Positions 1 through 64,000 of a stretch of DNA of 64,000 bases are shown in pieces (the first letter of the stretch is position 1; the number at the start of each line of letters is the position of its first letter). Both the position numbers and the translations under genes were made by a program. Source of the DNA: Pseudorhodoferax sp. Leaf274 (lineage in GTDB: Bacteria; Pseudomonadota; Gammaproteobacteria; Burkholderiales; Burkholderiaceae_C); assembly GCF_001422445.1 (NCBI RefSeq), contig NZ_LMNA01000006.1:71106-135105 (forward strand), written 5' to 3'. A model generated the notes under the pieces. The model ran no database searches and had not been told where the DNA came from. It was given only the letters and a program-made list of their open reading frames with translations.

Positions 1-558
1 GGCGCCATGACCAACAGCGGCAGCATGACCTTCGGCAACGACGGCGAGCTGACCTCGTCGCCGACGCTGACGTCGCTGAACCTCACGGAATCGGACGGCA
101 CCACGACCTTCCCGGTCGCCATCAACCTGGAGCGCGCGACGCAGTACGGCTCCTCGCGCTTCGGCGTGACGAAGGGGCTGGCCGACGGCCAGACCTCGGG
201 CCAGCTGACCGCCGTCAACATCAACGACAGCGGCGTGGTGCAGGGCGTCTACTCCAACGGCAAGACGCTGGCCGTCGGCCAGATCCAGCTGGCCACCTTC
301 ACCAACGCCCAGGGCCTGGCGCCGGTCGGCGGCAACCTGTGGCTGGCCACGGCCGCCTCGGGCATGACGCCCACCGCCACCGGCACGCCGGGCAGCGGCA
401 ACCTGGGCGTGGTGCGTGCCGGCACGCTGGAGGACTCCAACGTCGACCTGACCAAGGAGCTCGTGAACATGATGACCGCGCAGCGCACCTACCAGGCCAA
501 CGCGCAGACCATCAAGACGCAGGACCAGGTCCTGAACACCATCCTCAACATCCGCTAA
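1..558 (+). CDS. flgE: Flagellar hook protein FlgE, C-terminal part (runs in from the left edge)
   Basis: This is the last 185 codons of the hook subunit, which polymerises outside the cell to form the universal joint between basal body and filament. The frame is open from base 1, so the true start lies outside the window. The end of the protein carries the family C-terminal helix: a segment reading LEDSNVDLTKELVNMM, then QRTYQANAQ and a terminal LNTILNIR, as expected for FlgE/FlgF/FlgG proteins. Only 9 bases separate its stop from flgF, so it is the first visible member of the flgE-L operon. FlgE rather than FlgF or FlgG is chosen because those two genes follow directly and because the order matches the canonical operon. 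Confidence 0.93.
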   Translation, partial: GAMTNSGSMTFGNDGELTSSPTLTSLNLTESDGTTTFPVAINLERATQYGSSRFGVTKGLADGQTSGQLTAVNINDSGVVQGVYSNGKTLAVGQIQLATFTNAQGLAPVGGNLWLATAASGMTPTATGTPGSGNLGVVRAGTLEDSNVDLTKELVNMMTAQRTYQANAQTIKTQDQVLNTILNIR

Positions 559-567
559 GGCTGAGCC

Positions 568-1308
568 ATGGACCACATCATCTACACCGCGATGACCGGC
601 GCCCTCGCCGCCTCCGGACGGCAGGCGGTGTTGTCCAACAACCTCGCCAACGTCTCGACGACCGGTTTCCGGGCCGAGCTGTCGAACTTCCGTTCGGTGC
701 CGCTGAACGGCCCGGGCTCCAGCAGCCGGGTGTTCGCGCTGGAGACCACGCGCGGCCACGACGAGAAGGCCGGCCCGGTGCAGCGCACCGGCCGCAACCT
801 GGACGCCATGGCACGCGACAACGCCTGGTTCGCGGTGCAGGGGCTGGACGGCACCGAGGCCTACACGCGCGGCGGCTCCTTCGAGATCACGGCCGCCGGC
901 ACGCTCGTCACGCCGACCGGCCTGCCCGTGCTCAGCGACGGCGGCGCGCCCATCGACGTGCCGCCCAATGCCGAGATCACGCTGGGCTCGGACGGCAGCA
1001 TCACGGCCAAGGTCGGCAACCTGCCGCCCACCAACATGGGCCGGCTCAAGCTGGCCACGCCGACGGCGGAAGACAAGCTCAAGCGCAGCGACGACGGGCT
1101 GTTCCGCACCACCTCGGGCGACCCCCTGCCGAGCGATGCGAACGCACGCATGGCCGCCGGAGCGCTCGAAGGCTCGAACGTGAATGCCGTGGAAACCATG
1201 GTCGGCATGATCCAGGTGGCGCGCCAGTTCGAAGTCCAGATGCGTCTGTTGCAACTCGCCGAAGCCGGCGACAAGAGCGCCAGCCAGTTGCTGGGCACCC
1301 AAGGTTAA
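568..1308 (+). CDS. flgF: Flagellar basal-body rod protein FlgF
   Basis: This 246-residue protein is a proximal rod subunit of the flagellar drive shaft, exported through the flagellar type III apparatus without a cleaved signal. The N-terminus has the rod/hook family signature [16 protein letters not shown] at about residues 23-38. The C-terminus has the matching helix with LEGSNVNAVETMVGMI. The length is normal for FlgF. The ATG is 9 bases after flgE, and the next gene flgG starts 12 bases downstream, so the three are co-transcribed. Nothing is unusual in the sequence. Confidence 0.95.
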   Translation: MDHIIYTAMTGALAASGRQAVLSNNLANVSTTGFRAELSNFRSVPLNGPGSSSRVFALETTRGHDEKAGPVQRTGRNLDAMARDNAWFAVQGLDGTEAYTRGGSFEITAAGTLVTPTGLPVLSDGGAPIDVPPNAEITLGSDGSITAKVGNLPPTNMGRLKLATPTAEDKLKRSDDGLFRTTSGDPLPSDANARMAAGALEGSNVNAVETMVGMIQVARQFEVQMRLLQLAEAGDKSASQLLGTQG

Positions 1309-1320
1309 GAAAGGTTCGCC

Positions 1321-2103
1321 ATGATCAATTCGCTCTGGATCTCCAAGACCGGCATGGAAGCGCAGCAGACGCAGCTGGACGTCATCTCGCACAACCTGGC
1401 CAACGTCTCGACGACCGGCTTCAAGCGCTCCAACGCGGTGTTCGAAGACCTGATCTACCAGAACCTGCGCCAGGTCGGCGCCAACAACACCGAGGCCGAG
1501 CAGCTGCCCACCGGCCTGCAGCTGGGCCTGGGCGTACGCACCGTGGCCACCAGCCGGCAGTACTCGCAGGGCTCGCTGCAGCTGACGGAGAACCGCTTCG
1601 ACGTGGCCATCAACGGCAACGGCTTCTTCAACGTGCAGCTGCCCGACGGCACCGTGGGCTACACGCGCGACGGCAGCTTCGAGGTCGACTCGCAGGGCCG
1701 CCTGGTGACCTCCAACGGCCTGCCGGTGGCCAACGGCATCACGATCCCGCCCAACACCGTCAACGTCACGATCAGCGAGACGGGCGTGGTCTCGGTGGTG
1801 CTGCCGGGCAACGCGGCGCCGCAGCAGGTGGGCACGATCGCCATGTCCAACTTCGTCAACCCGCCGGGCCTGGAGCCGCGCGGCCAGAACATCTTCACCG
1901 AGACCGCCGCTTCGGGCCAGCCCCAGGGCGGCACGCCGGGCACCAACGGCCTGGGCGTGATGCGCCAGAACTACCTGGAGACGTCCAACGTCAACGTGGT
2001 GCAGGAGCTGGTGACCATGATCCAGACCCAGCGCGCCTACGAGATGAACTCCAAGGCCGTGCAGACCTCGGACCAGATGCTGCAAAAGCTCGCGCAGCTG
2101 TAG
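1321..2103 (+). CDS. flgG: Flagellar basal-body rod protein FlgG (distal rod)
   Basis: The 260-residue distal rod protein connects the proximal rod to the hook and passes through the P and L rings. The N-terminal signature [15 protein letters not shown] lies near residues 22-36. The C-terminus ends with [20 protein letters not shown] and a [13 protein letters not shown] tail, which is the hallmark of FlgG. Length and composition are typical. It begins 12 bases after flgF and is followed after 8 bases by flgH, with a GGAG ribosome-binding site overlapping its own stop region. Confidence 0.96.
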
Positions 2104-2111
2104 GAGCGACC

Positions 2112-2801
2112 ATGGCACGCACCTCCCTCAGGCTCTGGCTGTTGGCGCTGGCGACCTTCGCGCTGGCCGGCTGCGAGACGCTGCAGCAGACCCCCAAGGT
2201 CGAATTCCCCGATCCCGCCACGCAACGGCCCGTGGCCATCGCGCCGCAGGCACCGGCCGTGGCGACGGGCGGCCTGTACTCGCAGGTGCGCTACCGGCCG
2301 CTGTTCGAGGACCGCCGCCCGCGCATGCTGGGCGACACGCTCACGGTGCAGATCGTCGAGAGCCTGAACGCCAGCCAGACCAGCACCGCCTCGGTCGACA
2401 AGACCGGCAGCGTCAGCAGCGGCGTCACCGGCTTCCCGTTCCTGTCGTCCTCGCTGCTGGGCAAGCTCAGCGTGGGCGCCGAGTCGGAAAACAAGTTCGC
2501 CGGCAACGGCGGCACCAGCGCGGCCAACACCTTCAGCGGCACCATCACCACCACCGTGGTCGACGTGCTGCCCAACGGCCACCTCGTGGTGCTGGGCGAG
2601 AAGCAGATCGGCGTGAACCAGAACGTGGACGTGCTGCGCTTCTCCGGGACGGTGGACCCGCGCGCCGTGCTGCCCGGCAGCATCGTGCCGTCGACCTCCG
2701 TGGCCAACGTGCGCGTGGAGTCGCGCGGGCGCGGCCAGCAGCAGGACGCGATGGCAATTGGCTGGCTGGCGCGGTTCTTTTTGAGCGTTCTGCCGTTCTG
2801 A
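2112..2801 (+). CDS. flgH: Flagellar L-ring lipoprotein FlgH
   Basis: This 229-residue outer-membrane lipoprotein forms the L ring around the rod. The ATG follows a GGAG site. The first 20 residues form a lipoprotein signal ending in the lipobox LAGC, so Cys21 is the expected lipidated residue. The body contains the family stretches GDTLTVQIVESLNAS, GTITTTVVDVLPNGHL and GEKQIGVNQ, and it ends in the family motif GWLARFF. The same reading frame happens to be open far upstream through flgE-flgG, but that stretch is in the wrong frame for those genes and is composition noise. The next gene is flgI, 43 bases on. Confidence 0.95.
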   Translation: MARTSLRLWLLALATFALAGCETLQQTPKVEFPDPATQRPVAIAPQAPAVATGGLYSQVRYRPLFEDRRPRMLGDTLTVQIVESLNASQTSTASVDKTGSVSSGVTGFPFLSSSLLGKLSVGAESENKFAGNGGTSAANTFSGTITTTVVDVLPNGHLVVLGEKQIGVNQNVDVLRFSGTVDPRAVLPGSIVPSTSVANVRVESRGRGQQQDAMAIGWLARFFLSVLPF

Positions 2802-2844
2802 GGCTTCGCACAATCGTGGCAGCCCTCTTATCCCGAGCACTGCC

Positions 2845-3960
2845 ATGACCTTCCTGCCACGCCTCCTGCTCCCGCTGCTCGCCGCCCTGGCGCTGCTGGC
2901 CATGCCGGCCCAGGCCATGCGCATCAAGGAAGTGGCCTCGGTGCAGGGCGTGCGCAGCAACCAGTTGACGGGCTACGGCCTGGTGGTGGGCCTGGACGGC
3001 ACCGGCGACCAGACCACGCAGATGCCCTACACCACGCAGAGCCTGTCCAACTACCTGCAGCAGCAGGGCATCGTGCTGCCGGCCAACCAGGCCTCGCAGC
3101 TGCAGCTCAAGAACGTGGCGGCGGTGCTGGTCACGGCCGAGCTGCCCGCCTTCGCGCAGCCGGGCCAGGCCATCGACGTGACGGTCTCGTCCATGGGCAA
3201 TGCCAAGTCGCTCAAGGGCGGCACGCTGATCGTCACGCCGCTGCGCGGTGCCGACGGCGAGGTCTACGCGCTGGCCCAGGGCAACCTGGTGGTGGCCGGT
3301 GCCGGCGCTGCCGCCGGCGGCAGCAAGGTGCAGATCAACCACCTGTCGGCCGGCCGCATCCCGGGCGGCGGCCAGGTCGAGCGCAGCGTGCCCACGCCGC
3401 TGCAGGACGGCGACCACATCACGCTGGGCCTGGATGCCTCGGACTTCCAGACCGCGCGCCGCGTGGCCAGCGTCATCAACGAGAAGCTGGGCCAGGGCCT
3501 GGCGCAGGCGCTGGACGGCCGCACGGTGCAGGTGCGCGCGCCCACCACGCCGCATGCGCGCGTGAACTTCATCGCCGAGCTGGAGGAGCTGCGCTTCGAC
3601 AAGGCCGTTCCCTCGGCCAAGGTGGTCATCAACTCGCGCACGGGCTCCATCGTGCTGAACCAGGCCGTGACGCTGGGGCCCTGCGCCATCGCGCACGGCA
3701 ACCTGTCGGTCAGCATCGCCACCACGCCGGTGATCAGCCAGCCGGCGCCGTTCTCGCAGGGGCAGACGGTGGTCACGCAGCAATCGGACATCTCGGTCAA
3801 GCAGGAGCCGGGCAAACTGCTGCAGCTGCAGGGCGCGCCCCAGCTGGGCGACGTGGTGCGCGCGCTGAACGCGCTGGGCGCCACGCCGCAGGACCTGCTG
3901 GCCATCCTGCAGGCCATCAAGGCCGCGGGCGCCCTCAATGCCGAGCTGGAGGTGATTTGA
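2845..3960 (+). CDS. flgI: Flagellar P-ring protein FlgI
   Basis: This 371-residue periplasmic protein assembles into the P ring in the peptidoglycan layer. It has a Sec signal peptide of about 24 residues ending in MPAQA. The mature protein starts with the conserved RIKEVASVQGVRSNQLTGYG, followed by GLVVGLDGTGD, LKNVAAVLVTA and the C-terminal VVRALNALGATPQDLLAILQ. All are FlgI hallmarks, and the length is normal. The gene is followed after 1 base by flgJ, which suggests translational coupling. Confidence 0.96.
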   Translation: MTFLPRLLLPLLAALALLAMPAQAMRIKEVASVQGVRSNQLTGYGLVVGLDGTGDQTTQMPYTTQSLSNYLQQQGIVLPANQASQLQLKNVAAVLVTAELPAFAQPGQAIDVTVSSMGNAKSLKGGTLIVTPLRGADGEVYALAQGNLVVAGAGAAAGGSKVQINHLSAGRIPGGGQVERSVPTPLQDGDHITLGLDASDFQTARRVASVINEKLGQGLAQALDGRTVQVRAPTTPHARVNFIAELEELRFDKAVPSAKVVINSRTGSIVLNQAVTLGPCAIAHGNLSVSIATTPVISQPAPFSQGQTVVTQQSDISVKQEPGKLLQLQGAPQLGDVVRALNALGATPQDLLAILQAIKAAGALNAELEVI

Positions 3961-3961
3961 G

Positions 3962-4828
3962 ATGTCGCTCTCGCCGCTGGTCACCAACAACAACGCGCTC
4001 GCCGCCGATGCCCGCTCGCTGGATTCGCTGAAGGCGCAGGCCGGCAAGGACGGCGCCGGCGCCGTCAAGGAAGCGGCCAAGCAGCTCGAATCGCTGTTCA
4101 TGCGCGAGCTGATCAAGAGCATGCGCGACGCGACCATGAAGTCCGGCCTGTTCGACAGCCCGCAGAGCGAGATCAGCAAGGACCTGCTGGACCAGCAGCT
4201 GTCGGTCTCCATGTCCGGCCTGCCGGGCGGGCTGTCCGCGGCCATCGAGCGCCAGCTCTCGCGCCACACGGTGTCCATGGACAACACGCGCGTGCTGCCG
4301 CCGTCCGAGGATGCCGGCAAGGTGTCGCGCGCCGGCGCCGGCAGCGGCGGCAGCGCCAAGCACGGCTTCGTGCAGCAGCACCAGGATGCGGCCGAGCGCA
4401 TCGAGCAGCAGAGCGGCATCCCGGCCAGCTACATGATCGGCCAGGCCGCGCACGAGACGGGCTGGGGCAAGCGCGAGATCAAGCACAGCGACGGCAGCAC
4501 CTCGTTCAACCTGTTCGGCATCAAGGCCGGCCCGGGCTGGACCGGCAAGGTGGCCGAGGTGACGACCACCGAATACGTGAACGGCGAGGCGCGCAAGGTC
4601 AAGGCCAAGTTCCGCGCCTACGACTCCTACGAGGACTCGTTCCGCGACTACGCGCAGATGATCACCAACAGCCCGCGCTACGAGAAGGTGCTCAGCAAGA
4701 CCGCCTCGCCGCTGGCCTTCGCCACCGAACTCAAGCGCGCCGGCTACGCCACCGACCCGGACTACGCCGGCAAGCTCAGCCGCGTGATCAACAGCACGCT
4801 GCAGGTGCAGCGCGCCTTGAACGCCTAG
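3962..4828 (+). CDS. flgJ: FlgJ: rod cap fused to peptidoglycan hydrolase
   Basis: This 288-residue protein is exported to the periplasm, where it helps rod assembly and opens the murein for the growing rod. Residues about 35-100 form the rod-scaffold domain, with QLESLFMRELIKSMRDA and the FDSPQSEISKDLLDQQL region. After a Ser/Gly linker, residues about 130-288 form a GH73-type glucosaminidase domain. In that domain QAAHETGWGKREI places the catalytic Glu at residue 165, and FNLFGIK follows. Dual-domain FlgJ is the usual form in beta- and gammaproteobacteria. It lies between flgI (1 base) and flgK (13 bases). Confidence 0.95.
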   Translation: MSLSPLVTNNNALAADARSLDSLKAQAGKDGAGAVKEAAKQLESLFMRELIKSMRDATMKSGLFDSPQSEISKDLLDQQLSVSMSGLPGGLSAAIERQLSRHTVSMDNTRVLPPSEDAGKVSRAGAGSGGSAKHGFVQQHQDAAERIEQQSGIPASYMIGQAAHETGWGKREIKHSDGSTSFNLFGIKAGPGWTGKVAEVTTTEYVNGEARKVKAKFRAYDSYEDSFRDYAQMITNSPRYEKVLSKTASPLAFATELKRAGYATDPDYAGKLSRVINSTLQVQRALNA

Positions 4829-4841
4829 AAGCGGCTGCGGC

Positions 4842-6737
4842 ATGAGCAACATCCTCAACGTCGGCGTCCGCGCGCTGCAGGCCAACCAGGCCGCGCTGTC
4901 GACCACCGGCCACAACATCGCCAACAACGCCACCGTGGGCTACTCGCGCCAGGTGGTCAAGCTGGCGACGGTGGAGGGGCAGTATTCCGGCGGCGGCTAC
5001 ATCGGCAAGGGCGTGGAGGTGGCGGCCATCGAGCGCGTCTACGACGCCTACCTGTCGCGCCAGGCTGCGCTGACCAAGTCGGTGTCGGCGCAGGACGTGG
5101 CCCGCGCCGAGAAGCTGCTGCAGCTCGAAGGACTGTTCAGCACCGGCACCACGGGCCTGGGCGCATCCGTCAGCGAACTCATGAACGCGTTCTCGGACGT
5201 GGCCAGCGCCCCGACCGACCTGACGGCGCGCACCGTGGCGCTGACACGCGCCTCGGAAACGGCCTCCCGCTTCAACGACACGGCCGCGCAACTGGCCAAC
5301 CTGCAGCGCGGGCTGACCGAGGAACTGCAGAACAGCGTGGCGACCGTGAACACGTTGGCCGCCAGCATCGCCGACGTGAACCGCCAGATCCAGGCGGTGT
5401 CCGGCCTGAACGAGTCGCCCAACGACCTGCTGGACCGGCGCGACCAGCTCATCAGCGAGATGAACAAGTACGTCCAGACCACCACGCTGGAGAACAACGA
5501 CGGCACCGTCAACGTGTTCGTCGCGCAGAGCCAGCCGCTGGTGCTGGGCACGCGGCCGATGGAGCTCAAGGTGGCGAACGACCCGCTGGACGCCACGCGC
5601 ACCGAACTGCGCCTGGTCAACGGCAACACCGAGCTCAAGCTGCAGGACACGATGCTGGCCGGCGGCTCGCTGTCGGGCCTGATGCGCTTTCAGAACGAAG
5701 ACCTGGCCGAGGCGCAGAACCTGCTGGGCCGCATGGTGGTGTCGCTCACCACCGTCATCAACGACCAGCACAAGCTGGGCCTGGACCTGGACGGCGACGC
5801 CGGCAGCGACCTGTTCACACCGGTGACGATGGCCGACGGTGCGCCCTTCGTCAACAACGCCGGCTCGGCGACCATCGGCATCAGCGTGGCCAACGCGAGC
5901 CAGCTGCGCGCGTCCGACTACCGCGTGACCTTCACCACGCCGACCGACTACACGGTGACGCGGCTGTCCGACAACGCCACGGTGGCGGTCGACCCCGGCC
6001 CGCCGCCCACCGCGGACGGCCTGGCGCTGAACATCGGGGGCGGCGCGGCGGCCACCGGCGACAGCTTCCTGCTGCGGCCCTATGCCCAGGCCGCCGGCAA
6101 CATGCACACGCTGTTCGCCTCGCCGCGCGACCTGGCCGTGGCCAGCCCGGTGCAGGCCAACATGGGCACCACCAACACCGGCGGCCTGACCGTGGGCAAG
6201 CTGGCCGCGGGCTCGGTGCCGGTGCCGGCGAACGTGACCATCACCTTCACGAGCGGCACCCAGTACACGCGCTCGGACGTGCCCGGAACCTTCGCCTACA
6301 GCCCGGGCACGCCGATCACCTACGACGGCAACACGCCGCCCGCCTGGACGCTCACGATGACCGGCGCGCCGCAGGCCGGCGACACGCTGACGGTGGGCGC
6401 CATCAACCCGGCCTATGCGCCGCTGGACTCCGGCAACGCCAAGGCCTTGATGGACCTGCGCGACATGAAGCTGTTCGACGGTGCGCCGCTGACGGACGGC
6501 TATGCCTCGCTGATCGCCAGCGTGGGCGTGCGGGCGCAGAGCGCGCAGTATTCGGCCGATGTGTCCAAGTCCATCGCCGACGGCATGGAAGCGCAGCGCG
6601 CCGGCGTCTCGGGCGTGAACCTGGACGAAGAAGCCGCCAAGCTGATCCAGTACCAGCAGGCCTACCAGGCATCGGCCAAGATGCTGCAGGTGGCGCAGAG
6701 CATCTTCGACAGCCTGATCTCGACCATCGCACGCTGA
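4842..6737 (+). CDS. flgK: Flagellar hook-associated protein 1 FlgK
   Basis: This 631-residue junction protein joins hook and filament. The N-terminus has LSTTGHNIANNATVGYSRQ, the typical hook-associated protein signature. The C-terminus has GVNLDEEAAKLIQYQQAYQA followed by a helix ending in IFDSLI. The middle, residues about 350-560, is a variable, surface-exposed region rich in Thr, Gly and Ala, as is common in this family. It is followed after 13 bases by flgL, and the pair is normally expressed as late class genes. The length is within the usual range. Confidence 0.95.
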   Translation: MSNILNVGVRALQANQAALSTTGHNIANNATVGYSRQVVKLATVEGQYSGGGYIGKGVEVAAIERVYDAYLSRQAALTKSVSAQDVARAEKLLQLEGLFSTGTTGLGASVSELMNAFSDVASAPTDLTARTVALTRASETASRFNDTAAQLANLQRGLTEELQNSVATVNTLAASIADVNRQIQAVSGLNESPNDLLDRRDQLISEMNKYVQTTTLENNDGTVNVFVAQSQPLVLGTRPMELKVANDPLDATRTELRLVNGNTELKLQDTMLAGGSLSGLMRFQNEDLAEAQNLLGRMVVSLTTVINDQHKLGLDLDGDAGSDLFTPVTMADGAPFVNNAGSATIGISVANASQLRASDYRVTFTTPTDYTVTRLSDNATVAVDPGPPPTADGLALNIGGGAAATGDSFLLRPYAQAAGNMHTLFASPRDLAVASPVQANMGTTNTGGLTVGKLAAGSVPVPANVTITFTSGTQYTRSDVPGTFAYSPGTPITYDGNTPPAWTLTMTGAPQAGDTLTVGAINPAYAPLDSGNAKALMDLRDMKLFDGAPLTDGYASLIASVGVRAQSAQYSADVSKSIADGMEAQRAGVSGVNLDEEAAKLIQYQQAYQASAKMLQVAQSIFDSLISTIAR

Positions 6738-6750
6738 GAGCAGAGAGGCC

Positions 6751-8016
6751 ATGGCCAATACCTTCACCCGCCTGGGCACCGCCAACACCTTCGACGCTGC
6801 GCGGCAGACGCTGCAGACGCGCCAGTCCACGCTCGCCGACCTGCAGGCCAAGCTGACCGAGGGCAAGCGCGTGGTGCGCCCCAGCGACGACCCGACCTCG
6901 GCCGCGCAGGCCGAGCGCGCGCAGACGCGCATCGCCCGCATCACGGTGGAGCAGCGCGCGCTGGAGACGCAGAAGAGCGCCATCGCGCTCGGCGAATCCA
7001 CGCTCGGCGATGCGACCACGCTGCTGCAGCAGTTCCGCGACCTGCTGGTGCAGGCCGGCAACGGCGCCAACAGCCCGACCGAGCGCGAGACCATCGCCAA
7101 GCAGCTCGTGGGCCTGCGCGACGAGCTGGTCACGCTGGCCAACCGCAAGGACGCCAACGGGCTGCCGCTGTTCCATGGCCTGGGCAGCACGTCCGCGCCG
7201 TTCGAGGTCAGTGCCGACGGCACGGTGCCCGACCCCGACTACAGCTTCAACGGCCTGGCGGGCCAGGTCGGTGCCAACGACGTGGCCATCCCCGGCACGC
7301 TGGACGGGCGCGCCACCTGGATGGACGTGCCCGAGAGCAACGGCGTGTTCAAGGTCAGCCTGGGCGCGGGCAACACCGGCCGGCTGTACGCGGATGTGGG
7401 CCTGGTCAAGGACGCCTCGCTGATGGGCAGCGAGGGCACGGACTTCTCGCTGACCTTCCACGTGGACGCGGCCACCGGCGCCATGCGCTACGACGTCACC
7501 AACAACACCACCGGCGTGGTCACCACGGGCCAGCCCTACAAGGAGAACCAGACCATCACGCTGGGCGGCATCTCCATGGTGGTCAAGGGCGTCCCGGCCG
7601 AAGGCGACCAGCTGGAGGTCGATGCCACGGTGCCCAGCGAGCGGCCCAGCATCTTCGGCGTGCTCGACCGCGCCATCGCCGGCATGTACGAGCCCGGCAG
7701 TTCGATCAAGGGCGCCTCCAGCACCAACGCCAACTTCAACCACGAGCTGGCGATCTCGCTGGCCCAGGTGGACACCAGCCTGGAACGCATCGGCGCCATG
7801 CGCGGGCGCGCGGGCGACCTGCTCAACCGCGCGGACCGCATCCACGACACCCAGGAAGACCGCAACGTGCAGGCCGAGGGCGACCGTTCGCGTGCCGAGG
7901 ACATGGACATGATCCAGGGCCTGTCGGACTTCCAGAACCAGCAGACGAGCTACCAGGTCGCACTGCAGACCTACGCCTCGATCCAGAAACTCTCGCTGTT
8001 CGACTTCATCCGGTGA
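6751..8016 (+). CDS. flgL: Flagellar hook-associated protein 3 FlgL
   Basis: This 421-residue protein is the second junction protein between hook and flagellin filament. The N-terminal coiled segment reads QTLQTRQSTLADLQAKLTEGKRVVRPSDDPTSAAQAERA in style, with the flagellin-like RPSDDPT motif near residue 47. The C-terminal helix ends DFQNQQTSYQVALQTYASIQ followed by LSLFDFI. The length is typical. It ends the flg operon in this window: the next stretch is a hairpin-rich spacer and the following gene has its own ribosome-binding site. Confidence 0.94.
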   Translation: MANTFTRLGTANTFDAARQTLQTRQSTLADLQAKLTEGKRVVRPSDDPTSAAQAERAQTRIARITVEQRALETQKSAIALGESTLGDATTLLQQFRDLLVQAGNGANSPTERETIAKQLVGLRDELVTLANRKDANGLPLFHGLGSTSAPFEVSADGTVPDPDYSFNGLAGQVGANDVAIPGTLDGRATWMDVPESNGVFKVSLGAGNTGRLYADVGLVKDASLMGSEGTDFSLTFHVDAATGAMRYDVTNNTTGVVTTGQPYKENQTITLGGISMVVKGVPAEGDQLEVDATVPSERPSIFGVLDRAIAGMYEPGSSIKGASSTNANFNHELAISLAQVDTSLERIGAMRGRAGDLLNRADRIHDTQEDRNVQAEGDRSRAEDMDMIQGLSDFQNQQTSYQVALQTYASIQKLSLFDFIR

Positions 8017-8029
8017 CATGAAACCACCC

Positions 8030-8160
8030 CGTTGGGCTGGCTCACTTCGTGCAGCCAGCCGATACCCCTCAAGGGGCGCACCCGGCGGCCTGGCGGAGCC
8101 AGTTCCGCGGCTGCGCTGACATGGCCTGCTCCGCGGCCACTGGACCAGTGGCTTGCCGGC
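8030..8160. repeat. Hairpin-rich intergenic repeat cluster after flgL
   Basis: The 211-base gap between flgL and the next gene is filled with perfect short inverted repeats. GGCTGGCT (8035-8042) pairs with AGCCAGCC (8053-8060). CCCCT (8065-8069) pairs with AGGGG (8072-8076). CCACTGG (8137-8143) pairs with CCAGTGG (8145-8151) across a single A. Blocks of this wording recur between genes in Comamonadaceae genomes, as I recall it. No U-run follows the first stem, so it is not a textbook terminator, though it may end or stabilise the flg transcript. Confidence 0.55.
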
Positions 8161-8227
8161 GGGGTCTGTCTTGTGCGGATGGCGTGCCGGCACAATGCAC
8201 ACTTGAGATTTCAGGTCGCGAGGAGAC

Positions 8228-9427
8228 ATGACGCAATCGGTCGTCGGCAGCATCACCCTGGGCTACCGCCCGCTCTGGAACCAGGCCCGCGAGCTCCAGG
8301 CCGTGCAGCTGTTCGTCGAGGCGGCCCAGGGCGGCGCCATCGACGCCGTGCATTTCGTGGCCGCGCTGCAGGAACTCTCGTCCATGGCCACGCCGCAGCT
8401 GCTGCTGTCCATGCAGAACAAGCGCCTGCTGTCCGACATGCTGGCGCATGCGCCGGCCGGCGACTACTGGATCGAGGTGCGTGGCGAGTGGCTGGCCGAG
8501 CCTGACATCTACGAGCGCGCCCAGGCCGCCCACGCGCGTGGCCTGCAGCTGGTGTGGCGCGGCGCGCTGGAGGATTGGCCGAAGGCGCCGCTGCAGCCCT
8601 GCTTCTTCCTGCGCATGCTGAGCATGTCGCCGCTGACGGCGGCCACGGTGCTGCAGGCCACCGCCGCCGGCCGGCCGGTGGACCTGTCCGTCGCGTCCGG
8701 CCAGATCATCGAGGGTGTGCAGAGCCGCGCGCTGGCCGACCTGTGCCTGGACCGTGCCGGCGCGCTGGCGATCGCGGGCTGGCCGTCCGAAGACGTGCTG
8801 CACGCGCACCGCCACCAGCCCGTGGCGCCCGACGGCGAGGTGATCCGCCGCGCCGGCAAGGCGGTGGACCAGGACCAGTCGATGGAGCAGATCGAGGCCG
8901 TGGTGCGCGAGGAACCGGTGCTGGCCTACCGCTTCCTGTCGTTCACCAACTCGGCCGCCATGGCCGGGCGCGGCGGCATCGACTCCGTGCGCCACGGCCT
9001 GATGATGCTGGGCTACGGCGCGCTCGGCCGCTGGCTGGCCGACCAGGGCGCGCACGCCGCCACCGACATCGACCTGCGCCCGGTCAAGGCCCAGATGGTG
9101 CTGCGTGCGCGGCTGACCGAACACCTGCTGAACGCCGGCGCCGAAGACAGCCTGCGGCGCGAGGTCTACCTGTGCGGCCTGTTCGCCGAGCTCGACCTGC
9201 TGCTGCACGAGCCGCTGGGCGTGGTGCTGAACCGGCTGCCGCTGTCCGAGCGCATCTACGCCGCCGCCGTCAAGCGCAGCGGCCCCTACGCCCCGGCCCT
9301 GCAGGCGGCGCGCGCCATGGAGGGCGACGACACGCCCGCGCTGCGCGCGGTCTGCCGCGCCCACGGCATCGGGGTCGAGGAGGCCAACCGGCAGTTGCTG
9401 CGGGCGCTGGTGGGGGCGCGGCGCTAG
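8228..9427 (+). CDS. Degenerate EAL-HDOD signalling protein
   Basis: This 399-residue protein looks like the YuxH type: an EAL-like N-terminal half (about residues 1-195) followed by an HDOD domain (about 195-385). The N-terminal half keeps the fold pattern, for example FVAALQELSSMATPQLLLSM and GLQLVWRGALEDWPK, but I see no intact EAL catalytic motif, so c-di-GMP hydrolysis is unlikely. The HDOD half includes VVREEPVLAYRFLSFTNSAA and the SVRHGLMMLGYGALGRWL segment. Such proteins usually act as signalling adaptors. Its place directly after the flagellar operon suggests a motility-related role, which is inference. GAGGAGAC lies just before the ATG. The 211 bases downstream (9428-9638) hold no gene that I recognise. 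Confidence 0.8.
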   Translation: MTQSVVGSITLGYRPLWNQARELQAVQLFVEAAQGGAIDAVHFVAALQELSSMATPQLLLSMQNKRLLSDMLAHAPAGDYWIEVRGEWLAEPDIYERAQAAHARGLQLVWRGALEDWPKAPLQPCFFLRMLSMSPLTAATVLQATAAGRPVDLSVASGQIIEGVQSRALADLCLDRAGALAIAGWPSEDVLHAHRHQPVAPDGEVIRRAGKAVDQDQSMEQIEAVVREEPVLAYRFLSFTNSAAMAGRGGIDSVRHGLMMLGYGALGRWLADQGAHAATDIDLRPVKAQMVLRARLTEHLLNAGAEDSLRREVYLCGLFAELDLLLHEPLGVVLNRLPLSERIYAAAVKRSGPYAPALQAARAMEGDDTPALRAVCRAHGIGVEEANRQLLRALVGARR

Positions 9428-9638
9428 GGGGATGTTCGTGGGGTCGGTCGCCGCCCTGCGGCAAGCGTCAGGCCACTTCCCCGGCTGCCGCGGTGACGAC
9501 ACCGGCACCGCATGCATCGGTTGGCCGGTGCAGCTCTTCGGCGGGGCAAGGGCCGCGTGGCAGAAAAGTACGGCCAATCGAGATTGAACCTGCCCCGTCG
9601 GCCGCAGGGTCAATCTTTGCGCACCGGCACCCGCGTCG

Positions 9639-10799
9639 TCATGTCAACGCGCCGCGCGCATCCACGCGCAGCAGCTCGGCCACCTCGCCCTGCACCAGCC
9701 CGCCGCGCACGCCCACCAGCGTGTCGTGCAGGTTCACGGTCGGGTCGCAATGGCCCGGGATCAGCCACACCGTCTGCCCCAGCGCCGGCAATGCCTGGCC
9801 GTCGTCGGCGTGCAGCAGGCCGTGCTCGTCGCCGCCGTTGGCATAGCGCCAGGGCGCCTCGCCACCCCCATCGCCGGGATCTGGCCGGTGCACCAGCGGC
9901 AGGCCCGAATCGATCGCGTGGCTCTTGTGGCCTGCGTCGCAGACCGCATGCCGCGCACTGCGGCTGACCACCTGGGACTTGACGAACAGCGCATGCTCGA
10001 ACACCGGTTGCGCGGGGTCGGCCTGGTTGCCGGCGTACTCGGCGTCCATGAACAGGAAGGAGCCCGATTGCAGCTCGCCATAGATGCCGCTGCCGGCCTC
10101 GTGCACCATGGTGCCCGTGCCAGCGCCCGTGACCAGCGGCACGGCCAGGCCGGCCGGCGCGAAGGCGGCCAAGGTGTCGCGCACCAGCTGCAGCGCGGCG
10201 GCGATGGCGCTGCGTCGCTCGTCTGCGCCGCGCAGGTGCTGCGCCTTGCCGTGGTAGGCCTGCAGGCCCGCGAAGCGCAACGCCGGGACGGCGGCGATGC
10301 GCAGCGCCAGCTGCGCCGCCTCGGGGCCGGGCGGCAGGCCGCAGCGGCCCTGGCCCACGTCGATCTCGACGAAGACGTCGATGGCATCCTGCGCACCGGC
10401 CAGCGCGGCGGCGAGCCGGTCCACGCCTTCGTGGCTGTCGGCCGCGATCGCCAGCCGGCCGCCACGCTGCTGCAGACTGCGCGCCAGCCGCGCCACGCGC
10501 GCGAGCTTGGCCGGCGCGATCACCTCGTTGCTGATGTACAGGTCCTGCACGCCGGCGGCGGCCAGCGCCTCGGCTTCGGAGGTCTTCTGCACGCAGGCAC
10601 CCACGGCACCGGCCGCCACCAGGCGCTGCGCGAGCGCGGCGCACTTGTGCATCTTGGCGTGGGGGCGCCAGCGCACGCCGTGCTGGCGCGCGAATGCGGC
10701 CATGCGCGCGATGTTGCGCTCCATCGCGTCGAGGTCGAGCACCAGTGCGGGCGTGTCGATGGCGGACACCGCGTCGCCGATCTGCGCGGCCTGGGTCAT
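9639..10799 (-). CDS. PLP-dependent D-threonine aldolase / D-serine dehydratase family enzyme (DSD1-like)
   Basis: This 386-residue alanine-racemase-fold enzyme cleaves or dehydrates D-3-hydroxy amino acids using PLP and a metal ion. Near the N-terminus TPALVLDLDAMERNI precedes WRPHAKMHK, where the first Lys is the expected PLP Schiff-base residue. Near the C-terminus, PGHCDPTVNLHD supplies the His and Cys that hold the Zn or Mn ion in this family. The start is the ATG at 10799, which overlaps the stop of the upstream phosphatase gene by four bases (ATGA), so the two are coupled. Substrate choice, D-Thr versus D-Ser or a hydroxyaspartate, cannot be read from the sequence. Confidence 0.85.
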   Translation of the reverse strand: MTQAAQIGDAVSAIDTPALVLDLDAMERNIARMAAFARQHGVRWRPHAKMHKCAALAQRLVAAGAVGACVQKTSEAEALAAAGVQDLYISNEVIAPAKLARVARLARSLQQRGGRLAIAADSHEGVDRLAAALAGAQDAIDVFVEIDVGQGRCGLPPGPEAAQLALRIAAVPALRFAGLQAYHGKAQHLRGADERRSAIAAALQLVRDTLAAFAPAGLAVPLVTGAGTGTMVHEAGSGIYGELQSGSFLFMDAEYAGNQADPAQPVFEHALFVKSQVVSRSARHAVCDAGHKSHAIDSGLPLVHRPDPGDGGGEAPWRYANGGDEHGLLHADDGQALPALGQTVWLIPGHCDPTVNLHDTLVGVRGGLVQGEVAELLRVDARGALT

Positions 10800-11434
10800 G
10801 TGCCGATCTCGTCGAGCGCGGCGTTGTCCAGGTGGGCGGTGTCGGCCCAGCCGACCAGCGTCACGGCCTCGGGCGTCCACAGCAGGCGGTTGATGGCGGC
10901 ATTGCCCAGCGCCCAGGTGCGCGGCGCCTGCAGTTCCTGGCCGGTGGCGGCGCGGTACAGCACGTCCATCACGCCGCCGTGGCCGACCAGCACGATCTGC
11001 CCGCCCGGGTGGCGCGACGCGAGCCGGTTCAGCGTGCCGACGATGCGTTCGCGAAAGCGCAGCAGCGATTCGCCGCCCGCGGGTTCGAAGGCGGGGTCGC
11101 GCTTGCGCCAGAGCAGGGCCTCGTCGGGCCAGGCCGCCTCGATCTCGGCGAAGGTGCGGCCCTCGAACGTGCCGAACGCCCGCTCGCGCAGGCCCACGTC
11201 GGCCAGCACCGGCAGGCCGGCCACATCGGCCACGGCCTGCGCGGTCTGGTGGGCGCGGCCCAGGTCGCTGGCGTAGATGGCCGCCAGTTGTTCGCCGGCC
11301 AGCGCCGCGCCGACGCGGCGCGCCTGCCAGCGGCCGGTGTCGTTGAGCGGGATGTCCAGGTGGCCCTGGATGCGGGTGTCCACGTTCCAGGCGGTTTCGC
11401 CGTGGCGGATGGCGATGATGCGGGTGGCGTCCAT
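10796..11434 (-). CDS. Histidine phosphatase family protein (phosphoglycerate mutase-like)
   Basis: This 212-residue protein belongs to the branch-1 histidine phosphatases. The catalytic RHG signature is seen as AIRHGETAWN at about residues 8-17, followed by GHLDIPLND. The second catalytic His lies in VLVGHGGVMDVL. I chose the ATG at 11434, giving MDATRIIAIRHGE, because the family normally starts a few residues before RHG. The open frame runs 22 codons further upstream into a tandem repeat and is not likely to be translated. The phosphatase substrate is unknown. It is the first gene of a two-gene unit with the DSD1-like enzyme. Confidence 0.85.
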   Translation of the reverse strand: MDATRIIAIRHGETAWNVDTRIQGHLDIPLNDTGRWQARRVGAALAGEQLAAIYASDLGRAHQTAQAVADVAGLPVLADVGLRERAFGTFEGRTFAEIEAAWPDEALLWRKRDPAFEPAGGESLLRFRERIVGTLNRLASRHPGGQIVLVGHGGVMDVLYRAATGQELQAPRTWALGNAAINRLLWTPEAVTLVGWADTAHLDNAALDEIGT

Positions 11435-11460
11435 GCGGAATTCTAGGAGGCCGGCACGCG

Positions 11461-11550
11461 CGGCCACCACCGGCCACCACCGGCCACCAGCGGCCGCCAC
11501 CGGGCACCGGCGGCCGTCAACGGCTTCAACGGCCTTCAGCGGCTTTCAAC
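11461..11550. repeat. Degenerate 10-bp tandem repeat (unit CGGCCACCAC)
   Basis: About ten units of ten bases run from 11461. Two are identical CGGCCACCAC. They are followed by CGGCCACCAG and CGGCCGCCAC and then by increasingly diverged units ending in GGCTTTCAAC. The array lies between the start of the phosphatase gene and the end of the tetR gene. The last units form the 3' end of tetR, including its stop codon. The gradient from perfect to decayed units points to an array that has been growing or decaying from one side. Confidence 0.75.
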
Positions 11551-12174
11551 GGGCTCGGCAGCCGCCGGCCCGGGCAACAGCCGCGCCAGCAACGCGGCCA
11601 CATCGTGCTGCAGGGCCGCGATGGCCGTCGCGTCGCCGGACAGGTGCTTGAGCAAGGCCTGCTGGAACAGCCCGTCGATCGTGGCATAGGCCAGCGCCGG
11701 GCTGGGCAGGCCCTGCGTGGCGCCGGCCAGCGCGGCCAGCCGCGCGATGACGTTCCAGACCATCTTCTCCAGGCTGGCCTCGATCACGGCCACGTCGTCG
11801 CGGAACGCCGCCTCGAACATGGCCTGCGCGCGCAGGTCGTACCACAGGCGGTGCAGCGGGGCCTCGTCGCGCAGCGTGTCGCCGAGCAGGGCGAGGAACG
11901 CCTGCCGCAGCCCGGCGGCATCCTGCGCCTGGGCGACGATGCCGTCGTAGCGCGTGACGCAGCGCGCCTTGTACTGGCGCACGCTGCACAGGATCAGGTC
12001 GGTCTTGTCCTGGAAGTAGTAGTGCAGAACCCCGTGGGAGAACGCCGAGTTCTGTGCGATCTCGCGCAGGCTGGTGCGCGCGTAGCCGAGCGCGGCCAGC
12101 GTCTGCAGCGTGGCCTCGCCCAACTCGGCGCGGCGTTGCTCGAACTTCTCCAGCGGGACCTTGGGTGTGCGCAT
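11536..12174 (-). CDS. TetR/AcrR family transcriptional regulator
   Basis: This 212-residue regulator has an N-terminal helix-turn-helix at about residues 8-55: QTLAALGYARTSLREIAQNSAFSHG followed by VLHYYFQDKTDLI. An all-helical ligand-binding domain follows. The ATG at 12174 (MRTPKVP) is preferred over a GTG six codons upstream. It is divergent from the SDR operon, and the 101-base gap between them holds a pair of matching operator-like palindromes, so it very likely represses that operon and itself. The ligand is unknown but is probably an acyl-CoA or a related substrate of the operon. Its 3' end is built from a tandem repeat. Confidence 0.88.
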   Translation of the reverse strand: MRTPKVPLEKFEQRRAELGEATLQTLAALGYARTSLREIAQNSAFSHGVLHYYFQDKTDLILCSVRQYKARCVTRYDGIVAQAQDAAGLRQAFLALLGDTLRDEAPLHRLWYDLRAQAMFEAAFRDDVAVIEASLEKMVWNVIARLAALAGATQGLPSPALAYATIDGLFQQALLKHLSGDATAIAALQHDVAALLARLLPGPAAAEPVESR

Positions 12175-12219
12175 GGCGCGCAAAGATAGCACAGCGCTTC
12201 AGGTGGAAACCCCATGTTC

Positions 12220-12255
12220 TTGACACTTGTCCAGTTTTATTCTGACAACTGTCAA
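12220..12255. promoter_or_regulatory. Paired TetR operator-like palindromes
   Basis: TTGACACTTGTC (12220-12231) and GACAACTGTCAA (12244-12255) are inverted copies of one another with a single mismatch and a 12-base spacer. Each half is itself close to the palindrome TGACA-N2-TGTCA, and the right one is perfect. The centres are 24 bases apart. The sites sit between the divergent tetR and SDR genes, 21 bases before the SDR start, where a TetR dimer pair would block both promoters. Assignment to the neighbouring TetR is inference from position. Confidence 0.7.
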
Positions 12256-12275
12256 GACAACATAGGAGACACGCA

Positions 12276-13079
12276 ATGACGGGCTACACACTGCAGGGCC
12301 GCCGCGCCCTGGTCACCGGCGGCGCCCAGGGCCTGGGCGCCGGCATGGCGCAGGCCTTGGCGCGGGCCGGCGCGGCCGTGATGGTGGGCGACCTGCGCGA
12401 GGCGCAGGGGCGCGACCTGGCAGGCAGCCTGCGCGCGGCCGGCGGCCAGGCCGGCTTCGTGCGCATGGACGTGACGCAGGAGGCCGACTGGGCCCGCGCC
12501 ACCGAGGCCACCATCGCCGAACTGGGCGGCTTCGACATCCTCGTCAACAACGCCGGCATCGAGATCACCGCGCTCATCAGCGAGGTCGAGGCCGAGAGCC
12601 TGCGCCGCATGTTCGACGTCAACGTGGTCGGCACGCTGCTGGGCATGAAGCACGCGTTCCGCGCGATGCGGCCCGGCGGCGCGGCCGGCCAGGGCGGCGC
12701 CATCGTCAACATTTCCTCGGTCGCCGCGACCATCGCATTCCCGGCGATCGCCGGCTACTCGGCCACCAAGTCGGCCGTGGACCGCGCCACGCGCGTGGCG
12801 GCCATGGAGTCCGGCAAGCTCGGCTACGGCGTGCGCGTGAACTGCGTCTACCCCGGCCTGGTGCCGACCGAGATGGGCATGCAGCTGGCCGCCGACGTGG
12901 TGGCCGCGGGCCTGTTCCCCTCGGCCGAGGAGGCCGTGGGCGGCATCGTCGGACAGACACCGCTGGGCCGCCTGGGCGAGGTGGCAGACATGGCCGATGC
13001 CGTGGTGTTCCTGTGCTCCGACGCATCCCGTTTCATCACCGGCATCGGCCTGCCCGTCGACGGCGGCATGGGTATGTAA
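12276..13079 (+). CDS. Short-chain dehydrogenase/reductase (SDR)
   Basis: This 267-residue classical SDR has the cofactor motif TGGAQGLG at residues 14-21, NNAG at 91-94, the catalytic Ser in NISS at about 147-148 and the YSATK active site with Tyr161 and Lys165. The C-terminal segment ends FITGIGLPVDGGMGM, as in many 3-hydroxyacyl or alcohol dehydrogenases. An AGGAGA ribosome-binding site lies just before the ATG. It is the first gene of a four-gene operon (gaps of 22, 11 and 22 bases) with an acyl-CoA ligase and an oxygenase, which suggests a degradative pathway for a carboxylic acid. The exact substrate is unknown. Confidence 0.85.
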   Translation: MTGYTLQGRRALVTGGAQGLGAGMAQALARAGAAVMVGDLREAQGRDLAGSLRAAGGQAGFVRMDVTQEADWARATEATIAELGGFDILVNNAGIEITALISEVEAESLRRMFDVNVVGTLLGMKHAFRAMRPGGAAGQGGAIVNISSVAATIAFPAIAGYSATKSAVDRATRVAAMESGKLGYGVRVNCVYPGLVPTEMGMQLAADVVAAGLFPSAEEAVGGIVGQTPLGRLGEVADMADAVVFLCSDASRFITGIGLPVDGGMGM

Positions 13080-13101
13080 GAACAACCTCGGAGCAGACAA
13101 C

Positions 13102-14232
13102 ATGAGCCACAAGAAACCCGTCATCGTCTACGGCGCCTCCGGCTACACCGGCCGCCTCGTCTGCGAATACCTGCGCGAGTACGGCATCCCGTTCATCGCC
13201 GCCGGCCGCAGCCAGGAGAAGCTCGAAGAAGCCATGCACGCCCATGTGCCCGGCATCGAGACCGCCGACCACGAGGTGGTGCAGGTCGAGCACAGCACCG
13301 AGGCGCTGACCGCGCTGTTCAAGGGCGCATCGGTGGTGCTCAACACCGTCGGGCCGTTCGCCAAGTTCGGCCATGAGGTGGTGCAAGCCTGCCTGGCCAG
13401 CGGCTGCCACTACACCGACACCACGGGCGAGCAGGACTGGCTCATCACGCTGGACCAGGAGTACGGCGCCAAGTTCGCCAAGGCCGGCCTGCTGCTGTCG
13501 CCGGGCCTGGCGCAGATGTACACCACGGGCGAGATCGCGGCCCAGCTGTGCCTGCAAACGCCTGGCCTGGACACGCTGGACATCGCGGTGTTCTGGGGCG
13601 GCAGCCCGACCATCGCCTCGACCCAGACCATCCTGGTCAACGCCGCCACGAGCAAGGCCTTCCACCTGCAGGGCAAGCAATACGTGGAATGGCAGCCCGA
13701 TGCCGGCCTGTACCAGCTGGCCATCCCGGGCCAGCACGAGATGGCGCTGGCCCTGCCCTGGGGCGGCACCTCGCACCCCGTCTGGTTCAAGCGCGACCCG
13801 CGCGTGGCCAACGTCAAGGTGCTGGGCGGCGTGTTCAACAAGCCCTTGATGCTGGGCGTGCCCAAGATCGTCGAGGCCGCGCTCAAGGCCACCGAGGGCA
13901 TGAACGAGGCCGACCGCTACGCCGCCCTGTCGCAGACCGCCGCCGGGGTGATGAACACGATGCCGCCGCGCGAGAACCCGCGCATCAACAAGTCGGTCGA
14001 TTCGGTGCATGCCTCCGGGCCGCTGGGCCGCGCGCACTGCGTGATCTACGGCAATTGCAACTACAAGCAGACCGGCTTGCTGCAGGCCTTCGCGGCCAAC
14101 TGGCTGCTGCAGCAGCCGCCGTTGCGCGCAGGCTTCGCCTCGGGCTGCCAGGCCTTCGGCCACCACGCGCTGCTGGGCGCGCTGCGGCATTTCGGCCTGG
14201 TGCAGGCGCCGGTGCTGACGGTCCACGCCTGA
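13102..14232 (+). CDS. Saccharopine dehydrogenase-like NAD(P)-binding protein
   Basis: This 376-residue protein starts with a Rossmann motif, VIVYGASGYTGRLVCEYL, typical of the saccharopine dehydrogenase N-terminal domain. NTVGPFAKFGHEVVQACL, common to trans-acting enoyl reductase and saccharopine dehydrogenase-like proteins, follows near residue 85. The rest does not match a lysine-pathway enzyme that I recognise, and the operon gives no hint of lysine metabolism. The ATG follows a GGAG-type site in the 22-base gap after the SDR gene. A redox step in the same degradative pathway is the best guess. Its true substrate is not readable here. Confidence 0.7.
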   Translation: MSHKKPVIVYGASGYTGRLVCEYLREYGIPFIAAGRSQEKLEEAMHAHVPGIETADHEVVQVEHSTEALTALFKGASVVLNTVGPFAKFGHEVVQACLASGCHYTDTTGEQDWLITLDQEYGAKFAKAGLLLSPGLAQMYTTGEIAAQLCLQTPGLDTLDIAVFWGGSPTIASTQTILVNAATSKAFHLQGKQYVEWQPDAGLYQLAIPGQHEMALALPWGGTSHPVWFKRDPRVANVKVLGGVFNKPLMLGVPKIVEAALKATEGMNEADRYAALSQTAAGVMNTMPPRENPRINKSVDSVHASGPLGRAHCVIYGNCNYKQTGLLQAFAANWLLQQPPLRAGFASGCQAFGHHALLGALRHFGLVQAPVLTVHA

Positions 14233-14243
14233 TCGGCAACGCC

Positions 14244-15785
14244 ATGCGATTGGTCGACTATCTCGACAAGGGTGCGCAACTCGGCGCCGGGGCACCCTGC
14301 TTCACCATGGGCGACCAGGACTGGAGCTACGCCCAGGTGCAGGCGCTGAGCCACCGCGTGGGCCACGGCCTGGTGCGCGCCGGCGTGGCGGCCGGCGACA
14401 AGGTGGCCGTGCTGTCCGGCAACGACGCCACGGCCTTCGGATGCGTGTTCGGCGTCTCGCGCGCGGCGGCGGTGTGGTGCCCCGTCAACCCGCGCAACGA
14501 GATCGCCGAGAACCGCTTCGTGCTGCAGGCCTTCGACTGCGTGGCACTGCTGTTCCACAGCGCCTACGCGCCCATGGTCGCGGCCATGCGCGCCGAGCTG
14601 CCGGGCTTGAAGGCGTTGGTCTGCATCGACCGGCCGCTGGCTTTCGCGCCCTCGCTGGCCGACTGGCTGCAGGGCGTGCCGGACGGCCCGCTGGAGCGCA
14701 CGCCGGTGGACGACCTCGTGATGCTGCCCGGCACCGGCGGCACCACGGGCCAGCCCAAGGGCGTGATGCTGTCCGGCCGCAACCTGGAGGCCATGACGGC
14801 GCTCACGCTGATGGGCTATCCGTTCCACGGCCGGCCCACCTACCTGGCGCTGGCGCCGCTCACGCACGCAGCAGGCGTGCTGTGCCTGCCCATGCTGGCG
14901 CTGGGCGGGCGCATCGTGATCATGCCCCGGCCCGACCTGGACGACTTCCTGGCACTGGTCGAGCGCCATGGTGTGACCCACACCTTCCTGCCGCCCACGC
15001 TGATCTACATGCTGTTGCTGCACCCGGGGCTGGCGCAGGCGAAGCTGGGCTCGCTGCAATGCTTCTGGTACGGCGCCGCGCCCATGGCCACGGCCCGGCT
15101 GCAGGAGGCGCTGCAGCGCATCGGCCCGGTGATGGCACAGCTGTTCGGTCAGACCGAGGCGCCGATGATGGTCTCGATGATGGCGCCGCGCGAGCACTTC
15201 CACGCCGACGGCAGCATCGCCACCGAGCGACTGGCCTCGGCCGGCCGGCCCGGTCCGCTGGTGCAGGTGGCCATCATGGACGAGGCCGGCCGGCTGCTGC
15301 CCACGGGCGGGGTCGGCGAGATCGTGGTGCGCGGCTCGCTGGTCATGCTGGGCTACTACAAGAATCCGCAGGCCACGGCCGAGGTCGGCAAGCACGGCTG
15401 GCACCACACGGGCGACATCGGCCGGTTGTCCGAAGACGGCTACCTCTACATCGTCGACCGCGCCAAGGACATGATCATCAGCGGCGGCTTCAACGTCTAT
15501 TCGGCCGAGGTCGAGCAGGCGCTGCTGCAGCACCCTGCCATCCAGGACAGCGCCGTGGTCGGCCTGCCCGACGACAAGTGGGGCGAGCGCGTGGTCGCCG
15601 TGCTGCAGCTGGCGCCGGGCCAGGTGCTGGCACCCGAGGAGGCCCAGGCCTTCGTCAAGGCCCGGCTGGGCAGCGTGAAGGCGCCCAAGCAGGTGGAGGT
15701 CTGGCCCGAGCTGCCGCGCTCCAAGGTCGGCAAGGTGCTCAAGAAGGAAGTGCGCGCCGCGCTGCTGGCGCGCCAGGCCGCATAG
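14244..15785 (+). CDS. AMP-binding acyl-CoA synthetase
   Basis: This 513-residue adenylate-forming enzyme activates a carboxylic acid with ATP and CoA. The phosphate-binding loop reads GTGGTTGQPKGVM at about residues 165-177. The adenine-binding part includes FWYGAAPM and LFGQTE. The A8 hinge is DRAKDMIISGGFNVY, and the C-terminal catalytic Lys lies in SKVGKVLKKEVR. It starts 11 bases after the preceding gene and continues the operon. The chain length or aromatic preference cannot be read from the sequence. The neighbouring SDR suggests an acid processed through a beta-oxidation-like or hydroxylated intermediate. Confidence 0.88.
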   Translation: MRLVDYLDKGAQLGAGAPCFTMGDQDWSYAQVQALSHRVGHGLVRAGVAAGDKVAVLSGNDATAFGCVFGVSRAAAVWCPVNPRNEIAENRFVLQAFDCVALLFHSAYAPMVAAMRAELPGLKALVCIDRPLAFAPSLADWLQGVPDGPLERTPVDDLVMLPGTGGTTGQPKGVMLSGRNLEAMTALTLMGYPFHGRPTYLALAPLTHAAGVLCLPMLALGGRIVIMPRPDLDDFLALVERHGVTHTFLPPTLIYMLLLHPGLAQAKLGSLQCFWYGAAPMATARLQEALQRIGPVMAQLFGQTEAPMMVSMMAPREHFHADGSIATERLASAGRPGPLVQVAIMDEAGRLLPTGGVGEIVVRGSLVMLGYYKNPQATAEVGKHGWHHTGDIGRLSEDGYLYIVDRAKDMIISGGFNVYSAEVEQALLQHPAIQDSAVVGLPDDKWGERVVAVLQLAPGQVLAPEEAQAFVKARLGSVKAPKQVEVWPELPRSKVGKVLKKEVRAALLARQAA

Positions 15786-15807
15786 CGCGGCGGGCTATGC
15801 TGCCCGC

Positions 15808-16734
15808 ATGCACAGCATCCCCCTCATCGACATCGCCCCGCTGGCCGGCACCGACACCGCGGCGCGCCGGGCCGTCGCACAGGCGGTCGGCCAGGCCGCC
15901 CGCGGGATCGGCTTCTTCGCCATCACGGGCCACGGCGTGCCCGATGCGTGCACGGCGGGCGTGTTCGCGGCCGCGCAGGCGGTGTTCGCGCTGCCGGCGC
16001 AGGCCAAGCACGACCTGGCCATCGCGCGCCATGGCCACAACCGCGGCTACGTGGGCCTGGGCGTGGAAGCGTTGGACGAGGCCACGGCACCCGACCTCAA
16101 GGAGGCGTACAACCTCGTCTGGACCGACGGGGCCACGCGCCCGCACAACGTCTGGCCGCCCATCGACGGCTGGCGCGCGCAGGCGCAGGCCTATTTCGAT
16201 GCCGCGCTGGCGGTCGGCCGCCGGCTCCACCGCGCGTTCGCGCTGGACCTGGGCCTGCCCGAAGACTTCTTCGACGACAAGCTCGACCGCCCGCAGGCCA
16301 CGCTGCGCCTGCTGCACTACCCGGCCTGTTTCGATGCCGACGCGCCCGCGGGCCGGGCCGGCGCCGGGGCCCACACCGACTATGGCAACGTGACGCTGCT
16401 GGCCACCGACGGCGTGGCCGGGCTGCAGGTGCAACGGCGGGGCGGCGGCTGGACCGACGTGCCTGCGCTGCCCGGCGCGCTGGTCTGCAACATCGGCGAC
16501 TGCCTGATGCGCTGGTCCAACGACGTGTACCTGTCCACGCCGCACCGCGTGCTGCCGCCCGCGCGCGAGCGCTACTCCGTGGCCTTCTTCCTGGACCCGA
16601 ACCCCGATGCGCTGGTCAGCGCCATCCCGGCGTGCGTGCCGGCGGGCACGCTGCCACGCCACCCGCCGGTGACGGCCGGCGAACACCTGCGCCAGCGCCT
16701 GGCCGCCACGTACGGGGGCGGGCCGGGCGGCTGA
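15808..16734 (+). CDS. 2-oxoglutarate/Fe(II) oxygenase, isopenicillin-N-synthase-like
   Basis: This 308-residue non-haem iron oxygenase has a DIOX_N-type start, IPLIDIAPLAGTDTAARR, with FFAITGHGVPD following. The metal triad is seen as His189 and Asp191 in HTDYGN and His246 in STPHRVL. The 2-oxoglutarate-binding Arg and Ser lie in RYSVAFF. The fold family includes dioxygenases that hydroxylate small acids and hormones, and the substrate here is unknown. It closes the TetR-controlled operon. Its stop codon abuts the stop of the convergent lipoprotein gene in a shared TGATCA. Confidence 0.85.
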   Translation: MHSIPLIDIAPLAGTDTAARRAVAQAVGQAARGIGFFAITGHGVPDACTAGVFAAAQAVFALPAQAKHDLAIARHGHNRGYVGLGVEALDEATAPDLKEAYNLVWTDGATRPHNVWPPIDGWRAQAQAYFDAALAVGRRLHRAFALDLGLPEDFFDDKLDRPQATLRLLHYPACFDADAPAGRAGAGAHTDYGNVTLLATDGVAGLQVQRRGGGWTDVPALPGALVCNIGDCLMRWSNDVYLSTPHRVLPPARERYSVAFFLDPNPDALVSAIPACVPAGTLPRHPPVTAGEHLRQRLAATYGGGPGG

Positions 16735-17379
16735 TCACTTCTTGATCGGAATCTCGATGTTGACCTGCCGCACGCCGGCCGGCGGCTGCGGAAAGCTGCT
16801 CAGCGCGGCATCGAACATGGGCGCCAGCAGGTCGGGGTCGTTGGGCCAGCGCGACTCGTGCACGGCGCGCGTCTCGTAGACCACCTGCTGGTTCGACAGG
16901 TCGCGGATCACCACGCTGACCTGGCGCTGGGCGTAGCTGCGGTCCCACATGTCGTAGCGGTAGTTCCAGTACGGGCCCCAGCCATAGAAGCCGGCGCCCC
17001 CGGCCCAGCGCCGGCCGTAGTACGGGCCCCAGGGGCCGAAGCGGCTGTACAGCCACGGGTCGACGATCTGGGTGCTGCCCACCACATCGCTGCCAATCAG
17101 CACGCTGTAGCGCGCCGCGCCATCGTTGCGCACCCAGCCGGCCTTGGCCAGCGCGGGCTCGGCCGCGGCCTCCAGCTGGGCCTGCGCGCCCACGGCCGAC
17201 TGCTGCGACGGCAGCCGCTCGAACCGGTAGGTGGCGGGCGCCGGCACGGTGCGCAGCTCGGAAAAGGTCTGCACCTGGTTGTCGACCACGTAGCTCGTGG
17301 CGCAGCCGGACAGCAGCACGGTGGCCGCAACGGCCAACGCCATGGCCATCCGTTTGTGGACTCGCATTTCGACGCGCAT
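16735..17379 (-). CDS. DUF4136-type lipoprotein
   Basis: This 214-residue putative lipoprotein has the signal MAMALAVAATVLLSG followed by a lipobox Cys near residue 26. The mature part shows the DUF4136 pattern: YRFERLPSQQ near residue 51, WVRNDGAARYSVLI, a Gly/Tyr/Trp-rich loop (GPWGPYYGRRW and similar), and a C-terminal FPQPPAGVRQVNIEIP. The function of this family is unknown, and it is envelope-located. A strong GAGGAGG site precedes the ATG. It lies 29 bases downstream of ttcA on the same strand and may be transcribed with it. Confidence 0.8.
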   Translation of the reverse strand: MRVEMRVHKRMAMALAVAATVLLSGCATSYVVDNQVQTFSELRTVPAPATYRFERLPSQQSAVGAQAQLEAAAEPALAKAGWVRNDGAARYSVLIGSDVVGSTQIVDPWLYSRFGPWGPYYGRRWAGGAGFYGWGPYWNYRYDMWDRSYAQRQVSVVIRDLSNQQVVYETRAVHESRWPNDPDLLAPMFDAALSSFPQPPAGVRQVNIEIPIKK

Positions 17380-17408
17380 GTCAAAGCCTCCTCAACGCAC
17401 TGTCCCGC

Positions 17409-18335
17409 TCAGAGCCGGACGATCTGCAGCAGCGGTGCGACGGGTGGCGCGATGTCTTCCGCGTCGAACGCCTTGTCGCCCGCGGGATCGGGCACGCCCG
17501 TGGTCTTCAGACCCTTGAAGTCGTAGCGGGTTCCGTCCATCAGGTGGGACGGCACGACGTTTTGTAACGCCGTGAACATGTTCTCCACCCGGCCCGGGTA
17601 CCTCTTCTCCCACTCCTGCAGCATGGCCGCGACCTGCTTGCGCTGCGCGTTCTCCTGGCTGCCGCACAGCGTGCACGGGATGATGGGAAAAGCGCGGTGC
17701 GCGGCCCAGCGCACCAGGTCGCGCTCGGGCACGTAGGCCAGCGGGCGGATCACGATGTGGCGGCCGTCGTCGCTGACCAGCTTGGCCGGCATGCCCTTGA
17801 GCTTGGCGCCGAAGAACATGTTGAGGAAGAGCGTCTGCAGGATGTCGTCGCGGTGGTGGCCCAGCGCGATCTTGGTCGCGCCCAGCTCGTCGGCCACGCG
17901 GTACAGGATGCCCCGGCGCAGCCGGCTGCACAGGCCGCAGGTGGTCTTGCCCTCGGGAATCACACGCTTGACGATGCTGTAGGTGTCCTGCTCCTCGATG
18001 TGGAAGGGCACGCCCTGGCTGCGCAGGTATTCGGGCAGCACGTGCTCGGGAAAGCCGGGCTGCTTCTGGTCGAGGTTGACGGCCACGATGTCGAACGAGA
18101 TCGGGGCGCGCGCGCGCAGCTTGAGCAGGATGTCCAGCATGGCGTAGCTGTCCTTGCCGCCGGACATGCAGACCATGACCTTGTCGCCCTCCTCGACCAT
18201 GTTGTAGTCGACGATGGCCTGCCCCATCAGGCGGCACAGGCGTTTCTCGAGCTTGTGGGTCTCGCGCTCGATCTTCAGGGAGGGCTCGGGCGAAGGCGCA
18301 ACGGCAGTGTCTTCGGCGGTCCAGGCGGCAGTCAT
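17409..18335 (-). CDS. ttcA: tRNA 2-thiocytidine(32) synthetase TtcA
   Basis: This 308-residue enzyme thiolates cytidine 32 of certain tRNAs, using ATP and an oxygen-sensitive iron-sulfur cluster. The PP-loop SGGKDS is at residues 58-63. Cys133 and Cys136 in TTCGLC and a second pair, Cys221 and Cys224 in IPCTLC, give the cysteines that hold the cluster in Ttc[22 protein letters not shown] is a family signature. Length and start are normal. It sits downstream of the two FolB-type genes on the same strand, 76 bases away. Confidence 0.95.
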
Positions 18336-18411
18336 AGGGTGTCCTCAGGGCAAGGGCGGGATTTTCCGCCAAGCCGGGCCCGGCGCGCTGCGCCGGGGTT
18401 TTGCCAGCTGG

Positions 18412-18786
18412 CTACCACTGGCCGGCTTCGACCCGGATCGCCACTTCGCAGTCCGGGAAGATCTGCAGCTTGGCGATCTTCACGCGCACGCCCAGCACGC
18501 CGGGCAGCAGCATCAGGCGCTGGGCCAACTTGCCGATCAGGCTCTCCAGCAGGTTCACATGCTCGGCCGTGCACTCGTCGATGATGATCTGGCGCACCTT
18601 GCGGTAGTCCAGCACATGGGTGATGTCGTCGTCGCGCGGGCGCAGCGGCTGGGTGCCCAGGTTGAGCTCGGCGTCGACGAGGATGGGCTGCGGCGCGGTC
18701 TTCTCGGTGTCGAGGATGCCCAGATTGGCATCGAAGCGCAGCCCTGTCAGGTGCAGGGTCTGGTTGCCGGCGGCGTTGATGGTCAT
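18412..18786 (-). CDS. folB: Dihydroneopterin aldolase (FolB) family protein
   Basis: This 124-residue protein belongs to the tunnel-fold FolB/FolX family, which acts on dihydroneopterin or its triphosphate in folate and monapterin synthesis. It has the typical layout HLTGLRFDANLGILDTEK, then a Glu or Asp-rich middle, VLDYRKVRQII and the conserved NLLESLIGKLAQRL helix with the catalytic Glu. It overlaps the preceding paralogue by four bases (ATGA) and follows a pteridine reductase gene. Whether it is the true aldolase or an epimerase (FolX) cannot be decided from the sequence alone. Confidence 0.85.
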   Translation of the reverse strand: MTINAAGNQTLHLTGLRFDANLGILDTEKTAPQPILVDAELNLGTQPLRPRDDDITHVLDYRKVRQIIIDECTAEHVNLLESLIGKLAQRLMLLPGVLGVRVKIAKLQIFPDCEVAIRVEAGQW

Positions 18787-19229
18787 GGCTGGTCAGCGGG
18801 AAGGGACAGGGGCTTGGCGCGGAACACCTCCACGCCGACGGCCTCGCAATCGGGGTAGACGTCCGGCTTGCTGGTGGACAGGTGCACGGCCTGCACGCCC
18901 GGGTGCGCCAGCAGGCGCTGGGCCAGGTCGTCGCACAGCGTCTCCTGCAGCACGATGTGGCCCTGGGCGATGCGTTCGGCCACGACGGCGCGCACGAAAT
19001 CGTAGTCCACCACCTCGTCCAGCCGGTCGTGCGCGGGCGTGGACTGCGCGTACGGCACGTACAGCGCCACGTCGATCCACAGCCGCTGCGGCGCCGACTG
19101 CTCGAACGCGTGCGCGCCGATGCGCACCTGCACCTCGTGCCGGCGCAGGAACAGCTTGCGGCAGTGCTGCAGCAGGGCCAGGCCCTCAGCCCCTGCCGTC
19201 AGCACCGTGCGCCTCCTTGAACCATTCAT
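18783..19229 (-). CDS. Second FolB-type protein (dihydroneopterin aldolase/epimerase family)
   Basis: This 148-residue paralogue of the adjacent FolB protein has about 25 extra N-terminal residues. It keeps the family order: IGAHAFEQSAPQRLWIDVALYVP, then VVDYDFVRAVVAERI and ETLCDDLAQRLLAHPGVQAVHLSTSKPD. The gene overlaps the end of the pteridine reductase gene by 44 bases on the same strand, so an internal start may be the real one. With two FolB-like genes beside a pteridine reductase, one may make neopterin products and the other monapterin products. That division is inference. Confidence 0.75.
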   Translation of the reverse strand: MNGSRRRTVLTAGAEGLALLQHCRKLFLRRHEVQVRIGAHAFEQSAPQRLWIDVALYVPYAQSTPAHDRLDEVVDYDFVRAVVAERIAQGHIVLQETLCDDLAQRLLAHPGVQAVHLSTSKPDVYPDCEAVGVEVFRAKPLSLPADQP

Positions 19230-19986
19230 CGACGACGAACATCACATCCCGTTCCAGCGGTACCAGATGCTGGCCATTGTCCACACACACCGTGGCCCCG
19301 GTGATGGCCGGCGTGCGGGCCAGGAACAGGCAGGTCTGCGCCACGTCGGCCGGATCGATCGGCCGGCGCAGGAGGTTGACGCGGCTGGCCCGCGCGAAGT
19401 TGTCGGCGCTCTGCGGCCCGCTCAGGTACATGAGGCCCGGCGCCACGCCGCACACGCGCACGGCCGGGGCCAGGGCCTGGGCCTGCAGCACGACGGCGCG
19501 CTCCAGCGCCAGCTTGGACACCGTGTAGGAGAAGTAGTCCGGGTTCAGGTTGCTGACCTTCTGGTCCAGCACGTGCACCACGCAGGCGTCGGGCCGCGGG
19601 CGGTGCACCAGCTGGCGCGCCAGTTCGCGGCCCAGCAGCAGCGGCGCGAGCAGGTTCACGTCGAGCTGGCGCCTGGCCCCGGCGGGCTCGAAGTCCAGGC
19701 CGGTGTCGGGCTCGAACAGCGATGCGTTGTTGACCACGGCGCGCAGGCCGCCGCCGCGCGCCGCGATCTCCTGCATCATGGCCACCGCCTGCAGCGGGTC
19801 CGCCAGGTCGGCCCGCACCGTGTCCACCGACCGGCCGGCCGCGCGCAGCTCTGCCTGCAGGGCCAGGGCCGCCTCGTGCGAGCGCTGGAAGTGGCACCAC
19901 ACATGCCAGCCCGCGTGGGCGAACGCCCGCACCAGCTCCGCGCCCAGGCGCTGGCTGCCGCCAGTCACCAACACTTCATCCGCCAT
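19186..19986 (-). CDS. Pteridine reductase (FolM/PTR1-like SDR)
   Basis: This 266-residue SDR has the pteridine-reductase form of the cofactor motif, TGGSQRLG at residues 8-15. The Arg at position 13 is the hallmark of PTR1/FolM proteins, which bind NADPH. The catalytic set is Asp141, Tyr154 and Lys158, with the 13- and 4-residue spacing of PTR1 and an Asp where ordinary SDRs have Ser. It should reduce dihydrobiopterin or dihydromonapterin, and perhaps dihydrofolate, to the tetrahydro form. It heads a coupled unit with two FolB-type genes and ttcA. Confidence 0.88.
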   Translation of the reverse strand: MADEVLVTGGSQRLGAELVRAFAHAGWHVWCHFQRSHEAALALQAELRAAGRSVDTVRADLADPLQAVAMMQEIAARGGGLRAVVNNASLFEPDTGLDFEPAGARRQLDVNLLAPLLLGRELARQLVHRPRPDACVVHVLDQKVSNLNPDYFSYTVSKLALERAVVLQAQALAPAVRVCGVAPGLMYLSGPQSADNFARASRVNLLRRPIDPADVAQTCLFLARTPAITGATVCVDNGQHLVPLERDVMFVVDEWFKEAHGADGRG

Positions 19987-20109
19987 GTTGCGTCAAGCCT
20001 TTTGTATGCCGTGGAGGACGCGGGCACGGGCCGCATAATCGGCGCCGCGCCCGACCGGCGCACACGGCCAGCGCATCCGCGCGCCGGCGCTCTCGCACCC
20101 TTCGTCCCC

Positions 20110-21213
20110 ATGGCGTCCACATCCGTTCCCGCTGGTTCCCCTGGCGGACTGCTCCAGATTATCCAGCGCAGCATCCTCGGTGCCGGCGGCTGGCTGCCCT
20201 TCGACCGTTTCATGGCGCTGGCCCTGTACGCCCCCGGCCTGGGCTACTACGCCAATGCGGGCCGCAAGTTCGGCGCCATGCCCGAGGGCGGCAGCGACTT
20301 CGTGACGGCGCCCGAGCTGTCGCCGCTGTTCGGCCGGGCATTGGCCGTGCAGGTGGCCGACATGCTGGAGCACACCGGCACCGACGAGGTCTTGGAATTC
20401 GGCGCCGGCACCGGCGCGCTGGCCGCGCAACTGCTGGAGCACCTGGGCAACCGCGTTCGCCGCTACACCATCGTCGACCTGTCGGCCGAGCTGCGTGCGC
20501 GCCAGCAGGCCCGCCTGGCCATGCACGCCGGCAGGCTGCACTGGGCCGATGCGCTGCCCGCGCAGATCGACGGCGTACTGGTCGGCAACGAGGTGCTGGA
20601 CGCCATGCCCGTGCAGCTGCTGCACCGCCTGGGCGGCCAATGGCACGAGCGCGGCGTGGTGCTGCAGGGCGATGCGCTGGCCTGGGACGACCGGCCGACC
20701 GCGCTGCGCCCGCCCATCGACATCCCCGGCCCGCACGACTACCTCACCGAGATCCACCCGCAGGGCCAGGCCTTCGTGCGCACGCTGGCCGGCCACGTGC
20801 GGCGCGGCGCGGCGCTGCTCGTCGACTACGGATTCCCCGAAGCCGAGTACTACCACCCCCAGCGCAGCACCGGCACGCTGATGTGCCACCAGGCCCACCG
20901 TGCCGATGCCGATCCGCTGGCAGACCTGGGCGCCAAGGACATCACCGCCCATGTCGACTTCAGCGGCATCGCCGTGGCGGCGCAGGACGCCGGCTGGGAC
21001 GTGCTGGGCTACGCCAGCCAGGCCCGCTTCCTGATCAACTGCGGCCTGCCCGCGCTCATGGAAGCGGCGCCGCTGGCCCAGCGCGCGATGGCGCACCGCC
21101 TCATCGCCGAGCACGAGATGGGCGAGCTGTTCAAGGTGCTGGCCCTGTCCCGGGGCGTGGAACCTTGGGACGCGCCCGGTTTCGCCCGGGGCGACCGCAG
21201 CCATACGCTGTAG
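20110..21213 (+). CDS. SAM-dependent methyltransferase, NDUFAF7/MidA-like (COG1565)
   Basis: This 367-residue protein of the MidA/NDUFAF7 family has the start FDRFMALALYAPGLGYYANAG in style, followed by DFVTAPELSPLFGRALA. It has a SAM-binding loop, EFGAGTGALA, near residue 98, and GNEVLDAMPV near residue 160. In mitochondria the homologue methylates an arginine of respiratory complex I. The bacterial role is not settled. I chose the ATG at 20110 because the family begins a few dozen residues before the FMALALY motif. It is followed after 5 bases by a DUF2905 gene. Confidence 0.88.
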   Translation: MASTSVPAGSPGGLLQIIQRSILGAGGWLPFDRFMALALYAPGLGYYANAGRKFGAMPEGGSDFVTAPELSPLFGRALAVQVADMLEHTGTDEVLEFGAGTGALAAQLLEHLGNRVRRYTIVDLSAELRARQQARLAMHAGRLHWADALPAQIDGVLVGNEVLDAMPVQLLHRLGGQWHERGVVLQGDALAWDDRPTALRPPIDIPGPHDYLTEIHPQGQAFVRTLAGHVRRGAALLVDYGFPEAEYYHPQRSTGTLMCHQAHRADADPLADLGAKDITAHVDFSGIAVAAQDAGWDVLGYASQARFLINCGLPALMEAAPLAQRAMAHRLIAEHEMGELFKVLALSRGVEPWDAPGFARGDRSHTL

Positions 21214-21218
21214 ACACC

Positions 21219-21413
21219 ATGCTGCGCTGGCTGCTCGTGGTCTTTCTCGCGCTGATGCTGATCAGCTGGCTGCAGCCCTTGCTGGGCAAGCTCGGCTTCG
21301 GGAAACTTCCGGGCGACTTGCGCTTCCGACTGTTTGGGCGCGAATGGTTCGTGCCGCTGACCAGCACCCTGCTGCTGAGTGCCGTGGTCAGCCTGATTTC
21401 CAAGATTCTTTGA
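21219..21413 (+). CDS. DUF2905 small membrane protein
   Basis: This 64-residue protein has two hydrophobic segments (about residues 3-19 and 47-63) around the conserved KLPGDLRFRLFGREWFVPLTS. That motif is the hallmark of the DUF2905 family of small inner-membrane proteins of unknown function. It lies 5 bases after the methyltransferase gene and 11 bases before the ROK kinase gene, so the three are probably co-transcribed. It is easily overlooked because of its size, but the family match is clear. Confidence 0.88.
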   Translation: MLRWLLVVFLALMLISWLQPLLGKLGFGKLPGDLRFRLFGREWFVPLTSTLLLSAVVSLISKIL

Positions 21414-21424
21414 GACAAGTGCAC

Positions 21425-22354
21425 ATGAAAGCCTGCATCGACATCGGCGGCACCAAGGTGGCCGTGGGCCTGGCACCGGCCGGCGCCAAGCCCGAAATCA
21501 TCGCGCGCCAGAGCGAACCCACCGCCAAGACCGGCACGCCGCTGGCCTTGTCGCAACAGATCGAGCGCCTGCTCGATGCGGCCTGCGCCGAAGCCGGGGT
21601 CGATCCGGCGCAGGTGCAGTCGGCCGGCGTCTCCTCGGCCGGCCCCTTCGTCAAGCGCGACGGCCGCATCGAACTGGCCACGCCCAACATCTGCGGCGGC
21701 CTGGCCGGCCCGGCGCGCGGCCTGCCGAACGACTGGACGAGCGTGCCCGTGGAGGCCCCGTTGGCCCGCCGCTTCGCACGCCTGCGCGTGGAGAACGACT
21801 GCGTCGCCGCGCTGGAGGCCGAGCGCCGCTGGGGTGCGCTGCAGGGCGTGGACGACTGCGCCTACGTCACCTGGAGCACCGGCATCGGCGTCGGCCTGTG
21901 CGTCGATGGCCGCGTGCTGCGCGGCAAGAACGGCAATGCCGGCCATGCCGGCCACAGCTTCGTGGTCGAGGACACGCACGCGCTGTGCGGCTGCGGCAAT
22001 GTCGGTGACGTGGAATCTCTGGTGGCCGGCAACGCCATCGCGCGCCGCTTCGGGCACGACGCGGCCCATTGGCTGGGCCGCGCCAGCGCCGGCGATGCCG
22101 CCGCGCAGCAGACCGTGGACGGCCTGTGCAGCATATTGGGCCGCATGCTCTACAACCTCGTGGCCACGCTGGACCTGCAACGCATCAGCCTGGGCGGCAG
22201 CGTGTTCTGGCACCACCGCGCGTATTTGCTGCCCAAACTGCAGGCGGCCGTCCAGGCGCATTTTCCGGCGCTCACGCAGGGGGTAATCCTTGCGCAGGCC
22301 GGATTGCAGGACCAGGTGGGCGATTATGCGGCGCTGGCCTTGGTGCCCGACTGA
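21425..22354 (+). CDS. ROK family sugar kinase / repressor-fold protein
   Basis: This 309-residue protein has the ATP-binding DIGGTKVAVGL at the N-terminus and the ROK centre SAGPFVKRDGRIELATPN, RVENDCVAA and the NAGHAGH motif. It lacks an N-terminal DNA-binding domain, so it is a kinase type such as glucokinase or N-acetylmannosamine kinase. The family zinc site normally reads C-x-C-G-x-x-G-C. Here it reads CGCGNVGD, with Asp in place of the last Cys, so zinc binding may be weakened. The sugar substrate is unknown. Confidence 0.85.
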   Translation: MKACIDIGGTKVAVGLAPAGAKPEIIARQSEPTAKTGTPLALSQQIERLLDAACAEAGVDPAQVQSAGVSSAGPFVKRDGRIELATPNICGGLAGPARGLPNDWTSVPVEAPLARRFARLRVENDCVAALEAERRWGALQGVDDCAYVTWSTGIGVGLCVDGRVLRGKNGNAGHAGHSFVVEDTHALCGCGNVGDVESLVAGNAIARRFGHDAAHWLGRASAGDAAAQQTVDGLCSILGRMLYNLVATLDLQRISLGGSVFWHHRAYLLPKLQAAVQAHFPALTQGVILAQAGLQDQVGDYAALALVPD

Positions 22355-22397
22355 GGCAAAGCGGCCCGCGCATAATCCCCAGAACGGGGGCGAGAAA

Positions 22398-22433
22398 TTC
22401 CGTTTCTGCAGCGGATTGATTTATCCCTATAAT
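22398..22433 (+). promoter_or_regulatory. Candidate promoter of the H-NS gene
   Basis: An AT-richer island upstream of the H-NS gene contains a perfect TATAAT box at 22428-22433. A weak TTTCTGC sequence about 18 bases earlier is the best -35 candidate. The start codon of the gene is 45 bases downstream of the box. The island stands out against the very GC-rich surroundings. The -35 call is uncertain. Confidence 0.55.
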
Positions 22434-22477
22434 CCGCCCGCCTGCCAACGGTTCGGCAGGATTCATGGACGGAAAAG

Positions 22478-22768
22478 ATGACCACCTACAAGGAATTGCT
22501 GCAGCAGCGCGAAAATCTCGAGAAGCAGATCGAGGAAGCGCGCCAGCGTGAAAATCAGTCCGCAATCGACAAGGTGCGCGCCCTGGTTGCCGAGTTCGAA
22601 TTGACGCCCGACGACGTGTTCGGCCGCAAGAGCGCAAAAAGCAGCACCGCCGGCCAGAAGGTCGCCCCCAAGTACCGCGACAAGGCCACCGGCGCCACCT
22701 GGACGGGCCGCGGCAAGCCGCCGAAGTGGATCGACGGCAAGAACCGCGAAGAGTTCCTGATCGGCTGA
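22478..22768 (+). CDS. H-NS family nucleoid-associated protein
   Basis: This 96-residue histone-like protein has an N-terminal coiled-coil (YKELLQQRENLEKQIEEARQ) for oligomerisation. A linker is followed by the C-terminal DNA-binding domain with the signature TWTGRGKPPKWI near residue 75, as in BpH3/MvaT-like H-NS proteins of Burkholderiales. It binds AT-rich DNA and silences acquired genes. The gene is preceded by its own AT-rich promoter region with a perfect -10 box. Confidence 0.93.
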   Translation: MTTYKELLQQRENLEKQIEEARQRENQSAIDKVRALVAEFELTPDDVFGRKSAKSSTAGQKVAPKYRDKATGATWTGRGKPPKWIDGKNREEFLIG

Positions 22769-22810
22769 TCGCCGCGCGGCCGCGGCGCATGTGCATGCGC
22801 CCGGCCGAAT

Positions 22811-22830
22811 CCCGGTCAATCCCGGTCAAT
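22811..22830. repeat. Short tandem duplication (CCCGGTCAAT twice)
   Basis: The ten-base unit CCCGGTCAAT occurs twice in a row in the 101-base gap between the convergent H-NS and cca genes. A diverged copy, CCGGCCGAAT, sits directly upstream. No function is apparent. Confidence 0.5.
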
Positions 22831-22869
22831 GCTGGCCGGTTTCGGCCCATAATGGCCCCGCAGGCTGCC

Positions 22870-24111
22870 TCAGGCCTGCGCCAGATATTCCTCCAAAGCC
22901 GCCACGCGCGCCTTTTGGATTCTTGCCCCGATTTCCGGCCCCTTGCAACCTTGCGCCAAGGCTTCGGCTGAAATCCTGTCGGTCGCCACCGCCAGAACCG
23001 ATTGCATACATTGCTGCAGGCGCACGCGCTGCGGATAGGCTTGATTTTCCAGCCCCGCCCGGCCACGCGCGTCGCATTCGCAGGCCAGCAAGGCCTGCTC
23101 GAATCGGGCGGGCTTGCGGATGGCATCGCAACGTTCGAGAAGCCGCATCAGTGCCGCGGCGCCCAATTCTCCGCTGCGGTGGATATTGCCGTGCTCGCGC
23201 GCCACCACATCGGCCAGGTCCCGGCATTCGGTCGGCACGCGCAACCTTTCGGCCAGCCGGTGCAGCAGCTTGGCGCTGCGCTGCTCGTGGCCGTGGTGGC
23301 GCGGCAACAGTTCAGCCGGTGTGGTGGCCTTGCCCAGGTCGTGGCACAGGCAGGCAAAGCGCACGGGCAGCGGCGCGTCCAGGCGGGCGGCCATGTCCAG
23401 CACCAGCATCAGGTGCACGCCGGTGTCGACTTCGGGATGGTGCTCGGGCCGCTGCGGCACGCCCCACAGCGCATCGACTTCGGGCAGGAGGCGCGCCAGC
23501 GCACCGCAGCCGCGCAGCACCCCGAACATGCGCGAGGGCTGCCGCTCCATGAGGCCGCGCCCCAGTTCCTGCCAGACGCGCTCGGGCACCAGCGCGTCGA
23601 CCTCGCCGTCCTCGACCATCCCGCGCATGAGCAGTTCGGTGGCCGGCGCCACCGTGAAGTCGGCAAAGCGCGCCGCGAAGCGCGCCAGCCGCAGGATGCG
23701 CACCGGGTCTTCGCGGAACGCATCGGAGACATGGCGCAGCACGCGCCCCTGCACATCGGCCGCGCCGCCGAAGGGGTCGACCAGGCAGTCCACGCCGTGC
23801 GCGTCGGCCGGCTGGGCCATGGCGTTGACGGTCAGGTCGCGGCGCGCCAGGTCCTGCTCCAGCGTCACGTCGGGCGCGGCGTGGAAGGCAAAGCCGTGGT
23901 AGCCGCGTGCGGTCTTGCGCTCGGTGCGCGCCAGCGCGTATTCCTCGCGCGTCTGGGGATGCAGGAACACCGGGAAGTCCTTGCCCACGGGCAGGTAGCC
24001 GGCGTCCAGCATCTGCTGCGGCGACGCGCCCACCACCACCCAGTCGCGGTCGTTCACGGGCAAGCCCATCAGCGCGTCGCGGACCGCGCCGCCCACCTTG
24101 TAGATCTGCAT
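22870..24111 (-). CDS. cca: Multifunctional CCA-adding enzyme with HD domain
   Basis: This 413-residue tRNA nucleotidyltransferase adds or repairs the 3' CCA of tRNAs. The N-terminus has KVGGAVRDALMG and NDRDWVVVGAS, the class II nucleotidyltransferase head with its metal-binding Asp pair. The tRNA-binding core follows, with RRDLTVNAMA and EDPVRILRLARFAARF. The C-terminal third is an HD phosphohydrolase domain with FACLCHDLGK, giving the E. coli-type multifunctional form. The gene faces H-NS and is divergent from the DUF1800 gene. Confidence 0.95.
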   Translation of the reverse strand: MQIYKVGGAVRDALMGLPVNDRDWVVVGASPQQMLDAGYLPVGKDFPVFLHPQTREEYALARTERKTARGYHGFAFHAAPDVTLEQDLARRDLTVNAMAQPADAHGVDCLVDPFGGAADVQGRVLRHVSDAFREDPVRILRLARFAARFADFTVAPATELLMRGMVEDGEVDALVPERVWQELGRGLMERQPSRMFGVLRGCGALARLLPEVDALWGVPQRPEHHPEVDTGVHLMLVLDMAARLDAPLPVRFACLCHDLGKATTPAELLPRHHGHEQRSAKLLHRLAERLRVPTECRDLADVVAREHGNIHRSGELGAAALMRLLERCDAIRKPARFEQALLACECDARGRAGLENQAYPQRVRLQQCMQSVLAVATDRISAEALAQGCKGPEIGARIQKARVAALEEYLAQA

Positions 24112-24135
24112 CGCCGCAGTGTAGGCCGCACATCT

Positions 24136-24152
24136 GGTGACACTTGTTCACC
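24136..24152. promoter_or_regulatory. Palindrome GGTGA-N7-TCACC in the cca/DUF1800 divergent region
   Basis: The 84-base gap between cca and the DUF1800 gene contains GGTGA (24136-24140) and TCACC (24148-24152) around CACTTGT. The core TGACACTTGT is identical to ten bases of the TetR operator-like site at 12221-12230. It may be an operator. No regulator gene lies beside it, so this remains a lead. Confidence 0.4.
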
Positions 24153-24195
24153 GAACAGAGGTCGTACGCTGCGCGCCCCGCGACGTTGAAACCGC

Positions 24196-25572
24196 ATGGA
24201 AGCCACCGACACCGCCACCGCGCTGAACCGCTTCGGCCTGGGCGCTCGCCCTGGCGACAGCCTGTCGGCCGACCCGCATGAGGCGCTGCTGGCGGCCCTG
24301 GCCCGGCCCGTGCCCGACGCGCCGGCCTGGGCTGCGCAGCCCGGCCAGGCGGAGCTGCTCGCCGCCGTGCAGGCGCTGCAGGCCGCGCAGCGCCTGCCCG
24401 ACCCCGAACAGCGGCGCGACGCGGCCACGGCCCAACGCCGCGTGCTGCGCGGCTTCTACGACGCGGCCGTCCACGCGCGCCTGCAGACCGCGCTGGCCAG
24501 CCCCGAGCCGTTCACCGAACGCCTCGTGCATTTCTGGTCCAACCACTTCGCGCTGTCGGTCGGCGAAGCCGCCATCACGGGCCTGGCCGGCAACTTCGAG
24601 GCCGAGGCCATCCGGCCCCACGTGCTGGGGCGCTTCGAGGACCTGCTGCTCGCCGCCGAACGCCACCCCGCCATGCTGCTCTACCTGAACCAGGCGCAGT
24701 CGGCCGGCCCGGGCAGCGCCGTGGCGCTGCGCGCCAACGCGAGGGCCGGCACCGCACGGCGCGGCCTCAACGAGAACCTGGCGCGCGAGATCCTGGAGCT
24801 GCACACGCTGGGCGTGCGCAGCGGCTACACGCAGCAGGACGTGGGCGAACTCGCGCTGGCGCTGACGGGCTGGACCGTGGCCGGGCTGCGGCCGGGCCAG
24901 GACGGTGCGCAGGCGGGCTTTCGCTTCGATGCGGCGCTGCACGAGCCCGGCGCGCGCCAGGTGCTCGGCCGCACCTACGCGGACGATGGCCTGGCCCAGG
25001 GCACGGCCATCCTGCGCGACCTGTCCGGCGCGCCGGCCACGGCGCAGCACCTGGCCACCAAGCTGGCGCGGCATTTCGCGGGCGACGCGCCGCCCGCCCC
25101 GCTCGTCGAACGGCTTGCACACGCCTTCCTGCGCAGCGGTGGCGACCTGCCCGCCGTGTACCGCGTGCTCATCGCTTCGCCCGAAGCCTGGGCCGCGCAG
25201 CCGCTCAAGTTCAAGACGCCTTGGGAATGGCTGGTCTCGGCGCTGCGGGCGCTGGACCGCCAGGACCTGTCCGGCACGCCTGCCGCCGCCCTGCTCGACA
25301 GCCTGGGCCAGCCGGTCTGGCGGCCCGGCGCGCCGGCCGGCTGGGACGACACCGCCGCCACCTGGGCGGCGCCCGATGCGCTGGTGCGCCGCGTGGAGCT
25401 GGCCCAGCGCCTGGCCGCGCGCAGCGCCGCGACGCTGGACGCCCGCGCCCTGGCGCCGCAGGTGCTGCCCGGCACGCTGGGGCCCGCCACGCGCGCCGCC
25501 CTGGCGCGCGCCGAAAGCCCGGCCTCGGCGCTCGCGCTGCTGCTGGTCTCCCCCGATTTCCTCCGCAGGTGA
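24196..25572 (+). CDS. DUF1800 family protein
   Basis: This 458-residue member of the DUF1800 family opens with TALNRFGLGARPGD, followed by the hallmark FTERLVHFWSNHFALSV near residue 110. NENLAREILELHTLGV and LALTGWTV also match the family. The biochemical role is not established. The family is nearly always paired with a DUF1501 gene, and that is the case here, with only 5 bases between them. I see no clear signal peptide at the chosen start. Some homologues are secreted, so the exact location is uncertain. Confidence 0.88.
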   Translation: MEATDTATALNRFGLGARPGDSLSADPHEALLAALARPVPDAPAWAAQPGQAELLAAVQALQAAQRLPDPEQRRDAATAQRRVLRGFYDAAVHARLQTALASPEPFTERLVHFWSNHFALSVGEAAITGLAGNFEAEAIRPHVLGRFEDLLLAAERHPAMLLYLNQAQSAGPGSAVALRANARAGTARRGLNENLAREILELHTLGVRSGYTQQDVGELALALTGWTVAGLRPGQDGAQAGFRFDAALHEPGARQVLGRTYADDGLAQGTAILRDLSGAPATAQHLATKLARHFAGDAPPAPLVERLAHAFLRSGGDLPAVYRVLIASPEAWAAQPLKFKTPWEWLVSALRALDRQDLSGTPAAALLDSLGQPVWRPGAPAGWDDTAATWAAPDALVRRVELAQRLAARSAATLDARALAPQVLPGTLGPATRAALARAESPASALALLLVSPDFLRR

Positions 25573-25577
25573 ACCCC

Positions 25578-26795
25578 ATGAACGCCACCCGCACGCCTGA
25601 CGGCGACCGCACCGCAGGCGAAGCAACTCCGATGCACACCCGCCGCGCCTTGCTGCGCCACGGCGCCCTGGCCGCCACCGCCTGGCTGGCCGCCCCACGG
25701 CTGCTGCTGGCCCAGGCCGACACCCCACGCCGCCTGGTGTTCGTGCTGCAGCGCGGCGCCGCCGACGGCCTGCACACCGTGGTGCCCTGCGCCGACCCGG
25801 GCTACGCACGCCTGCGCGGCGCGCTGGCCATCGACCCGGCCGAGGCCATCCGGCTGGACGGCAGCTTTGCGCTGCATCCGGCGCTGCAGGACATCGGGCG
25901 GCTGTACGCAGAAGGCCAGGCGCTGTGCGCGCACGCCGTCGCATCGCCCTACCGCGCGCGTTCGCATTTCGATGGCCAGAACGTGCTGGAGACGGGCGGC
26001 AGCGCGCCATACCAGTTGCGCGACGGGTGGCTGAACCGGCTGCTGGGCCTGCTGCCCCGGCACGGCCAGGAGGCCGTGGCCCTCGCGCCCATGGTGCCGC
26101 CGGCCTTGCGCGGCCCGCACGCCGTGGCCTCGTACGCCCCGTCCGGCCTGCCGCCGCCGAAGGACGACCTGCTCACGCGCGTGGCGCAGCTCTACGCGGA
26201 CGACGCGCAGCTGCACGCGCTGTGGTCCACCGCCATGGACGCGCGCGGCATGGCGGCGGCGACGGACATGGCCGGCGGGCGCGCGCGCCGGGACGCCGCC
26301 GCGCTGGGACGGCTGGCCGCCGGCTTCCTGGCCCGCGCCGACGGGCCGCGCATCGCGATGCTGGAGACCGACGGCTGGGACACCCACCAAGGCCAGGCCG
26401 GGCGCATGGCCACGCAGCTGCGCGCGCTGGACACCCTGGTGGCCGCACTGCGCGACGGCATGGGCCCGGCCTGGCAGCACACCGTGGTGCTGGTGGCGAC
26501 CGAGTTCGGCCGCACCGCCGCCGCCAACGGCACCGGCGGCACGGACCATGGCACGGCCAGCGCCGCGCTGCTGCTGGGCGGTGCCGTGCGCGGCGGCCGC
26601 GTGCTTGCTGATTGGCCGGGCCTGGCGCCCGCAGACCTGTACGAAGGCCGCGACCTGCGGCCCACGCTCGGCCTGGATGCGCTGTTCGCGGCCACGGCGG
26701 CCGAGTGCTTCGGCCTGGACACGGAACGCGTGGCGCGCACGCTGTTCCCCGGCCAGGCCGTCCGCCTGCCCGGGCTGCCGCTGCTGCACGGCTGA
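25578..26795 (+). CDS. DUF1501 family protein with Tat signal
   Basis: This 405-residue protein belongs to DUF1501, a family with the alkaline-phosphatase/sulfatase fold. An N-terminal twin-arginine signal is visible as RRALLRHGALAATAWLA at about residues 17-33, so it should be exported folded to the periplasm. Family blocks include FVLQRGAADGLHTVVP, ALHPAL, SHFDGQNVLETG, DGWDTHQGQ and TEFGRTAAANGTGGTDHG. It follows the DUF1800 gene by 5 bases and the two probably act together. The activity is unknown. Confidence 0.88.
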   Translation: MNATRTPDGDRTAGEATPMHTRRALLRHGALAATAWLAAPRLLLAQADTPRRLVFVLQRGAADGLHTVVPCADPGYARLRGALAIDPAEAIRLDGSFALHPALQDIGRLYAEGQALCAHAVASPYRARSHFDGQNVLETGGSAPYQLRDGWLNRLLGLLPRHGQEAVALAPMVPPALRGPHAVASYAPSGLPPPKDDLLTRVAQLYADDAQLHALWSTAMDARGMAAATDMAGGRARRDAAALGRLAAGFLARADGPRIAMLETDGWDTHQGQAGRMATQLRALDTLVAALRDGMGPAWQHTVVLVATEFGRTAAANGTGGTDHGTASAALLLGGAVRGGRVLADWPGLAPADLYEGRDLRPTLGLDALFAATAAECFGLDTERVARTLFPGQAVRLPGLPLLHG

Positions 26796-26847
26796 GGCCG
26801 TACAGTTGCGGGCTTGCCCGCGGCGCCCAAGCCGCCATCTCCTGCCC

Positions 26848-27612
26848 ATGACCTCCCCTCTGCTGATCCTCAAGGCCGGCGCCACCTTTCCTGCACTGGC
26901 CCGGACGCTCGGCGATTTCGACGACTGGATCCGTGCCGGCCTGGGCACGCCCGGGCTCGACATCCACGTGGCCGACGCCCGGCGCGACACGCTGCCCGCG
27001 CCGCAGACGCTGGCCGGCGTGGTCATCACCGGTTCGCACGCCATGGTGACCGACCGCGAGCCCTGGAGCGAGACGGCCGCCGCCTGGCTGCGCGGAGCCG
27101 TGCAGGCCGGCCTGCCGGTGCTGGGCATCTGCTACGGGCACCAGCTGCTGGCACATTGCCTGGGCGGGGAAGTCGGCTACCACGCGGGCGGCATCGAGGT
27201 GGGCTCGGTGGCCGTGCAGCTGCAGCCGGCGGCGGGTGCGGATCCGGTGTTCGGCGACCTGCCGCCCGTGTTCGCGGCCCAGGTCGTGCACCGGCAGTCC
27301 GTGCACGCGCTGCCCGACGGGGCCGTGCAACTGGCGGGCAACGCCTTCGAGCCCAACCAGGCATTCCGCGTGGGGCCGGCGGCCTGGGGGGTGCAGTTCC
27401 ACCCCGAGTTCAGCGCCCCGGCCATGCGCGCCTATGTCGAGCGGCTGGCGCCGGAGCTGCGCGACGAGGGGCACGACCCGGCCGCGCTGGCAGCCGGCGT
27501 CGTCGACACGCCCGCCGCCGCACGTGTGCTGCGCAACTTCGCGCGCCATGTGCAGGTGACAGCTAGGCCGCAGACTCCAGAAAGCCCAGGAAGCGGCATT
27601 CGGCCGCGCTGA
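26848..27612 (+). CDS. Class I glutamine amidotransferase (GMP-synthase-like)
   Basis: This 254-residue stand-alone amidotransferase domain has the nucleophile Cys95 in GICYGHQLL. His185 and Glu187 in FHPEFS complete the triad. VVITGSHAMVTDREPW precedes the nucleophile. Such proteins include gamma-glutamyl hydrolases and glutaminases that are not attached to a synthase. No partner synthase lies nearby, so the substrate is open. The last 50 bases overlap, on the opposite strand, the end of the topoisomerase IB gene, and the final 20 or so residues look like non-homologous tail. Confidence 0.82.
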   Translation: MTSPLLILKAGATFPALARTLGDFDDWIRAGLGTPGLDIHVADARRDTLPAPQTLAGVVITGSHAMVTDREPWSETAAAWLRGAVQAGLPVLGICYGHQLLAHCLGGEVGYHAGGIEVGSVAVQLQPAAGADPVFGDLPPVFAAQVVHRQSVHALPDGAVQLAGNAFEPNQAFRVGPAAWGVQFHPEFSAPAMRAYVERLAPELRDEGHDPAALAAGVVDTPAAARVLRNFARHVQVTARPQTPESPGSGIRPR

Positions 27613-28621
27613 GCCCGGCCTTGCGGCGCGGCGCGGTCTCCAGGCAGGCCGGCGGCGGCGCCTCCTGCAGCAACAGCGCCAGCACGGCGGGGTGCACATA
27701 GGCCTTGCGGCACACCGCCACGGTGTTGCCGAGCTTGGCCGCCACCTCGGCCAGCAGGGCCTTGGCGGCCATGCGCCGCGCTGCCTGCGATGCTTCGGGC
27801 GCACAGGGCCGGCTGCGCGCCAGCGCCAGTGCGTGCACGCTGGCATGCCAGGTGCGGAAATCCTTGGCCGTGAAGTCGCCGCCGCTGGCGGCGCGCAGGT
27901 AGGCGTTCACGCCATCGGAATCGATGAGGTGCCGCTCGCCCGCATCGTCCAGGTACTGGAACAGCTCCTGGCCCGGCAACTCCTGGCAGCGGCGCACCAC
28001 GCGGGCCACACGCGCATCGTCCAGCGCCACCGCATGCTCCACGCCGCTCTTGCCCTTGAAGCGCAGCCGTACGGCGCTGCCGCGCACCTGGGCATGGCGG
28101 GCGCGCAGCGTGGTCAGGCCGTACGAGCCGTTCTCGCGCGCGTAGACATCGTTGCCCACGCGCGCGAGCGTGGTGTCCAGCAGCCGCACCACGGCCGCCA
28201 GCACGCAGTCGCGCTGCAGCGGGCCCGCCAAGGCGAGGTCGCGCCGCACGGCAGCGCGGATGCGCGGCAGCACCTGGGCGAACGCCTGCAGCCGCGCGTA
28301 CTTGCCCGCGTCCTGCGCGAGATGCCAGTCGGCGTGGTAGCGGTACTGCTTGCGGCCGCGTGCGTCGCGGCCCGTGGCCTGCAGGTGCCCGTTGGCGCGC
28401 GTGCAGATCCAGACCTGCGTATAGGCCGGCGGGATCGCCAGCGCCCGGATGCGCTGCAGGTGCGCCGCATCGGCCAGGCGCGCGCCGTCGGGCCGCTGGT
28501 AGCTGAAGCCCTTGCCGCTGCGCCGGCGCGTGATGCCGGGCAGTCCATCGTGCACGTAGACCAGGCCCGCGGGCACGGCGGAATCTGCGGTGAGGACGGC
28601 GGTGACGACGGCGGAGGACAT
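27563..28621 (-). CDS. DNA topoisomerase IB (eukaryotic-type)
   Basis: This 352-residue enzyme relaxes supercoils through a 3'-phosphotyrosine intermediate. The N-terminal domain has LVYVHDGLPGITRRRSGKGFSY, with YVWICTRANGHLQATGRDARGRKQYRYH-type family blocks following. The catalytic core has RFKGKSG, FRTWHAS and the nucleophile Tyr308 in CRKAYVHP. I chose the ATG at 28621, where the family starts. A longer frame exists upstream but crosses the divergent gene's promoter. Poxvirus-type TopIB is common in proteobacteria. It is divergent from a Bug receptor gene. Confidence 0.9.
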   Translation of the reverse strand: MSSAVVTAVLTADSAVPAGLVYVHDGLPGITRRRSGKGFSYQRPDGARLADAAHLQRIRALAIPPAYTQVWICTRANGHLQATGRDARGRKQYRYHADWHLAQDAGKYARLQAFAQVLPRIRAAVRRDLALAGPLQRDCVLAAVVRLLDTTLARVGNDVYARENGSYGLTTLRARHAQVRGSAVRLRFKGKSGVEHAVALDDARVARVVRRCQELPGQELFQYLDDAGERHLIDSDGVNAYLRAASGGDFTAKDFRTWHASVHALALARSRPCAPEASQAARRMAAKALLAEVAAKLGNTVAVCRKAYVHPAVLALLLQEAPPPACLETAPRRKAGLSAAECRFLGFLESAA

Positions 28622-28715
28622 GGAACTGCATGCTGCAGCGCCGGGCGTGGGCCGTTTGTCGGAAAGCCCGGTCAAGGCGTGTCGGCGGCGTGCGGCACGG
28701 AATGTGCTCGCCAGC

Positions 28716-28749
28716 GAAATGTGCACAATTTTTATCGAAAAGTGCACAA
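28716..28749. promoter_or_regulatory. Direct repeats GAAAnGTGCACAA, 21 bp apart
   Basis: GAAATGTGCACAA (28716-28728) and GAAAAGTGCACAA (28737-28749) match at 12 of 13 bases and are spaced by exactly two helical turns. Each contains the palindrome GTGCAC inside TGTGCACA-like context, which resembles GntR/FadR-type half-sites. They lie in the AT-richest part of the gap between topoisomerase IB and the Bug receptor gene, 54 bases before the latter. The GntR gene two genes downstream is the natural candidate binder. Confidence 0.6.
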
Positions 28750-28803
28750 AGCCGGTGCGCCAACGGTGGCGCGCCATGTCCCACGCCCTCGCTGGAGATC
28801 CGC

Positions 28804-29814
28804 ATGGACCTGCTGCACCGTTCCCCCCGCCGGCATGTGCTGGCCGCCCTGGCCACCCTGTGCACCGCATTGGCGCCCCTGCCCTGTGCCTGGGCGCAGG
28901 AGGCCGCCGCCTACCCCGACCGCCCGGTCAAGATCGTCGTGCCGTTCCCGCCCGGTGGCGCGGCCGACGTGTACGCGCGCCTGGTGGGCCAGAAGCTGGC
29001 CGAGGCCTGGGGCGGCAAGCAGACCGTGGTGATCGACAACCGCGCCGGTGCCGGCGGCGTGATCGGCACCGATGTGGCGGCCAAGGCGCCGGCCGACGGC
29101 AGCACCTTCCTGATGGTGACCATCGGCCACGCCGTCAACCCTTTCATGTACAGCAAGCTGCCCTACGACACGCGCGCCGACCTGGTGCCCGTGGGCGTCG
29201 TGGCCGTGGTGCCCAGCGTGGTCGTGACCGGCCCGGCCCTCAAGGGCAAGAGCATGCAGGACCTGGTCGCCATGGCCAAGGCCAGGCCCGGCGAGCTGCA
29301 GTACGCCTCCTCGGGCGTCGGCACCACCAGCCATGTGGGCGCGGCGCTGCTCGAATCCATGTCGGGCGCCCACATGCTGCACGTGCCCTACAAGGGCGCA
29401 GCGCCGGCGCTGCAGGACGTGATGGCGGACCGCGTGGCGCTGTCGGTGGACATCATCACGTCCTCGCTGCCCCTCGTGAAGAGCGGCAAGCTCAACGGCG
29501 TGGCCATCACCAGCGCCAGGCGCTCGCCGCAGCTGCCCGACGTGCCCACCGTGGCCGAGAGCGGCCTGCCCGGCTACGACTTCGTGTCCTGGTACATGCT
29601 GCTGGCCCCGGCGAAGACGCCCGCCCCCATCCTGGAGAAGGTCAACGCCGCGCTGCGTGCCATGGCCCAGGCGCCCGACTTCCGCGCGCGCGTGGAGGGC
29701 ACCGGCGGCGAGGTGGCCAGCATGACGCTCAAGGAGTCCAGCGACTACCTCAACGCCGAGTTCACGCGCTGGGCCAAGGTGGTGAAGGACCGCAACATCA
29801 AGGCCGAGCAGTGA
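28804..29814 (+). CDS. Bug/TctC tripartite tricarboxylate transporter substrate-binding protein
   Basis: This 336-residue periplasmic binding protein has a signal peptide of about 31 residues, ending CAWAQ, with an Arg pair near the start. The mature N-terminus YPDRPVKIVVPFPPGGAADV is the Bug family hallmark, and VIDNRAGAGGVIGTDVAAKA follows. HVPYKGAAPALQDVM and the LPDVPTVAE segment are also typical. No TctA/TctB membrane genes are nearby, as is usual for orphan Bug receptors. The stop overlaps the GTG start of the next gene (GTGA), so uptake and the deacetylase-like enzyme are linked. Confidence 0.92.
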   Translation: MDLLHRSPRRHVLAALATLCTALAPLPCAWAQEAAAYPDRPVKIVVPFPPGGAADVYARLVGQKLAEAWGGKQTVVIDNRAGAGGVIGTDVAAKAPADGSTFLMVTIGHAVNPFMYSKLPYDTRADLVPVGVVAVVPSVVVTGPALKGKSMQDLVAMAKARPGELQYASSGVGTTSHVGAALLESMSGAHMLHVPYKGAAPALQDVMADRVALSVDIITSSLPLVKSGKLNGVAITSARRSPQLPDVPTVAESGLPGYDFVSWYMLLAPAKTPAPILEKVNAALRAMAQAPDFRARVEGTGGEVASMTLKESSDYLNAEFTRWAKVVKDRNIKAEQ

Positions 29815-30707
29815 GCCCGCGCGACTTCATCGGCTACGCCAACCGCCCCCCGGCCGTGGCTTGGCCGAACCAGGCGCGCGTGGCGGTGTCCTTCGTGCTG
29901 AACTTCGAGGAGGGCGCGGAGTTCTCGGTCGCCGATGGCGATGCGCGCAACGAGTCGGTGTACGAGGTGATCGACCCGCGCACCGGCTGGGACCCCTGCA
30001 TCGACAGCCACTTCGAGTACGGCACGCGCGCGGCGTGGTGGCGCATCGCCGACACCTTCGCGCGCTTCGACGCGCCCATGACGGTCAGCGCCTGCGGCCG
30101 CGCCGTGGAGCGCAGCCCCTGGCTGGCGCAGGACGCGGTGGCGCGCGGCCACGAGCTGTCGGCCCACGGCTGGCGCTGGGAGAGCCATGCCGGCATGGCG
30201 CCCGGGCGCGAGGCGGCCGACATGGACGCCTGCATCCGCACCTTCGAAGCCGTGTGCGGCAAGCGCCCGGTGGGCTGGCACACGCGCTCGGCCTGCACCC
30301 CGGCCACGCGCGTGCTGCTGGCCGAACGCGGCTTTCTCTACGACAGCGACGCCTACAACGACGACCTGCCCTACTTCGTGCCCGCGGCCGGCCGCCGCCA
30401 CCTGGTGCTGCCCTATGCCTTCGACACCAACGACATGCAGTTCCAGCACACGCAGCGCTTCGCCACGGCCGGCCAGTTCGCCGAGTACTGCTGCGACGCC
30501 TTCGACTGGCTGGCGCAGGAAGGCGTGCGCGCGCCGCGCATGCTGTCCATCGGCCTGCACCTGCGCATGATCGGCCGGCCCGCGCGCATGAAGGCGCTGG
30601 CGCAGATCCTGGCCCATCTGCGCGCGCAACCGGGCGCCTGGATCGCCACGCGCGAGCAGATCGCGCGGCACTGGATCGCGCACGCGCCGGCGGCCGAAAG
30701 CCGCTGA
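29811..30707 (+). CDS. Polysaccharide deacetylase family protein, PuuE (allantoinase)-like
   Basis: This 298-residue protein resembles the cofactor-independent allantoinase PuuE branch of the NodB-fold hydrolases. RDFIGYANRPPAVAWPNQAR at the start and VSFVLNFEEGAEFSV match PuuE proteins. The active site includes HELSAHGWRW and the GWHTRS motif, with Asp-rich YDSDAYNDDLPYF following. The start is a GTG that overlaps the stop of the Bug receptor gene. The substrate may be allantoin or another cyclic amide taken up with the help of the Bug protein. That pairing is inference. Confidence 0.8.
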   Translation: MSPRDFIGYANRPPAVAWPNQARVAVSFVLNFEEGAEFSVADGDARNESVYEVIDPRTGWDPCIDSHFEYGTRAAWWRIADTFARFDAPMTVSACGRAVERSPWLAQDAVARGHELSAHGWRWESHAGMAPGREAADMDACIRTFEAVCGKRPVGWHTRSACTPATRVLLAERGFLYDSDAYNDDLPYFVPAAGRRHLVLPYAFDTNDMQFQHTQRFATAGQFAEYCCDAFDWLAQEGVRAPRMLSIGLHLRMIGRPARMKALAQILAHLRAQPGAWIATREQIARHWIAHAPAAESR

Positions 30708-30729
30708 TCGGCTGCGCTACATTCGCTGG

Positions 30730-31428
30730 ATGCACCCCCAGGAACAGGCCATCCACGCGACCTTGGCGCAAACGCTGCTGGCCGGCCGCCTGGCGCCCGG
30801 CACGCAGTTGATCGAGACCCGGCTGGCGCAGATCTTCGGCGTCTCGCGCGAGCGCGTGCGCAAGGTGCTGCACCGGCTCGGCCACGAGCGGCTGCTCGAC
30901 CTGGTCCCCAACCGGGGCTGCTTCGTCTCCAACCCCACGCTGGTGCAGGCGCGCGAGATCTACGAGGCGCGCCGCATCGTCGAGGGCGGCCTCGCCGGCC
31001 GGCTCGCGGGCCGGCTGTCGGCCGCGCAGCTGGCCGCGCTGCAGGCGCACGGCGCGCTCGAGCATGCGGCCCTGCACGCGCAGGACCGCGCGCGCTCGAT
31101 CCAGCTCAGCGGCGAATTCCACCTGCTGCTGGCCAGCTTCGCCGACAGCCCCTTCGTGCTGCGCGCGCTGCAGGAACTGGTCAGCCGCACGGCCATGCTG
31201 GTGGCCTTCTTCGAGCCGGCCGCGTCGTCGTCCTGCGCCTGCGAGGAGCACGACGACATCGTGCAGGCCCTGGCCGCCGGCGACGCCGCCCGCGCCATGA
31301 AGGCCATGCACGTGCACCTGTCGCTGATCGAGACGCGGCTGCAGCCGCGCGCGCAGGCCGCCCCGGCGGCCGATGCCGACGCCGAGATCGCGCGGGCGTG
31401 GCAAACCGCGCAGCAGGTGGCAGCATGA
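30730..31428 (+). CDS. GntR family regulator (FadR/FCD subfamily)
   Basis: This 232-residue regulator has a winged helix N-terminal domain (about residues 4-70) with the GntR signature [27 protein letters not shown] and the wing [10 protein letters not shown]. An FCD-type all-helical ligand domain follows. It lies 22 bases after the PuuE-like gene and overlaps the acylphosphatase gene by four bases (ATGA). It probably controls the Bug-receptor operon through the GTGCAC repeats upstream of 28804. The ligand is likely the transported compound or its product. Confidence 0.88.
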
Positions 31429-31769
31429 GCGCCGCGCCGGGCCACCCCGAGCAGGTCCGCACCGCCGGCGACGCCGGAGATGCTCCCGAGCGCACGCTGC
31501 ACCTGTCGATCGGCGGGCGCGTGCAAGGCGTGTACTACCGCGCCAGCATGGCGGAGCAGGCCCGCCACCTCGGCGTGCGCGGCTGGGTGCGCAACCGGCA
31601 CGATGGCAGCGTCGAGGCCCTGGTGCAGGCCGCGCCCGAGGTGCTGGACGCACTGCTGGCCTGGTGCCGGCGCGGCCCGCCGGCCGCGCGCGTCGACGGT
31701 GTGCAGGCCACGCCGGCCAGCGACACCGGCGTATTGCCGCCCGGCTTCGAGACGCGCCCGACCGCCTGA
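31425..31769 (+). CDS. Acylphosphatase
   Basis: This 114-residue protein contains a standard acylphosphatase domain from about residue 25. [20 protein letters not shown] supplies the catalytic Arg, and [19 protein letters not shown] supplies the catalytic Asn. It hydrolyses acyl phosphates such as 1,3-bisphosphoglycerate. The N-terminus has about 24 extra residues of low complexity, so a later start is possible, but none has a better site. It overlaps the GntR gene by four bases and ends 2 bases from the convergent NadM-Nudix gene. Confidence 0.88.
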
Positions 31770-31771
31770 GC

Positions 31772-32818
31772 TCAGGGCCGCGACAGGCCCAGGAAGTGCT
31801 CCAGCATCTGGAAGTGGTCGTCGTGGAACTGCTCCTCCAGTTCGGCGAGTTGCGCGATCGGCACCCACTGCGCATCGCGCGCATCGTCGCCGGCCTGCAC
31901 CGCGGGCAGCGCGCGCTCGCCCAGGTCGAAGTAGTGCGCGTGCGTGACGACGCGGCCGCGCTGGCTGCGGTCGGGCCGGTCGAACACCGTGACGGCCTTC
32001 AGGCACTGGCGCAGCGCGGGCTCCAGCATCGCCAGGCCGGTTTCTTCCTCCAGCTCACGCACCGCCGATTGGTAGACCGTGTCGCGCTGCTCCAGGAAAC
32101 CGCCCGGCACGGCCAGCAGGCCCAGGCCGGGCGCCTGGCCGCGCCGGATCAGCAGCACGCGGCCCTGGCAGCGGATCACCGCGTCCACCGTGACGAACAC
32201 CGGCGGATACGGTGAGCCGGCCCACTCGGCGCGCCCGCGCGCCAAAGCCTGCCATTCGGCGCACAGGCCCGGCAGGTGGCCCTGGTCGAGCCAGTCGCGC
32301 AGGAACTCCTGCGTGTTGGCGTGCAGCAGCGGCGCCATGCGCAGCAGCGCGGCCTGCGCGCCCGCGGGGCCGGCGCCGAGCAGCGCATCGCGCACGGTGC
32401 GCGCGTCGTAGGCACCGAAGCCTGGCACGGCCCACAGCTTCCAGGCCGGGAAGTCGCGCACCCAGGCGCTGCTGGCGTCCTTGAAGTGCCCCGCCAGCAG
32501 CACCCGGCCGCCCTCGGGCAGCGCCGCGGCGGCCTGTGCGCGCACGCTGTCGGCCCAGCGTTGCTCGTCGTGGTGGTCGCGCAGCGGCTGCACGTCCACG
32601 CGCTCGCGCAATTCCTCGGGCAGGGCCTGGCGCAGCATCTCGGCGCGCTCCTGCCAGGTCCAGGGCTGGGCCGGCGTGCGCGCCTGGTGCGCCGAGCCCA
32701 GCAGCACCAGGCAGCGGCGCGCCTGCGCCAGGGCCTGCTGCAGCACGGCGCGGTGGCCCAGGTGGAAGGGCTGGAAGCGGCCGATGCACACGGCCAGGTC
32801 GTAAGCGGAAACGGGCAT
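31772..32818 (-). CDS. Bifunctional NMN adenylyltransferase / Nudix hydrolase
   Basis: This 348-residue fusion has an N-terminal NadM-type nucleotidyltransferase (about residues 1-175) with GRFQPFHLGHRAVL, whose HxGH motif binds ATP. The C-terminal Nudix domain (about 200-345) carries the Nudix box GGFLEQRDTVYQSAVREL followed by EEETGL. Asp stands where the consensus has the first Glu of the box. The pair makes NAD from NMN and cleans up ADP-ribose-like compounds. I chose the ATG at 32818, which follows a GGAG site, not the TTG two codons upstream. Confidence 0.9.
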   Translation of the reverse strand: MPVSAYDLAVCIGRFQPFHLGHRAVLQQALAQARRCLVLLGSAHQARTPAQPWTWQERAEMLRQALPEELRERVDVQPLRDHHDEQRWADSVRAQAAAALPEGGRVLLAGHFKDASSAWVRDFPAWKLWAVPGFGAYDARTVRDALLGAGPAGAQAALLRMAPLLHANTQEFLRDWLDQGHLPGLCAEWQALARGRAEWAGSPYPPVFVTVDAVIRCQGRVLLIRRGQAPGLGLLAVPGGFLEQRDTVYQSAVRELEEETGLAMLEPALRQCLKAVTVFDRPDRSQRGRVVTHAHYFDLGERALPAVQAGDDARDAQWVPIAQLAELEEQFHDDHFQMLEHFLGLSRP

Positions 32819-33062
32819 GGGCAACTCCGAAGCAGCAGGCCATTGTGCGCAAAGGCCACCGGGCAGCCCGCAAAAACCGTGGCGGGACGCCGGGCGTCCT
32901 ACAAGGCGGCCGGCAGGCGCATGGCGCGCAGGCGACTCCGCGCAGGCCGCGCTGTCCTACGCCCGGGCCCGCGCAGGACCGACTCTGCAGCCCTGCCCCG
33001 CCCCTAAGCTGGACCACAGCCGGCGCCCCGTCGGCCTTCCAACCACGCAACAGGAGCAAGCC

Positions 33063-33326
33063 ATGAAAGCATCCACCGCCCTGACCTCTCTCGTCGCCGC
33101 AGCCTCGCTGGTCGGCGCCATCGGCCTGGCCTATGCCCAGACCAGTGGCGGAACCTACCAGACGCCGCAGCAGGCCCAGATGGGCTCGGTCGACGGCACG
33201 CCCAACAACAACAGCAACATGAACAACGCGACCACGCAGATGCCGCAGGCCATGCCGGCGCCGATGCAGGCCACGCCGGACATGAACGCCCAGCCGCAAT
33301 TGCCGCCGCAAGCCGACCGCAATTGA
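33063..33326 (+). CDS. Small secreted Gln/Pro/Met/Asn-rich protein
   Basis: This 87-residue protein has a clear Sec signal peptide of about 25 residues, ending in LAYAQ. The mature part is low-complexity, made mostly of Gln, Pro, Met, Asn, Ala and Thr, with repeated AMPAPMQATP-like wording and no Cys. A GGAGCAAGCC site lies just before the ATG. I do not recognise the family. The 244 bases before it (32819-33062) hold nothing that I can name. It may be an envelope or proteoglycan-like linker protein, next to cell-wall enzymes. Confidence 0.7.
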   Translation: MKASTALTSLVAAASLVGAIGLAYAQTSGGTYQTPQQAQMGSVDGTPNNNSNMNNATTQMPQAMPAPMQATPDMNAQPQLPPQADRN

Positions 33327-33347
33327 GCGGCGTGACCCCTGCGCACC

Positions 33348-34133
33348 GTGCCAGCCGATCGCTCCCCACAGCGCGAGGACGCGCTGGCAGGCCTGAAATA
33401 CGGCCTGCTGCTGGGGTGCGCCGTGCTGGCGCTGGTGCTGCCACCGGCCGGCCACCGCCAGTCTGCTGCGGCGGCCATCTCCCCACCATTCCCGTCTTCG
33501 GCCGTACTCACGCGCGCCGCGCCTGAGGCGTTGCAGGCACCGCGCCTGGCCGACCTGCGCGGCAAGGAAGCTTCCGAGGCCGTGCGGCGCGTCGCAGATT
33601 GGGCGACCGATTCCGGCGACAACCAGGGGCTGCATTTCGTGGTCCTGGACAAGCGCAACGCCAAGGTCTTCCTGTTCCGCCCCGACGGCACCCTGCGCGC
33701 CGCCACCCCCGTGCTGCTGGGCTCCGCCCCCGGCGACCTCACCGTCGACGGTGTGGGCGGCAAGCCCATCCACGCCGTGCTGCCCGAGGAACGCACCACG
33801 CCGGCCGGCCGCTTCGTGGCCCAGCCCGGGCGCAACACCACGCCAGAGGATGTGGTGTGGGTGGACTACGCCGCCGCCGTCTCCATGCACCGCGTGCGCG
33901 CCACCGACCCGCGCGAGCGCCGACTCGAGCGCCTGGCCTCGCCCAGCGTGGAGGACAACCGCATTTCGTACGGCTGCATCAACATGCCCGTGGCCTTTTT
34001 CGAGCAGGAACTGTGGCCAGTGTTCCAGGCCGCCCGCGGCATCGTCTACGTGCTGCCCGAGGTGTTGCCGCTGCAACAGGTGTTCGCGGGGCTGTACGAC
34101 CCGGTCGCGCGCCACGCCGCGAGCCTGCGCTGA
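33348..34133 (+). CDS. L,D-transpeptidase (YkuD)-like secreted protein
   Basis: This 261-residue protein has a hydrophobic segment near residues 17-32 (GLLLGCAVLALVLPPAG), which serves as signal or anchor. The rest forms a YkuD-like domain: HFVVLDKRNAKVFLF, a long insert, ERTTPAGRF, then SMHRVRA and the catalytic motif SYGCINMP, with the Cys nucleophile near residue 210. The Ser-x-Gly-Cys-x-Asn form is that of active L,D-transpeptidases, which cross-link peptidoglycan or attach proteins to it. The start is a GTG. A paralogue follows in tandem. Confidence 0.75.
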   Translation: MPADRSPQREDALAGLKYGLLLGCAVLALVLPPAGHRQSAAAAISPPFPSSAVLTRAAPEALQAPRLADLRGKEASEAVRRVADWATDSGDNQGLHFVVLDKRNAKVFLFRPDGTLRAATPVLLGSAPGDLTVDGVGGKPIHAVLPEERTTPAGRFVAQPGRNTTPEDVVWVDYAAAVSMHRVRATDPRERRLERLASPSVEDNRISYGCINMPVAFFEQELWPVFQAARGIVYVLPEVLPLQQVFAGLYDPVARHAASLR

Positions 34134-34225
34134 TCGCCGCCATGCTGCCGCCCGTCGCCGCATCGCTGTAGGACCATCGCGCACGCCCTTGTGGGCCTGC
34201 GCCTACGCCGCTAGCATGCGGCGCG

Positions 34226-34837
34226 ATGCAAACCTTCCTGCTGCGCTGCACCATCGCCCTCGCTTCGGCCACCTTCCTGGCCCCGGCCGCGCATGCCGCG
34301 CCGGCACCGTTCTCGGCCGATGCGAAGCATGTTTCCGAGTGGGTCCTGCAGTCGGGCGACAACGCCGGCCTGCCGTTTGCGCTCGTCGACAAGAAGGCCG
34401 CGATGCTCTACCTGTTCGGCGCAGATGGGCAATTGCGCGCGGCATCGCCGGCGCTGCTGGGTGCCGCGCCCGGCGACAGCGGCGCCCCGGGCCTGAACCA
34501 GCGCGACCTGTCCACGCTGGCCTTCCACGAACGCACCACGCCGGCAGGCCGCTACGCAGCCCAGCCCGGCCGCAACCTGCAGGGCGAGCCGGTGGTGTGG
34601 ATCGATTACGGCGCCGCGCTGGCGATCCACCGGCTGCGGCCCGGCCCGGCACATGAACGCCGTGCAGAACGCCTGCGCTCGGCCACGCCGGCCGACAACA
34701 AGATCTCGCTGGGCTGCGTGGTGGTGCCCGTGGCGTTCTACGAGCAGCAGGTCGCGCCGCTGCTGGGCCAGGGGCGCAGCGTCGTCTACATCCTGCCGGA
34801 GACCATGGCCGCCAGCGACGTCTTCGGCTGGCAGTAG
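34226..34837 (+). CDS. Second YkuD-like secreted protein (paralogue of the previous)
   Basis: This 203-residue protein has a signal peptide of about 24 residues ending in AHAAPA. It matches the upstream paralogue block for block: SGDNAGLPFALVDKKAAMLYLFG, ERTTPAGRYAAQPGRN and AIHRLR. In the catalytic region it reads SLGCVVVP, keeping the Cys but replacing the Asn of SYGCINMP with Val. This may alter or weaken the transpeptidase activity. The last 52 bases overlap the convergent NlpC/P60-like gene. Confidence 0.72.
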   Translation: MQTFLLRCTIALASATFLAPAAHAAPAPFSADAKHVSEWVLQSGDNAGLPFALVDKKAAMLYLFGADGQLRAASPALLGAAPGDSGAPGLNQRDLSTLAFHERTTPAGRYAAQPGRNLQGEPVVWIDYGAALAIHRLRPGPAHERRAERLRSATPADNKISLGCVVVPVAFYEQQVAPLLGQGRSVVYILPETMAASDVFGWQ

Positions 34838-35397
34838 ACCGAGGCGGCCTGCTGCGCGAACACGGCAGGCGCCGTCTCGCGGATGGCATCGCCCGCAGGC
34901 GCCAGCGCGAAATTCAGGGCCGAGCAGTGCAGCACGCGCGTGGCACGGCCCGCGCCATCGACCTCTGTCACGATGCCGACGTGGCCGTACTTCGCATCGG
35001 CCGGCTTCGGATACACCACGAGGTCGCCCGCCGCAGCCTGCGCGCGCAGCAGGAAGCCGCGCTGCGCGCCCTTGGCGTCGGCCCAGATGCTGTCGGTGTT
35101 GATCCATTCGCCCGCGGCCGTGCGGCGCGGGATGCCCAGCGCCCAGCACACGAAGCCCGAGCAGTCGCAGGCGGGCAACACCAGGGTCGGGTCGTTCAGG
35201 TCCAGCCCGGCCGCCTGGGCCAGCGGAGCCAGTTCGGCCCGCTGGCTGGCCGGCAGGCCGGGCCACTGGCGGCCCACTTCCAGCGGCGTCGTGCAATCGG
35301 GTGCGCGCGGGTCCACACCGCCACTGCCGGCCCAGTACAGGGTCTTGCGCCGGAGCATGGAACGGGCGCGGGCGATCAGCTGGGCGGCATCGGTCAT
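34786..35397 (-). CDS. NlpC/P60- or CHAP-like cysteine peptidase domain protein
   Basis: This 203-residue protein contains a probable papain-like cell-wall hydrolase domain. The nucleophile Cys lies in ACDCSGFVCWALGIPR and the His in KYGHVGIVTEV. Between them are a TDSIWADAKG loop and AAAGDLVVYPKP, which is typical of CHAP/NlpC folds. I see no signal peptide at the chosen ATG, so it could be cytoplasmic or exported by another route. It converges on, and overlaps by 52 bases, the second YkuD-like gene, making a small cell-wall-enzyme cluster. Confidence 0.7.
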   Translation of the reverse strand: MTDAAQLIARARSMLRRKTLYWAGSGGVDPRAPDCTTPLEVGRQWPGLPASQRAELAPLAQAAGLDLNDPTLVLPACDCSGFVCWALGIPRRTAAGEWINTDSIWADAKGAQRGFLLRAQAAAGDLVVYPKPADAKYGHVGIVTEVDGAGRATRVLHCSALNFALAPAGDAIRETAPAVFAQQAASVYCQPKTSLAAMVSGRM

Positions 35398-35500
35398 GGC
35401 TGCCACCTTAGCGCGCCGGGCCGCCATGCGCCATCCCGCCTCCACGCGATGGCGGCGCCGCAAGCGGCTGGCAGAATGGCCCCGCCCCCTGGAGGAATGC

Positions 35501-36160
35501 ATGGCCATTGAGGTGCTGATCGTCGAGGACGAGCCCGAGTTCATGCGGCGCTTTGCCGATGCCGTGCTCGGCGATGCCGGGCTCGCCCTGCTCGGCGCCG
35601 TGTCCAACGGCCAGGCCGCCAAGGCCGTGCTGGACCAGCAGCGGCCCGATGTGCTGCTGGTCGACCTGGGCCTGCCCGACATCAGCGGCATCGAGGTCAT
35701 CGCGCATGCGCAGCAGCGCCATCCCGACTGCGACGTGCTGGTCGTCACCATGTTCGGCGACGACGCCCACGTGGTGGCCGCCATCGAGGCCGGCGCGGCC
35801 GGCTATCTGCTCAAGGATGCCGCGCCCGAACGCATCGCGACCGCGGTGCATGAGCTGCATGGCGGCGGCGCTCCGATCAGCCCGGGCATCGCGCGGCGCA
35901 TCCTGTCGCGGCTGCGTGCCGGCGCACCGGCCGGCACGGCCTCGCGCCCGCAGCCCATGGAAAGCAGCTCACCGCTCACCACGCGCGAGACCGAGCTGCT
36001 GCGCATGGTGGCCAAGGGCCTGAGCTTCGAGACCATCGGCGAGCTGCTGGAGATCTCGCCGCACACGGTGGTCGCGCACGTGAAGAAGATCTACCGCAAG
36101 CTCGCCGTGCACTCGCGCGGCGAAGCGGTGTATGAAGCTTCGCAGCTGGGTCTGCTGTAG
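35501..36160 (+). CDS. Response regulator, NarL/FixJ family
   Basis: This 219-residue regulator has a receiver domain (about residues 3-120) with the acidic pair in VEDEPEF, the phosphorylation site Asp55 in LLVDLGLPD, and the conserved Lys in YLLKDA. A LuxR-type HTH follows (about 155-215): LTTRETELLRMVAKGLSFETIGELLEISPHTV. A GGAGG site lies 6 bases before the ATG. The end of the gene overlaps the start of the sensor kinase gene by 29 bases, so they form one unit. The target genes are unknown. Confidence 0.92.
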   Translation: MAIEVLIVEDEPEFMRRFADAVLGDAGLALLGAVSNGQAAKAVLDQQRPDVLLVDLGLPDISGIEVIAHAQQRHPDCDVLVVTMFGDDAHVVAAIEAGAAGYLLKDAAPERIATAVHELHGGGAPISPGIARRILSRLRAGAPAGTASRPQPMESSSPLTTRETELLRMVAKGLSFETIGELLEISPHTVVAHVKKIYRKLAVHSRGEAVYEASQLGLL

Positions 36161-38009
36161 CGCGCTGCTGCTGGCCGCCTGGCTGGTGGCCGGCGTGGCG
36201 CAGGCACAGACGCTGGAGCCCGGGCAGGCCGAGCTGCTGCGCGCCGACGATGCCGAGCCGCCAGACCCGGGCGATCCGCGCTGGCAGACCGTGGCGCTGC
36301 CCGATGCGCAGCAGACGCCGGTGGCCTGGTACCAGCTGGTCTTCACGCTTCCGGCCGACGCTGCCGAGCATCTGCAGCAGGACGCGTGGATGCTGTACCT
36401 GCCCTACTTCTACGGCGGCGGCCGCGTCTGGCTCAACGGCCAGCTGATCGGCGCCGTGCCCGAGACCACCGAGCACACCCGCGTGCGCTGGGAGCGCCCG
36501 CACCTGCTCGCGCTGCCGCCCAGCCTGCTGCACAACGGCGCCAACCGGCTGCAGCTGCGTGTGGCGGCCTCGCAGGCACCTGCCGCCGCCATGCTGCCGC
36601 GCCTGGTGCTGGGCCCGCAGAGCGCGCTGCAGGAGCAGTTCGACCTGCGGCTGTTCTTCGTGCGCACGGTGCCGGTCATCACCGTCGTGGTGTCGCTGGT
36701 GGCCGGGCTGTTCTCGCTGTACATCTGGCTGCGCCGGCCGCAGGAGCAGGTGTACGGCATCGCCGGGCTGGTGGGCGTGGTCTGGGCGCTGCGCACCACG
36801 ACCTTCGTGTTCGACATGCTGCCGGTCTGGGCCTGGCCGATCTGGCGGCTGCTCTACCACGCCAGCAACGGCGGCTTCATCGTCCTGCTGGCCGTGTTCG
36901 CGCTGCACCTGGCGCGCTGGCAGCCGCGCTGGCTGGTGCGCGCGCTGCTGGGCTGGTGGGCGCTGGGCCCGCTGGTGTACGTGTTCGGCGGGGCCAGCAT
37001 CGGCGCGGAGCAATGGGTGGCGCGCTGGTGGGTGGCCGGCCTGATCCCGATCGGCGTGATGGGTGCCCTGGTGGCCGTGCTGGCGGCGTGGCGCCGCCCT
37101 TCGGCCGAGCGCGCGCTGATCGCGCTGGTCTTCGTGCTGACGCTGCTGTCGGGCGTGCACGACTACCTGGTGGCCTGGCAGTCGCCCTGGTTCCGGGCGC
37201 TGCTGCCGCAATGGAGCGCGCACCGCTTCTTCCTGCTGCACTACGGCGCCAACCTGCTGCTGCTGACCATGGGCGGGCTGATCACGCTGCGCTATGTGCG
37301 CAACCTGCGCGCGCTGGAGGATTCGCACCGCACGCTGGAGGCGCGCGTGGCGCAGCGCGAAGGCGAGATTGCCGCGAGCTATGCGCGCATCGCCGCGCTG
37401 CAGCGCGAGCAGGCGGCCACCGACGAGCGCCAGCGCATCATGCAGGACCTGCACGACGGCCTGGGCGCGCAGCTGTTCACCTCGCTGCTGCGGGCCGAGC
37501 GCGGCGCCCTCGATGCGCCGCAGATGAGCGGTGTGCTGCGCGCGGCCATCGACGAGATGCGCGTGGCGCTGGATGCGCTGGGCTCGGACGACGGCGACTT
37601 CACGGCCGCCTGGACCGACTTCCGCTTCCGCTGGGACGCCCGGCTGCGCGAAGCTGGCCTGGCGACGCGCTGGCGGCAGGAGCTGCCGGAGGAGACCCTG
37701 GTCCTGCCGCCGCACAGCACCTTGCAGGTGCTGCGCATCGCCCAGGAGGCGCTGACCAACGTGCTCAAGCATGCGCAAGCGCGCGCGGTGGAGGTCACGC
37801 TGGCATGGCGCGGCGGCCTGCTGCAGCTGGAGGTGGCCGACGACGGCGTGGGCATGGCGGCACCCGGCGGCGCGGGCCACGGCCTGGTCAACATGCACGC
37901 ACGCGCGGCGCGCCTGGGTGGCCGGCTGCAGCAGGTGCCGCGCCCGCGTGGCTGCTGCTGGCGGCTGGAACTGCCCCTCGCGCAAACACGCGATGGGCTG
38001 CCGCACTGA
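36132..38009 (+). CDS. Sensor histidine kinase with 7TM-DISM module
   Basis: This 625-residue kinase has a signal peptide (to about residue 26) and a periplasmic domain with galactose-binding-like features (WYQLVFTLPADA, GGGRVWLNGQLIG). Seven hydrophobic helices follow, from about residue 180 to 390, as in 7TMR-DISM sensors. The cytoplasmic part has a HisKA_3 box, RQRIMQDLHDGLGAQL, with His441 as phospho-acceptor. The HATPase end has NVLKHAQA and GHGLVNM. It overlaps the response regulator gene by 29 bases. The periplasmic domain suggests sensing of a carbohydrate or related ligand. Confidence 0.9.
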   Translation: MKLRSWVCCSALLLAAWLVAGVAQAQTLEPGQAELLRADDAEPPDPGDPRWQTVALPDAQQTPVAWYQLVFTLPADAAEHLQQDAWMLYLPYFYGGGRVWLNGQLIGAVPETTEHTRVRWERPHLLALPPSLLHNGANRLQLRVAASQAPAAAMLPRLVLGPQSALQEQFDLRLFFVRTVPVITVVVSLVAGLFSLYIWLRRPQEQVYGIAGLVGVVWALRTTTFVFDMLPVWAWPIWRLLYHASNGGFIVLLAVFALHLARWQPRWLVRALLGWWALGPLVYVFGGASIGAEQWVARWWVAGLIPIGVMGALVAVLAAWRRPSAERALIALVFVLTLLSGVHDYLVAWQSPWFRALLPQWSAHRFFLLHYGANLLLLTMGGLITLRYVRNLRALEDSHRTLEARVAQREGEIAASYARIAALQREQAATDERQRIMQDLHDGLGAQLFTSLLRAERGALDAPQMSGVLRAAIDEMRVALDALGSDDGDFTAAWTDFRFRWDARLREAGLATRWRQELPEETLVLPPHSTLQVLRIAQEALTNVLKHAQARAVEVTLAWRGGLLQLEVADDGVGMAAPGGAGHGLVNMHARAARLGGRLQQVPRPRGCCWRLELPLAQTRDGLPH

Positions 38010-38124
38010 CGGCATTCCCGCCGCTGCCGCGGCTTCCTAGAGTCGGTGCACACGCGCCACCGTCCGGCGCCGGAGACTCCGCCATGCACCTGTGCCCCCT
38101 GGCCGCGCGGCCAGCCCATCGCCG

Positions 38125-38457
38125 ATGACGTCGCCCTGGTCCATGGGCATGCCGGACGGCCCGCTCGCCGTGATCGCCTGGGCTTACCTGCTGACCAATG
38201 CCGTGCGCGTGTTCACCTATGTGCCGCAGATCGTGACGGTCTGGCGCTGCCAGGACGGCGCCCGCTCGCTGTCGCTGCTGACGTGGTGGTCCTGGGTGCT
38301 CTCGCACATCACGGCCATTGCCTATGGCGTGCTGGTGGTGCGCGACCTGCCCTTCCTGCTGATCACGCTGATCAACCTGGCGGGCTGCGGCGCCGTGGCG
38401 GGCATCGCGATGCGCCGGCGCGCGCAGTGGCGGCGCCGGGCGCTGTACAGCGCCTGA
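38125..38457 (+). CDS. PQ-loop (SemiSWEET-like) small membrane protein
   Basis: This 110-residue membrane protein has three hydrophobic segments and a PQ-loop motif in FTYVPQIVTVWRCQDGARSLSLLTWWSW, near residues 30-57. It resembles SemiSWEET-type half transporters that pair to move small sugars or other solutes. I chose the ATG at 38125. A GTG upstream at 38092 would add 11 residues. It follows the kinase gene by about 115 bases and may be a target or partner of that two-component system. Its stop abuts the stop of the convergent hydratase gene in TGATCA. Confidence 0.72.
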   Translation: MTSPWSMGMPDGPLAVIAWAYLLTNAVRVFTYVPQIVTVWRCQDGARSLSLLTWWSWVLSHITAIAYGVLVVRDLPFLLITLINLAGCGAVAGIAMRRRAQWRRRALYSA

Positions 38458-39225
38458 TCAGAGCTTGGAGAAGTCGGGCTTGCGCCGCTCCATGAAGGCG
38501 CCGAAGGCCTCGCGCGCGGCCGGCTCGGACAGCATGCGGCGGAACAGCGCGCCCTCCTCGTCCATGCGCGCGTGCACCTGGTCGGCATGGTCCTGCTTGA
38601 GCAGGCGCTTGGTCGCCACGAGCGAGGCCAGCGGCTTGGCCGCCAGCTTGGCGGCCATGGCCTGGGCCAGCCGGTTGGCCTCGGACGGCGGCACCACGCG
38701 GTTGACCAGCCCCACCTCCTGCGCGGCCTCGGCCATGAAGGGTTCGCCCAGCAGCAGCGCCTCGGCCGCGCGGTGGTAGCCCATCATGCGCGGCACCAGC
38801 AGGCTGGAGGCCGCCTCGGGCACCAGGCCCAGGTTCACGAAGGGCATGGAGAAGGCCGCGTTGTCGCCCGCCACGACCAGGTCGCAGTGGAACAGCATGG
38901 TCGTGCCCACGCCCACGGCCGGGCCGCAGACGGCGGCCAGCAGCGGCTTGGAGAACCCGGCGATGCCGTGCAGGAAGCGGAAGACGGGCGCGTTCTCGCC
39001 GGACGGCGGCGCGTTCAGGAAATCGCCGATGTCGTTGCCGGCACTGAAGATGGTCTCGTGCCCCTGCAGCACCACCGCGCGCTGCGCGGGGTCGGCATCG
39101 GCCGCGGCCAGCGCATCGGCCAGCGTGGCGTACATCGCGGCCGTCAGGGAATTCTTCTTGTCGACGCGGTTGAAGGTGATGGTGGTGACGCCGGCCTCCG
39201 CGTGGACCAGGATGTCTTCGCTCAT
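38458..39225 (-). CDS. Enoyl-CoA hydratase/isomerase family protein
   Basis: This 255-residue crotonase-fold protein is the last gene of the beta-oxidation operon. The oxyanion-hole segments read HETIFSAGNDIGDF near residue 57 and CGPAVGVGTTMLFHCDLVVA near residue 101. NLGLVPEAASSLLVPRMMG is typical of the family, with the Glu in PEA. It should hydrate or isomerise enoyl-CoA esters, possibly a form specialised for unsaturated or odd substrates, because a hydratase domain already exists in the fused enzyme upstream. It begins 5 bases after the thioesterase gene. Confidence 0.88.
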   Translation of the reverse strand: MSEDILVHAEAGVTTITFNRVDKKNSLTAAMYATLADALAAADADPAQRAVVLQGHETIFSAGNDIGDFLNAPPSGENAPVFRFLHGIAGFSKPLLAAVCGPAVGVGTTMLFHCDLVVAGDNAAFSMPFVNLGLVPEAASSLLVPRMMGYHRAAEALLLGEPFMAEAAQEVGLVNRVVPPSEANRLAQAMAAKLAAKPLASLVATKRLLKQDHADQVHARMDEEGALFRRMLSEPAAREAFGAFMERRKPDFSKL

Positions 39226-39230
39226 GGCGC

Positions 39231-40049
39231 TCACTCCTTGTAGTAGACGATTTGATGGGAAGTGGCCAGCAGTTCTCCGGCCTCGTTCCAGAGCTGGACG
39301 GCCTGGTCGAAGAAGCCGTTGCTGAACGCCTGGGCCCGGGCCTGGCCGAACACGTAGCCCGTGCCGCTGCGCGCGAGCATGGCCGCATCGGCGTGGAAAT
39401 AGGTGGTGATCGACACGGTGCCGGCCGGCACGCGCGTGGCACGGCGCAGCCAGACGCGGGGGTAGAACACGTCGGCCAGCGAAGCCACGGACAGGAAGTC
39501 CAGCGGCCGGCCGGGCTCGTCGCGCACCCACAGTTGCGTGAGGCTGTCCTCGCCGCTGCCGTCCCAGGTGCGCGGCAGCGCGCCGCGCACGGAGCGCATG
39601 TCGTAGCGCTCGAGCCATTCCACGCCGAACGACTGCAGCCGCTCGGCCTCGCCTGGCCGCGGCGCGGCCGGCATGGGCGCGTCGCTCTGGCTCCAGGTGG
39701 CGCGGCGCGCGGCCGTCACCGCCGTGGCGGTGAGCACCGTGGCCTCGGCACCGTCGGCACCGGGCTGGGTCATGGCCATGGTCCAGTGCTGGGTCGAGCG
39801 GTTGGTGCGGACTGGCACGGCAGCGAGCCGGTAGCCACCCGGCCCCAGCGCGGCAGCGTAGTTGACGGTCAGCGCGATGGGCGCGCCCAGCAGGTGGGGA
39901 TGCGACAGCACGCCGTTCAGTGCGCTGGCCGCCGTGATGCCGCCGAACGGCCCGACCATGTTGGCCCAGGCCGGGTGCGCTGCACCGCTGAAGGCGTTGT
40001 CGCCGTCCGGCTGCAAGGCCACGGCCTGGTCGAAGAAGTGTTCGCTCAT
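39231..40049 (-). CDS. Acyl-CoA thioesterase, double hot-dog (TesB-like)
   Basis: This 272-residue protein has two tandem hot-dog halves. The first includes GAAHPAWANMVGPFGGITAA and VNYAAALGPGGYRL, the second TYFHADAAMLARSGTGYVFG and QAFSNGFFDQAVQLWNEAGELLATS. This is the layout of TesB-like acyl-CoA thioesterases that release fatty acids from CoA. It lies in the middle of the beta-oxidation operon, 5 bases from each neighbour, and may prevent CoA sequestration when substrates stall. The exact chain preference is unknown. Confidence 0.82.
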   Translation of the reverse strand: MSEHFFDQAVALQPDGDNAFSGAAHPAWANMVGPFGGITAASALNGVLSHPHLLGAPIALTVNYAAALGPGGYRLAAVPVRTNRSTQHWTMAMTQPGADGAEATVLTATAVTAARRATWSQSDAPMPAAPRPGEAERLQSFGVEWLERYDMRSVRGALPRTWDGSGEDSLTQLWVRDEPGRPLDFLSVASLADVFYPRVWLRRATRVPAGTVSITTYFHADAAMLARSGTGYVFGQARAQAFSNGFFDQAVQLWNEAGELLATSHQIVYYKE

Positions 40050-40054
40050 GTCCC

Positions 40055-41263
40055 TCAGATTCTCTCGAAGATGCCGGCAGCGCCCTGGCCCATGCCCACG
40101 CACATCGTGACCATGCCGTACTTCAGATTCTTGCGGCGCAGCGCATGCACGACTGTCGCAGACCGGATAGCGCCCGTGGCGCCCAGCGGGTGGCCCAGCG
40201 CGATGGCGCCGCCCATCGGGTTGACCTTGGCCGGGTCCAGGCCCAGCGTGCCGATCACGGCCAACGACTGCGCGGCAAACGCCTCGTTCAGCTCGATCCA
40301 GTCGATGTCGTCCAGCCGCAGGCCCGCGTTGCGCAGCGCGGCCGGGATGGCCTCGATCGGGCCGATGCCCATGAGGTGCGGCGGCACGCCCCGGCTCGCA
40401 TAGCCGACAAAGCGCGCGAGCGGCTTGAGGTCGAACTGCTTGGCGGCGCGTTCGCTCACGAGGATCAGCGCGCCGGCGCCGTCCGAGGTCTGCGAGCTGT
40501 TGCCGGCCGTGACCGAACCGCGCGCGGCGAACACCGGGCGCAGCCTGGCCAGGCCTTCGGCGCTGGTGTCCGGGCGCGGGCCTTCGTCGAGCGACAGGGT
40601 CCTGCGCGTCTCGATGGTCTTGCCCCCTGCCAGGTCGGCCGTGCGGTCGGTGGCCTCGATGGGCGTGATCTCGGCCGCGAACTCGCCGGCCTGCTGGGCC
40701 TTCAGCGCGCGCTGGTGCGATTCCACCGCGAAGGCGTCCTGCGCGGCGCGCGAGACTTTCCACTGCTGCGCGACCTTCTCGGCCGTCAGGCCCATGCCGT
40801 AGGCAATGCCGTAGTCGTCCAGCTTGTCGGTGTCGGCGAAGATGACCGGCGAGAGCGAGGGCGAGTTCCCCATCATGGGCACCATGCTCATGCTCTCGGT
40901 GCCGGCCGCGATCATCACGTCGGCCTCGCCCACGCGGATGCGGTCGGCTGCCATCTGCACGGCCGACAGCCCGGAGGCGCAGAAGCGGTTGACCGTGATG
41001 CCGCCCACGCTGTGCGGCAGGCCGGCCAGCACGGCGCCGATGCGCGCCACGTTCAGGCCCTGCTGGGCTTCGGGGATGGCGCAGCCGCAGATCACGTCTT
41101 CCACGGCCTTGGGATCGAGCCCTGGCACCTGGGCCATGGCGGCGCGCAGCACGGCGGCCAGCATCTCGTCGGGCCGCAGGTTGCGCAGGGTGCCGCGGTG
41201 CGAGCGGCCGATGGGCGTGCGCGTGGCGGCGACGATGTAGGCGTCTTGAACCTGTTTGCTCAT
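40055..41263 (-). CDS. Acetyl-CoA C-acyltransferase (3-ketoacyl-CoA thiolase)
   Basis: This 402-residue thiolase cleaves 3-ketoacyl-CoA to acetyl-CoA and a shortened acyl-CoA. The nucleophile Cys95 lies in NRFCASGLSAVQ. The C-terminal catalytic residues are in GHPLGATGA (His) and CVGMGQGAAG (Cys). RTPIGRSHRG at the start is typical. The ATG at 41263 follows an AAGGA site and is preferred to the frame's earlier ATG. It pairs with the fused dehydrogenase/hydratase gene 20 bases upstream to form the fatty-acid oxidation complex. Confidence 0.93.
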   Translation of the reverse strand: MSKQVQDAYIVAATRTPIGRSHRGTLRNLRPDEMLAAVLRAAMAQVPGLDPKAVEDVICGCAIPEAQQGLNVARIGAVLAGLPHSVGGITVNRFCASGLSAVQMAADRIRVGEADVMIAAGTESMSMVPMMGNSPSLSPVIFADTDKLDDYGIAYGMGLTAEKVAQQWKVSRAAQDAFAVESHQRALKAQQAGEFAAEITPIEATDRTADLAGGKTIETRRTLSLDEGPRPDTSAEGLARLRPVFAARGSVTAGNSSQTSDGAGALILVSERAAKQFDLKPLARFVGYASRGVPPHLMGIGPIEAIPAALRNAGLRLDDIDWIELNEAFAAQSLAVIGTLGLDPAKVNPMGGAIALGHPLGATGAIRSATVVHALRRKNLKYGMVTMCVGMGQGAAGIFERI

Positions 41264-41283
41264 GTTCTTTTCCTTCAGTTGCC

Positions 41284-43764
41284 TCAATTGCGCAGGGGCT
41301 TGCCGGTGTTCAGCAGGCCCAGGATGCGCTCCTGCGTCTTGGGGTGCACGATCAGCGCGCAGAAGGCCTGGCGCTCCAGCGCCATCAGGTACTCCTCATC
41401 GACCAGCGTGCCGGCGTCGACATCGCCGCCCGTCACCACGCCGGCGATCAGGCCGGCAATGTGGAAGTCGTGCTGGCTGATGAAGCCGCCGTCGCGCATG
41501 TTCACGAGCTGCCCCAGGATGGTGGCCTTGCCATTGCGGCCGGCCACGGGGAACTGGCGCTTGAGCGGCGGGCGCCAGCCGGCGTTGGCCATGGCCTTGG
41601 CCTCGGCCAGCGCCACGTAGAGCAGCTCGTCCTTGTGCGGCACGACGATGTCCGCATCGAGCAGGTAGCCCAGCTTGCGGCTCTCCAGCGCGCTGGTGCC
41701 GACCTTGGCCATCGCCGCTGCCGTGAAGCCTTCGGAGACGAACTTGAGCAGGTCCTTGTCGGTCGAGGTGGCCGCGTTCTCGGCCGCGCGGCGCGCGATG
41801 TAGGTCAGGCCGCCGGCGCCCGGCACCAGGCCCACGCCGACTTCGACCAGGCCGATGTAGCTCTCCATGGCCACGACGCGGCGTGCGCTGTGGATGGCCA
41901 GCTCGCAGCCGCCGCCCAGCGCCAGGCCGCGGATGGCCGAGACCACGGGCACGCCGGCATAGCGCAGGCGCAGCATGGTCTGCTGCAGGAAGCCCTCGGC
42001 ATCCTCGATGGCGGCCACGCCCACGGCCATGAAGGCCGGCAGCATCGCCTGCAGGTCGGCACCGGCCGAGAACGGCTCGTCGCCGGACCAGACCACCAGG
42101 CCCTGGTAGTCCTTCTCGGCCAGATCGACGGCCTGCATCAGGCCTTCGGCCACCTCGGGGCTGATGGCGTGCATCTTGGTCTTGATGCTGGCAATCAGCA
42201 CCTCGCCGTCCAGCGTCCACAGGCGGACCGACGCATCCTCGTGCACCGTGGTGCCGGCCTTCGCGAAGCCCTGGGCTCCGTCGCCCAGCACGCCTTCGGG
42301 GAACAGCTGGCGCGCGTGCACGGGCAGCCGGCGCAGCGGCTCGAAGCGGCCCGTCGTCGGGTTGAACGATCCCGCAGGGGTGTGCACGCCGCCGGCCTCG
42401 GCCACCGGACCTTCGAACACCCACTTCGGCAGCGGCGCGGCCGACAGCGCGCGGCCGGCGTCGATGTCTTCCTGCACCCATCGGGCCACCTGCAGCCAGC
42501 CGGCCTCCTGCCAGAGCTCGAACGGGCCCTGGCGCATGCCGAAGCCCCAGCGCATGGCGAAGTCCACGTCGCGCGCGGTGTCGGCGATCGACGCGAGGTG
42601 CACGGCCGCGTAGTGGAAGCTGTTGCGCAGGATGGCCCACAGGAAGCGGCCCTCGGCGCCCTCGGCTTCGCGCAGCAGCTGCAGGCGCTGTGCGGCGGGC
42701 TTCTTCAGCATGCGCTCGTAGACGGCATCGGCCTTGCGGCCGGCCGGCACGTAGTCGCGGCTCTCGGGCTCGAAGCGCAGCACGTCGCGGCCGACCTTCT
42801 TGTAGAAGCCGGCCTTGGTCTTCTGGCCCAGGTTGCCGAGCTCCAGCAAGGCCTTGAGCGCGGGCGGCGTGGCGAAGCTGGCATAGAAGGGATCGGTCTC
42901 GGCGCTGAGCGTGTCCTGCAGCGTCTTCACCACATGGGCCATGGTGTCCAGGCCCACCACGTCGGCCGTGCGGAAGGTGCCCGAGGAGGCGCGGCCCAGC
43001 TTCTTGCCGGTGAGGTCGTCCACCACGTCGTAGGTCAGGCCGTGGTTCTCCACTTCCTTGACCGTGGCCAGCATGCCGGCCACGCCGATGCGGTTGGCGA
43101 TGAAGTTGGGCGTGTCCTTGGCGCGCACCACGCCCTTGCCCAGCGTGCTCGTGACGAAGGTCTCCAGGTCGTCGAGCACCTGCGCGTCGGTGGCCGGCGT
43201 GGGGATCAGCTCGACCAGCTGCATGTAGCGCGGCGGGTTGAAGAAGTGGATGCCACAGAAGCGCGGCGCCACGGCGGCCGGCAGGGCCTCGCCCATCTTG
43301 GTGATCGACAGGCCGGAGGTGTTGGACGCCACGATGCTGTGCGCCGCCAGGTGCGGCGCGATCCTGGCGTACAGGTCCAGCTTCCAGTCCATGCGCTCGG
43401 CAATCGCCTCGATCACGAGGTCGCAGCCGGCCAGCAGGCCCAGGTGTTCCTCGTAGTTGGCCGGCTGGATCAGCGTGGCCTCGTCGGCCACGCCGAGCGG
43501 CGAGGGCTTGAGCTTCTTGAGGCCTTCGATGGCCTTGAGCGCGATGGCGCTCTTGGGGCCCGCGCCGCCGCCGGGCCGCCCCAAGGCGGCGCCGGCCCCC
43601 TCGGGGGGCAGCGAACCTCGCGAAGCGGGGAGCGTGGGGGCATCGTTTGCGGGCAGGTCGAAGAGGACGACCGGCACGCGCACGTTGACGAGGTGCGCGG
43701 CGATCTGCGCGCCCATGACGCCGGCGCCCAGCACAGCGACCTTCTTGATTCTGAATTTCGACAT
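41284..43764 (-). CDS. Fused 3-hydroxyacyl-CoA dehydrogenase / enoyl-CoA hydratase, with in-frame repeat insertion
   Basis: This 826-residue bifunctional enzyme carries out the hydration and oxidation steps of fatty-acid beta-oxidation. The NAD-binding domain comes first: VAVLGAGVMGAQIAAHLV with GAGVMG at residues 13-18, then SNTSGLSI and GIHFFNPPRYM. The hydratase domain is C-terminal (about 540-760), with SGDEPFSAGADLQAM and GLALGGGCELA. Residues 40-70 are a Gly/Pro/Ala-rich stretch that begins right after the FDLPA strand and does not belong to the family. It is encoded by an extragenic-type repeat (43554-43641), and the normal sequence resumes at KSAIALKAIEGL. The insertion follows the second beta strand, where the NAD ribose is bound. 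Confidence 0.9.
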   Translation of the reverse strand: MSKFRIKKVAVLGAGVMGAQIAAHLVNVRVPVVLFDLPANDAPTLPASRGSLPPEGAGAALGRPGGGAGPKSAIALKAIEGLKKLKPSPLGVADEATLIQPANYEEHLGLLAGCDLVIEAIAERMDWKLDLYARIAPHLAAHSIVASNTSGLSITKMGEALPAAVAPRFCGIHFFNPPRYMQLVELIPTPATDAQVLDDLETFVTSTLGKGVVRAKDTPNFIANRIGVAGMLATVKEVENHGLTYDVVDDLTGKKLGRASSGTFRTADVVGLDTMAHVVKTLQDTLSAETDPFYASFATPPALKALLELGNLGQKTKAGFYKKVGRDVLRFEPESRDYVPAGRKADAVYERMLKKPAAQRLQLLREAEGAEGRFLWAILRNSFHYAAVHLASIADTARDVDFAMRWGFGMRQGPFELWQEAGWLQVARWVQEDIDAGRALSAAPLPKWVFEGPVAEAGGVHTPAGSFNPTTGRFEPLRRLPVHARQLFPEGVLGDGAQGFAKAGTTVHEDASVRLWTLDGEVLIASIKTKMHAISPEVAEGLMQAVDLAEKDYQGLVVWSGDEPFSAGADLQAMLPAFMAVGVAAIEDAEGFLQQTMLRLRYAGVPVVSAIRGLALGGGCELAIHSARRVVAMESYIGLVEVGVGLVPGAGGLTYIARRAAENAATSTDKDLLKFVSEGFTAAAMAKVGTSALESRKLGYLLDADIVVPHKDELLYVALAEAKAMANAGWRPPLKRQFPVAGRNGKATILGQLVNMRDGGFISQHDFHIAGLIAGVVTGGDVDAGTLVDEEYLMALERQAFCALIVHPKTQERILGLLNTGKPLRN
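43554..43641. repeat. GC-rich extragenic-type repeat inside a coding sequence
   Basis: This stretch reads as a chain of short inverted repeats: GGGCCGCCCC, GGCGGCGCC, CCCCCTCGGGGGG, CTCGCGAAGCGGGGAG and GTGGGGGC. The wording matches, from memory, a repeat family scattered between genes in Comamonadaceae. In this window it lies wholly within the dehydrogenase/hydratase gene and keeps its frame. A related piece occurs near 58007, on the opposite strand. Confidence 0.75.
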
Positions 43765-43777
43765 GTTCTTTCCTTGT

Positions 43778-44206
43778 TCAGGGCTGGCGCAGCCAGGTCT
43801 GGGTGCGCCAGAACGGGCCGATGGAGCCGCGCACCTCGAGCTTGGCACCGCCCTCGATGGGCGTGAGCCGCAGCGTGTAGACCTTGCCGGACTCGGGGTC
43901 GAGGATCCTGCCGCCTTCCCACACGTCCTTGCCCTCGGCCTTCTTCGCGCCGCGGATGATCTCCAGGCCGACCAGGGGCTGGTCCTTGCGGTCGTCGGTG
44001 CATTCGGTGCAGCGCGCCTGCGGATCGACCTCCTTGCGCAGCAGCTTCTCGATGCGGCCGCTGAGCTGGCCGCCCTGCTCGGCGATCTGCATCTGCGCCT
44101 TAGCCTCGCCGGTCTTGTCGTCCACGCTGTGCCAGCGGCCCACGGGCGTCATCTGCGCGTGCGCGGCCAGGCCGCACAGCAGCAATGCGAGCGGCAGCAG
44201 CCTCAT
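43778..44206 (-). CDS. DUF2147 secreted protein
   Basis: This 142-residue protein has a signal peptide of about 18 residues (MRLLPLALLLCGLAAHAQ). The mature part has the DUF2147 pattern: TPVGRWHSVDDKTGEAKAQMQI, GQLSGRIEKLL, CTECTDDRKDQPLVGLEIIRG, and YTLRLTPIEGGAKLEVRG. It is a periplasmic, lipocalin-like fold of unknown role. It sits inside the beta-oxidation operon, overlapping the acyl-CoA dehydrogenase gene by four bases (ATGA), and similar placement is seen in other members of the order. It might bind a fatty-acid-like ligand, which is inference. Confidence 0.85.
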   Translation of the reverse strand: MRLLPLALLLCGLAAHAQMTPVGRWHSVDDKTGEAKAQMQIAEQGGQLSGRIEKLLRKEVDPQARCTECTDDRKDQPLVGLEIIRGAKKAEGKDVWEGGRILDPESGKVYTLRLTPIEGGAKLEVRGSIGPFWRTQTWLRQP

Positions 44207-46014
44207 GCCAGCGCCGCGTCGGTGTCCATGAGCACGCGGCTGCCGGCGCGCGCGGTGCGCATCAGCGTGGCGGTCTCGGGGAACAGCTTGGCGAAGTAGA
44301 AGCGCGCGGTCTGCAGCTTGGCGGTGTAGAACGGGTCGGCCGGCTTGCCGTCCTTCTCGGCGGCGGCGATGGCGCGCAGTGAAGCCTGCGCCATGCGCGC
44401 GAAGAAATAGCCGAACACCAGGTGGCCGGCCACGCGCAGGTAGTCCACCGCGGCGGCGCCGACCTCGTCCGGGTTCTGCAGGCCCTTGAAGCCGATCTCC
44501 ATCGTGAACTTGGTGAGCTGCTCGCCCAGCACCGCGATCGGGTTGATGAACTCGGCCATCTTCTCGTTGACGCCCTCCTCCTCGACCAGCGCGCCCACCA
44601 GCTTGCCGAACTTCTTGAGCGCGGCGCCCTGGTCGCCCAGCACCTTGCGGCCCAGCAGGTCCAGCGACTGCACGGTGTTCGTGCCCTCGTAGATCATGTT
44701 GATGCGGTTGTCCCGCACGAACTGCTCCATGCCCCATTCCTTGATGAAGCCGTGGCCGCCGAAGACCTGCATGCAGGCGTTGGTGGCGGTGTGGCCGTTG
44801 TCGGTGATGAAGGCCTTGACGATGGGCGTGAGCAGTGCGACGAGCTCGTCGGCGTTCTTGCGCACCTTCTCGTCCGGATGGTGGTGGGCCTTGTCGAGCA
44901 GCACCGTGCAGTACATCTGCAGGGCGCGGCCGCCTTCGGCGTAGGCCTTGGCGGTCAGCAGCATCTTGCGCACGTCGGGGTGCACGATGATGGGATCGGC
45001 CTCCTTGTCCTTGGCCTTGGGGCCGGACAGCGAACGCATCTGGATGCGGTCCTTGGCATAGGCCAGCGCGTTCTGAAAGGCCACTTCGGTCAGGCCCAGC
45101 GACTGGTTGCCCACGCCCAGGCGGGCCGCATTCATCATCACGAACATGGCGGCCAGGCCCTTGTGGGGCGCGCCCACCAGGGTGCCAATGGCGCCGTCGA
45201 TGGCGATCTGCGCCGTCGCGTTGCCGTGGATGCCCATCTTGTGCTCCAGGCCGGTGCAGAAGATGGGGTTGCGTTCACCCAGCGTGCCGTCGGCCAGCAC
45301 ATGGAACTTGGGCACCACGAACAGGCTGATGCCCTTGCTGCCCTTGGGCGCGTCGGGCAGGCGGGCCAGCACCAGGTGCACGATGTTCTCGGCCATGCCG
45401 TGCTCGCCGGCCGAGATGAAGATCTTGTTGCCGGTGAGCTTGTACGTGCCGTCGGGCAGCGGCTCGGCCTTGGTGCGCAGCAGGCCCAGGTCGGTGCCGC
45501 AGTGCGGCTCGGTCAGGCACATGGTGCCGGTCCATTCGCCGCTCGTGAGCTTGGGCAGGTAGGTCTTCTTCTGCTCTTCGGTGCCGTGTGCGACCAGCGC
45601 CTCGTAGGCGCCATGCGACAGGCCCGGGTACATGGTCCAGGCCTGGTTGGCGCTGTTGAGCATCTCGTACAGGCACTGGTTCAGCACGTACGGCAGGCCC
45701 TGGCCGCCGTAGGCCGGGTCGCACGACAGCGCCGGCCAGCCGCCCTGGACGAACTGGGCATAGGCCTCCTTGAAGCCCTTGGGCGTGGCGACCTCGTGCG
45801 TGGCCTGGTCCAGCGTGCAGCCCTCGGTGTCGCCGCCGATGTTGAGCGGGAAGGTCACCTCGGCGGCGAATTTTCCGGCCTCTTCGAGCACTGCGTTCAT
45901 GGTGTCGGCATCCACCTCGGCGTGGCGCGGCATGGCCTTGAATTCGTCGCTGACGCGCAGCACTTCGTGCAGCAGGAACTGCATGTCGCGCAGAGGGGGT
46001 TGGTAGCTGGGCAT
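44203..46014 (-). CDS. Acyl-CoA dehydrogenase (long, 603-residue type)
   Basis: This flavoprotein oxidises acyl-CoA to trans-2-enoyl-CoA in the first step of beta-oxidation and passes electrons to ETF. Visible blocks are TMCLTEPHCGTDLGLLRTKA and KLTGNKIFISAGEHG in the middle domain. The C-terminal domain has QVFGGHGFIKEWGMEQ and the catalytic-Glu region MIYEGTNTVQSLDLLGRK. The extra C-terminal domain (about residues 470-603) gives the 600-residue long-chain type. The ATG at 46014 follows an AAGGAG site, 5 bases after tetR. Confidence 0.94.
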   Translation of the reverse strand: MPSYQPPLRDMQFLLHEVLRVSDEFKAMPRHAEVDADTMNAVLEEAGKFAAEVTFPLNIGGDTEGCTLDQATHEVATPKGFKEAYAQFVQGGWPALSCDPAYGGQGLPYVLNQCLYEMLNSANQAWTMYPGLSHGAYEALVAHGTEEQKKTYLPKLTSGEWTGTMCLTEPHCGTDLGLLRTKAEPLPDGTYKLTGNKIFISAGEHGMAENIVHLVLARLPDAPKGSKGISLFVVPKFHVLADGTLGERNPIFCTGLEHKMGIHGNATAQIAIDGAIGTLVGAPHKGLAAMFVMMNAARLGVGNQSLGLTEVAFQNALAYAKDRIQMRSLSGPKAKDKEADPIIVHPDVRKMLLTAKAYAEGGRALQMYCTVLLDKAHHHPDEKVRKNADELVALLTPIVKAFITDNGHTATNACMQVFGGHGFIKEWGMEQFVRDNRINMIYEGTNTVQSLDLLGRKVLGDQGAALKKFGKLVGALVEEEGVNEKMAEFINPIAVLGEQLTKFTMEIGFKGLQNPDEVGAAAVDYLRVAGHLVFGYFFARMAQASLRAIAAAEKDGKPADPFYTAKLQTARFYFAKLFPETATLMRTARAGSRVLMDTDAALA

Positions 46015-46019
46015 GGTTC

Positions 46020-46757
46020 TTACTCCTTGGTGCGGGAAGGGCGGTTGGTGGTGGATGCGCGCTTGCGCGCGGCGGTCTTGGGTGCCGTGGCCTGGGGCGC
46101 CACGGCAGAGGGATTGCCGTAGCGCGCCAGGATGTGCTGGAAGCCGGCTTCGGCGCGGTGGATGGCGCCAGGGTTCTGCAGGAAGCGCTCTTCGTAGTGC
46201 AGGGCCAGGATCAGGCCGTGGATCTCGAAGGCGATCTGGCGCGCATCGGCATCGGCGCGCAGGTCGCCTTCGTGCTTGGCCAGGGCCACGGCCTTGTCCA
46301 GCGCGGCCAGCCATGACTTGACCGAGCCGACCAGCGCATCGCGCACCGGGCCGGGCCGGTCGTCGAACTCGGCCGCGCCGCTGATGAAGATGCAGCCCGA
46401 CTGGATCTCCACGGCCACGCGCTGCATCCAGTTGGCGAACAGCGCGCGCAGCCGCGGCAGGCCGCGCTCGACCTGCAGCGCGGGATAGAAGACCTCGTCC
46501 TCGAAGCGCTGGTAGTACTCGCGGATGACGGAAATCTGCAGTTCCTCGCGCGATCCGAAGTGCGCGAACACGCCGGACTTGCTCATCTGCGTGAGCTCGG
46601 CCACAGCGCCGATGGACAGGCCTTCCAGCCCCATCTGCGAGGCCAGGCTCAGTGCGGCATCGACGATGGCGGCCTTGGTCTGGCGGCCTTTGGGCAGCAG
46701 GCGCACCTTGTCCGACGCGGGCGTGGCCTTCAGGGCAGCGGAAGATGGACGGGGCAT
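46020..46757 (-). CDS. TetR family regulator heading the beta-oxidation operon
   Basis: This 245-residue regulator has an N-terminal HTH at about residues 25-72: IVDAALSLASQMGLEGLSIGAVAELTQMSKSG followed by VFAHFGSREELQ. A helical ligand domain follows, and the C-terminal tail is Lys/Arg/Thr-rich. It is the first gene of the operon, 5 bases before the acyl-CoA dehydrogenase gene. A palindrome (ACGAACGGTCGT) lies 15 bases before its start. It is probably an acyl-CoA-responsive self-regulating repressor of fatty-acid use, which is inference from context. Confidence 0.9.
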   Translation of the reverse strand: MPRPSSAALKATPASDKVRLLPKGRQTKAAIVDAALSLASQMGLEGLSIGAVAELTQMSKSGVFAHFGSREELQISVIREYYQRFEDEVFYPALQVERGLPRLRALFANWMQRVAVEIQSGCIFISGAAEFDDRPGPVRDALVGSVKSWLAALDKAVALAKHEGDLRADADARQIAFEIHGLILALHYEERFLQNPGAIHRAEAGFQHILARYGNPSAVAPQATAPKTAARKRASTTNRPSRTKE

Positions 46758-46772
46758 GGCTCTGGCAATAAA

Positions 46773-46784
46773 ACGAACGGTCGT
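46773..46784. promoter_or_regulatory. TetR operator-like palindrome ACGAACGGTCGT
   Basis: The 12-base sequence matches its reverse complement at 10 positions, with perfect ACGA and TCGT arms. It lies 15 bases upstream of the tetR start codon, in the promoter region of the beta-oxidation operon. Placement suggests autorepression and control of the whole operon. Confidence 0.65.
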
Positions 46785-46930
46785 GCGATTTTGCACGAAG
46801 AATGGCCTGGGGCAAACCCCTCTTGCCAAGGGCGTAGATCCCAAAGCCTCGCAAGGCCTTTGGAGGGATTGGCCGGCCATCACCAACAATGGGCCGCACG
46901 CTCGCCGTGCCGCCACGGCGAGAGTTCCAG

Positions 46931-46945
46931 AGGCACCAGGTTCGC
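46931..46945 (+). promoter_or_regulatory. Candidate sigma-54 promoter of the PEP-CTERM gene
   Basis: AGGCACCAGGTTCGC has the GG-N10-GC spacing of sigma-54 promoters (GGCAC, five bases, TCGC), with one mismatch in the -12 element. It lies 66 bases before the start codon of the PEP-CTERM gene. PEP-CTERM genes are often controlled by sigma-54 with the PrsK/PrsR system. The rest of the 253-base gap shows no other signal. Confidence 0.4.
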
Positions 46946-47010
46946 GCGCCGAAGACTTCACGGGGCGCACGAAATTTGCTTGCTTTCGCCGCAACTCGAT
47001 GGGAGCCACG

Positions 47011-47718
47011 ATGTTCAAGCACGCCATGGGTCTTTGCGCACTCTTCCTGAGCATCGGCGCAGCGCAAGCTGCACCCGTGTTGAACGAAGGTTTCGACGAC
47101 GTGAGCGCACTCGCGGCGCAAGGGTGGTCCCTGCAGAACAACAGCACGCCGGTCGGCGTCACAGGCTGGTTCCAGGGCAATCCCATCGTCTTTTCGGCCG
47201 CTGGCGGTGCACCGGACGCCTACATCGCGGCCAACTACAACAACACGGTCGAGGGCGGCCTGATCAGCAACTGGCTGCTGACGCCCGTGCTGCAGCTAGG
47301 TGCCGACGGCCTGCTGTCGTTCGCCTACCGCGGGCCCTCGGAGTTTCCGTTTTTCGACCTGCTGGAGATCTACGCGAGCACGCGGGGCGACAGCACCGAT
47401 GTCGGCAATGGCGCAGGAACGACGGGCGACTTCGTGCTGCTGGCCAGCCTCACGACCGAACCACTCCCCACGAGCGCCTGGCGTACCCAGGAGGTGGATC
47501 TGTCGGTGCTGGGCAGCTTCACGGGCCGGCTGGGGTTCCGCTACACGGGCACCGACTTCCATGCAAACTACATCGGGCTGGACAACGTGGTCGTCACGGC
47601 CTCGCAGGGGACCGTGCCCGAACCGTCCAGCCTGGCACTGTGGGCCGGCGGCCTGCTCGGGCTGGCCGCCATGCGCAGGCGCGTCAGCGCGCGCGATGCC
47701 AGATTCGCACGCCCTTGA
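47011..47718 (+). CDS. PEP-CTERM sorting domain protein
   Basis: This 235-residue secreted protein has a signal peptide of about 20 residues ending in AAQAAP. The mature part resembles choice-of-anchor domains: a beta-rich region starting VLNEGFDDVSALAAQGWSLQNNS, then GGLISNWLLTPVLQL and FRYTGTDFHANYIGLDNVVV. The C-terminus is a clear PEP-CTERM signal, VPEPSSLALWAGGLLGLAAMRRR: the PEP motif, a hydrophobic helix and an Arg cluster. Such proteins are processed by exosortase and tied to exopolysaccharide. The final 35 bases overlap the convergent GH16-like gene. Confidence 0.88.
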   Translation: MFKHAMGLCALFLSIGAAQAAPVLNEGFDDVSALAAQGWSLQNNSTPVGVTGWFQGNPIVFSAAGGAPDAYIAANYNNTVEGGLISNWLLTPVLQLGADGLLSFAYRGPSEFPFFDLLEIYASTRGDSTDVGNGAGTTGDFVLLASLTTEPLPTSAWRTQEVDLSVLGSFTGRLGFRYTGTDFHANYIGLDNVVVTASQGTVPEPSSLALWAGGLLGLAAMRRRVSARDARFARP

Positions 47719-49294
47719 TGTCCAGGTGCGCGCGCTGGAAATGCTCCGGCCGGAACGGGAAATTCAGGTTCGCGGCGAACCCCCGCTGGATGGACCCCAT
47801 CGCCATGTTCATGCCGATCTGGATCGGCGCCTCGCTGGTCCAGCGGAACGCCTCGACGCGGATGAGCACGTCGTCGAGGTAGTGGTAGGTCTTCTGGGCC
47901 GTGTACACCACCGCCACCTTGTGCGCGCCAGCCATCGACGCCGGGACGAGGTTGCGGCCGTTGCCCGACAAGGAATAGCCGCCCGTGGTGCGGTTCCAGG
48001 CGGGCGTACCCCCGATATTCGCCGTGGAGAACAGCTTCATCCCGGAGTTCGGGCTCACCCATAGCTCCATGAAGTCCATTTCGGAGGTGTCGCGCAACTT
48101 GGTGCGGTCGCCATCGTCGGCGCTGTACGCCCACAGCGCCGGCCAGGCGCCGAACGGGGCATCCGGATGGCTGGCATCGGCCCGTGCGAAGCCTTCGGCG
48201 TTGCTGATGCCCATGGACTCGAACGCAGGACTCAGGCCCTCGAACAGCACGATGTCGAACTCGACCGCCAGAAACGCACTGGGCGCCGTGATGTCCCATT
48301 GCCGCTTGCTCCACACCTGGCCGGCCGTGATGCGCGGATAGAACACGAAGCGCCGCCCCGCGGCGATCGGATCCAGCGGCAACGCACGGTTCAGCTGGAC
48401 GATGCCGGCCGCATGGTCGATGGCGGTCACGAACACATCGGCCGCGTTGCGCACCAAGGTGTCGGTCGTCGTCGCAGCCACGCGGTGTCCCACCCGGATC
48501 GTTGGCGACAGCGCGCCGGGCGAAAAGCGCAGCACCGTCGAACTGCGGTCGATGGGCGCAATGCTGGTGGCCGAGTCGACGGGCAGGAAGGCGATGAGGT
48601 TGTAGAGAAACTCACCCGTTGCCGGCGAGCCCTGCAAGGGCGCCAGCCGCACGCTGACGCCCGGCTGGATTTCGGCCACGTAGTAGATCCCGAAATTCTG
48701 CAACGCGACGAACTGGCCGACGCGCCATTCGGCGGCATAGGGCAGCAGCGCGGCCGGAATGCGGTTCCACGCGATCGGCGTGCCATTCAACGGCCAACCG
48801 AGCCGCGAATCGGGTTGCGATCCGACCCGGACGGTCCATGCACCACCGGGAAGATTCGCCCACAGACCCAGGCGGTCGGTGCCGAGCCGGTGGTCGGGTG
48901 CGTTGAAGGCAGCGGAGTAGACCTGCAGTTCCCCGTTGATGGTGATCGCCCCCGTGAAATCCTCCAACGGATTGAACGATGCCCGCAGATCCGCCAGGCT
49001 CCGGATCGCATACCCGTTCTCCGCCCAGGGCACGGAAGCCTGCGTGCCGAAGCTGTACGCGGTGTGCGGGATCCGCGAGCCGATGTACTGCGTGAACGTC
49101 TGGTCCATCGCCGCCGTGTAGCGCGAACGCTGGTCGATCTCGCGCGCCTGCGCCAACGCCAACTGGGCTGCGCCGGCCGTTGCCAGCAGCACGAGCGCAG
49201 TGCGCCCATGCCTGCGCACCACCCCCGCCAGAAAAGCCGATGACCGTGCCGCCGATGCGGCAATGGCCATGGCAAACGCAAATAACTGTTCCAT
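47684..49294 (-). CDS. Secreted GH16-like (concanavalin fold) protein
   Basis: This 536-residue protein has a long N-terminus with a hydrophobic segment near residues 30-50 (ALVLLATAGAAQLALAQA), used as signal or anchor. The C-terminal third looks like a GH16-type glucanase fold: AVEFDIVLFEG, GAWPALWAYSADD, the probable catalytic ExDxxE motif in SEMDFMELW near residue 400, and QIGMNMAMGS. The N-terminal 300 residues show no family that I recognise, with repeated beta-strand-like VRVG and RFSPG segments. An AGGGAG site precedes the ATG. It may cut a polysaccharide, perhaps the one linked to the neighbouring PEP-CTERM protein. Confidence 0.65.
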   Translation of the reverse strand: MEQLFAFAMAIAASAARSSAFLAGVVRRHGRTALVLLATAGAAQLALAQAREIDQRSRYTAAMDQTFTQYIGSRIPHTAYSFGTQASVPWAENGYAIRSLADLRASFNPLEDFTGAITINGELQVYSAAFNAPDHRLGTDRLGLWANLPGGAWTVRVGSQPDSRLGWPLNGTPIAWNRIPAALLPYAAEWRVGQFVALQNFGIYYVAEIQPGVSVRLAPLQGSPATGEFLYNLIAFLPVDSATSIAPIDRSSTVLRFSPGALSPTIRVGHRVAATTTDTLVRNAADVFVTAIDHAAGIVQLNRALPLDPIAAGRRFVFYPRITAGQVWSKRQWDITAPSAFLAVEFDIVLFEGLSPAFESMGISNAEGFARADASHPDAPFGAWPALWAYSADDGDRTKLRDTSEMDFMELWVSPNSGMKLFSTANIGGTPAWNRTTGGYSLSGNGRNLVPASMAGAHKVAVVYTAQKTYHYLDDVLIRVEAFRWTSEAPIQIGMNMAMGSIQRGFAANLNFPFRPEHFQRAHLDIKGVRIWHRAR

Positions 49295-49768
49295 CACGAA
49301 GCTCCCTGATTGATCCAAGAACAATGCGCGCACGGTGTTGCCGCGCGCGAGACAGACCTCCCCCGCATTGCTTCTTGTGTGGTGGCGTCGCGCGGCACCC
49401 GGGCACGTCGCGACGTCAAGCCGCAGGCTCTTTCGTCCCGCTTTCCGGCTCCGCGCGATGCCGGACATGCACCCCCCTGCCATCCATGCGCGCGCTGGAA
49501 GTTCTTGGTTTGCAGAGGAAAGCCCGGAGCGGGCGCCAGTACGTCGGCGGCGGTGGCGGTGGCCAGCAGCGCGGCGATGTCGAGGCCGGCAGGGATCGAG
49601 GCCCGGCCCCAGCCTTCGGCATCCCGACCGCCATGCAGAACCAACGCCACCGCTGCCCGATCGTCGCTTCCTGAATGTGCAGGCGAGATGCTGCATTGCC
49701 GGCGCGCAAAACGCCCGCATGCGGCGCCACTGTCCGATGAACGCGGCGCCTGGGTGGCCGAGCGGCTG
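49295..49768. other. 474-base gap between the GH16-like and beta-lactamase-like genes
   Basis: This stretch probably holds the promoter and leader of the GH16-like gene, which reads leftwards from 49294. Several open frames cross it, but none has a recognisable family, a good ribosome-binding site or codon use like its neighbours. One minus-strand frame (about 49310-49690) reads fairly smoothly and could be a decayed or unknown gene. I cannot support a gene here. Confidence 0.4.
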
Positions 49769-50806
49769 CTAGGGCGGCGGCAGCGCGCGGCCGATGGCCG
49801 CCCCGACCTGCTCGAACAGCCGGCCTGCAGCGCGCTGCTCGTCCAGGCCGGCCGCACAGACCGCCAACACCACGGCATGCGCCCCCTTGTCCTGCGGCTC
49901 GACGACACCCATGTGGCAGGCCCGCTCGAACTGCGTTCCGGTCTTGTGGATGAGGCGCCGCTGCGCGGGCAGGCCGGCCTCGAGCCGGTAGTCGCCACGC
50001 TTGCCGTACTTCATGGCCTCGAACAGGCGCTCGGTGCTGGCCGGCGACAGCAGCTCGCCGCGCACCAGGCGTTCGAGCATGGCGCCATAACCGACCAGCG
50101 TGGCGCTGTTGTGGCCGTCGGCGTAGTAGCCGGCGTAGGCGGTGTCGATGTCGGCGCGCAATGCGCCGGCCGGCAAGTCCAATGCGCGGCGCACGGCCTC
50201 GGCGCGTTGCGGCATGGGGGCGGCGGCCACCTCGACCAACTGCCGGTGCGTGAGCCGGCTGGCGTCGGGGTGCAGGCGGGTGTAGACCTCACGGCGCACC
50301 TGCGTGAAGTCGGTGAGTTCGCCGACGCGGCCCGCACCGAAGGCGTCGGCCGCGCTGCGGTTGAGCACGTCCGCGCCGACCACGCGCACCAGCATGTTGG
50401 CGGCCGTGTTGTCGCTCTCGCCCAGCATGCGCGTGAGCAGCGTCTCGATGCGGTACGACGCGCCGACCTTGTTCCAGACCAGCGGCCCGGAGCCGTCGAT
50501 CTTGTCGGTCTCCTGCAGGGCGACCTCGGTCTGCAGCTGGAGGCGGCCGGCGTCGACCTGCTGCAGCACGGCCACCGCGATCGGCACCTTGGCCGTGGAA
50601 CCCAGGTACCAGGACTGCCCGGCGCCGTAGTCGAGCGTGCTGCCATCGCGCAGCCGCTTCACATAGACGCCCAGGCTGCCGGGGGAGTCGCGGTCCAGGC
50701 GTTCGATCTCGGCGCGCAGGCGCGCACGCCAGTCGTCGGCGCGTGCGCCGTCAAGGGGCGCCAGCGCGGCCAGCAGCAGGCAGGCGGACAGCACAGCTCG
50801 GCGCAT
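49769..50806 (-). CDS. Class A beta-lactamase-like serine hydrolase (1)
   Basis: This 345-residue protein has a signal peptide of about 23 residues ending in GARAD. It shows the three penicillin-recognition motifs: Ser70-x-x-Lys73 in GSTAKVP, Ser131-Asp132-Asn133 in GESDNTAAN, and Lys288-Thr289-Gly290 in IHKTG. I see no ExxLN omega-loop motif, which true class A beta-lactamases need for deacylation, so a peptidoglycan-linked or esterase-like role is as likely as resistance. It is a paralogue of the upstream gene and overlaps it by 56 bases. Confidence 0.8.
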   Translation of the reverse strand: MRRAVLSACLLLAALAPLDGARADDWRARLRAEIERLDRDSPGSLGVYVKRLRDGSTLDYGAGQSWYLGSTAKVPIAVAVLQQVDAGRLQLQTEVALQETDKIDGSGPLVWNKVGASYRIETLLTRMLGESDNTAANMLVRVVGADVLNRSAADAFGAGRVGELTDFTQVRREVYTRLHPDASRLTHRQLVEVAAAPMPQRAEAVRRALDLPAGALRADIDTAYAGYYADGHNSATLVGYGAMLERLVRGELLSPASTERLFEAMKYGKRGDYRLEAGLPAQRRLIHKTGTQFERACHMGVVEPQDKGAHAVVLAVCAAGLDEQRAAGRLFEQVGAAIGRALPPP

Positions 50807-51881
50807 CGGGCACTCCTTGTGTCAACACGCCGGAGCGGCACAGCGCCGCGCCGACCTCGCGCAGCGCGCGCTCGGCGCGCACCAGCGACAACTCGCCGCG
50901 CGTGCAGGCCACCACGAGCACCCGCGTGGCGCCGCCGGCCGGCTGCACGATGCCGGCGTCGCAGAAGCGGCCGCGCTGCGTGCCGGTCTTGTGGGCGAAG
51001 CGCATGCCGGCCGGCAGGCCGGCGCGGATGCGCTGCGGCCCCGTCACCACGCGCTCCATGAGTCCGAGCAGGTGCCGCGTCTGCGTGGGCGGCAACAGCC
51101 GGCCATCGGCCAGTTGCGCCAGCAGTTCGCCGTAGGCGTCGAGACGGCCGGCGTTCAGGCCGGTGGCGTAGTAGGCGTCGTAGGCCTCGCCCAGCGTGGC
51201 CAGCCGGAAATCGCTGACCGGCACCTGCACGATGCGCGCGAGGTATTGCAGCCGGGCACCGTCATCGCGCTGCTGGCGCAGGACCAGCAGTTCGCGGCCG
51301 GCCAGCCGCTGCGCCGCCGGCGCCAGCTGGCCATAGGTCGCGCGCCGCACTTCGGCCAGCCGCGTGATGGGGCCGAAGCCGGCCGGGGCCACCTCGGTCA
51401 CGACGGCGTTGACCTGCTCCAGGCCGACCAGCCCAATCAGCATGTCGCTGGCCGTGTTGTCGCTGTGGATGATCATCTGCTCGAGCAGAGTGCGGATCGG
51501 CAGCGCAGTGCCCACCGCATGGCTGTTGGTGGAGCCGGCACCGTCCACGTAGTCGTCGGCGCGCAAGGTGACCGGGGTGTCCAGCGTGTAGGCGCCACGC
51601 GCGATGCCGCGCAGCACCGCGATGGCAACCGGCACCTTCACGGTCGAGGCCAGGTACCAGGATTGATCGGCCCGGAAGGACAGGCTCTCGCCGCTGGACA
51701 GCGCACGCACATACACGCCGATGCGCGGGCCGTCGGGCGCCGCGTCGATGCGCTCCAGTTCGGCGCTCAGGCGTTCGGGCCACGCCGGAGCGGCAACGGC
51801 GGCGGATACAGCTGATACGCAAAGACACAGCGCCAGCCACCACCTGCGGCCTCGGCGGACGGCGCAGGCGCGGCGCACCAT
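50751..51881 (-). CDS. Class A beta-lactamase-like serine hydrolase (2)
   Basis: This 376-residue paralogue has a signal segment (WWLALCLCVSAVSAAVAAPA) ending near residue 31. The motifs are Ser79-x-x-Lys82 in STVKVP, Ser140-Asp141-Asn142 in HSDNTASD, and Lys298-Thr299-Gly300 in HKTG. As in its neighbour, no ExxLN motif is evident. The Arg-rich start is unusual, and a slightly later start is possible. The gene's end overlaps the next paralogue by 56 bases, so the two are translationally coupled and arose by tandem duplication. Confidence 0.8.
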   Translation of the reverse strand: MVRRACAVRRGRRWWLALCLCVSAVSAAVAAPAWPERLSAELERIDAAPDGPRIGVYVRALSSGESLSFRADQSWYLASTVKVPVAIAVLRGIARGAYTLDTPVTLRADDYVDGAGSTNSHAVGTALPIRTLLEQMIIHSDNTASDMLIGLVGLEQVNAVVTEVAPAGFGPITRLAEVRRATYGQLAPAAQRLAGRELLVLRQQRDDGARLQYLARIVQVPVSDFRLATLGEAYDAYYATGLNAGRLDAYGELLAQLADGRLLPPTQTRHLLGLMERVVTGPQRIRAGLPAGMRFAHKTGTQRGRFCDAGIVQPAGGATRVLVVACTRGELSLVRAERALREVGAALCRSGVLTQGVPDAPSCAVRLPAAGRAGAP

Positions 51882-51885
51882 CGCC

Positions 51886-52041
51886 TCAGTGCTGCTCAGG
51901 CTGGCGCGTCGACTGCCATTCCCGGTGCTGCTGCCACAGCAGAGCTTCGGCGGCGCGCCGCTCCCTGCGCCACCGCACGTACCAGATCAGCACCGCGGTC
52001 GCGATCCCCGACAAACCAAGCACCAACACCAGCAAAGACAT
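51886..52041 (-). CDS. Small single-span membrane protein (51 residues)
   Basis: The predicted protein starts SLLVLVLGLSGIATAVLIWY, a good single transmembrane helix. A basic, Arg-rich cytoplasmic tail follows, with a Trp-Gln-rich end. It lies 4 bases before the start of the beta-lactamase-like gene, so it may be the first gene of that unit. No ribosome-binding site is obvious and I recognise no family. The 158-base gap upstream, to anmK, contains no gene. Confidence 0.5.
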   Translation of the reverse strand: MSLLVLVLGLSGIATAVLIWYVRWRRERRAAEALLWQQHREWQSTRQPEQH

Positions 52042-52199
52042 CGATCCCAAATCTTTCTCGCAAAGACAGCCGGCCAGGCGCCGGCACGTTGCTCCATGAT
52101 GACACCGGCTGTTGACGCATCCAAATGCCGCCGGCTTTCTCCCGTTACAAGAAAGCCTTTGTCGCAGCAAGGAAAACACCGCTGCCGCGGCGTGTCCAT

Positions 52200-53324
52200 T
52201 CACACGGGATAGACGGCGCCGAGCACGCGCGCGCCGCGCGCGCCGGTCACGCTGGCCAGGCTGCCGGCCTGCCCGCGCACCGTGCGGCTGGCCAGCCAGG
52301 CGAACGCCGCGGCCTCGACCTGCTGCGGCGGCAGGCCCAGGGCCAGGGACGACACCACCTGCAGCTGCGGCAGGTCCGCCTGCAGGCGGCGCATGAGGTC
52401 GCCATTGAATGCACCGCCGCCACACACCGCGAGCCGCGCGGCCGTGGGCGCGCAGACGCGCACGGCATCCGCGCAGACGCCGGCCGTCAACGCTGCCAGC
52501 GTGGCCTGCACGTCGGCCGGCGCCAGGCCCGGGAACGGCGCCAGCCGCGCCGCCAGCCAGTCCGCGTGGAACAGGTCGCGCCCCGTGCTCTTGGGGGGCG
52601 GCAACGCGAAGTAGGGTTCGGCACGCAGCGCGGCGAGCAGGCCGGCGTGCACCTGGCCGCTCGCGGCCCAGGCGCCATCGGCGTCGTAGGCCTGGCCGCG
52701 GTGGCGCTGGCACCAGAGGTCGAGCAACGCATTGCCGGGCCCGCAGTCGAAGCCGAGCACCGCTGCATCGTGGCCCAGCGGCGGCAGCACGCTGAGGTTG
52801 GAAATGCCGCCCAGGTTCAGCACCGCGAGCACGGCATCCGGCTGGCCGAACTGCGCCTGGTGGAAGGCCGGCACCAGCGGCGCGCCCTGGCCGCCGGCGG
52901 CCAGGTCGCGGCTGCGCAGGTCGGCGACGACGGCGATGCCGCAGCGCTCGGCCAGCAAGGAGGGGTTGAGCAGCTGCACCGTGTAGCCCACGCCATCGAA
53001 GGCCTGGGGCTGGTGCCGCACGGTCTGTCCATGGGCGCCGATGGCGCGCACCTGGGCCGGTGCCAGGCCGGTCTGCTGCAGCAGCTGCCGGACGACGCCG
53101 GCATAGGCCAGGGCCACGCCATTGGCGGCCAAGGCCGCGCGGTGCAGTTCGTTGTCGCCAGGGGTGTTCAGGGCCAGCAGTTCGGCGCGCAGCGCGGCAT
53201 CGAACGGCGCGGCCACATGGGCCAGCACGCGCAGGCCCTGGCCGGCGTCCTCGGTCAGCACGCCGTCCACGCCGTCCAGCGAGGTGCCGGACATCAGGCC
53301 GATGAAGCGCTCGGCCATGGCCAT
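52200..53324 (-). CDS. anmK: Anhydro-N-acetylmuramic acid kinase
   Basis: This 374-residue kinase phosphorylates and opens 1,6-anhydro-MurNAc during cell-wall recycling, giving MurNAc-6-phosphate. The N-terminal FIGLMSGTSLDGVDGVL is the family signature. ADLRSRDLAAGGQGAPLVP is typical, as are LNLGGISNL, FDCGPGNALLD and the late VCGGGAFNGDLM motif for ATP binding. Length and start are normal, though the ATG two codons in is an alternative. It lies 10 bases after the M23 peptidase gene on the same strand. Confidence 0.95.
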   Translation of the reverse strand: MAMAERFIGLMSGTSLDGVDGVLTEDAGQGLRVLAHVAAPFDAALRAELLALNTPGDNELHRAALAANGVALAYAGVVRQLLQQTGLAPAQVRAIGAHGQTVRHQPQAFDGVGYTVQLLNPSLLAERCGIAVVADLRSRDLAAGGQGAPLVPAFHQAQFGQPDAVLAVLNLGGISNLSVLPPLGHDAAVLGFDCGPGNALLDLWCQRHRGQAYDADGAWAASGQVHAGLLAALRAEPYFALPPPKSTGRDLFHADWLAARLAPFPGLAPADVQATLAALTAGVCADAVRVCAPTAARLAVCGGGAFNGDLMRRLQADLPQLQVVSSLALGLPPQQVEAAAFAWLASRTVRGQAGSLASVTGARGARVLGAVYPV

Positions 53325-53334
53325 GGCGCCAGGC

Positions 53335-54684
53335 TTACTGCGCGCTGGCCTGCTGGACCGCGCCGGCCGTCGCCAGCTGCTGGCGCATGACGGAAGCCTG
53401 GCGTTCGAACGCAGCCTTGGCCGCGGCCGACACGGTGCCGGCTTCGGCCTGCTTGGCCATGACCATGGGGTCCTGGTGCTCGCCGTTGACGCGGAATTCG
53501 AAGTGCAGGTGCGGACCGGTGGTCCAGCCGGTCATGCCGACTGCGCCGATCTGCGCGCCCTGCTCCACCCGTTCGCCCTTCTTGACGAGGATGCGCGACA
53601 GGTGGGCGTAGACCGTCACCATGTCGTTGCGGTGCTTGACATAGATGACGTTGCCGAAGCCGTTCTGCACGCCGGCGAACTCGACCACGCCGTCGCCCAC
53701 GGTGCGCACCGAGGTGCCGATCGGCGCGGCGTAGTCCACGCCCAGGTGGGCACGCCACTTCTGCAGGATGGGGTGGAAGCGGTTGGCAAAGCCACTGGTC
53801 ACGCGCGAGAACTCCATCGGCGAGGCCAGGAAGGCGCGGCGCAGGCTCTGGCCGTCCAGGCCGTAGTAGCCGCCCTTCTGGCCGGGCTCCTGGAACCACA
53901 TGGACTGGTAGACCTTGCCCTTGTTCTCGAACTCGGCGCTGAGCACGCGGCCGGCGCGCAGCACCTCGCCGTCGGCCTCCAGTGTCTCGTACACCACGGA
54001 GAAGCGGTCGCCCTTGCGCAGCGCGCTGCGGAAGTCGATGTCGCCGGAGAACATCTCGGCGATCTGCGAGGCCACCGATTCGGGCAGGCCGGCGTCGTCG
54101 GTCGCGGCGAACAGCGAGGAGGTGATCACGCCGCTGGCCAGCTGGCTGCCGGCCGCGAGCGGCGCACGCTCGGTGCGCGATGTGAAGCCCTGCGGCGTGC
54201 GCTCGACCACGAGGCGCTGGAACTCCGTGGCATCGGCGCTGGCGATCCAGCGCATGCTCAGGCGCTGCAGGCTGTGGTCGTCGGCCGCCTCGGCCGTGAC
54301 CAGCCGGCCGGCGCGGCCCAGCAGGGTCTGGCGCACGCGCGCATCGCGGCTCAGGTAGGCCACGGCCGCCGTGTCGGCGATGCCCAGGCGGTCCAGCAGC
54401 GAGCGCGCGGTGTCGCTGGAACGCGTGGTCTCGGTGCGGTAGAGGTTGAAGCGGTGCAGGTCCAGCGCCTCGATCTGCGCATCCAGTGCCAGCGGCGTGA
54501 CGCTCTGCGTGAGCTGGCGCACCGGCACGTCTGCCATGTCCGGGCCGAGCGAGGCCACGGCGAAGGCGCCGCCGCCGCCGCACAGCAGCACGGCAGCCAG
54601 CAAGGCGGTCAGGCGTTTGGGGTGGCGCTGCAGCAAAGGCACAACGGAGTCGAGAACGGTGGCCAGCCCGTTTTTCAAATGCAT
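53335..54684 (-). CDS. M23 family metallopeptidase (MepM-like)
   Basis: This 449-residue cell-wall endopeptidase has an N-terminal membrane helix near residues 25-47 (LTALLAAVLLCGGGGAFAVA). A long periplasmic domain, OapA/LysM-like in layout, follows. The C-terminal M23 domain has zinc ligands His313 and Asp317 in RAHLGVDYAAP and His392 and His394 in HLHFEF. It should cut peptide cross-links in peptidoglycan. It pairs with anmK downstream and is divergent from tyrS, a conserved arrangement in this group. Confidence 0.92.
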   Translation of the reverse strand: MHLKNGLATVLDSVVPLLQRHPKRLTALLAAVLLCGGGGAFAVASLGPDMADVPVRQLTQSVTPLALDAQIEALDLHRFNLYRTETTRSSDTARSLLDRLGIADTAAVAYLSRDARVRQTLLGRAGRLVTAEAADDHSLQRLSMRWIASADATEFQRLVVERTPQGFTSRTERAPLAAGSQLASGVITSSLFAATDDAGLPESVASQIAEMFSGDIDFRSALRKGDRFSVVYETLEADGEVLRAGRVLSAEFENKGKVYQSMWFQEPGQKGGYYGLDGQSLRRAFLASPMEFSRVTSGFANRFHPILQKWRAHLGVDYAAPIGTSVRTVGDGVVEFAGVQNGFGNVIYVKHRNDMVTVYAHLSRILVKKGERVEQGAQIGAVGMTGWTTGPHLHFEFRVNGEHQDPMVMAKQAEAGTVSAAAKAAFERQASVMRQQLATAGAVQQASAQ

Positions 54685-54834
54685 GTCCTCTGAACGAAGG
54701 AAGAATCGGATGCGAACCCGCCAAAGCGGATTGCAGGAAGTCGGGTTTTCGTCTTACAGCGCAACCTAGAATTGCGGCTAAAAACCGGGCGCAGTATAGC
54801 GACGTCACCCGCCCGCAACAAATGGATAACCCTA

Positions 54835-56091
54835 ATGGACACGACTGTAGACAATTCGCGCGCGGGCTCAGAAAAGTTGAGTGATCGTGTACAACAAGCC
54901 CTGGCGGTGACCCTGCGCGGTTGCGATGAACTCATCCCCCAGGCCGACTGGGTGAAGAAACTGCAAAAGGCCGAGGCCAGCGGCCAGCCGTTGCGCATCA
55001 AGCTGGGCCTGGACCCGACCGCGCCGGACATCCACATCGGCCACACCGTGGTGCTGAACAAGATGCGCCAGCTGCAGGACCTGGGCCACACGGTGATCTT
55101 CCTGATCGGCGACTTCACCACCACCATCGGCGACCCCTCGGGCCGCAACAGCACGCGCCCGCCGCTCACGCGCGAGCAGATCGAAGCCAACGCCCAGACC
55201 TACTACCAGCAGGCCAGCCTGGTGCTGGACCCGAGCAAGACCGAGATCCGCTACAACAGCGAATGGAGCGACCCGCTGGGCACGCGCGGGCTGATCCAGC
55301 TGGCCGCCAAGTACACGGTGGCGCGCATGATGGAGCGCAACGACTTCCACGACCGCTTCCACGCCGGCACGCCGATCAGCGTGCACGAGTTCCTGTACCC
55401 GCTGATGCAGGGCTACGATTCCGTGGCGCTCAAGAGCGACCTGGAGCTCGGCGGCACCGACCAGAAGTTCAACCTGCTCATGGGCCGCCACCTGCAGCAG
55501 GAATATGGGCAGGAGCCGCAGTGCATCCTGACCATGCCGCTGCTCGAAGGGCTGGACGGCGTGGAGAAGATGTCCAAGAGCAAGAACAACTACATCGGCA
55601 TCTCGGAAGCGCCCAACACCATGTTCGCCAAGGTGCTGTCGATCAGCGACGTGCTGATGTGGCGCTGGTACACGCTGCTGTCGTTCAAGAGCGAGGCCGA
55701 GATCGCCGCGCTCAAGGCCGAGGTGGAAGGCGGGCGCAACCCCAAGGACGCCAAGGTCGCGCTGGCCAAGGAGATCACGGCGCGCTTCCACAGCGCCCAG
55801 GCGGCGGATGCGGCCGAGCAGGATTTCGTCAACCGCAGCAAGGGCGGCGTGCCGGACGAGATCGCCGAGGTGCAGGTGGCCCTGGCCGAAGGCGGCGCCC
55901 CGCTGGGCATCGCCGCGCTGCTGAAGTCGGCCGGGCTGGCCGCCTCCAGCGGCGAAGGCAACCGCCTGATCGACGGCGGCGGCGTGCGGGTCGATTCCAG
56001 CGTGGTCAGCGACAAGGGCCTCAAGCTGCCTGCCGGCACCTACGTGGTGCAGGTCGGCAAGCGCAAGTTCGCGCGCGTGACCCTGGCCTGA
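54835..56091 (+). CDS. tyrS: Tyrosyl-tRNA synthetase
   Basis: This 418-residue class I synthetase attaches tyrosine to tRNA-Tyr. The HIGH motif is at residues 67-70 (DIHIGH) and KMSKS at 245-249. [18 protein letters not shown] and [12 protein letters not shown] belong to the TyrS family. The C-terminal end ([21 protein letters not shown]) is the S4-like tRNA-binding domain. This is the TyrZ-type sequence layout seen in many beta-proteobacteria. I chose the ATG at 54835 because the longer open frame upstream crosses the promoter. Confidence 0.95.
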
Positions 56092-56094
56092 AGC

Positions 56095-56766
56095 TCAACG
56101 CGCGCCGGCGCGCTCCAGCATCGACACCATCGTGGCGTAGCCGCGCGCCCGGGCCAGCGCGAGCGGGGTGAGCCCCTGGCGGTCGGCCCGCTGCAGGTCG
56201 GCCCCGGCCGCGATCAACGCGGCCAATGTGTCCTGGTGGCGCGGCCCGCCGTCGCCCAGCACCACGGCCTCGATGGCCGCCGTCCAGTGCAGGTTGTTGA
56301 CGTGGTCCAGCGGCGCGCCAGCCGCGATGAGCTGGCGCACCACGCCGGCATGGCCCAGGTGCGCGGCCGCGATCAACGCCGTGCCGTCGTAGCGGCTCGT
56401 CACCTGTCTGGCACTGGCGCCCAGCGACAGCAGCAGGCGCAGCGTGTCCTCGTCATCGGCCACGGCGGCGATGGTGACCGCGTCGTAGCGGTCGTTCTCC
56501 AGCGCATCCAGGTCGGCACCCGCCGCGGCCAGGCGGCGGATCGCCGCATGCTGGCGCGCGAAGGTGGCCACGTGCAGGGCCGTGCGGCCATGGCCGTCGC
56601 GCGCCTGGAGATCGGCCGGCGCCAGCCGCTCGAGCGCGGCCAGGTCGCCGCGCTGGGCCGCGGCCAGCACACCCGTGTAGCGCGCCGCCTCGGCGGCGCT
56701 GGGCGCGGTCTGGGCCAGGGCACCGGCCGAGATGGCCAGCGCGCCAGCCGCCAGCCAGCGCCTCAC
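56095..56766 (-). CDS. Secreted ankyrin-repeat protein
   Basis: This 223-residue protein starts with a signal peptide (LAAGALAISAGALAQT). The rest is made of ankyrin repeats: GDLAALERLAPADLQARDGHGRTALHVA, AAIRRLAAAGADLDALENDRYDAVTIAA, GTALIAAAHLGHAGVVRQLIAAGA and ADRQGLTPLALARARG. It is probably a periplasmic protein-binding module. The GTG start at 56766 overlaps the stop of the HbpS-like gene (GTGA), so it is coupled to it. In some species such a protein partners a catalase or haem protein. Confidence 0.82.
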   Translation of the reverse strand: MRRWLAAGALAISAGALAQTAPSAAEAARYTGVLAAAQRGDLAALERLAPADLQARDGHGRTALHVATFARQHAAIRRLAAAGADLDALENDRYDAVTIAAVADDEDTLRLLLSLGASARQVTSRYDGTALIAAAHLGHAGVVRQLIAAGAPLDHVNNLHWTAAIEAVVLGDGGPRHQDTLAALIAAGADLQRADRQGLTPLALARARGYATMVSMLERAGAR

Positions 56767-57257
56767 TTCAACAGGTCCTGCACCTTGGCGATGGCGGCCA
56801 TGGCGCATTGCTCGTCCAGATGCCCGCCCGGCGCGCCGCCGACGCCGACCGCGCCGATGGTCTCGTTGCCGACCTTGATCGGCACGCCGCCGCCCAGCAG
56901 CAGGAAGCCCGGCAGGTAGACCAGGTTGGCCGCGCCGGGGTTCTTCTGCGCGCCTTCCATCATGGCCTGGGTGGGGCTCTTGGCCGACGCCGAGGTAAAG
57001 GCCTTGCGCTCGCTGGAGGCCAGCGTGTGCGGGCCGGCGTTGTCGGCGCGCTGCACGGCGCGCACGCCGCCCGCATGGTCGACCACCGTGGCGGCCACGG
57101 CATGGCCGTTGGCGGCGCAGGCCGCCACGGCGGCCGCGGCGACCTGGTTGGCCAGCTCCAGCGAGATGTTGCGTTCGGCGCGCACGGCCTGGGCGAAGGC
57201 GCCCTGGGTGGCGAGGGCCAGCAGGCTGGCGGCGAAAAGTGTTCTGGTGGTGTGCAT
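56763..57257 (-). CDS. HbpS/GlcG-like haem-degrading family protein
   Basis: This 164-residue secreted protein has a signal peptide of about 22 residues ending in GAFAQ. The mature part fits the DUF336 (GlcG/HbpS) family: LELANQVAAAAVAACAANGH, VVDHAGGVRAVQRADNAGPHTL, and the GGGVPIKVGNETIGAVGVGGAPGG segment. Family members bind haem or help its breakdown, and HbpS in Streptomyces signals to the sensor kinase SenS. A GGAG site lies before the ATG. A sensor kinase/regulator pair lies just upstream, which fits that model. Confidence 0.88.
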   Translation of the reverse strand: MHTTRTLFAASLLALATQGAFAQAVRAERNISLELANQVAAAAVAACAANGHAVAATVVDHAGGVRAVQRADNAGPHTLASSERKAFTSASAKSPTQAMMEGAQKNPGAANLVYLPGFLLLGGGVPIKVGNETIGAVGVGGAPGGHLDEQCAMAAIAKVQDLLK

Positions 57258-57348
57258 GCAGGAGGTCTCCAAGGAAGAGCCGCCACTGTAGGAATGCGGC
57301 CGCCGCGCCGCCATGCGCACGGCTACGCCCCCAGCCGGCCCGGACCTC

Positions 57349-57360
57349 CGTAGAACTACG
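57349..57360. promoter_or_regulatory. Perfect palindrome CGTAGAACTACG upstream of the HbpS-like gene
   Basis: CGTAG-AA-CTACG is a perfect 12-base inverted repeat. It sits 91 bases before the HbpS-like start codon and covers the stop codon of the response regulator gene. The response regulator has a LuxR-type HTH, which commonly binds such two-fold sites, so it may control the HbpS-like gene. This is inference from position. Confidence 0.55.
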
Positions 57361-57979
57361 CAGCGGCCTCGCCCTCGACCAGCGCCGCGTAGCGCCGGAT
57401 CAGCAGCGCCAGCGACTCGGCCTCGAGCTTGTCGAACAGGTGGGCGCGGTGCGTCTCCACCGTGCGCGGCGACAGCGCGAGCGCGCGGCCGATCTCCTTG
57501 TTCGTGAGCCCTTCGACGATCAGGCCCAGCACCTCGCGCTCGCGCGGTGACAGCTGGGCATAGCGCTCGCGCGCCGCGCGGTCGGCCTGCAGGCGCTCGC
57601 GCGAGCGCACGTGCTGGCGCACGGCGTTCTGCAGCGCCTCGATCAGCAGGTCTTCGTCGACCGGCTTCTCCAGGAATTCGGCCGCGCCGGACTTGAACGC
57701 GCGCCGGCACAGCTCCACCGTGCCGTGGCCGGTCAGCATGATCACGGGCTGGTCCACGCCCTCGGCCACCAGGCGTTGCAGCACCGCCAGGCCGCTGGTG
57801 CCGGGCATGCGCATGTCGAGCACGATGGCGCCGATGGCCGCGCGCTCGAAGTGCGCGAGAAAGTCTTCGGGATCGGCCCAGGCCTGCACGCGCAGGCCGA
57901 TGGTGCCGATCAGGAGCGACAGGGCCTCGCGCACAGCCGCGTCGTCGTCGATGAGATGGACCAGCGGCGTGCTGCGCAC
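57356..57979 (-). CDS. Response regulator, FixJ/LuxR family
   Basis: This 207-residue response regulator has a receiver domain with LVHLIDDDAAVREALS at the start, phospho-acceptor Asp55 in IVLDMRMPG, and the Lys in FLEKPVDEDLL. A LuxR-type HTH follows: LSPREREVLGLIVEGLTNKEIGRAL and SPRTVETHRAH. I prefer the GTG at 57979, which follows an AAGG site and gives the normal short head. A GTG at 58033 would overlap the kinase stop (GTGA) but adds 18 Gly/Ala/Pro-rich residues encoded by a repeat. The partner kinase lies directly upstream. Confidence 0.88.
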   Translation of the reverse strand: MRSTPLVHLIDDDAAVREALSLLIGTIGLRVQAWADPEDFLAHFERAAIGAIVLDMRMPGTSGLAVLQRLVAEGVDQPVIMLTGHGTVELCRRAFKSGAAEFLEKPVDEDLLIEALQNAVRQHVRSRERLQADRAARERYAQLSPREREVLGLIVEGLTNKEIGRALALSPRTVETHRAHLFDKLEAESLALLIRRYAALVEGEAAA

Positions 57980-58006
57980 GGGCCGACCTTCGCCTGCGGA
58001 ACGAGC

Positions 58007-58029
58007 GCCTTCGGGCGGCCGGGCGGCGC
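58007..58029. repeat. Partial copy of the extragenic repeat at the kinase/regulator junction
   Basis: The sequence GCCTTCGGGCGGCC followed by GGGCGGCGC closely resembles the stretch read on the minus strand at 43561-43587 inside the fused beta-oxidation gene (GCCTTGGGGCGGCCCGGCGGCGG). The flank towards the regulator also fits a repeat-like spacer. It lies just before the likely start of the response regulator gene. Confidence 0.5.
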
Positions 58030-59487
58030 TCACGCCGCCGCCCCTTCGGCCAGCGGCAGGCGCAGCCGGAACACGCCGCCGCGCAAGCGCGCGTTGGCCG
58101 CGCTGAGGCTGCCGCCCATGGCCTGGGCCAGGCTCTCGCACAGACTCAGCCCCAGGCCCAGGCCACCCTGGCGCGTGCTGAAGAAAGGCTCGAACACATG
58201 CGGCAGCACCTCGGGCGCCAAGCCGGGCCCGCTGTCCTGCACGGCCAGCACGCCCTCGGCCTGCTCGCGCGCGAGCGACAGCGCCAGCCGGCGCTCCGCG
58301 AGCGGCACCTGCTCCAAGGCCTGCAGGGCGTTGAGCAGCAGGTTGTGCACGATCTGTTCCAGCGCGACCGGGTCGGCCTGCACCTGCAAGCCGCCGGCCT
58401 CACCGTCCAGCTGCAGCACCACGCCCTGCCGCTGCAGTTCGGGCTCCAGCAAATCCAGGGCCTTGCGCACGGCCGCGAGCAAGTCGACCGCCTGCACCGC
58501 CGCGCCCGGTTCGGGCCGCTCGACCGCACGCCGCAGCCGGCCCACGACCTCGGACGCGCGGCGGGCCTGTGCCACGGCCTGGTCCATGGCCGCGCGCGCC
58601 GTGTCCAGCTCGGGCGGGTCCTCGGCCACCAGGCGGCGCGCGGCCTGCGTGTTGGCCAGCAGCGCCGTGAGCGGCTGGTTCAGTTCGTGCGCCATGCCGG
58701 CCGCCAGCTCGCCCAACGCGTTGAGCCGGCCGACCTGCCCGAGCCGCAGCAGCGCCTCGGCCCGGCGCCGCGCGGCCGCCTGCCGGCGCAGCCAGCGCGC
58801 TGCGGCCAACGCGGCGCCCACGGCAGCCGACAGCGCCAGCATCCGGCCCCAGGGCAGTTCGGACCAGCCCACCGTGCGCGTGGCCACCAGCGCGAACGGC
58901 TGGCTGGGCGCGGCCAGCGGCTTGCTGAACGCATACGACCAGCCATGCGCGACCGCGCGACCGGCCTGCAAGGGCAGGCGCTGCTCGCCCAGCACCAATG
59001 CCACCGCCACCGGGCTGCTGTCGCGCGCCATCGGCCATTCGTCCCAGGGCACCATGCCGGCCACGCCGATCTGCAGCGCATAGGCGGCCGGCTCGGCCGC
59101 CAGCACCAGGCGGTAGCGGCCCTGTGCCACGTCCAGGTCGGCCAGCACGGGCTGGCGGGCCGTGCGCGAGCGCGCCTCGGCCTCGCGCAGCGCGGGCTCG
59201 GTCCAGGGCGCCTGCGCATCGCTGCGGCGAACGGCAAGGATCTGCGGGTACACGGACGGCAGTCGGGCGGGCGCCGCGTCGCCCGGCTGCAGGAGCGCCA
59301 GCATGGCCAGCACCGCGTCGTGCGCGACCACGCGCTGGCTCAGCAGCCGGTGGGCGATGCGCGCGTCGGTCTCGAACGCGGCCTGCTCGCGCTGCAGCGC
59401 CTGCTGCGCAAGCAGCAGGCCGCCGGCCAGGCTCAGCAGGGCCCAGGCCAGCCACCATCCCCAAGGGCGCAGGCGCGGCGTTCGCAT
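58030..59487 (-). CDS. Sensor histidine kinase (membrane, HisKA type)
   Basis: This 485-residue kinase has a transmembrane helix near residues 10-27 (WWLAWALLSLAGGLLLA), a periplasmic domain of about 180 residues, and a second helix near 215-235. The dimerisation and phospho-acceptor region has GELAAGMAHELNQPLTALL with His267. The ATPase domain has the N-box VHNLLLNAL and the G-boxes DSGPGLAPE and GGLGLGLSLCESLA. The DctB-like layout fits sensing of an extracytoplasmic ligand or protein. It reads in one unit with the response regulator and, further on, the HbpS-like gene. Confidence 0.9.
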   Translation of the reverse strand: MRTPRLRPWGWWLAWALLSLAGGLLLAQQALQREQAAFETDARIAHRLLSQRVVAHDAVLAMLALLQPGDAAPARLPSVYPQILAVRRSDAQAPWTEPALREAEARSRTARQPVLADLDVAQGRYRLVLAAEPAAYALQIGVAGMVPWDEWPMARDSSPVAVALVLGEQRLPLQAGRAVAHGWSYAFSKPLAAPSQPFALVATRTVGWSELPWGRMLALSAAVGAALAAARWLRRQAAARRRAEALLRLGQVGRLNALGELAAGMAHELNQPLTALLANTQAARRLVAEDPPELDTARAAMDQAVAQARRASEVVGRLRRAVERPEPGAAVQAVDLLAAVRKALDLLEPELQRQGVVLQLDGEAGGLQVQADPVALEQIVHNLLLNALQALEQVPLAERRLALSLAREQAEGVLAVQDSGPGLAPEVLPHVFEPFFSTRQGGLGLGLSLCESLAQAMGGSLSAANARLRGGVFRLRLPLAEGAAA

Positions 59488-59504
59488 GCGCCGATTGTGG
59501 AGGT

Positions 59505-61613
59505 TCAGCGCCGCTCGCTGACGACCTTGTCGGCCACCTCGCGCGGCGCCTGCGCGTAGTGCTTGAACTCCATGCTGTAGGTGGCACGGCCCTGGGTCAG
59601 CGAGCGCAGCGTGGTCGAGTAGCCGAACATCTCGGCCAGCGGCACCTCGGCGCGCACCAGCTTGCCGGTGCCGCCCGGGATGTCCTCCATGCCCTGCACC
59701 ATGCCGCGGCGCGAGGACAGGTCGCCCATCACGTTGCCCATGAAGTCCTCGGGCGTCTCCACCTCCACGGCCATCGTGGGCTCCAGCAGCACCGGCGTGG
59801 CGCGGCGCATGCCCTCGCGGAAGGCCATGCTGCCGGCCATGCGGAACGCGTTCTCGTTCGAGTCCACGTCGTGGTAGGAGCCGAAGGTCAGCGTCACCTT
59901 GACGTCCACCACCGGGTAGCCCGCCAGCACGCCGGACTTGAGGGCTTCCTGCACGCCCTTGTTCACCGCGGGGATGAACTCGCGCGGCACCACGCCGCCC
60001 TTGATGGCGTCCACGAACTCGAAGCCCTTGCCCTCCGGCTGCGGTTCCAGCTTGAGCACCACGTGCCCGTACTGGCCCTTGCCGCCGGACTGCTTGACGA
60101 ACTTGCCTTCCACGTCCTCGGCGGTCTTGCGGATCGCCTCGCGGTAGGCCACCTGCGGCTTGCCCACGTTGGCCGACACGCCGAACTCGCGCAGCATGCG
60201 GTCGACCAGGATCTCCAGGTGCAGCTCGCCCATGCCCGAGATGATGGTCTGGCCCGATTCCTCGTCGGTGCGCACGCGGAAGGACGGGTCCTCCTGCGCC
60301 AGGCGCGAGAGCGCCACGCCCATCTTCTCCTGGTCGGCCTGGGTCTTGGGCTCCACGGCCTGCGAGATCACGGGCTCGGGAAACACCATGCGTTCCAGCA
60401 GCACCACCTTGGCCGGGTCGCTCAGCGTGTCGCCCGTGGTCACGTCCTTCAGGCCCACGGCCGCGGCGATGTCGCCCGCATAGACGGACTCGATCTCCTG
60501 CCGCTCGTTGGCGTGCATCTGCACGATGCGGCCGATGCGCTCGCGCTTGCCCTTGACGGTGTTGTAGACAGAGTCGCCCGACTTCACCGTGCCCGAGTAG
60601 ACGCGGAAGAACACCAACTGGCCCACGAAGGGGTCGGTCATGATCTTGAAGGCGAGCGCGGAGAACGGCTCGGCATCCGAGGGATGGCGTTCCACGGTCT
60701 TCTCATGGTCGTGCTCGTCGTGGCCCACGATCGCCGGGATGTCCAGCGGCGAAGGCAGGTAGTCGACGACCGCGTCCAGCATGGCCTGCACGCCCTTGTT
60801 CTTGAACGCGCTGCCAGCCAGCATGGGCACGATCTCGCCGGCGATGGTGCGCTGGCGCAGGGCGGCCTTGATCTCCTCCTCGGTCAGGGCCTGGCCGCCC
60901 AGGTACTTGTCGAGCAGCGTCTCGTTGGCCTCGGCCGCGGCCTCGACCATCTTCTCGCGCCAGGTGTTGGCCAGCTCGACCAGGTCGGCCGGGATGTCGG
61001 CGTAGGTGAAGCGCACGCCCTGGCTCGCATCGTCCCAGACGATGGCCTTCATCTTGACGAGGTCGACCACGCCCTGGAAGTGATCTTCCGCCCCCACGGG
61101 AATCTGGATCGGCACGGCGTTGCCCTTCAGGCGCTCGGCGATCTGCCGCTGCACGCGGAAGAAGTCCGCGCCCACGCGGTCCATCTTGTTCACGAAGGCC
61201 AGGCGCGGCACCTTGTACTTGTTGGCCTGGCGCCAGACGGTCTCGCTCTGCGGCTGCACGCCGCCCACGGCGTCGTAGACCATCACGGCGCCGTCGAGCA
61301 CGCGCATGCTGCGCTCGACCTCGATCGTGAAGTCCACGTGGCCGGGCGTGTCGATGATGTTGATGCGGTGCTCGGCCTGCGTGCCGGCCATGCCCTTCCA
61401 GAAGGCGGTGGTGGCGGCCGAGGTGATGGTGATGCCGCGTTCCTGCTCCTGCTCCATCCAGTCCATGGTGGCGGCGCCGTCATGCACCTCGCCGAGCTTG
61501 TGGTTCACGCCTGTGTAGAACAGGATGCGCTCGGTGGTCGTGGTCTTGCCGGCATCGATGTGGGCACTGATGCCGATGTTGCGGACGTTCTGGATCGGTG
61601 TTTTGCGGGACAT
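59505..61613 (-). CDS. fusA: Elongation factor G
   Basis: This 702-residue translational GTPase drives ribosome translocation. The G motifs are seen as [15 protein letters not shown] (G1), RGITI (G2), DTPGH (G3) and NKMD (G4). Domains II to V follow, with ending segments such as [13 protein letters not shown]. It lies alone, not beside rpsL, rpsG or tuf, so it is a second-site EF-G copy of the type common in this order. A short leader ORF and hairpins lie upstream (see 61700-61741), which may control its expression. Confidence 0.95.
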
Positions 61614-61681
61614 GGTGAAAGCTCACTGCTGGAGAGCCGGCCCGCATGAAAAGGAAAGCGGCCGGCCCTGAACACAAGGGC

Positions 61682-61701
61682 GAGCCGCGCGCGCACGGCT
61701 C
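61682..61701 (-). other. Hairpin in the fusA leader
   Basis: GAGCCG and CGGCTC form a perfect six-base stem over the loop TGCGCGCG when read leftwards. It overlaps the stop codon of the 13-codon leader ORF by two bases. A second, longer GC-rich stem (about 61636-61668) follows before the fusA start. No U-run follows the first stem, so intrinsic termination is not obvious. Confidence 0.55.
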
Positions 61702-61741
61702 AGGGGTGGGTGGATGCGAGGGTGCGGGCGATTTGGTACAT
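61700..61741 (-). CDS. Putative 13-residue leader peptide upstream of fusA
   Basis: A short ORF encoding MYQIARTLASTHP starts 6 bases after a GGAG site. It ends 86 bases before the fusA start codon. Its stop lies at the foot of a perfect hairpin. Translation of such leaders can control downstream genes by attenuation or stalling. I recognise no known leader sequence, so this stays a candidate. Confidence 0.4.
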   Translation of the reverse strand: MYQIARTLASTHP

Positions 61742-61820
61742 CGGAATCTCCGAAAAGGAAGGCGCGACTTTAGACCAAACGAGGTGATGGCGCTTGGCGG
61801 CATTTCAAGGGCTGTGGCGT

Positions 61821-62570
61821 TCACGCATTCAGGCGCTGCGCGGCCTCCTGCAGCGCCTGGCGCAAGGCATCGGCGCGCGCCTGCAGGGTCTCCAGCCGCA
61901 TGCCCAGCGTCACCGCCATCGGCGGCTGGCCCGGCAGCTCGGGCAGCAGCACAGCCAGCGTCGCGAAACCGGTGCGCGGATAGTCGCGCGTCTCGGCCCA
62001 GCCCTGGAGCCGGCTGCGGCGCACCTCGTCCAGCAGCGCCGGCACATCCACCCGGTGCGCGGGCTCGGCCTGCGCGTTGGCGGCGCGCGCGATGCGCTGC
62101 ACGTCGCGGTCGGCCTCGCGCGTCAGCAGCATCTTGCCGACCGAGGACTGGCAGACCGGCCGCATGACGCCGACCGGAAACTTGAGCCCGTTGGCGCGCA
62201 GACTGGGCAGCGACAGGATGAAGCGCACGTGCACGCCCTGGCGCAGCCCGACCATCACGGTCTGCCCCGTGCGCAGCCGCAGCGTGTTCATGCTGGACAA
62301 CAGGCTGCCCTGGCCGAACAGGTCGTCGTGCATCCAGGTGCCCAGCAGCATCACGCGCAGGGTCGGGCGGAACTCGCGCGTGGCCATGTCCTGCTGCAGG
62401 TAGCCCAGCCGCTCCAGGCTGCGCAGCAGCACCGAGGTGCTGGACAGCGGGTAGTCCAGCGCTTCCGCCACCGCGGAGACCGTTGCCGGGCCGCGGCGTT
62501 CGGCGAACAGCTCCAGCACCTCCAGCACGCGGCGGGCCGACTTGATCGTGGCAGGCGTCTTCTCGTCCAT
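61821..62570 (-). CDS. IclR family transcriptional regulator
   Basis: This 249-residue regulator has an N-terminal winged helix (about residues 8-70) with SARRVLEVLELFAERRGPATVSAVAEALDYPLSSTS. The C-terminal effector domain has VRFILSLPSLRAN and SSVGKMLLTREADRD. It is divergent from the Rieske oxygenase gene. A perfect palindrome lies between them, 43 bases before its own start, which is the usual location for IclR control. The effector is probably an aromatic acid handled by the oxygenase. Confidence 0.9.
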   Translation of the reverse strand: MDEKTPATIKSARRVLEVLELFAERRGPATVSAVAEALDYPLSSTSVLLRSLERLGYLQQDMATREFRPTLRVMLLGTWMHDDLFGQGSLLSSMNTLRLRTGQTVMVGLRQGVHVRFILSLPSLRANGLKFPVGVMRPVCQSSVGKMLLTREADRDVQRIARAANAQAEPAHRVDVPALLDEVRRSRLQGWAETRDYPRTGFATLAVLLPELPGQPPMAVTLGMRLETLQARADALRQALQEAAQRLNA

Positions 62571-62612
62571 GGTGGTCAGTGTCCGTGCATGCGGGTGAAC
62601 CCGGCCCCACTT

Positions 62613-62626
62613 TTCACATATGTGAA
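62613..62626. promoter_or_regulatory. IclR operator-like palindrome TTCACATATGTGAA
   Basis: This is a perfect 14-base palindrome in the 112-base divergent region between the IclR and Rieske oxygenase genes. It stands out as AT-rich against the surrounding GC-rich sequence. IclR-family sites often have this TTCACAnnTGTGAA-like form, so it is probably the binding site for the neighbouring regulator. Confidence 0.7.
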
Positions 62627-62682
62627 GCGCCGCAGCGGCTGCGAATCCTACAGTTTCCGGACCCCCACGACGGAGACGCCCG

Positions 62683-63696
62683 ATGATTCCCCGCAACTGC
62701 TGGTACGTGGCCGCCATGGCGCACGAACTGCTGCCTGGCGCGCTGTTCCCGCGCACCCTGCTCGACACGCCGGTGCTGCTGTTCCGGCGCCAGGACGGCA
62801 GCGCCGCCGCCATCGAAGACCGCTGCAGCCACCGCCGCGTGGCGCTGCACCTGGGCCGCCTGGTCGGCGACCACGTGCAATGCGGCTACCACGGCCTGGA
62901 GTTCGACGGCAGCGGCGCCTGCGTGCGCATCCCGAACCAGGAGCGCATCCCGCCCAAGGCCTGCGTGCGTGCCTTCGCGCTGGTCGAGCGCGACGGCTTC
63001 CTGTGGATCTGGATGGGCGACCAGGCGCTGGCCGACGCGGCCCTGGTGCCCGACTACGCCGAGATCTGCAGCGACCCGGCCTACGTGGGCCGCCGCTCGG
63101 ACGCCATGCACGTGGCCGCGCCCTACACCTACAACCTGGAGAACGTGCTGGACCTCTCGCACGTCTCCTACGTGCACCGCCAGACCGTGGGCACGCCGCT
63201 GGTGGCCGAGACCCGGCCCGAGACCACGGTGCGCGGCGACACCGTGGTGGTGCGGCGGGCCTGGGAGCGCATCGACGCGCCGCCGGTGTTCCGCCGCCTG
63301 TTCGGCTGGGACCAGGTCAAGCGCACCCAGACCATCCACTTCTGGCCCGGCGCCAACATCCGGCTGGACATCACCTCCGAGCCGGTCGGCAACACCGACC
63401 CGGCCCTGGTGCGCCGCATCCGCGTGGTCGGCCCCTGCACGCCGCAGACGCAAGGGTCGCACTTCAAGTTCTCCACCATGTACCGCGACTTCGCGCAGCA
63501 GGACGCGGCCATCACCGAGCAGCTGGCCGACGCCTTCGCCGTCACGCTGAACGAGGACAAGGTGCTCATGGAAGACCAGTGGCGCAACGCCTGCACCGAC
63601 GGCCCGGACGCACCGATGTTCGACATCGCCGTCGACCAGGCGCCGCTGGCCACCCGCCGCATCCTCGCGCGCCTGGCCCAGGCCGAGGCGCACTGA
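62683..63696 (+). CDS. Rieske non-haem iron oxygenase, vanillate O-demethylase-like oxygenase subunit
   Basis: This 337-residue protein is the oxygenase component of a two-component Rieske system. The [2Fe-2S] ligands are Cys48 and His50 in CSHRRV and Cys67 and His70 in CGYHG. The mononuclear iron ligands are Asp157, His160 and His165 within NLENVLDLSHVSYVH. The overall layout, starting IPRNCWYVAAMAHEL, is that of VanA-type O-demethylases and related aromatic-acid oxygenases. No reductase gene is visible before the window ends. It is followed by a Bug receptor gene and is divergent from IclR. Confidence 0.88.
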   Translation: MIPRNCWYVAAMAHELLPGALFPRTLLDTPVLLFRRQDGSAAAIEDRCSHRRVALHLGRLVGDHVQCGYHGLEFDGSGACVRIPNQERIPPKACVRAFALVERDGFLWIWMGDQALADAALVPDYAEICSDPAYVGRRSDAMHVAAPYTYNLENVLDLSHVSYVHRQTVGTPLVAETRPETTVRGDTVVVRRAWERIDAPPVFRRLFGWDQVKRTQTIHFWPGANIRLDITSEPVGNTDPALVRRIRVVGPCTPQTQGSHFKFSTMYRDFAQQDAAITEQLADAFAVTLNEDKVLMEDQWRNACTDGPDAPMFDIAVDQAPLATRRILARLAQAEAH

Positions 63697-63718
63697 ACCA
63701 CATCGCCCCACGACCACC

Positions 63719-64000
63719 ATGACTTCCTATTCCAGACGCGGCCTGCTCAGCACCGTACTTTGTGCCGCACTCTGCGCGGCCGCCTGCGCGCACGCCGCTC
63801 CGGCCGCCACCTGGCCGACCAAGCCCGTCACCATCGTCGTGCCCTACCCGGCCGGCGGTTCGGCCGACGCCATGGTCCGCCCCATCGCCGAGAAGCTCTC
63901 CCGCCTGTGGGGCCAGCCCGTCGTGGTCGACAACCGCACCGGCGCCAACGGCATCATCGCCACCCAGCTCGTGATGCGCGCCGAGCCCGACGGCCACACC
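63719..64000 (+). CDS. Bug/TctC substrate-binding protein, N-terminal part (runs off the right edge)
   Basis: The first 94 codons are present, starting at an ATG 22 bases after the oxygenase gene. A signal peptide with an Arg pair runs to about residue 27. The mature part starts TWPTKPVTIVVPYPAGGSAD, followed by VVDNRTGANGIIATQ, the Bug receptor hallmark. It probably captures the aromatic or carboxylic acid that the oxygenase processes. The gene continues beyond the window. Confidence 0.92.
   Translation, partial: MTSYSRRGLLSTVLCAALCAAACAHAAPAATWPTKPVTIVVPYPAGGSADAMVRPIAEKLSRLWGQPVVVDNRTGANGIIATQLVMRAEPDGHT

What the first reader, a model, noticed from the sequence alone, without database searches (positions are those of the whole stretch)
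43554..43641. Extragenic-type repeat inserted in frame in the NAD-binding domain of a beta-oxidation enzyme
The 3-hydroxyacyl-CoA dehydrogenase/enoyl-CoA hydratase gene carries about 30 extra codons (residues 40-70, rich in Gly, Pro and Ala) directly after the FDLPA strand. The family, as I recall it, continues from FDLPA with a short Lys/Glu-Gly-Pro linker into the KxAIxLKAIEGL helix. The DNA of the insertion is a chain of short inverted repeats with the wording of a GC-rich repeat found between genes across Comamonadaceae. The frame is kept and the rest of the protein looks intact. Mobile repeat DNA that becomes part of an essential-looking metabolic enzyme, beside its cofactor site, is rare and could show how such repeats move.
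Basis: partly seen in the sequence, partly recalled or inferred. Interest (0 to 1): 0.75.

Follow-up and report, generated by a model that had tools for sequence, protein, structure and literature searches.

The report
Mobile repeat inserted into conserved enzymes
A short mobile DNA repeat, normally found between genes, sits in frame inside a fat-burning enzyme here, and the same repeat has entered many other conserved enzymes of related bacteria, often at the same place in different genera.

Summary
Window 43560-43641 is a copy of an ~84-bp GC-rich repeat with at least 49 matches in this genome. It adds 27 codons after the second NAD-domain strand of a 3-hydroxyacyl-CoA dehydrogenase/enoyl-CoA hydratase; the frame is kept. 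Three of the six species held of the genus carry it; three have the empty site. It is not a lone event: the same codon position is filled in nine species outside the genus and empty in most relatives examined.

The repeat lies in frame at 26 distinct positions that I examined, including ValS, DapC, UvrA, RecQ, TrpE and an RND pump with 1, 3 or 6 tandem copies. The three strongly basic frames are nearly absent (5 of 73 hairpin readings). In this genome 33 of the 35 other clusters abut a stop codon, and congeners have empty sites at all 12 loci checked. One hairpin covaries strongly.

The closest known element is the beta-proteobacterial repeat element, BRE, whose paper gives copies inside genes one sentence; sequence identity with it could not be tested. 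The closest analogue is the Rickettsia palindromic element. Recurrent insertion fits best; allele exchange is not excluded. No mobilising enzyme was found.

The parts
43560..43641 (-). copy of the ~84-bp GC-rich repeat (BRE-like), read in frame d over all three hairpins: APTLPASRGSLPPEGAGAALGRPGGG
   Evidence: 49 matches in own genome; alignment of 49 copies; frames
43561..43647 (-). 29 codons (residues 40-68) standing where empty orthologues have 2 codons (KE); net +27 codons
   Evidence: filled/empty comparison within the genus
43555..43599 (.). hairpin 1 region: arms 43555-43576 and 43578-43599 as reported by the repeat finder; the covarying stem closes on a conserved 15-nt loop GCCGGGCCGCCCCAA, here 43570-43584
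43596..43608 (.). hairpin 2: C-run/G-run CCCCCTCGGGGGG
   Evidence: read from the sequence; aligned; not tested for covariation
43614..43640 (.). hairpin 3: AACCTCGCGAAGCGGGGAGCGTGGGGG
   Evidence: read from the sequence; aligned; not tested for covariation
41284..43764 (-). host gene: 3-hydroxyacyl-CoA dehydrogenase/enoyl-CoA hydratase, 826 aa; Pfam 3HCDH_N (two stretches), 3HCDH, ECH_1

Best explanation
The insertion is a copy of a non-autonomous, hairpin-forming repeat of about 84 bp that is, or recently was, mobile in this genus and family. It mostly settles where a gene's stop codon meets the next gene's start. Copies inside genes are found where the frame is kept and where the peptide is not one of the three strongly basic frames; most read as Gly/Pro/Ser/Ala-rich, near-neutral loops. 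These are likely disordered, so the enzyme tolerates them. The same loop of this enzyme was probably invaded several times. Shown: repeat identity, frame, empty sites, recurrence at the site, frame bias. Inferred: tolerance and activity of the protein, the number of independent insertions, and selection as the cause of the bias. The mechanism of movement is unknown.
For: Repeat identity: 49 own-genome matches. Frame and empty site: 3 of 6 species of the genus filled, 3 empty. Recurrence: 13 of 112 tree rows filled (two of them the same Tibeticola sequence), needing 10 changes, at least 7 forced by starred branches; one clade of the filled rows rejected (p-AU 5e-64, 12 of 109 rows). Young insert: over 51 between-genus pairs the insert core differs at 12% of third positions, the flanks at 28-35%. 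Generality: 26 in-frame positions, hosts named by NCBIfam for most. Frame bias: at 26 positions x 3 hairpins, 73 readings were clear, and 68 are in frames a (35), d (17) or c (16); the strongly basic frames b, e and f have 5. Consensus net charge is +1, +1 and +2 for a, d and c, and +5 to +9 for the others. Recent mobility: all 12 intergenic loci compared have at least one congener with the empty site. AlphaFold2: residues 40-68 have pLDDT under 50, between a strand (32-35) and a helix (73-84).
Against: No transposase or other mover was identified. A Y1 transposase gene is in 292 of 399 family genomes, but 18 of the 20 Y1-less genomes that one search lists carry the repeat. Short duplications at the insertion point were consistent at only 5 of 12 intergenic loci. 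In FadB of the genus an apparent 5-8 base overlap (GGCCC) could come from the C-rich repeat end; other coding sites show none. The three filled alleles of the genus share one junction although they do not form a clade (p-AU 0.00035), which allele exchange explains as well. Two of the five covariation measures do not stand out from shuffles. No expression or activity data exist here.
Confidence: 0.7

Rival explanations
1. One filled allele arose once and spread between species and genera by homologous recombination of the gene.
For: The filled FadB inserts resemble the G047 insert at 91-96% over 75-93 bp, mostly better than other copies in their own genomes do. Third positions in the 60 and 240 bases downstream are somewhat closer between filled alleles than between filled and empty ones (0.284 and 0.297 against 0.357 and 0.352). 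Within the genus three species share the same junction without forming a clade.
Against: Upstream third positions show no such closeness (0.350 against 0.363). Two copies in UvrA of G075 are as close to the G047 FadB insert (95%) as the FadB insert of G075 is (96%). The junctions differ between groups of genera.
Confidence: 0.3
2. A single ancient insertion was inherited vertically and lost many times.
For: Rhodoferax sp. BLA1 has PDNKSPSK at the site, which looks like a remnant; Tibeticola has a shortened insert.
Against: Insert third positions are much less diverged than the flanks (12% against 28-35%). Losses would have to restore the short linker in most lineages (81 of 113 loci have a 7-residue linker).
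Confidence: 0.07
3. The repeats are REPs moved by a RAYT (Y1) transposase.
For: A Y1 gene is present in 11 of 13 repeat-bearing genomes, in one copy in 10 of them; in G001 a repeat copy lies next to it.
Against: 18 of the 20 listed Y1-less genomes carry the repeat, and 17 of the 20 listed repeat-less genomes have Y1. Only 1 of 12 Y1 loci has a copy within about 3 kb.
Confidence: 0.08
4. Ordinary linker drift or an assembly error that looks like the repeat.
For: The loop tolerates other, unrelated short inserts in other lineages.
Against: Repeat identity, three species of the genus and nine outside it with the same insert, and the same repeat in many other genes.
Confidence: 0.01

Closest known systems
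BRE, beta-proteobacterial repeat element (BMC Genomics 2011, 12:207, PMC3110155; section 14 read; first author Hot, recalled)
   Same: About 90 bp (75-91), GC-rich, tandem with few or no bases between copies, mostly between genes, some inside coding sequences, in Comamonadaceae and Bordetella.
   Different: Section 14 does not analyse frames, sites or hosts of the coding copies. Its sequences are in a supplement that could not be opened, so sequence identity is not shown.
Rickettsia palindromic elements, RPE (Ogata et al. 2000, 2002; seen only through passages of PMC10969869)
   Same: Palindromic repeats found in frame in unrelated conserved genes.
   Different: In Alphaproteobacteria, about 150 bp; no sequence was compared. 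Recurrence at one codon in several genera and coding tandem arrays in a pump are not mentioned in those passages.
Enterobacterial RU-1, RU-2, RU-3 (PMC2759123, passages read; author Delihas, recalled)
   Same: Intergenic repeats with open frames, fused in frame to other reading frames.
   Different: Longer (103-168 bp), other hosts; described mostly in loci other than large conserved enzymes.
REP/RAYT systems (PMC3116915, PMC2817692: search listing only)
   Same: Short palindromic intergenic repeats; a Y1 transposase gene in most host genomes here.
   Different: No positive association with Y1 found; the stem arms vary freely here.

Membership tests
BRE | full length about 75-91 bp | tested here: met
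   single intergenic copies add 83-86 bp at six of nine single-copy loci, 78-85 at L140, 75-78 at L147 and 55 at L132, whose downstream flank differs; coding copies 81 or 84 bp each, DapC 84 or 87
BRE | GC-rich, above genome average | tested here: met
   mean 79.4% over 49 copies against 70.9% for the window; the paper gives 69.0% for Bordetella copies against 67.7% for the genomes
BRE | tandem copies with few or no bases between | tested here: met
   arrays of about 84-bp period, e.g. L127, L159, L241
BRE | mainly intergenic, some within genes, in Comamonadaceae | tested here: met
   35 of 41 clusters outside, 6 inside genes; named hosts of the FadB copy include Xenophilus and Tibeticola
BRE | sequence identity to the published Bordetella copies | not testable with these tools
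   sequences only in a supplement; the genomes searched are unnamed
RPE | sequence homology to Rickettsia elements | not tested
   no RPE sequence compared; works like, not filed as
RPE | in-frame insertion in unrelated conserved genes | tested here: met
REP/RAYT | repeat occurs with a cognate Y1 transposase | tested here: not met
   18 of the 20 listed Y1-less genomes carry the repeat; 17 of the 20 listed repeat-less genomes have Y1 (20 shown of 107 and 74)

The most novel reading that the evidence does not exclude
A beta-proteobacterial mobile repeat is a family-wide source of protein loops: it inserts repeatedly at preferred codons of core enzymes, selection removes the strongly basic frames, and some copies expand as coding tandem repeats in an efflux pump, so that loop length evolves by mobile DNA. 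The same-codon recurrence would then reflect target preference as well as tolerance.
Probability: 0.4. Interest if true: 0.85.

Novelty: new variant of a known kind. Interest (0 to 1): 0.7.

Why it matters
In-frame mobile repeats in core enzymes are known mainly from Rickettsia, with scattered cases elsewhere. Here the same thing appears in a large family of mostly free-living bacteria, with natural filled and empty alleles in sister species. That makes it possible to ask directly how often such insertions occur, why they land at the same codon, and whether a 27-residue mobile loop beside a cofactor site changes an enzyme.

Tried and rejected
Folding energy: the window copy does not fold better than shuffles on either strand (z 0.53 and -0.52), so only covariation supports structure. 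Six open frames: true for 19 of 49 copies, against 614 of 3000 random window 82-mers and 566 of 1960 shuffles, so little beyond GC content. Openness does not explain the frame bias: of 41 copies a, b and c are open in 32, 32 and 35; e and f in 34 of 36 and 34 of 38; d in 22 of 31, with 18 minus-strand readings unassigned. My first count said that all in-frame copies use frames a or d throughout. A recount per hairpin showed this for the central hairpin only (17 a and 6 d of 26; RecQ of G256 reads c, ValS is shifted, the MsbA-type copy is unreadable there); hairpin 1 is often read in frame c. Rfam: one hit far below its gathering score (43300-43900 only). PDB: no significant match to the insert peptide (best E 0.19). 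Literature: four peptide strings are in no held paper; a five-term search asking for four terms gave none; the name BRE or bprJ1 is in one held paper. Quasi-palindrome template switching could also keep the arms complementary; not separated here.

Rows dropped and biases: L291 (1250-1294) of G047 was flagged in frame by the script but its right flank does not score as coding, so it was not counted; two flagged stretches of L298 are one TrpE site; FadB of G256 was missed by the script and added by hand. The G256 and G047 stretches were the best matches to a coding copy, so their in-frame share (7 of 20 clusters; 9 sites among 26 clusters) is biased upward. In one search L104 (same organism as L043) and L089 were left out, L043 was too short to pair, and I set L029 and L100 as one genus. 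L114 was left out of the trees; L104, L107 and L110 also. One search used 32 distinct copies whose right arm does not begin GCAAGC; the other class has an internal loop. Of 14 intergenic loci picked for empty sites, L137 (wrong frame) and L151 were not searched. One search stopped with an error and one search matched no rows through my pattern; one search replaced them. How often any intergenic point lies within 18 nt of a stop was not computed.

Full report
What is there. The gene at 41284-43764 (minus strand) encodes an 826-residue 3-hydroxyacyl-CoA dehydrogenase/enoyl-CoA hydratase. After the strand ending FDL (D36 at 43657-43659), residues 40-68 stand where empty orthologues have KE. The DNA of 43560-43641 is a copy of a repeat with 49 matches in the own genome, a lower bound because 40 of 120 candidates were scored. 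The 49 aligned copies average 79.4% GC, against 70.9% for the window. I call the element BRE-like, after the beta-proteobacterial repeat element.

Anatomy. Copies from 40 fetched stretches align as three hairpins in series. In the first, a 15-base loop (GCCGGGCCGCCCCAA) is conserved while the arms change freely. On 32 distinct copies, 85.0% of cells pair against 59.3% in shuffles, 89 cells have changes on both sides against 29.9, and the covariation score is 0.676 against 0.200 (0 of 500 shuffles as high for each). Sliding the partner by 1-3 columns gives at most 0.168. Two further measures do not stand out: 9 pairs with changes on both sides against 7.6 (51 of 500 as high) and 27 pair types against 25.1 (113 of 500). 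The copies are related paralogues, so the shuffle contrast is not a probability. Template-switch correction of imperfect palindromes could give the same pattern. Folding energy alone is not unusual.

Where the copies sit. Of 41 clusters found in this genome, 6 are inside genes and in frame. Of the other 35, 33 have a stop codon of a neighbouring gene within 18 nt of the element; the two exceptions are partial alignments. For 12 of these 35 I fetched congeneric sites, and each has at least one congener with the empty site. At L129, L131, L142, L145 and L153 a short stop/start sequence (3-11 bases, such as ATGA, TGAGC or AATGAGCG) stands on both sides of the element but once in every empty site compared; at L128 and L149 against only one of two; at L132, L134, L140, L147 and L150 at most one base. 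In FadB of the genus an overlap of 5-8 bases (GGCCC) appears, which the C-rich repeat end could give by chance; the RND permease and DapC show none. In four clusters (L125, L130, L160, L163) a copy just after an ATG may extend the N-terminus of the next gene; these are not counted as internal.

Same enzyme, other species. In the genus, G000, G002 and G003 are filled and G001, G004 and G005 empty. G002 and G001 are sisters, and a clade of the three filled genes is rejected (p-AU 0.00035). By group code these include at least six other genera. On a tree of 112 rows without the insert, 13 filled rows need 10 changes, of which starred branches force at least 7. The rows are best matches of three searches, two of which used a filled query, so these are not frequencies. 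Sixteen rows have other, unrelated short inserts in the same loop, so the loop is permissive.

Age and origin. Over 51 between-genus pairs of filled genes the insert core differs at 12.2% of third positions; the flanks differ at 35.0% upstream and 28.4-29.7% downstream. Filled and empty genes of different genera differ at 36.3% and 35.2-35.7% (950 pairs). The insert is thus younger than the divergence of its hosts, or more constrained. Upstream flanks show no sign of shared ancestry of filled alleles; downstream flanks are somewhat closer, which leaves room for allele exchange. I favour repeated insertion, with some exchange between close species.

Other hosts. In-frame copies were found at 26 distinct positions: the FadB-type enzyme, DapC, RND adaptor, MdtB-type RND permease, a sugar-type ABC ATPase and an MsbA-type ABC exporter in G000; biotin carboxylase, threonine aldolase, KdpB (two), RecQ and an AlkA-like protein in G256; a GNAT/FemX-like protein (my label; NCBIfam gave none), TrpE (tandem), PgmG, a GlcD-type oxidase, UvrA (two) and a TIGR00275 FAD enzyme in G047; ValS, three further UvrA positions (one in G329, two in G075), CobQ (two) and a spermidine-synthase-like protein elsewhere. 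CobQ and the spermidine-synthase-like name are my reading of the sequence; several NCBIfam matches are below their cut-offs because the model is split or the gene cut. Some positions are filled in more than one genus: ValS in G156, G028, G047 and G074; DapC in G000 and G028; the RND permease in G000 (3 copies), G003 (1), G329 (3) and G092 (6); its adaptor in G000, G193 and G329; RecQ in G005 and G256. Net gains are 84 bp (G003) and 252 bp (G000) in the permease, and 84 or 87 bp in DapC by the relative compared.

Frames. I name frames on the consensus: a (..APSGGSEPREAGSVGA), b, c on one strand and d (APTLPASRGSLPPEGA..), e, f on the other. For one genome per position and each of three hairpins, 73 of 78 readings were clear: a 35, d 17, c 16, and b, e or f 5. 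Over the central hairpin 17 of 26 are a and 6 are d; RecQ is c in G256 but a in G005, ValS is shifted there, and the MsbA-type copy cannot be read. Hairpin 1 is read in frame c at 13 positions. The consensus peptides of a, d and c have net charge +1, +1 and +2 and no aromatic or Cys residue; b, e and f have +5 to +9. The frames are open about equally often in the copies, d somewhat less. I read this as selection against basic inserts. The frames were not named beforehand, and positions in one protein are not fully independent, so I give no probability.

The protein. An AlphaFold2 model from 30 sequences has mean pLDDT 79.1; residues 40-68 are below 50, and ten-residue blocks 31-40 and 71-80 average 80 and 85. 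The insert is therefore likely a disordered loop. That D36 contacts the NAD ribose is recalled knowledge of the family, not tested.

How it moves. Unknown. A Y1 transposase gene occurs in 292 of 399 family genomes, but 18 of the 20 Y1-less genomes printed carry the repeat, 17 of the 20 repeat-less genomes printed have Y1, and only 1 of 12 Y1 loci has a copy close by. The repeat is in 325 of 399 family genomes and in 40 of 399 drawn from the order, in 12 family groups, some by short matches only; two candidates per genome were scored there, so these are lower bounds.

Known or new. PMC3110155 (section 14 read) named the BRE: about 90 bp, GC-rich, tandem, in Bordetella and Comamonadaceae, and says that some are entirely within coding sequences. 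Length, composition, arrangement and hosts fit; the sequence could not be compared. Rickettsia palindromic elements are the nearest analogue (PMC10969869, passages), and enterobacterial RU elements another (PMC2759123, passages). In the searches I saw no held paper that describes frames, sites or recurrence of BRE inside genes; most subscription papers are not held. I file it as a new variant of a known kind.

Noticed in passing
G000:C12:36913-37162 (L159); G092:C28:272510-273010 (L241); L179; L193: Coding tandem repeats of 84 or 87 bp in an MdtB-type RND permease: 3, 6, 1 and 3 copies in different species.
   Followed up: partly
L305, L177, L188, L182: UvrA carries in-frame copies at five different positions among three genera, two each in G047 and G075.
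   Followed up: partly
L020, L032, L106, L108, L112, L117 and others: Unrelated short Gly/Ala/Ser-rich inserts occupy the same FadB loop in other lineages.
   Followed up: no
L030 (Rhodoferax sp. BLA1): PDNKSPSK at the FadB site looks like the remnant of a deleted copy.
   Followed up: no
L125, L130, L160, L163: Copies just after an ATG could add a repeat-coded N-terminus to the next gene (a prepilin-like and a MurI-like protein among them).
   Followed up: no
G000:C2:47173-47457 and orthologues (L199-L210): A Y1 (RAYT-like) transposase gene, mostly single-copy, is widespread in the family without positive association with the repeat.
   Followed up: yes
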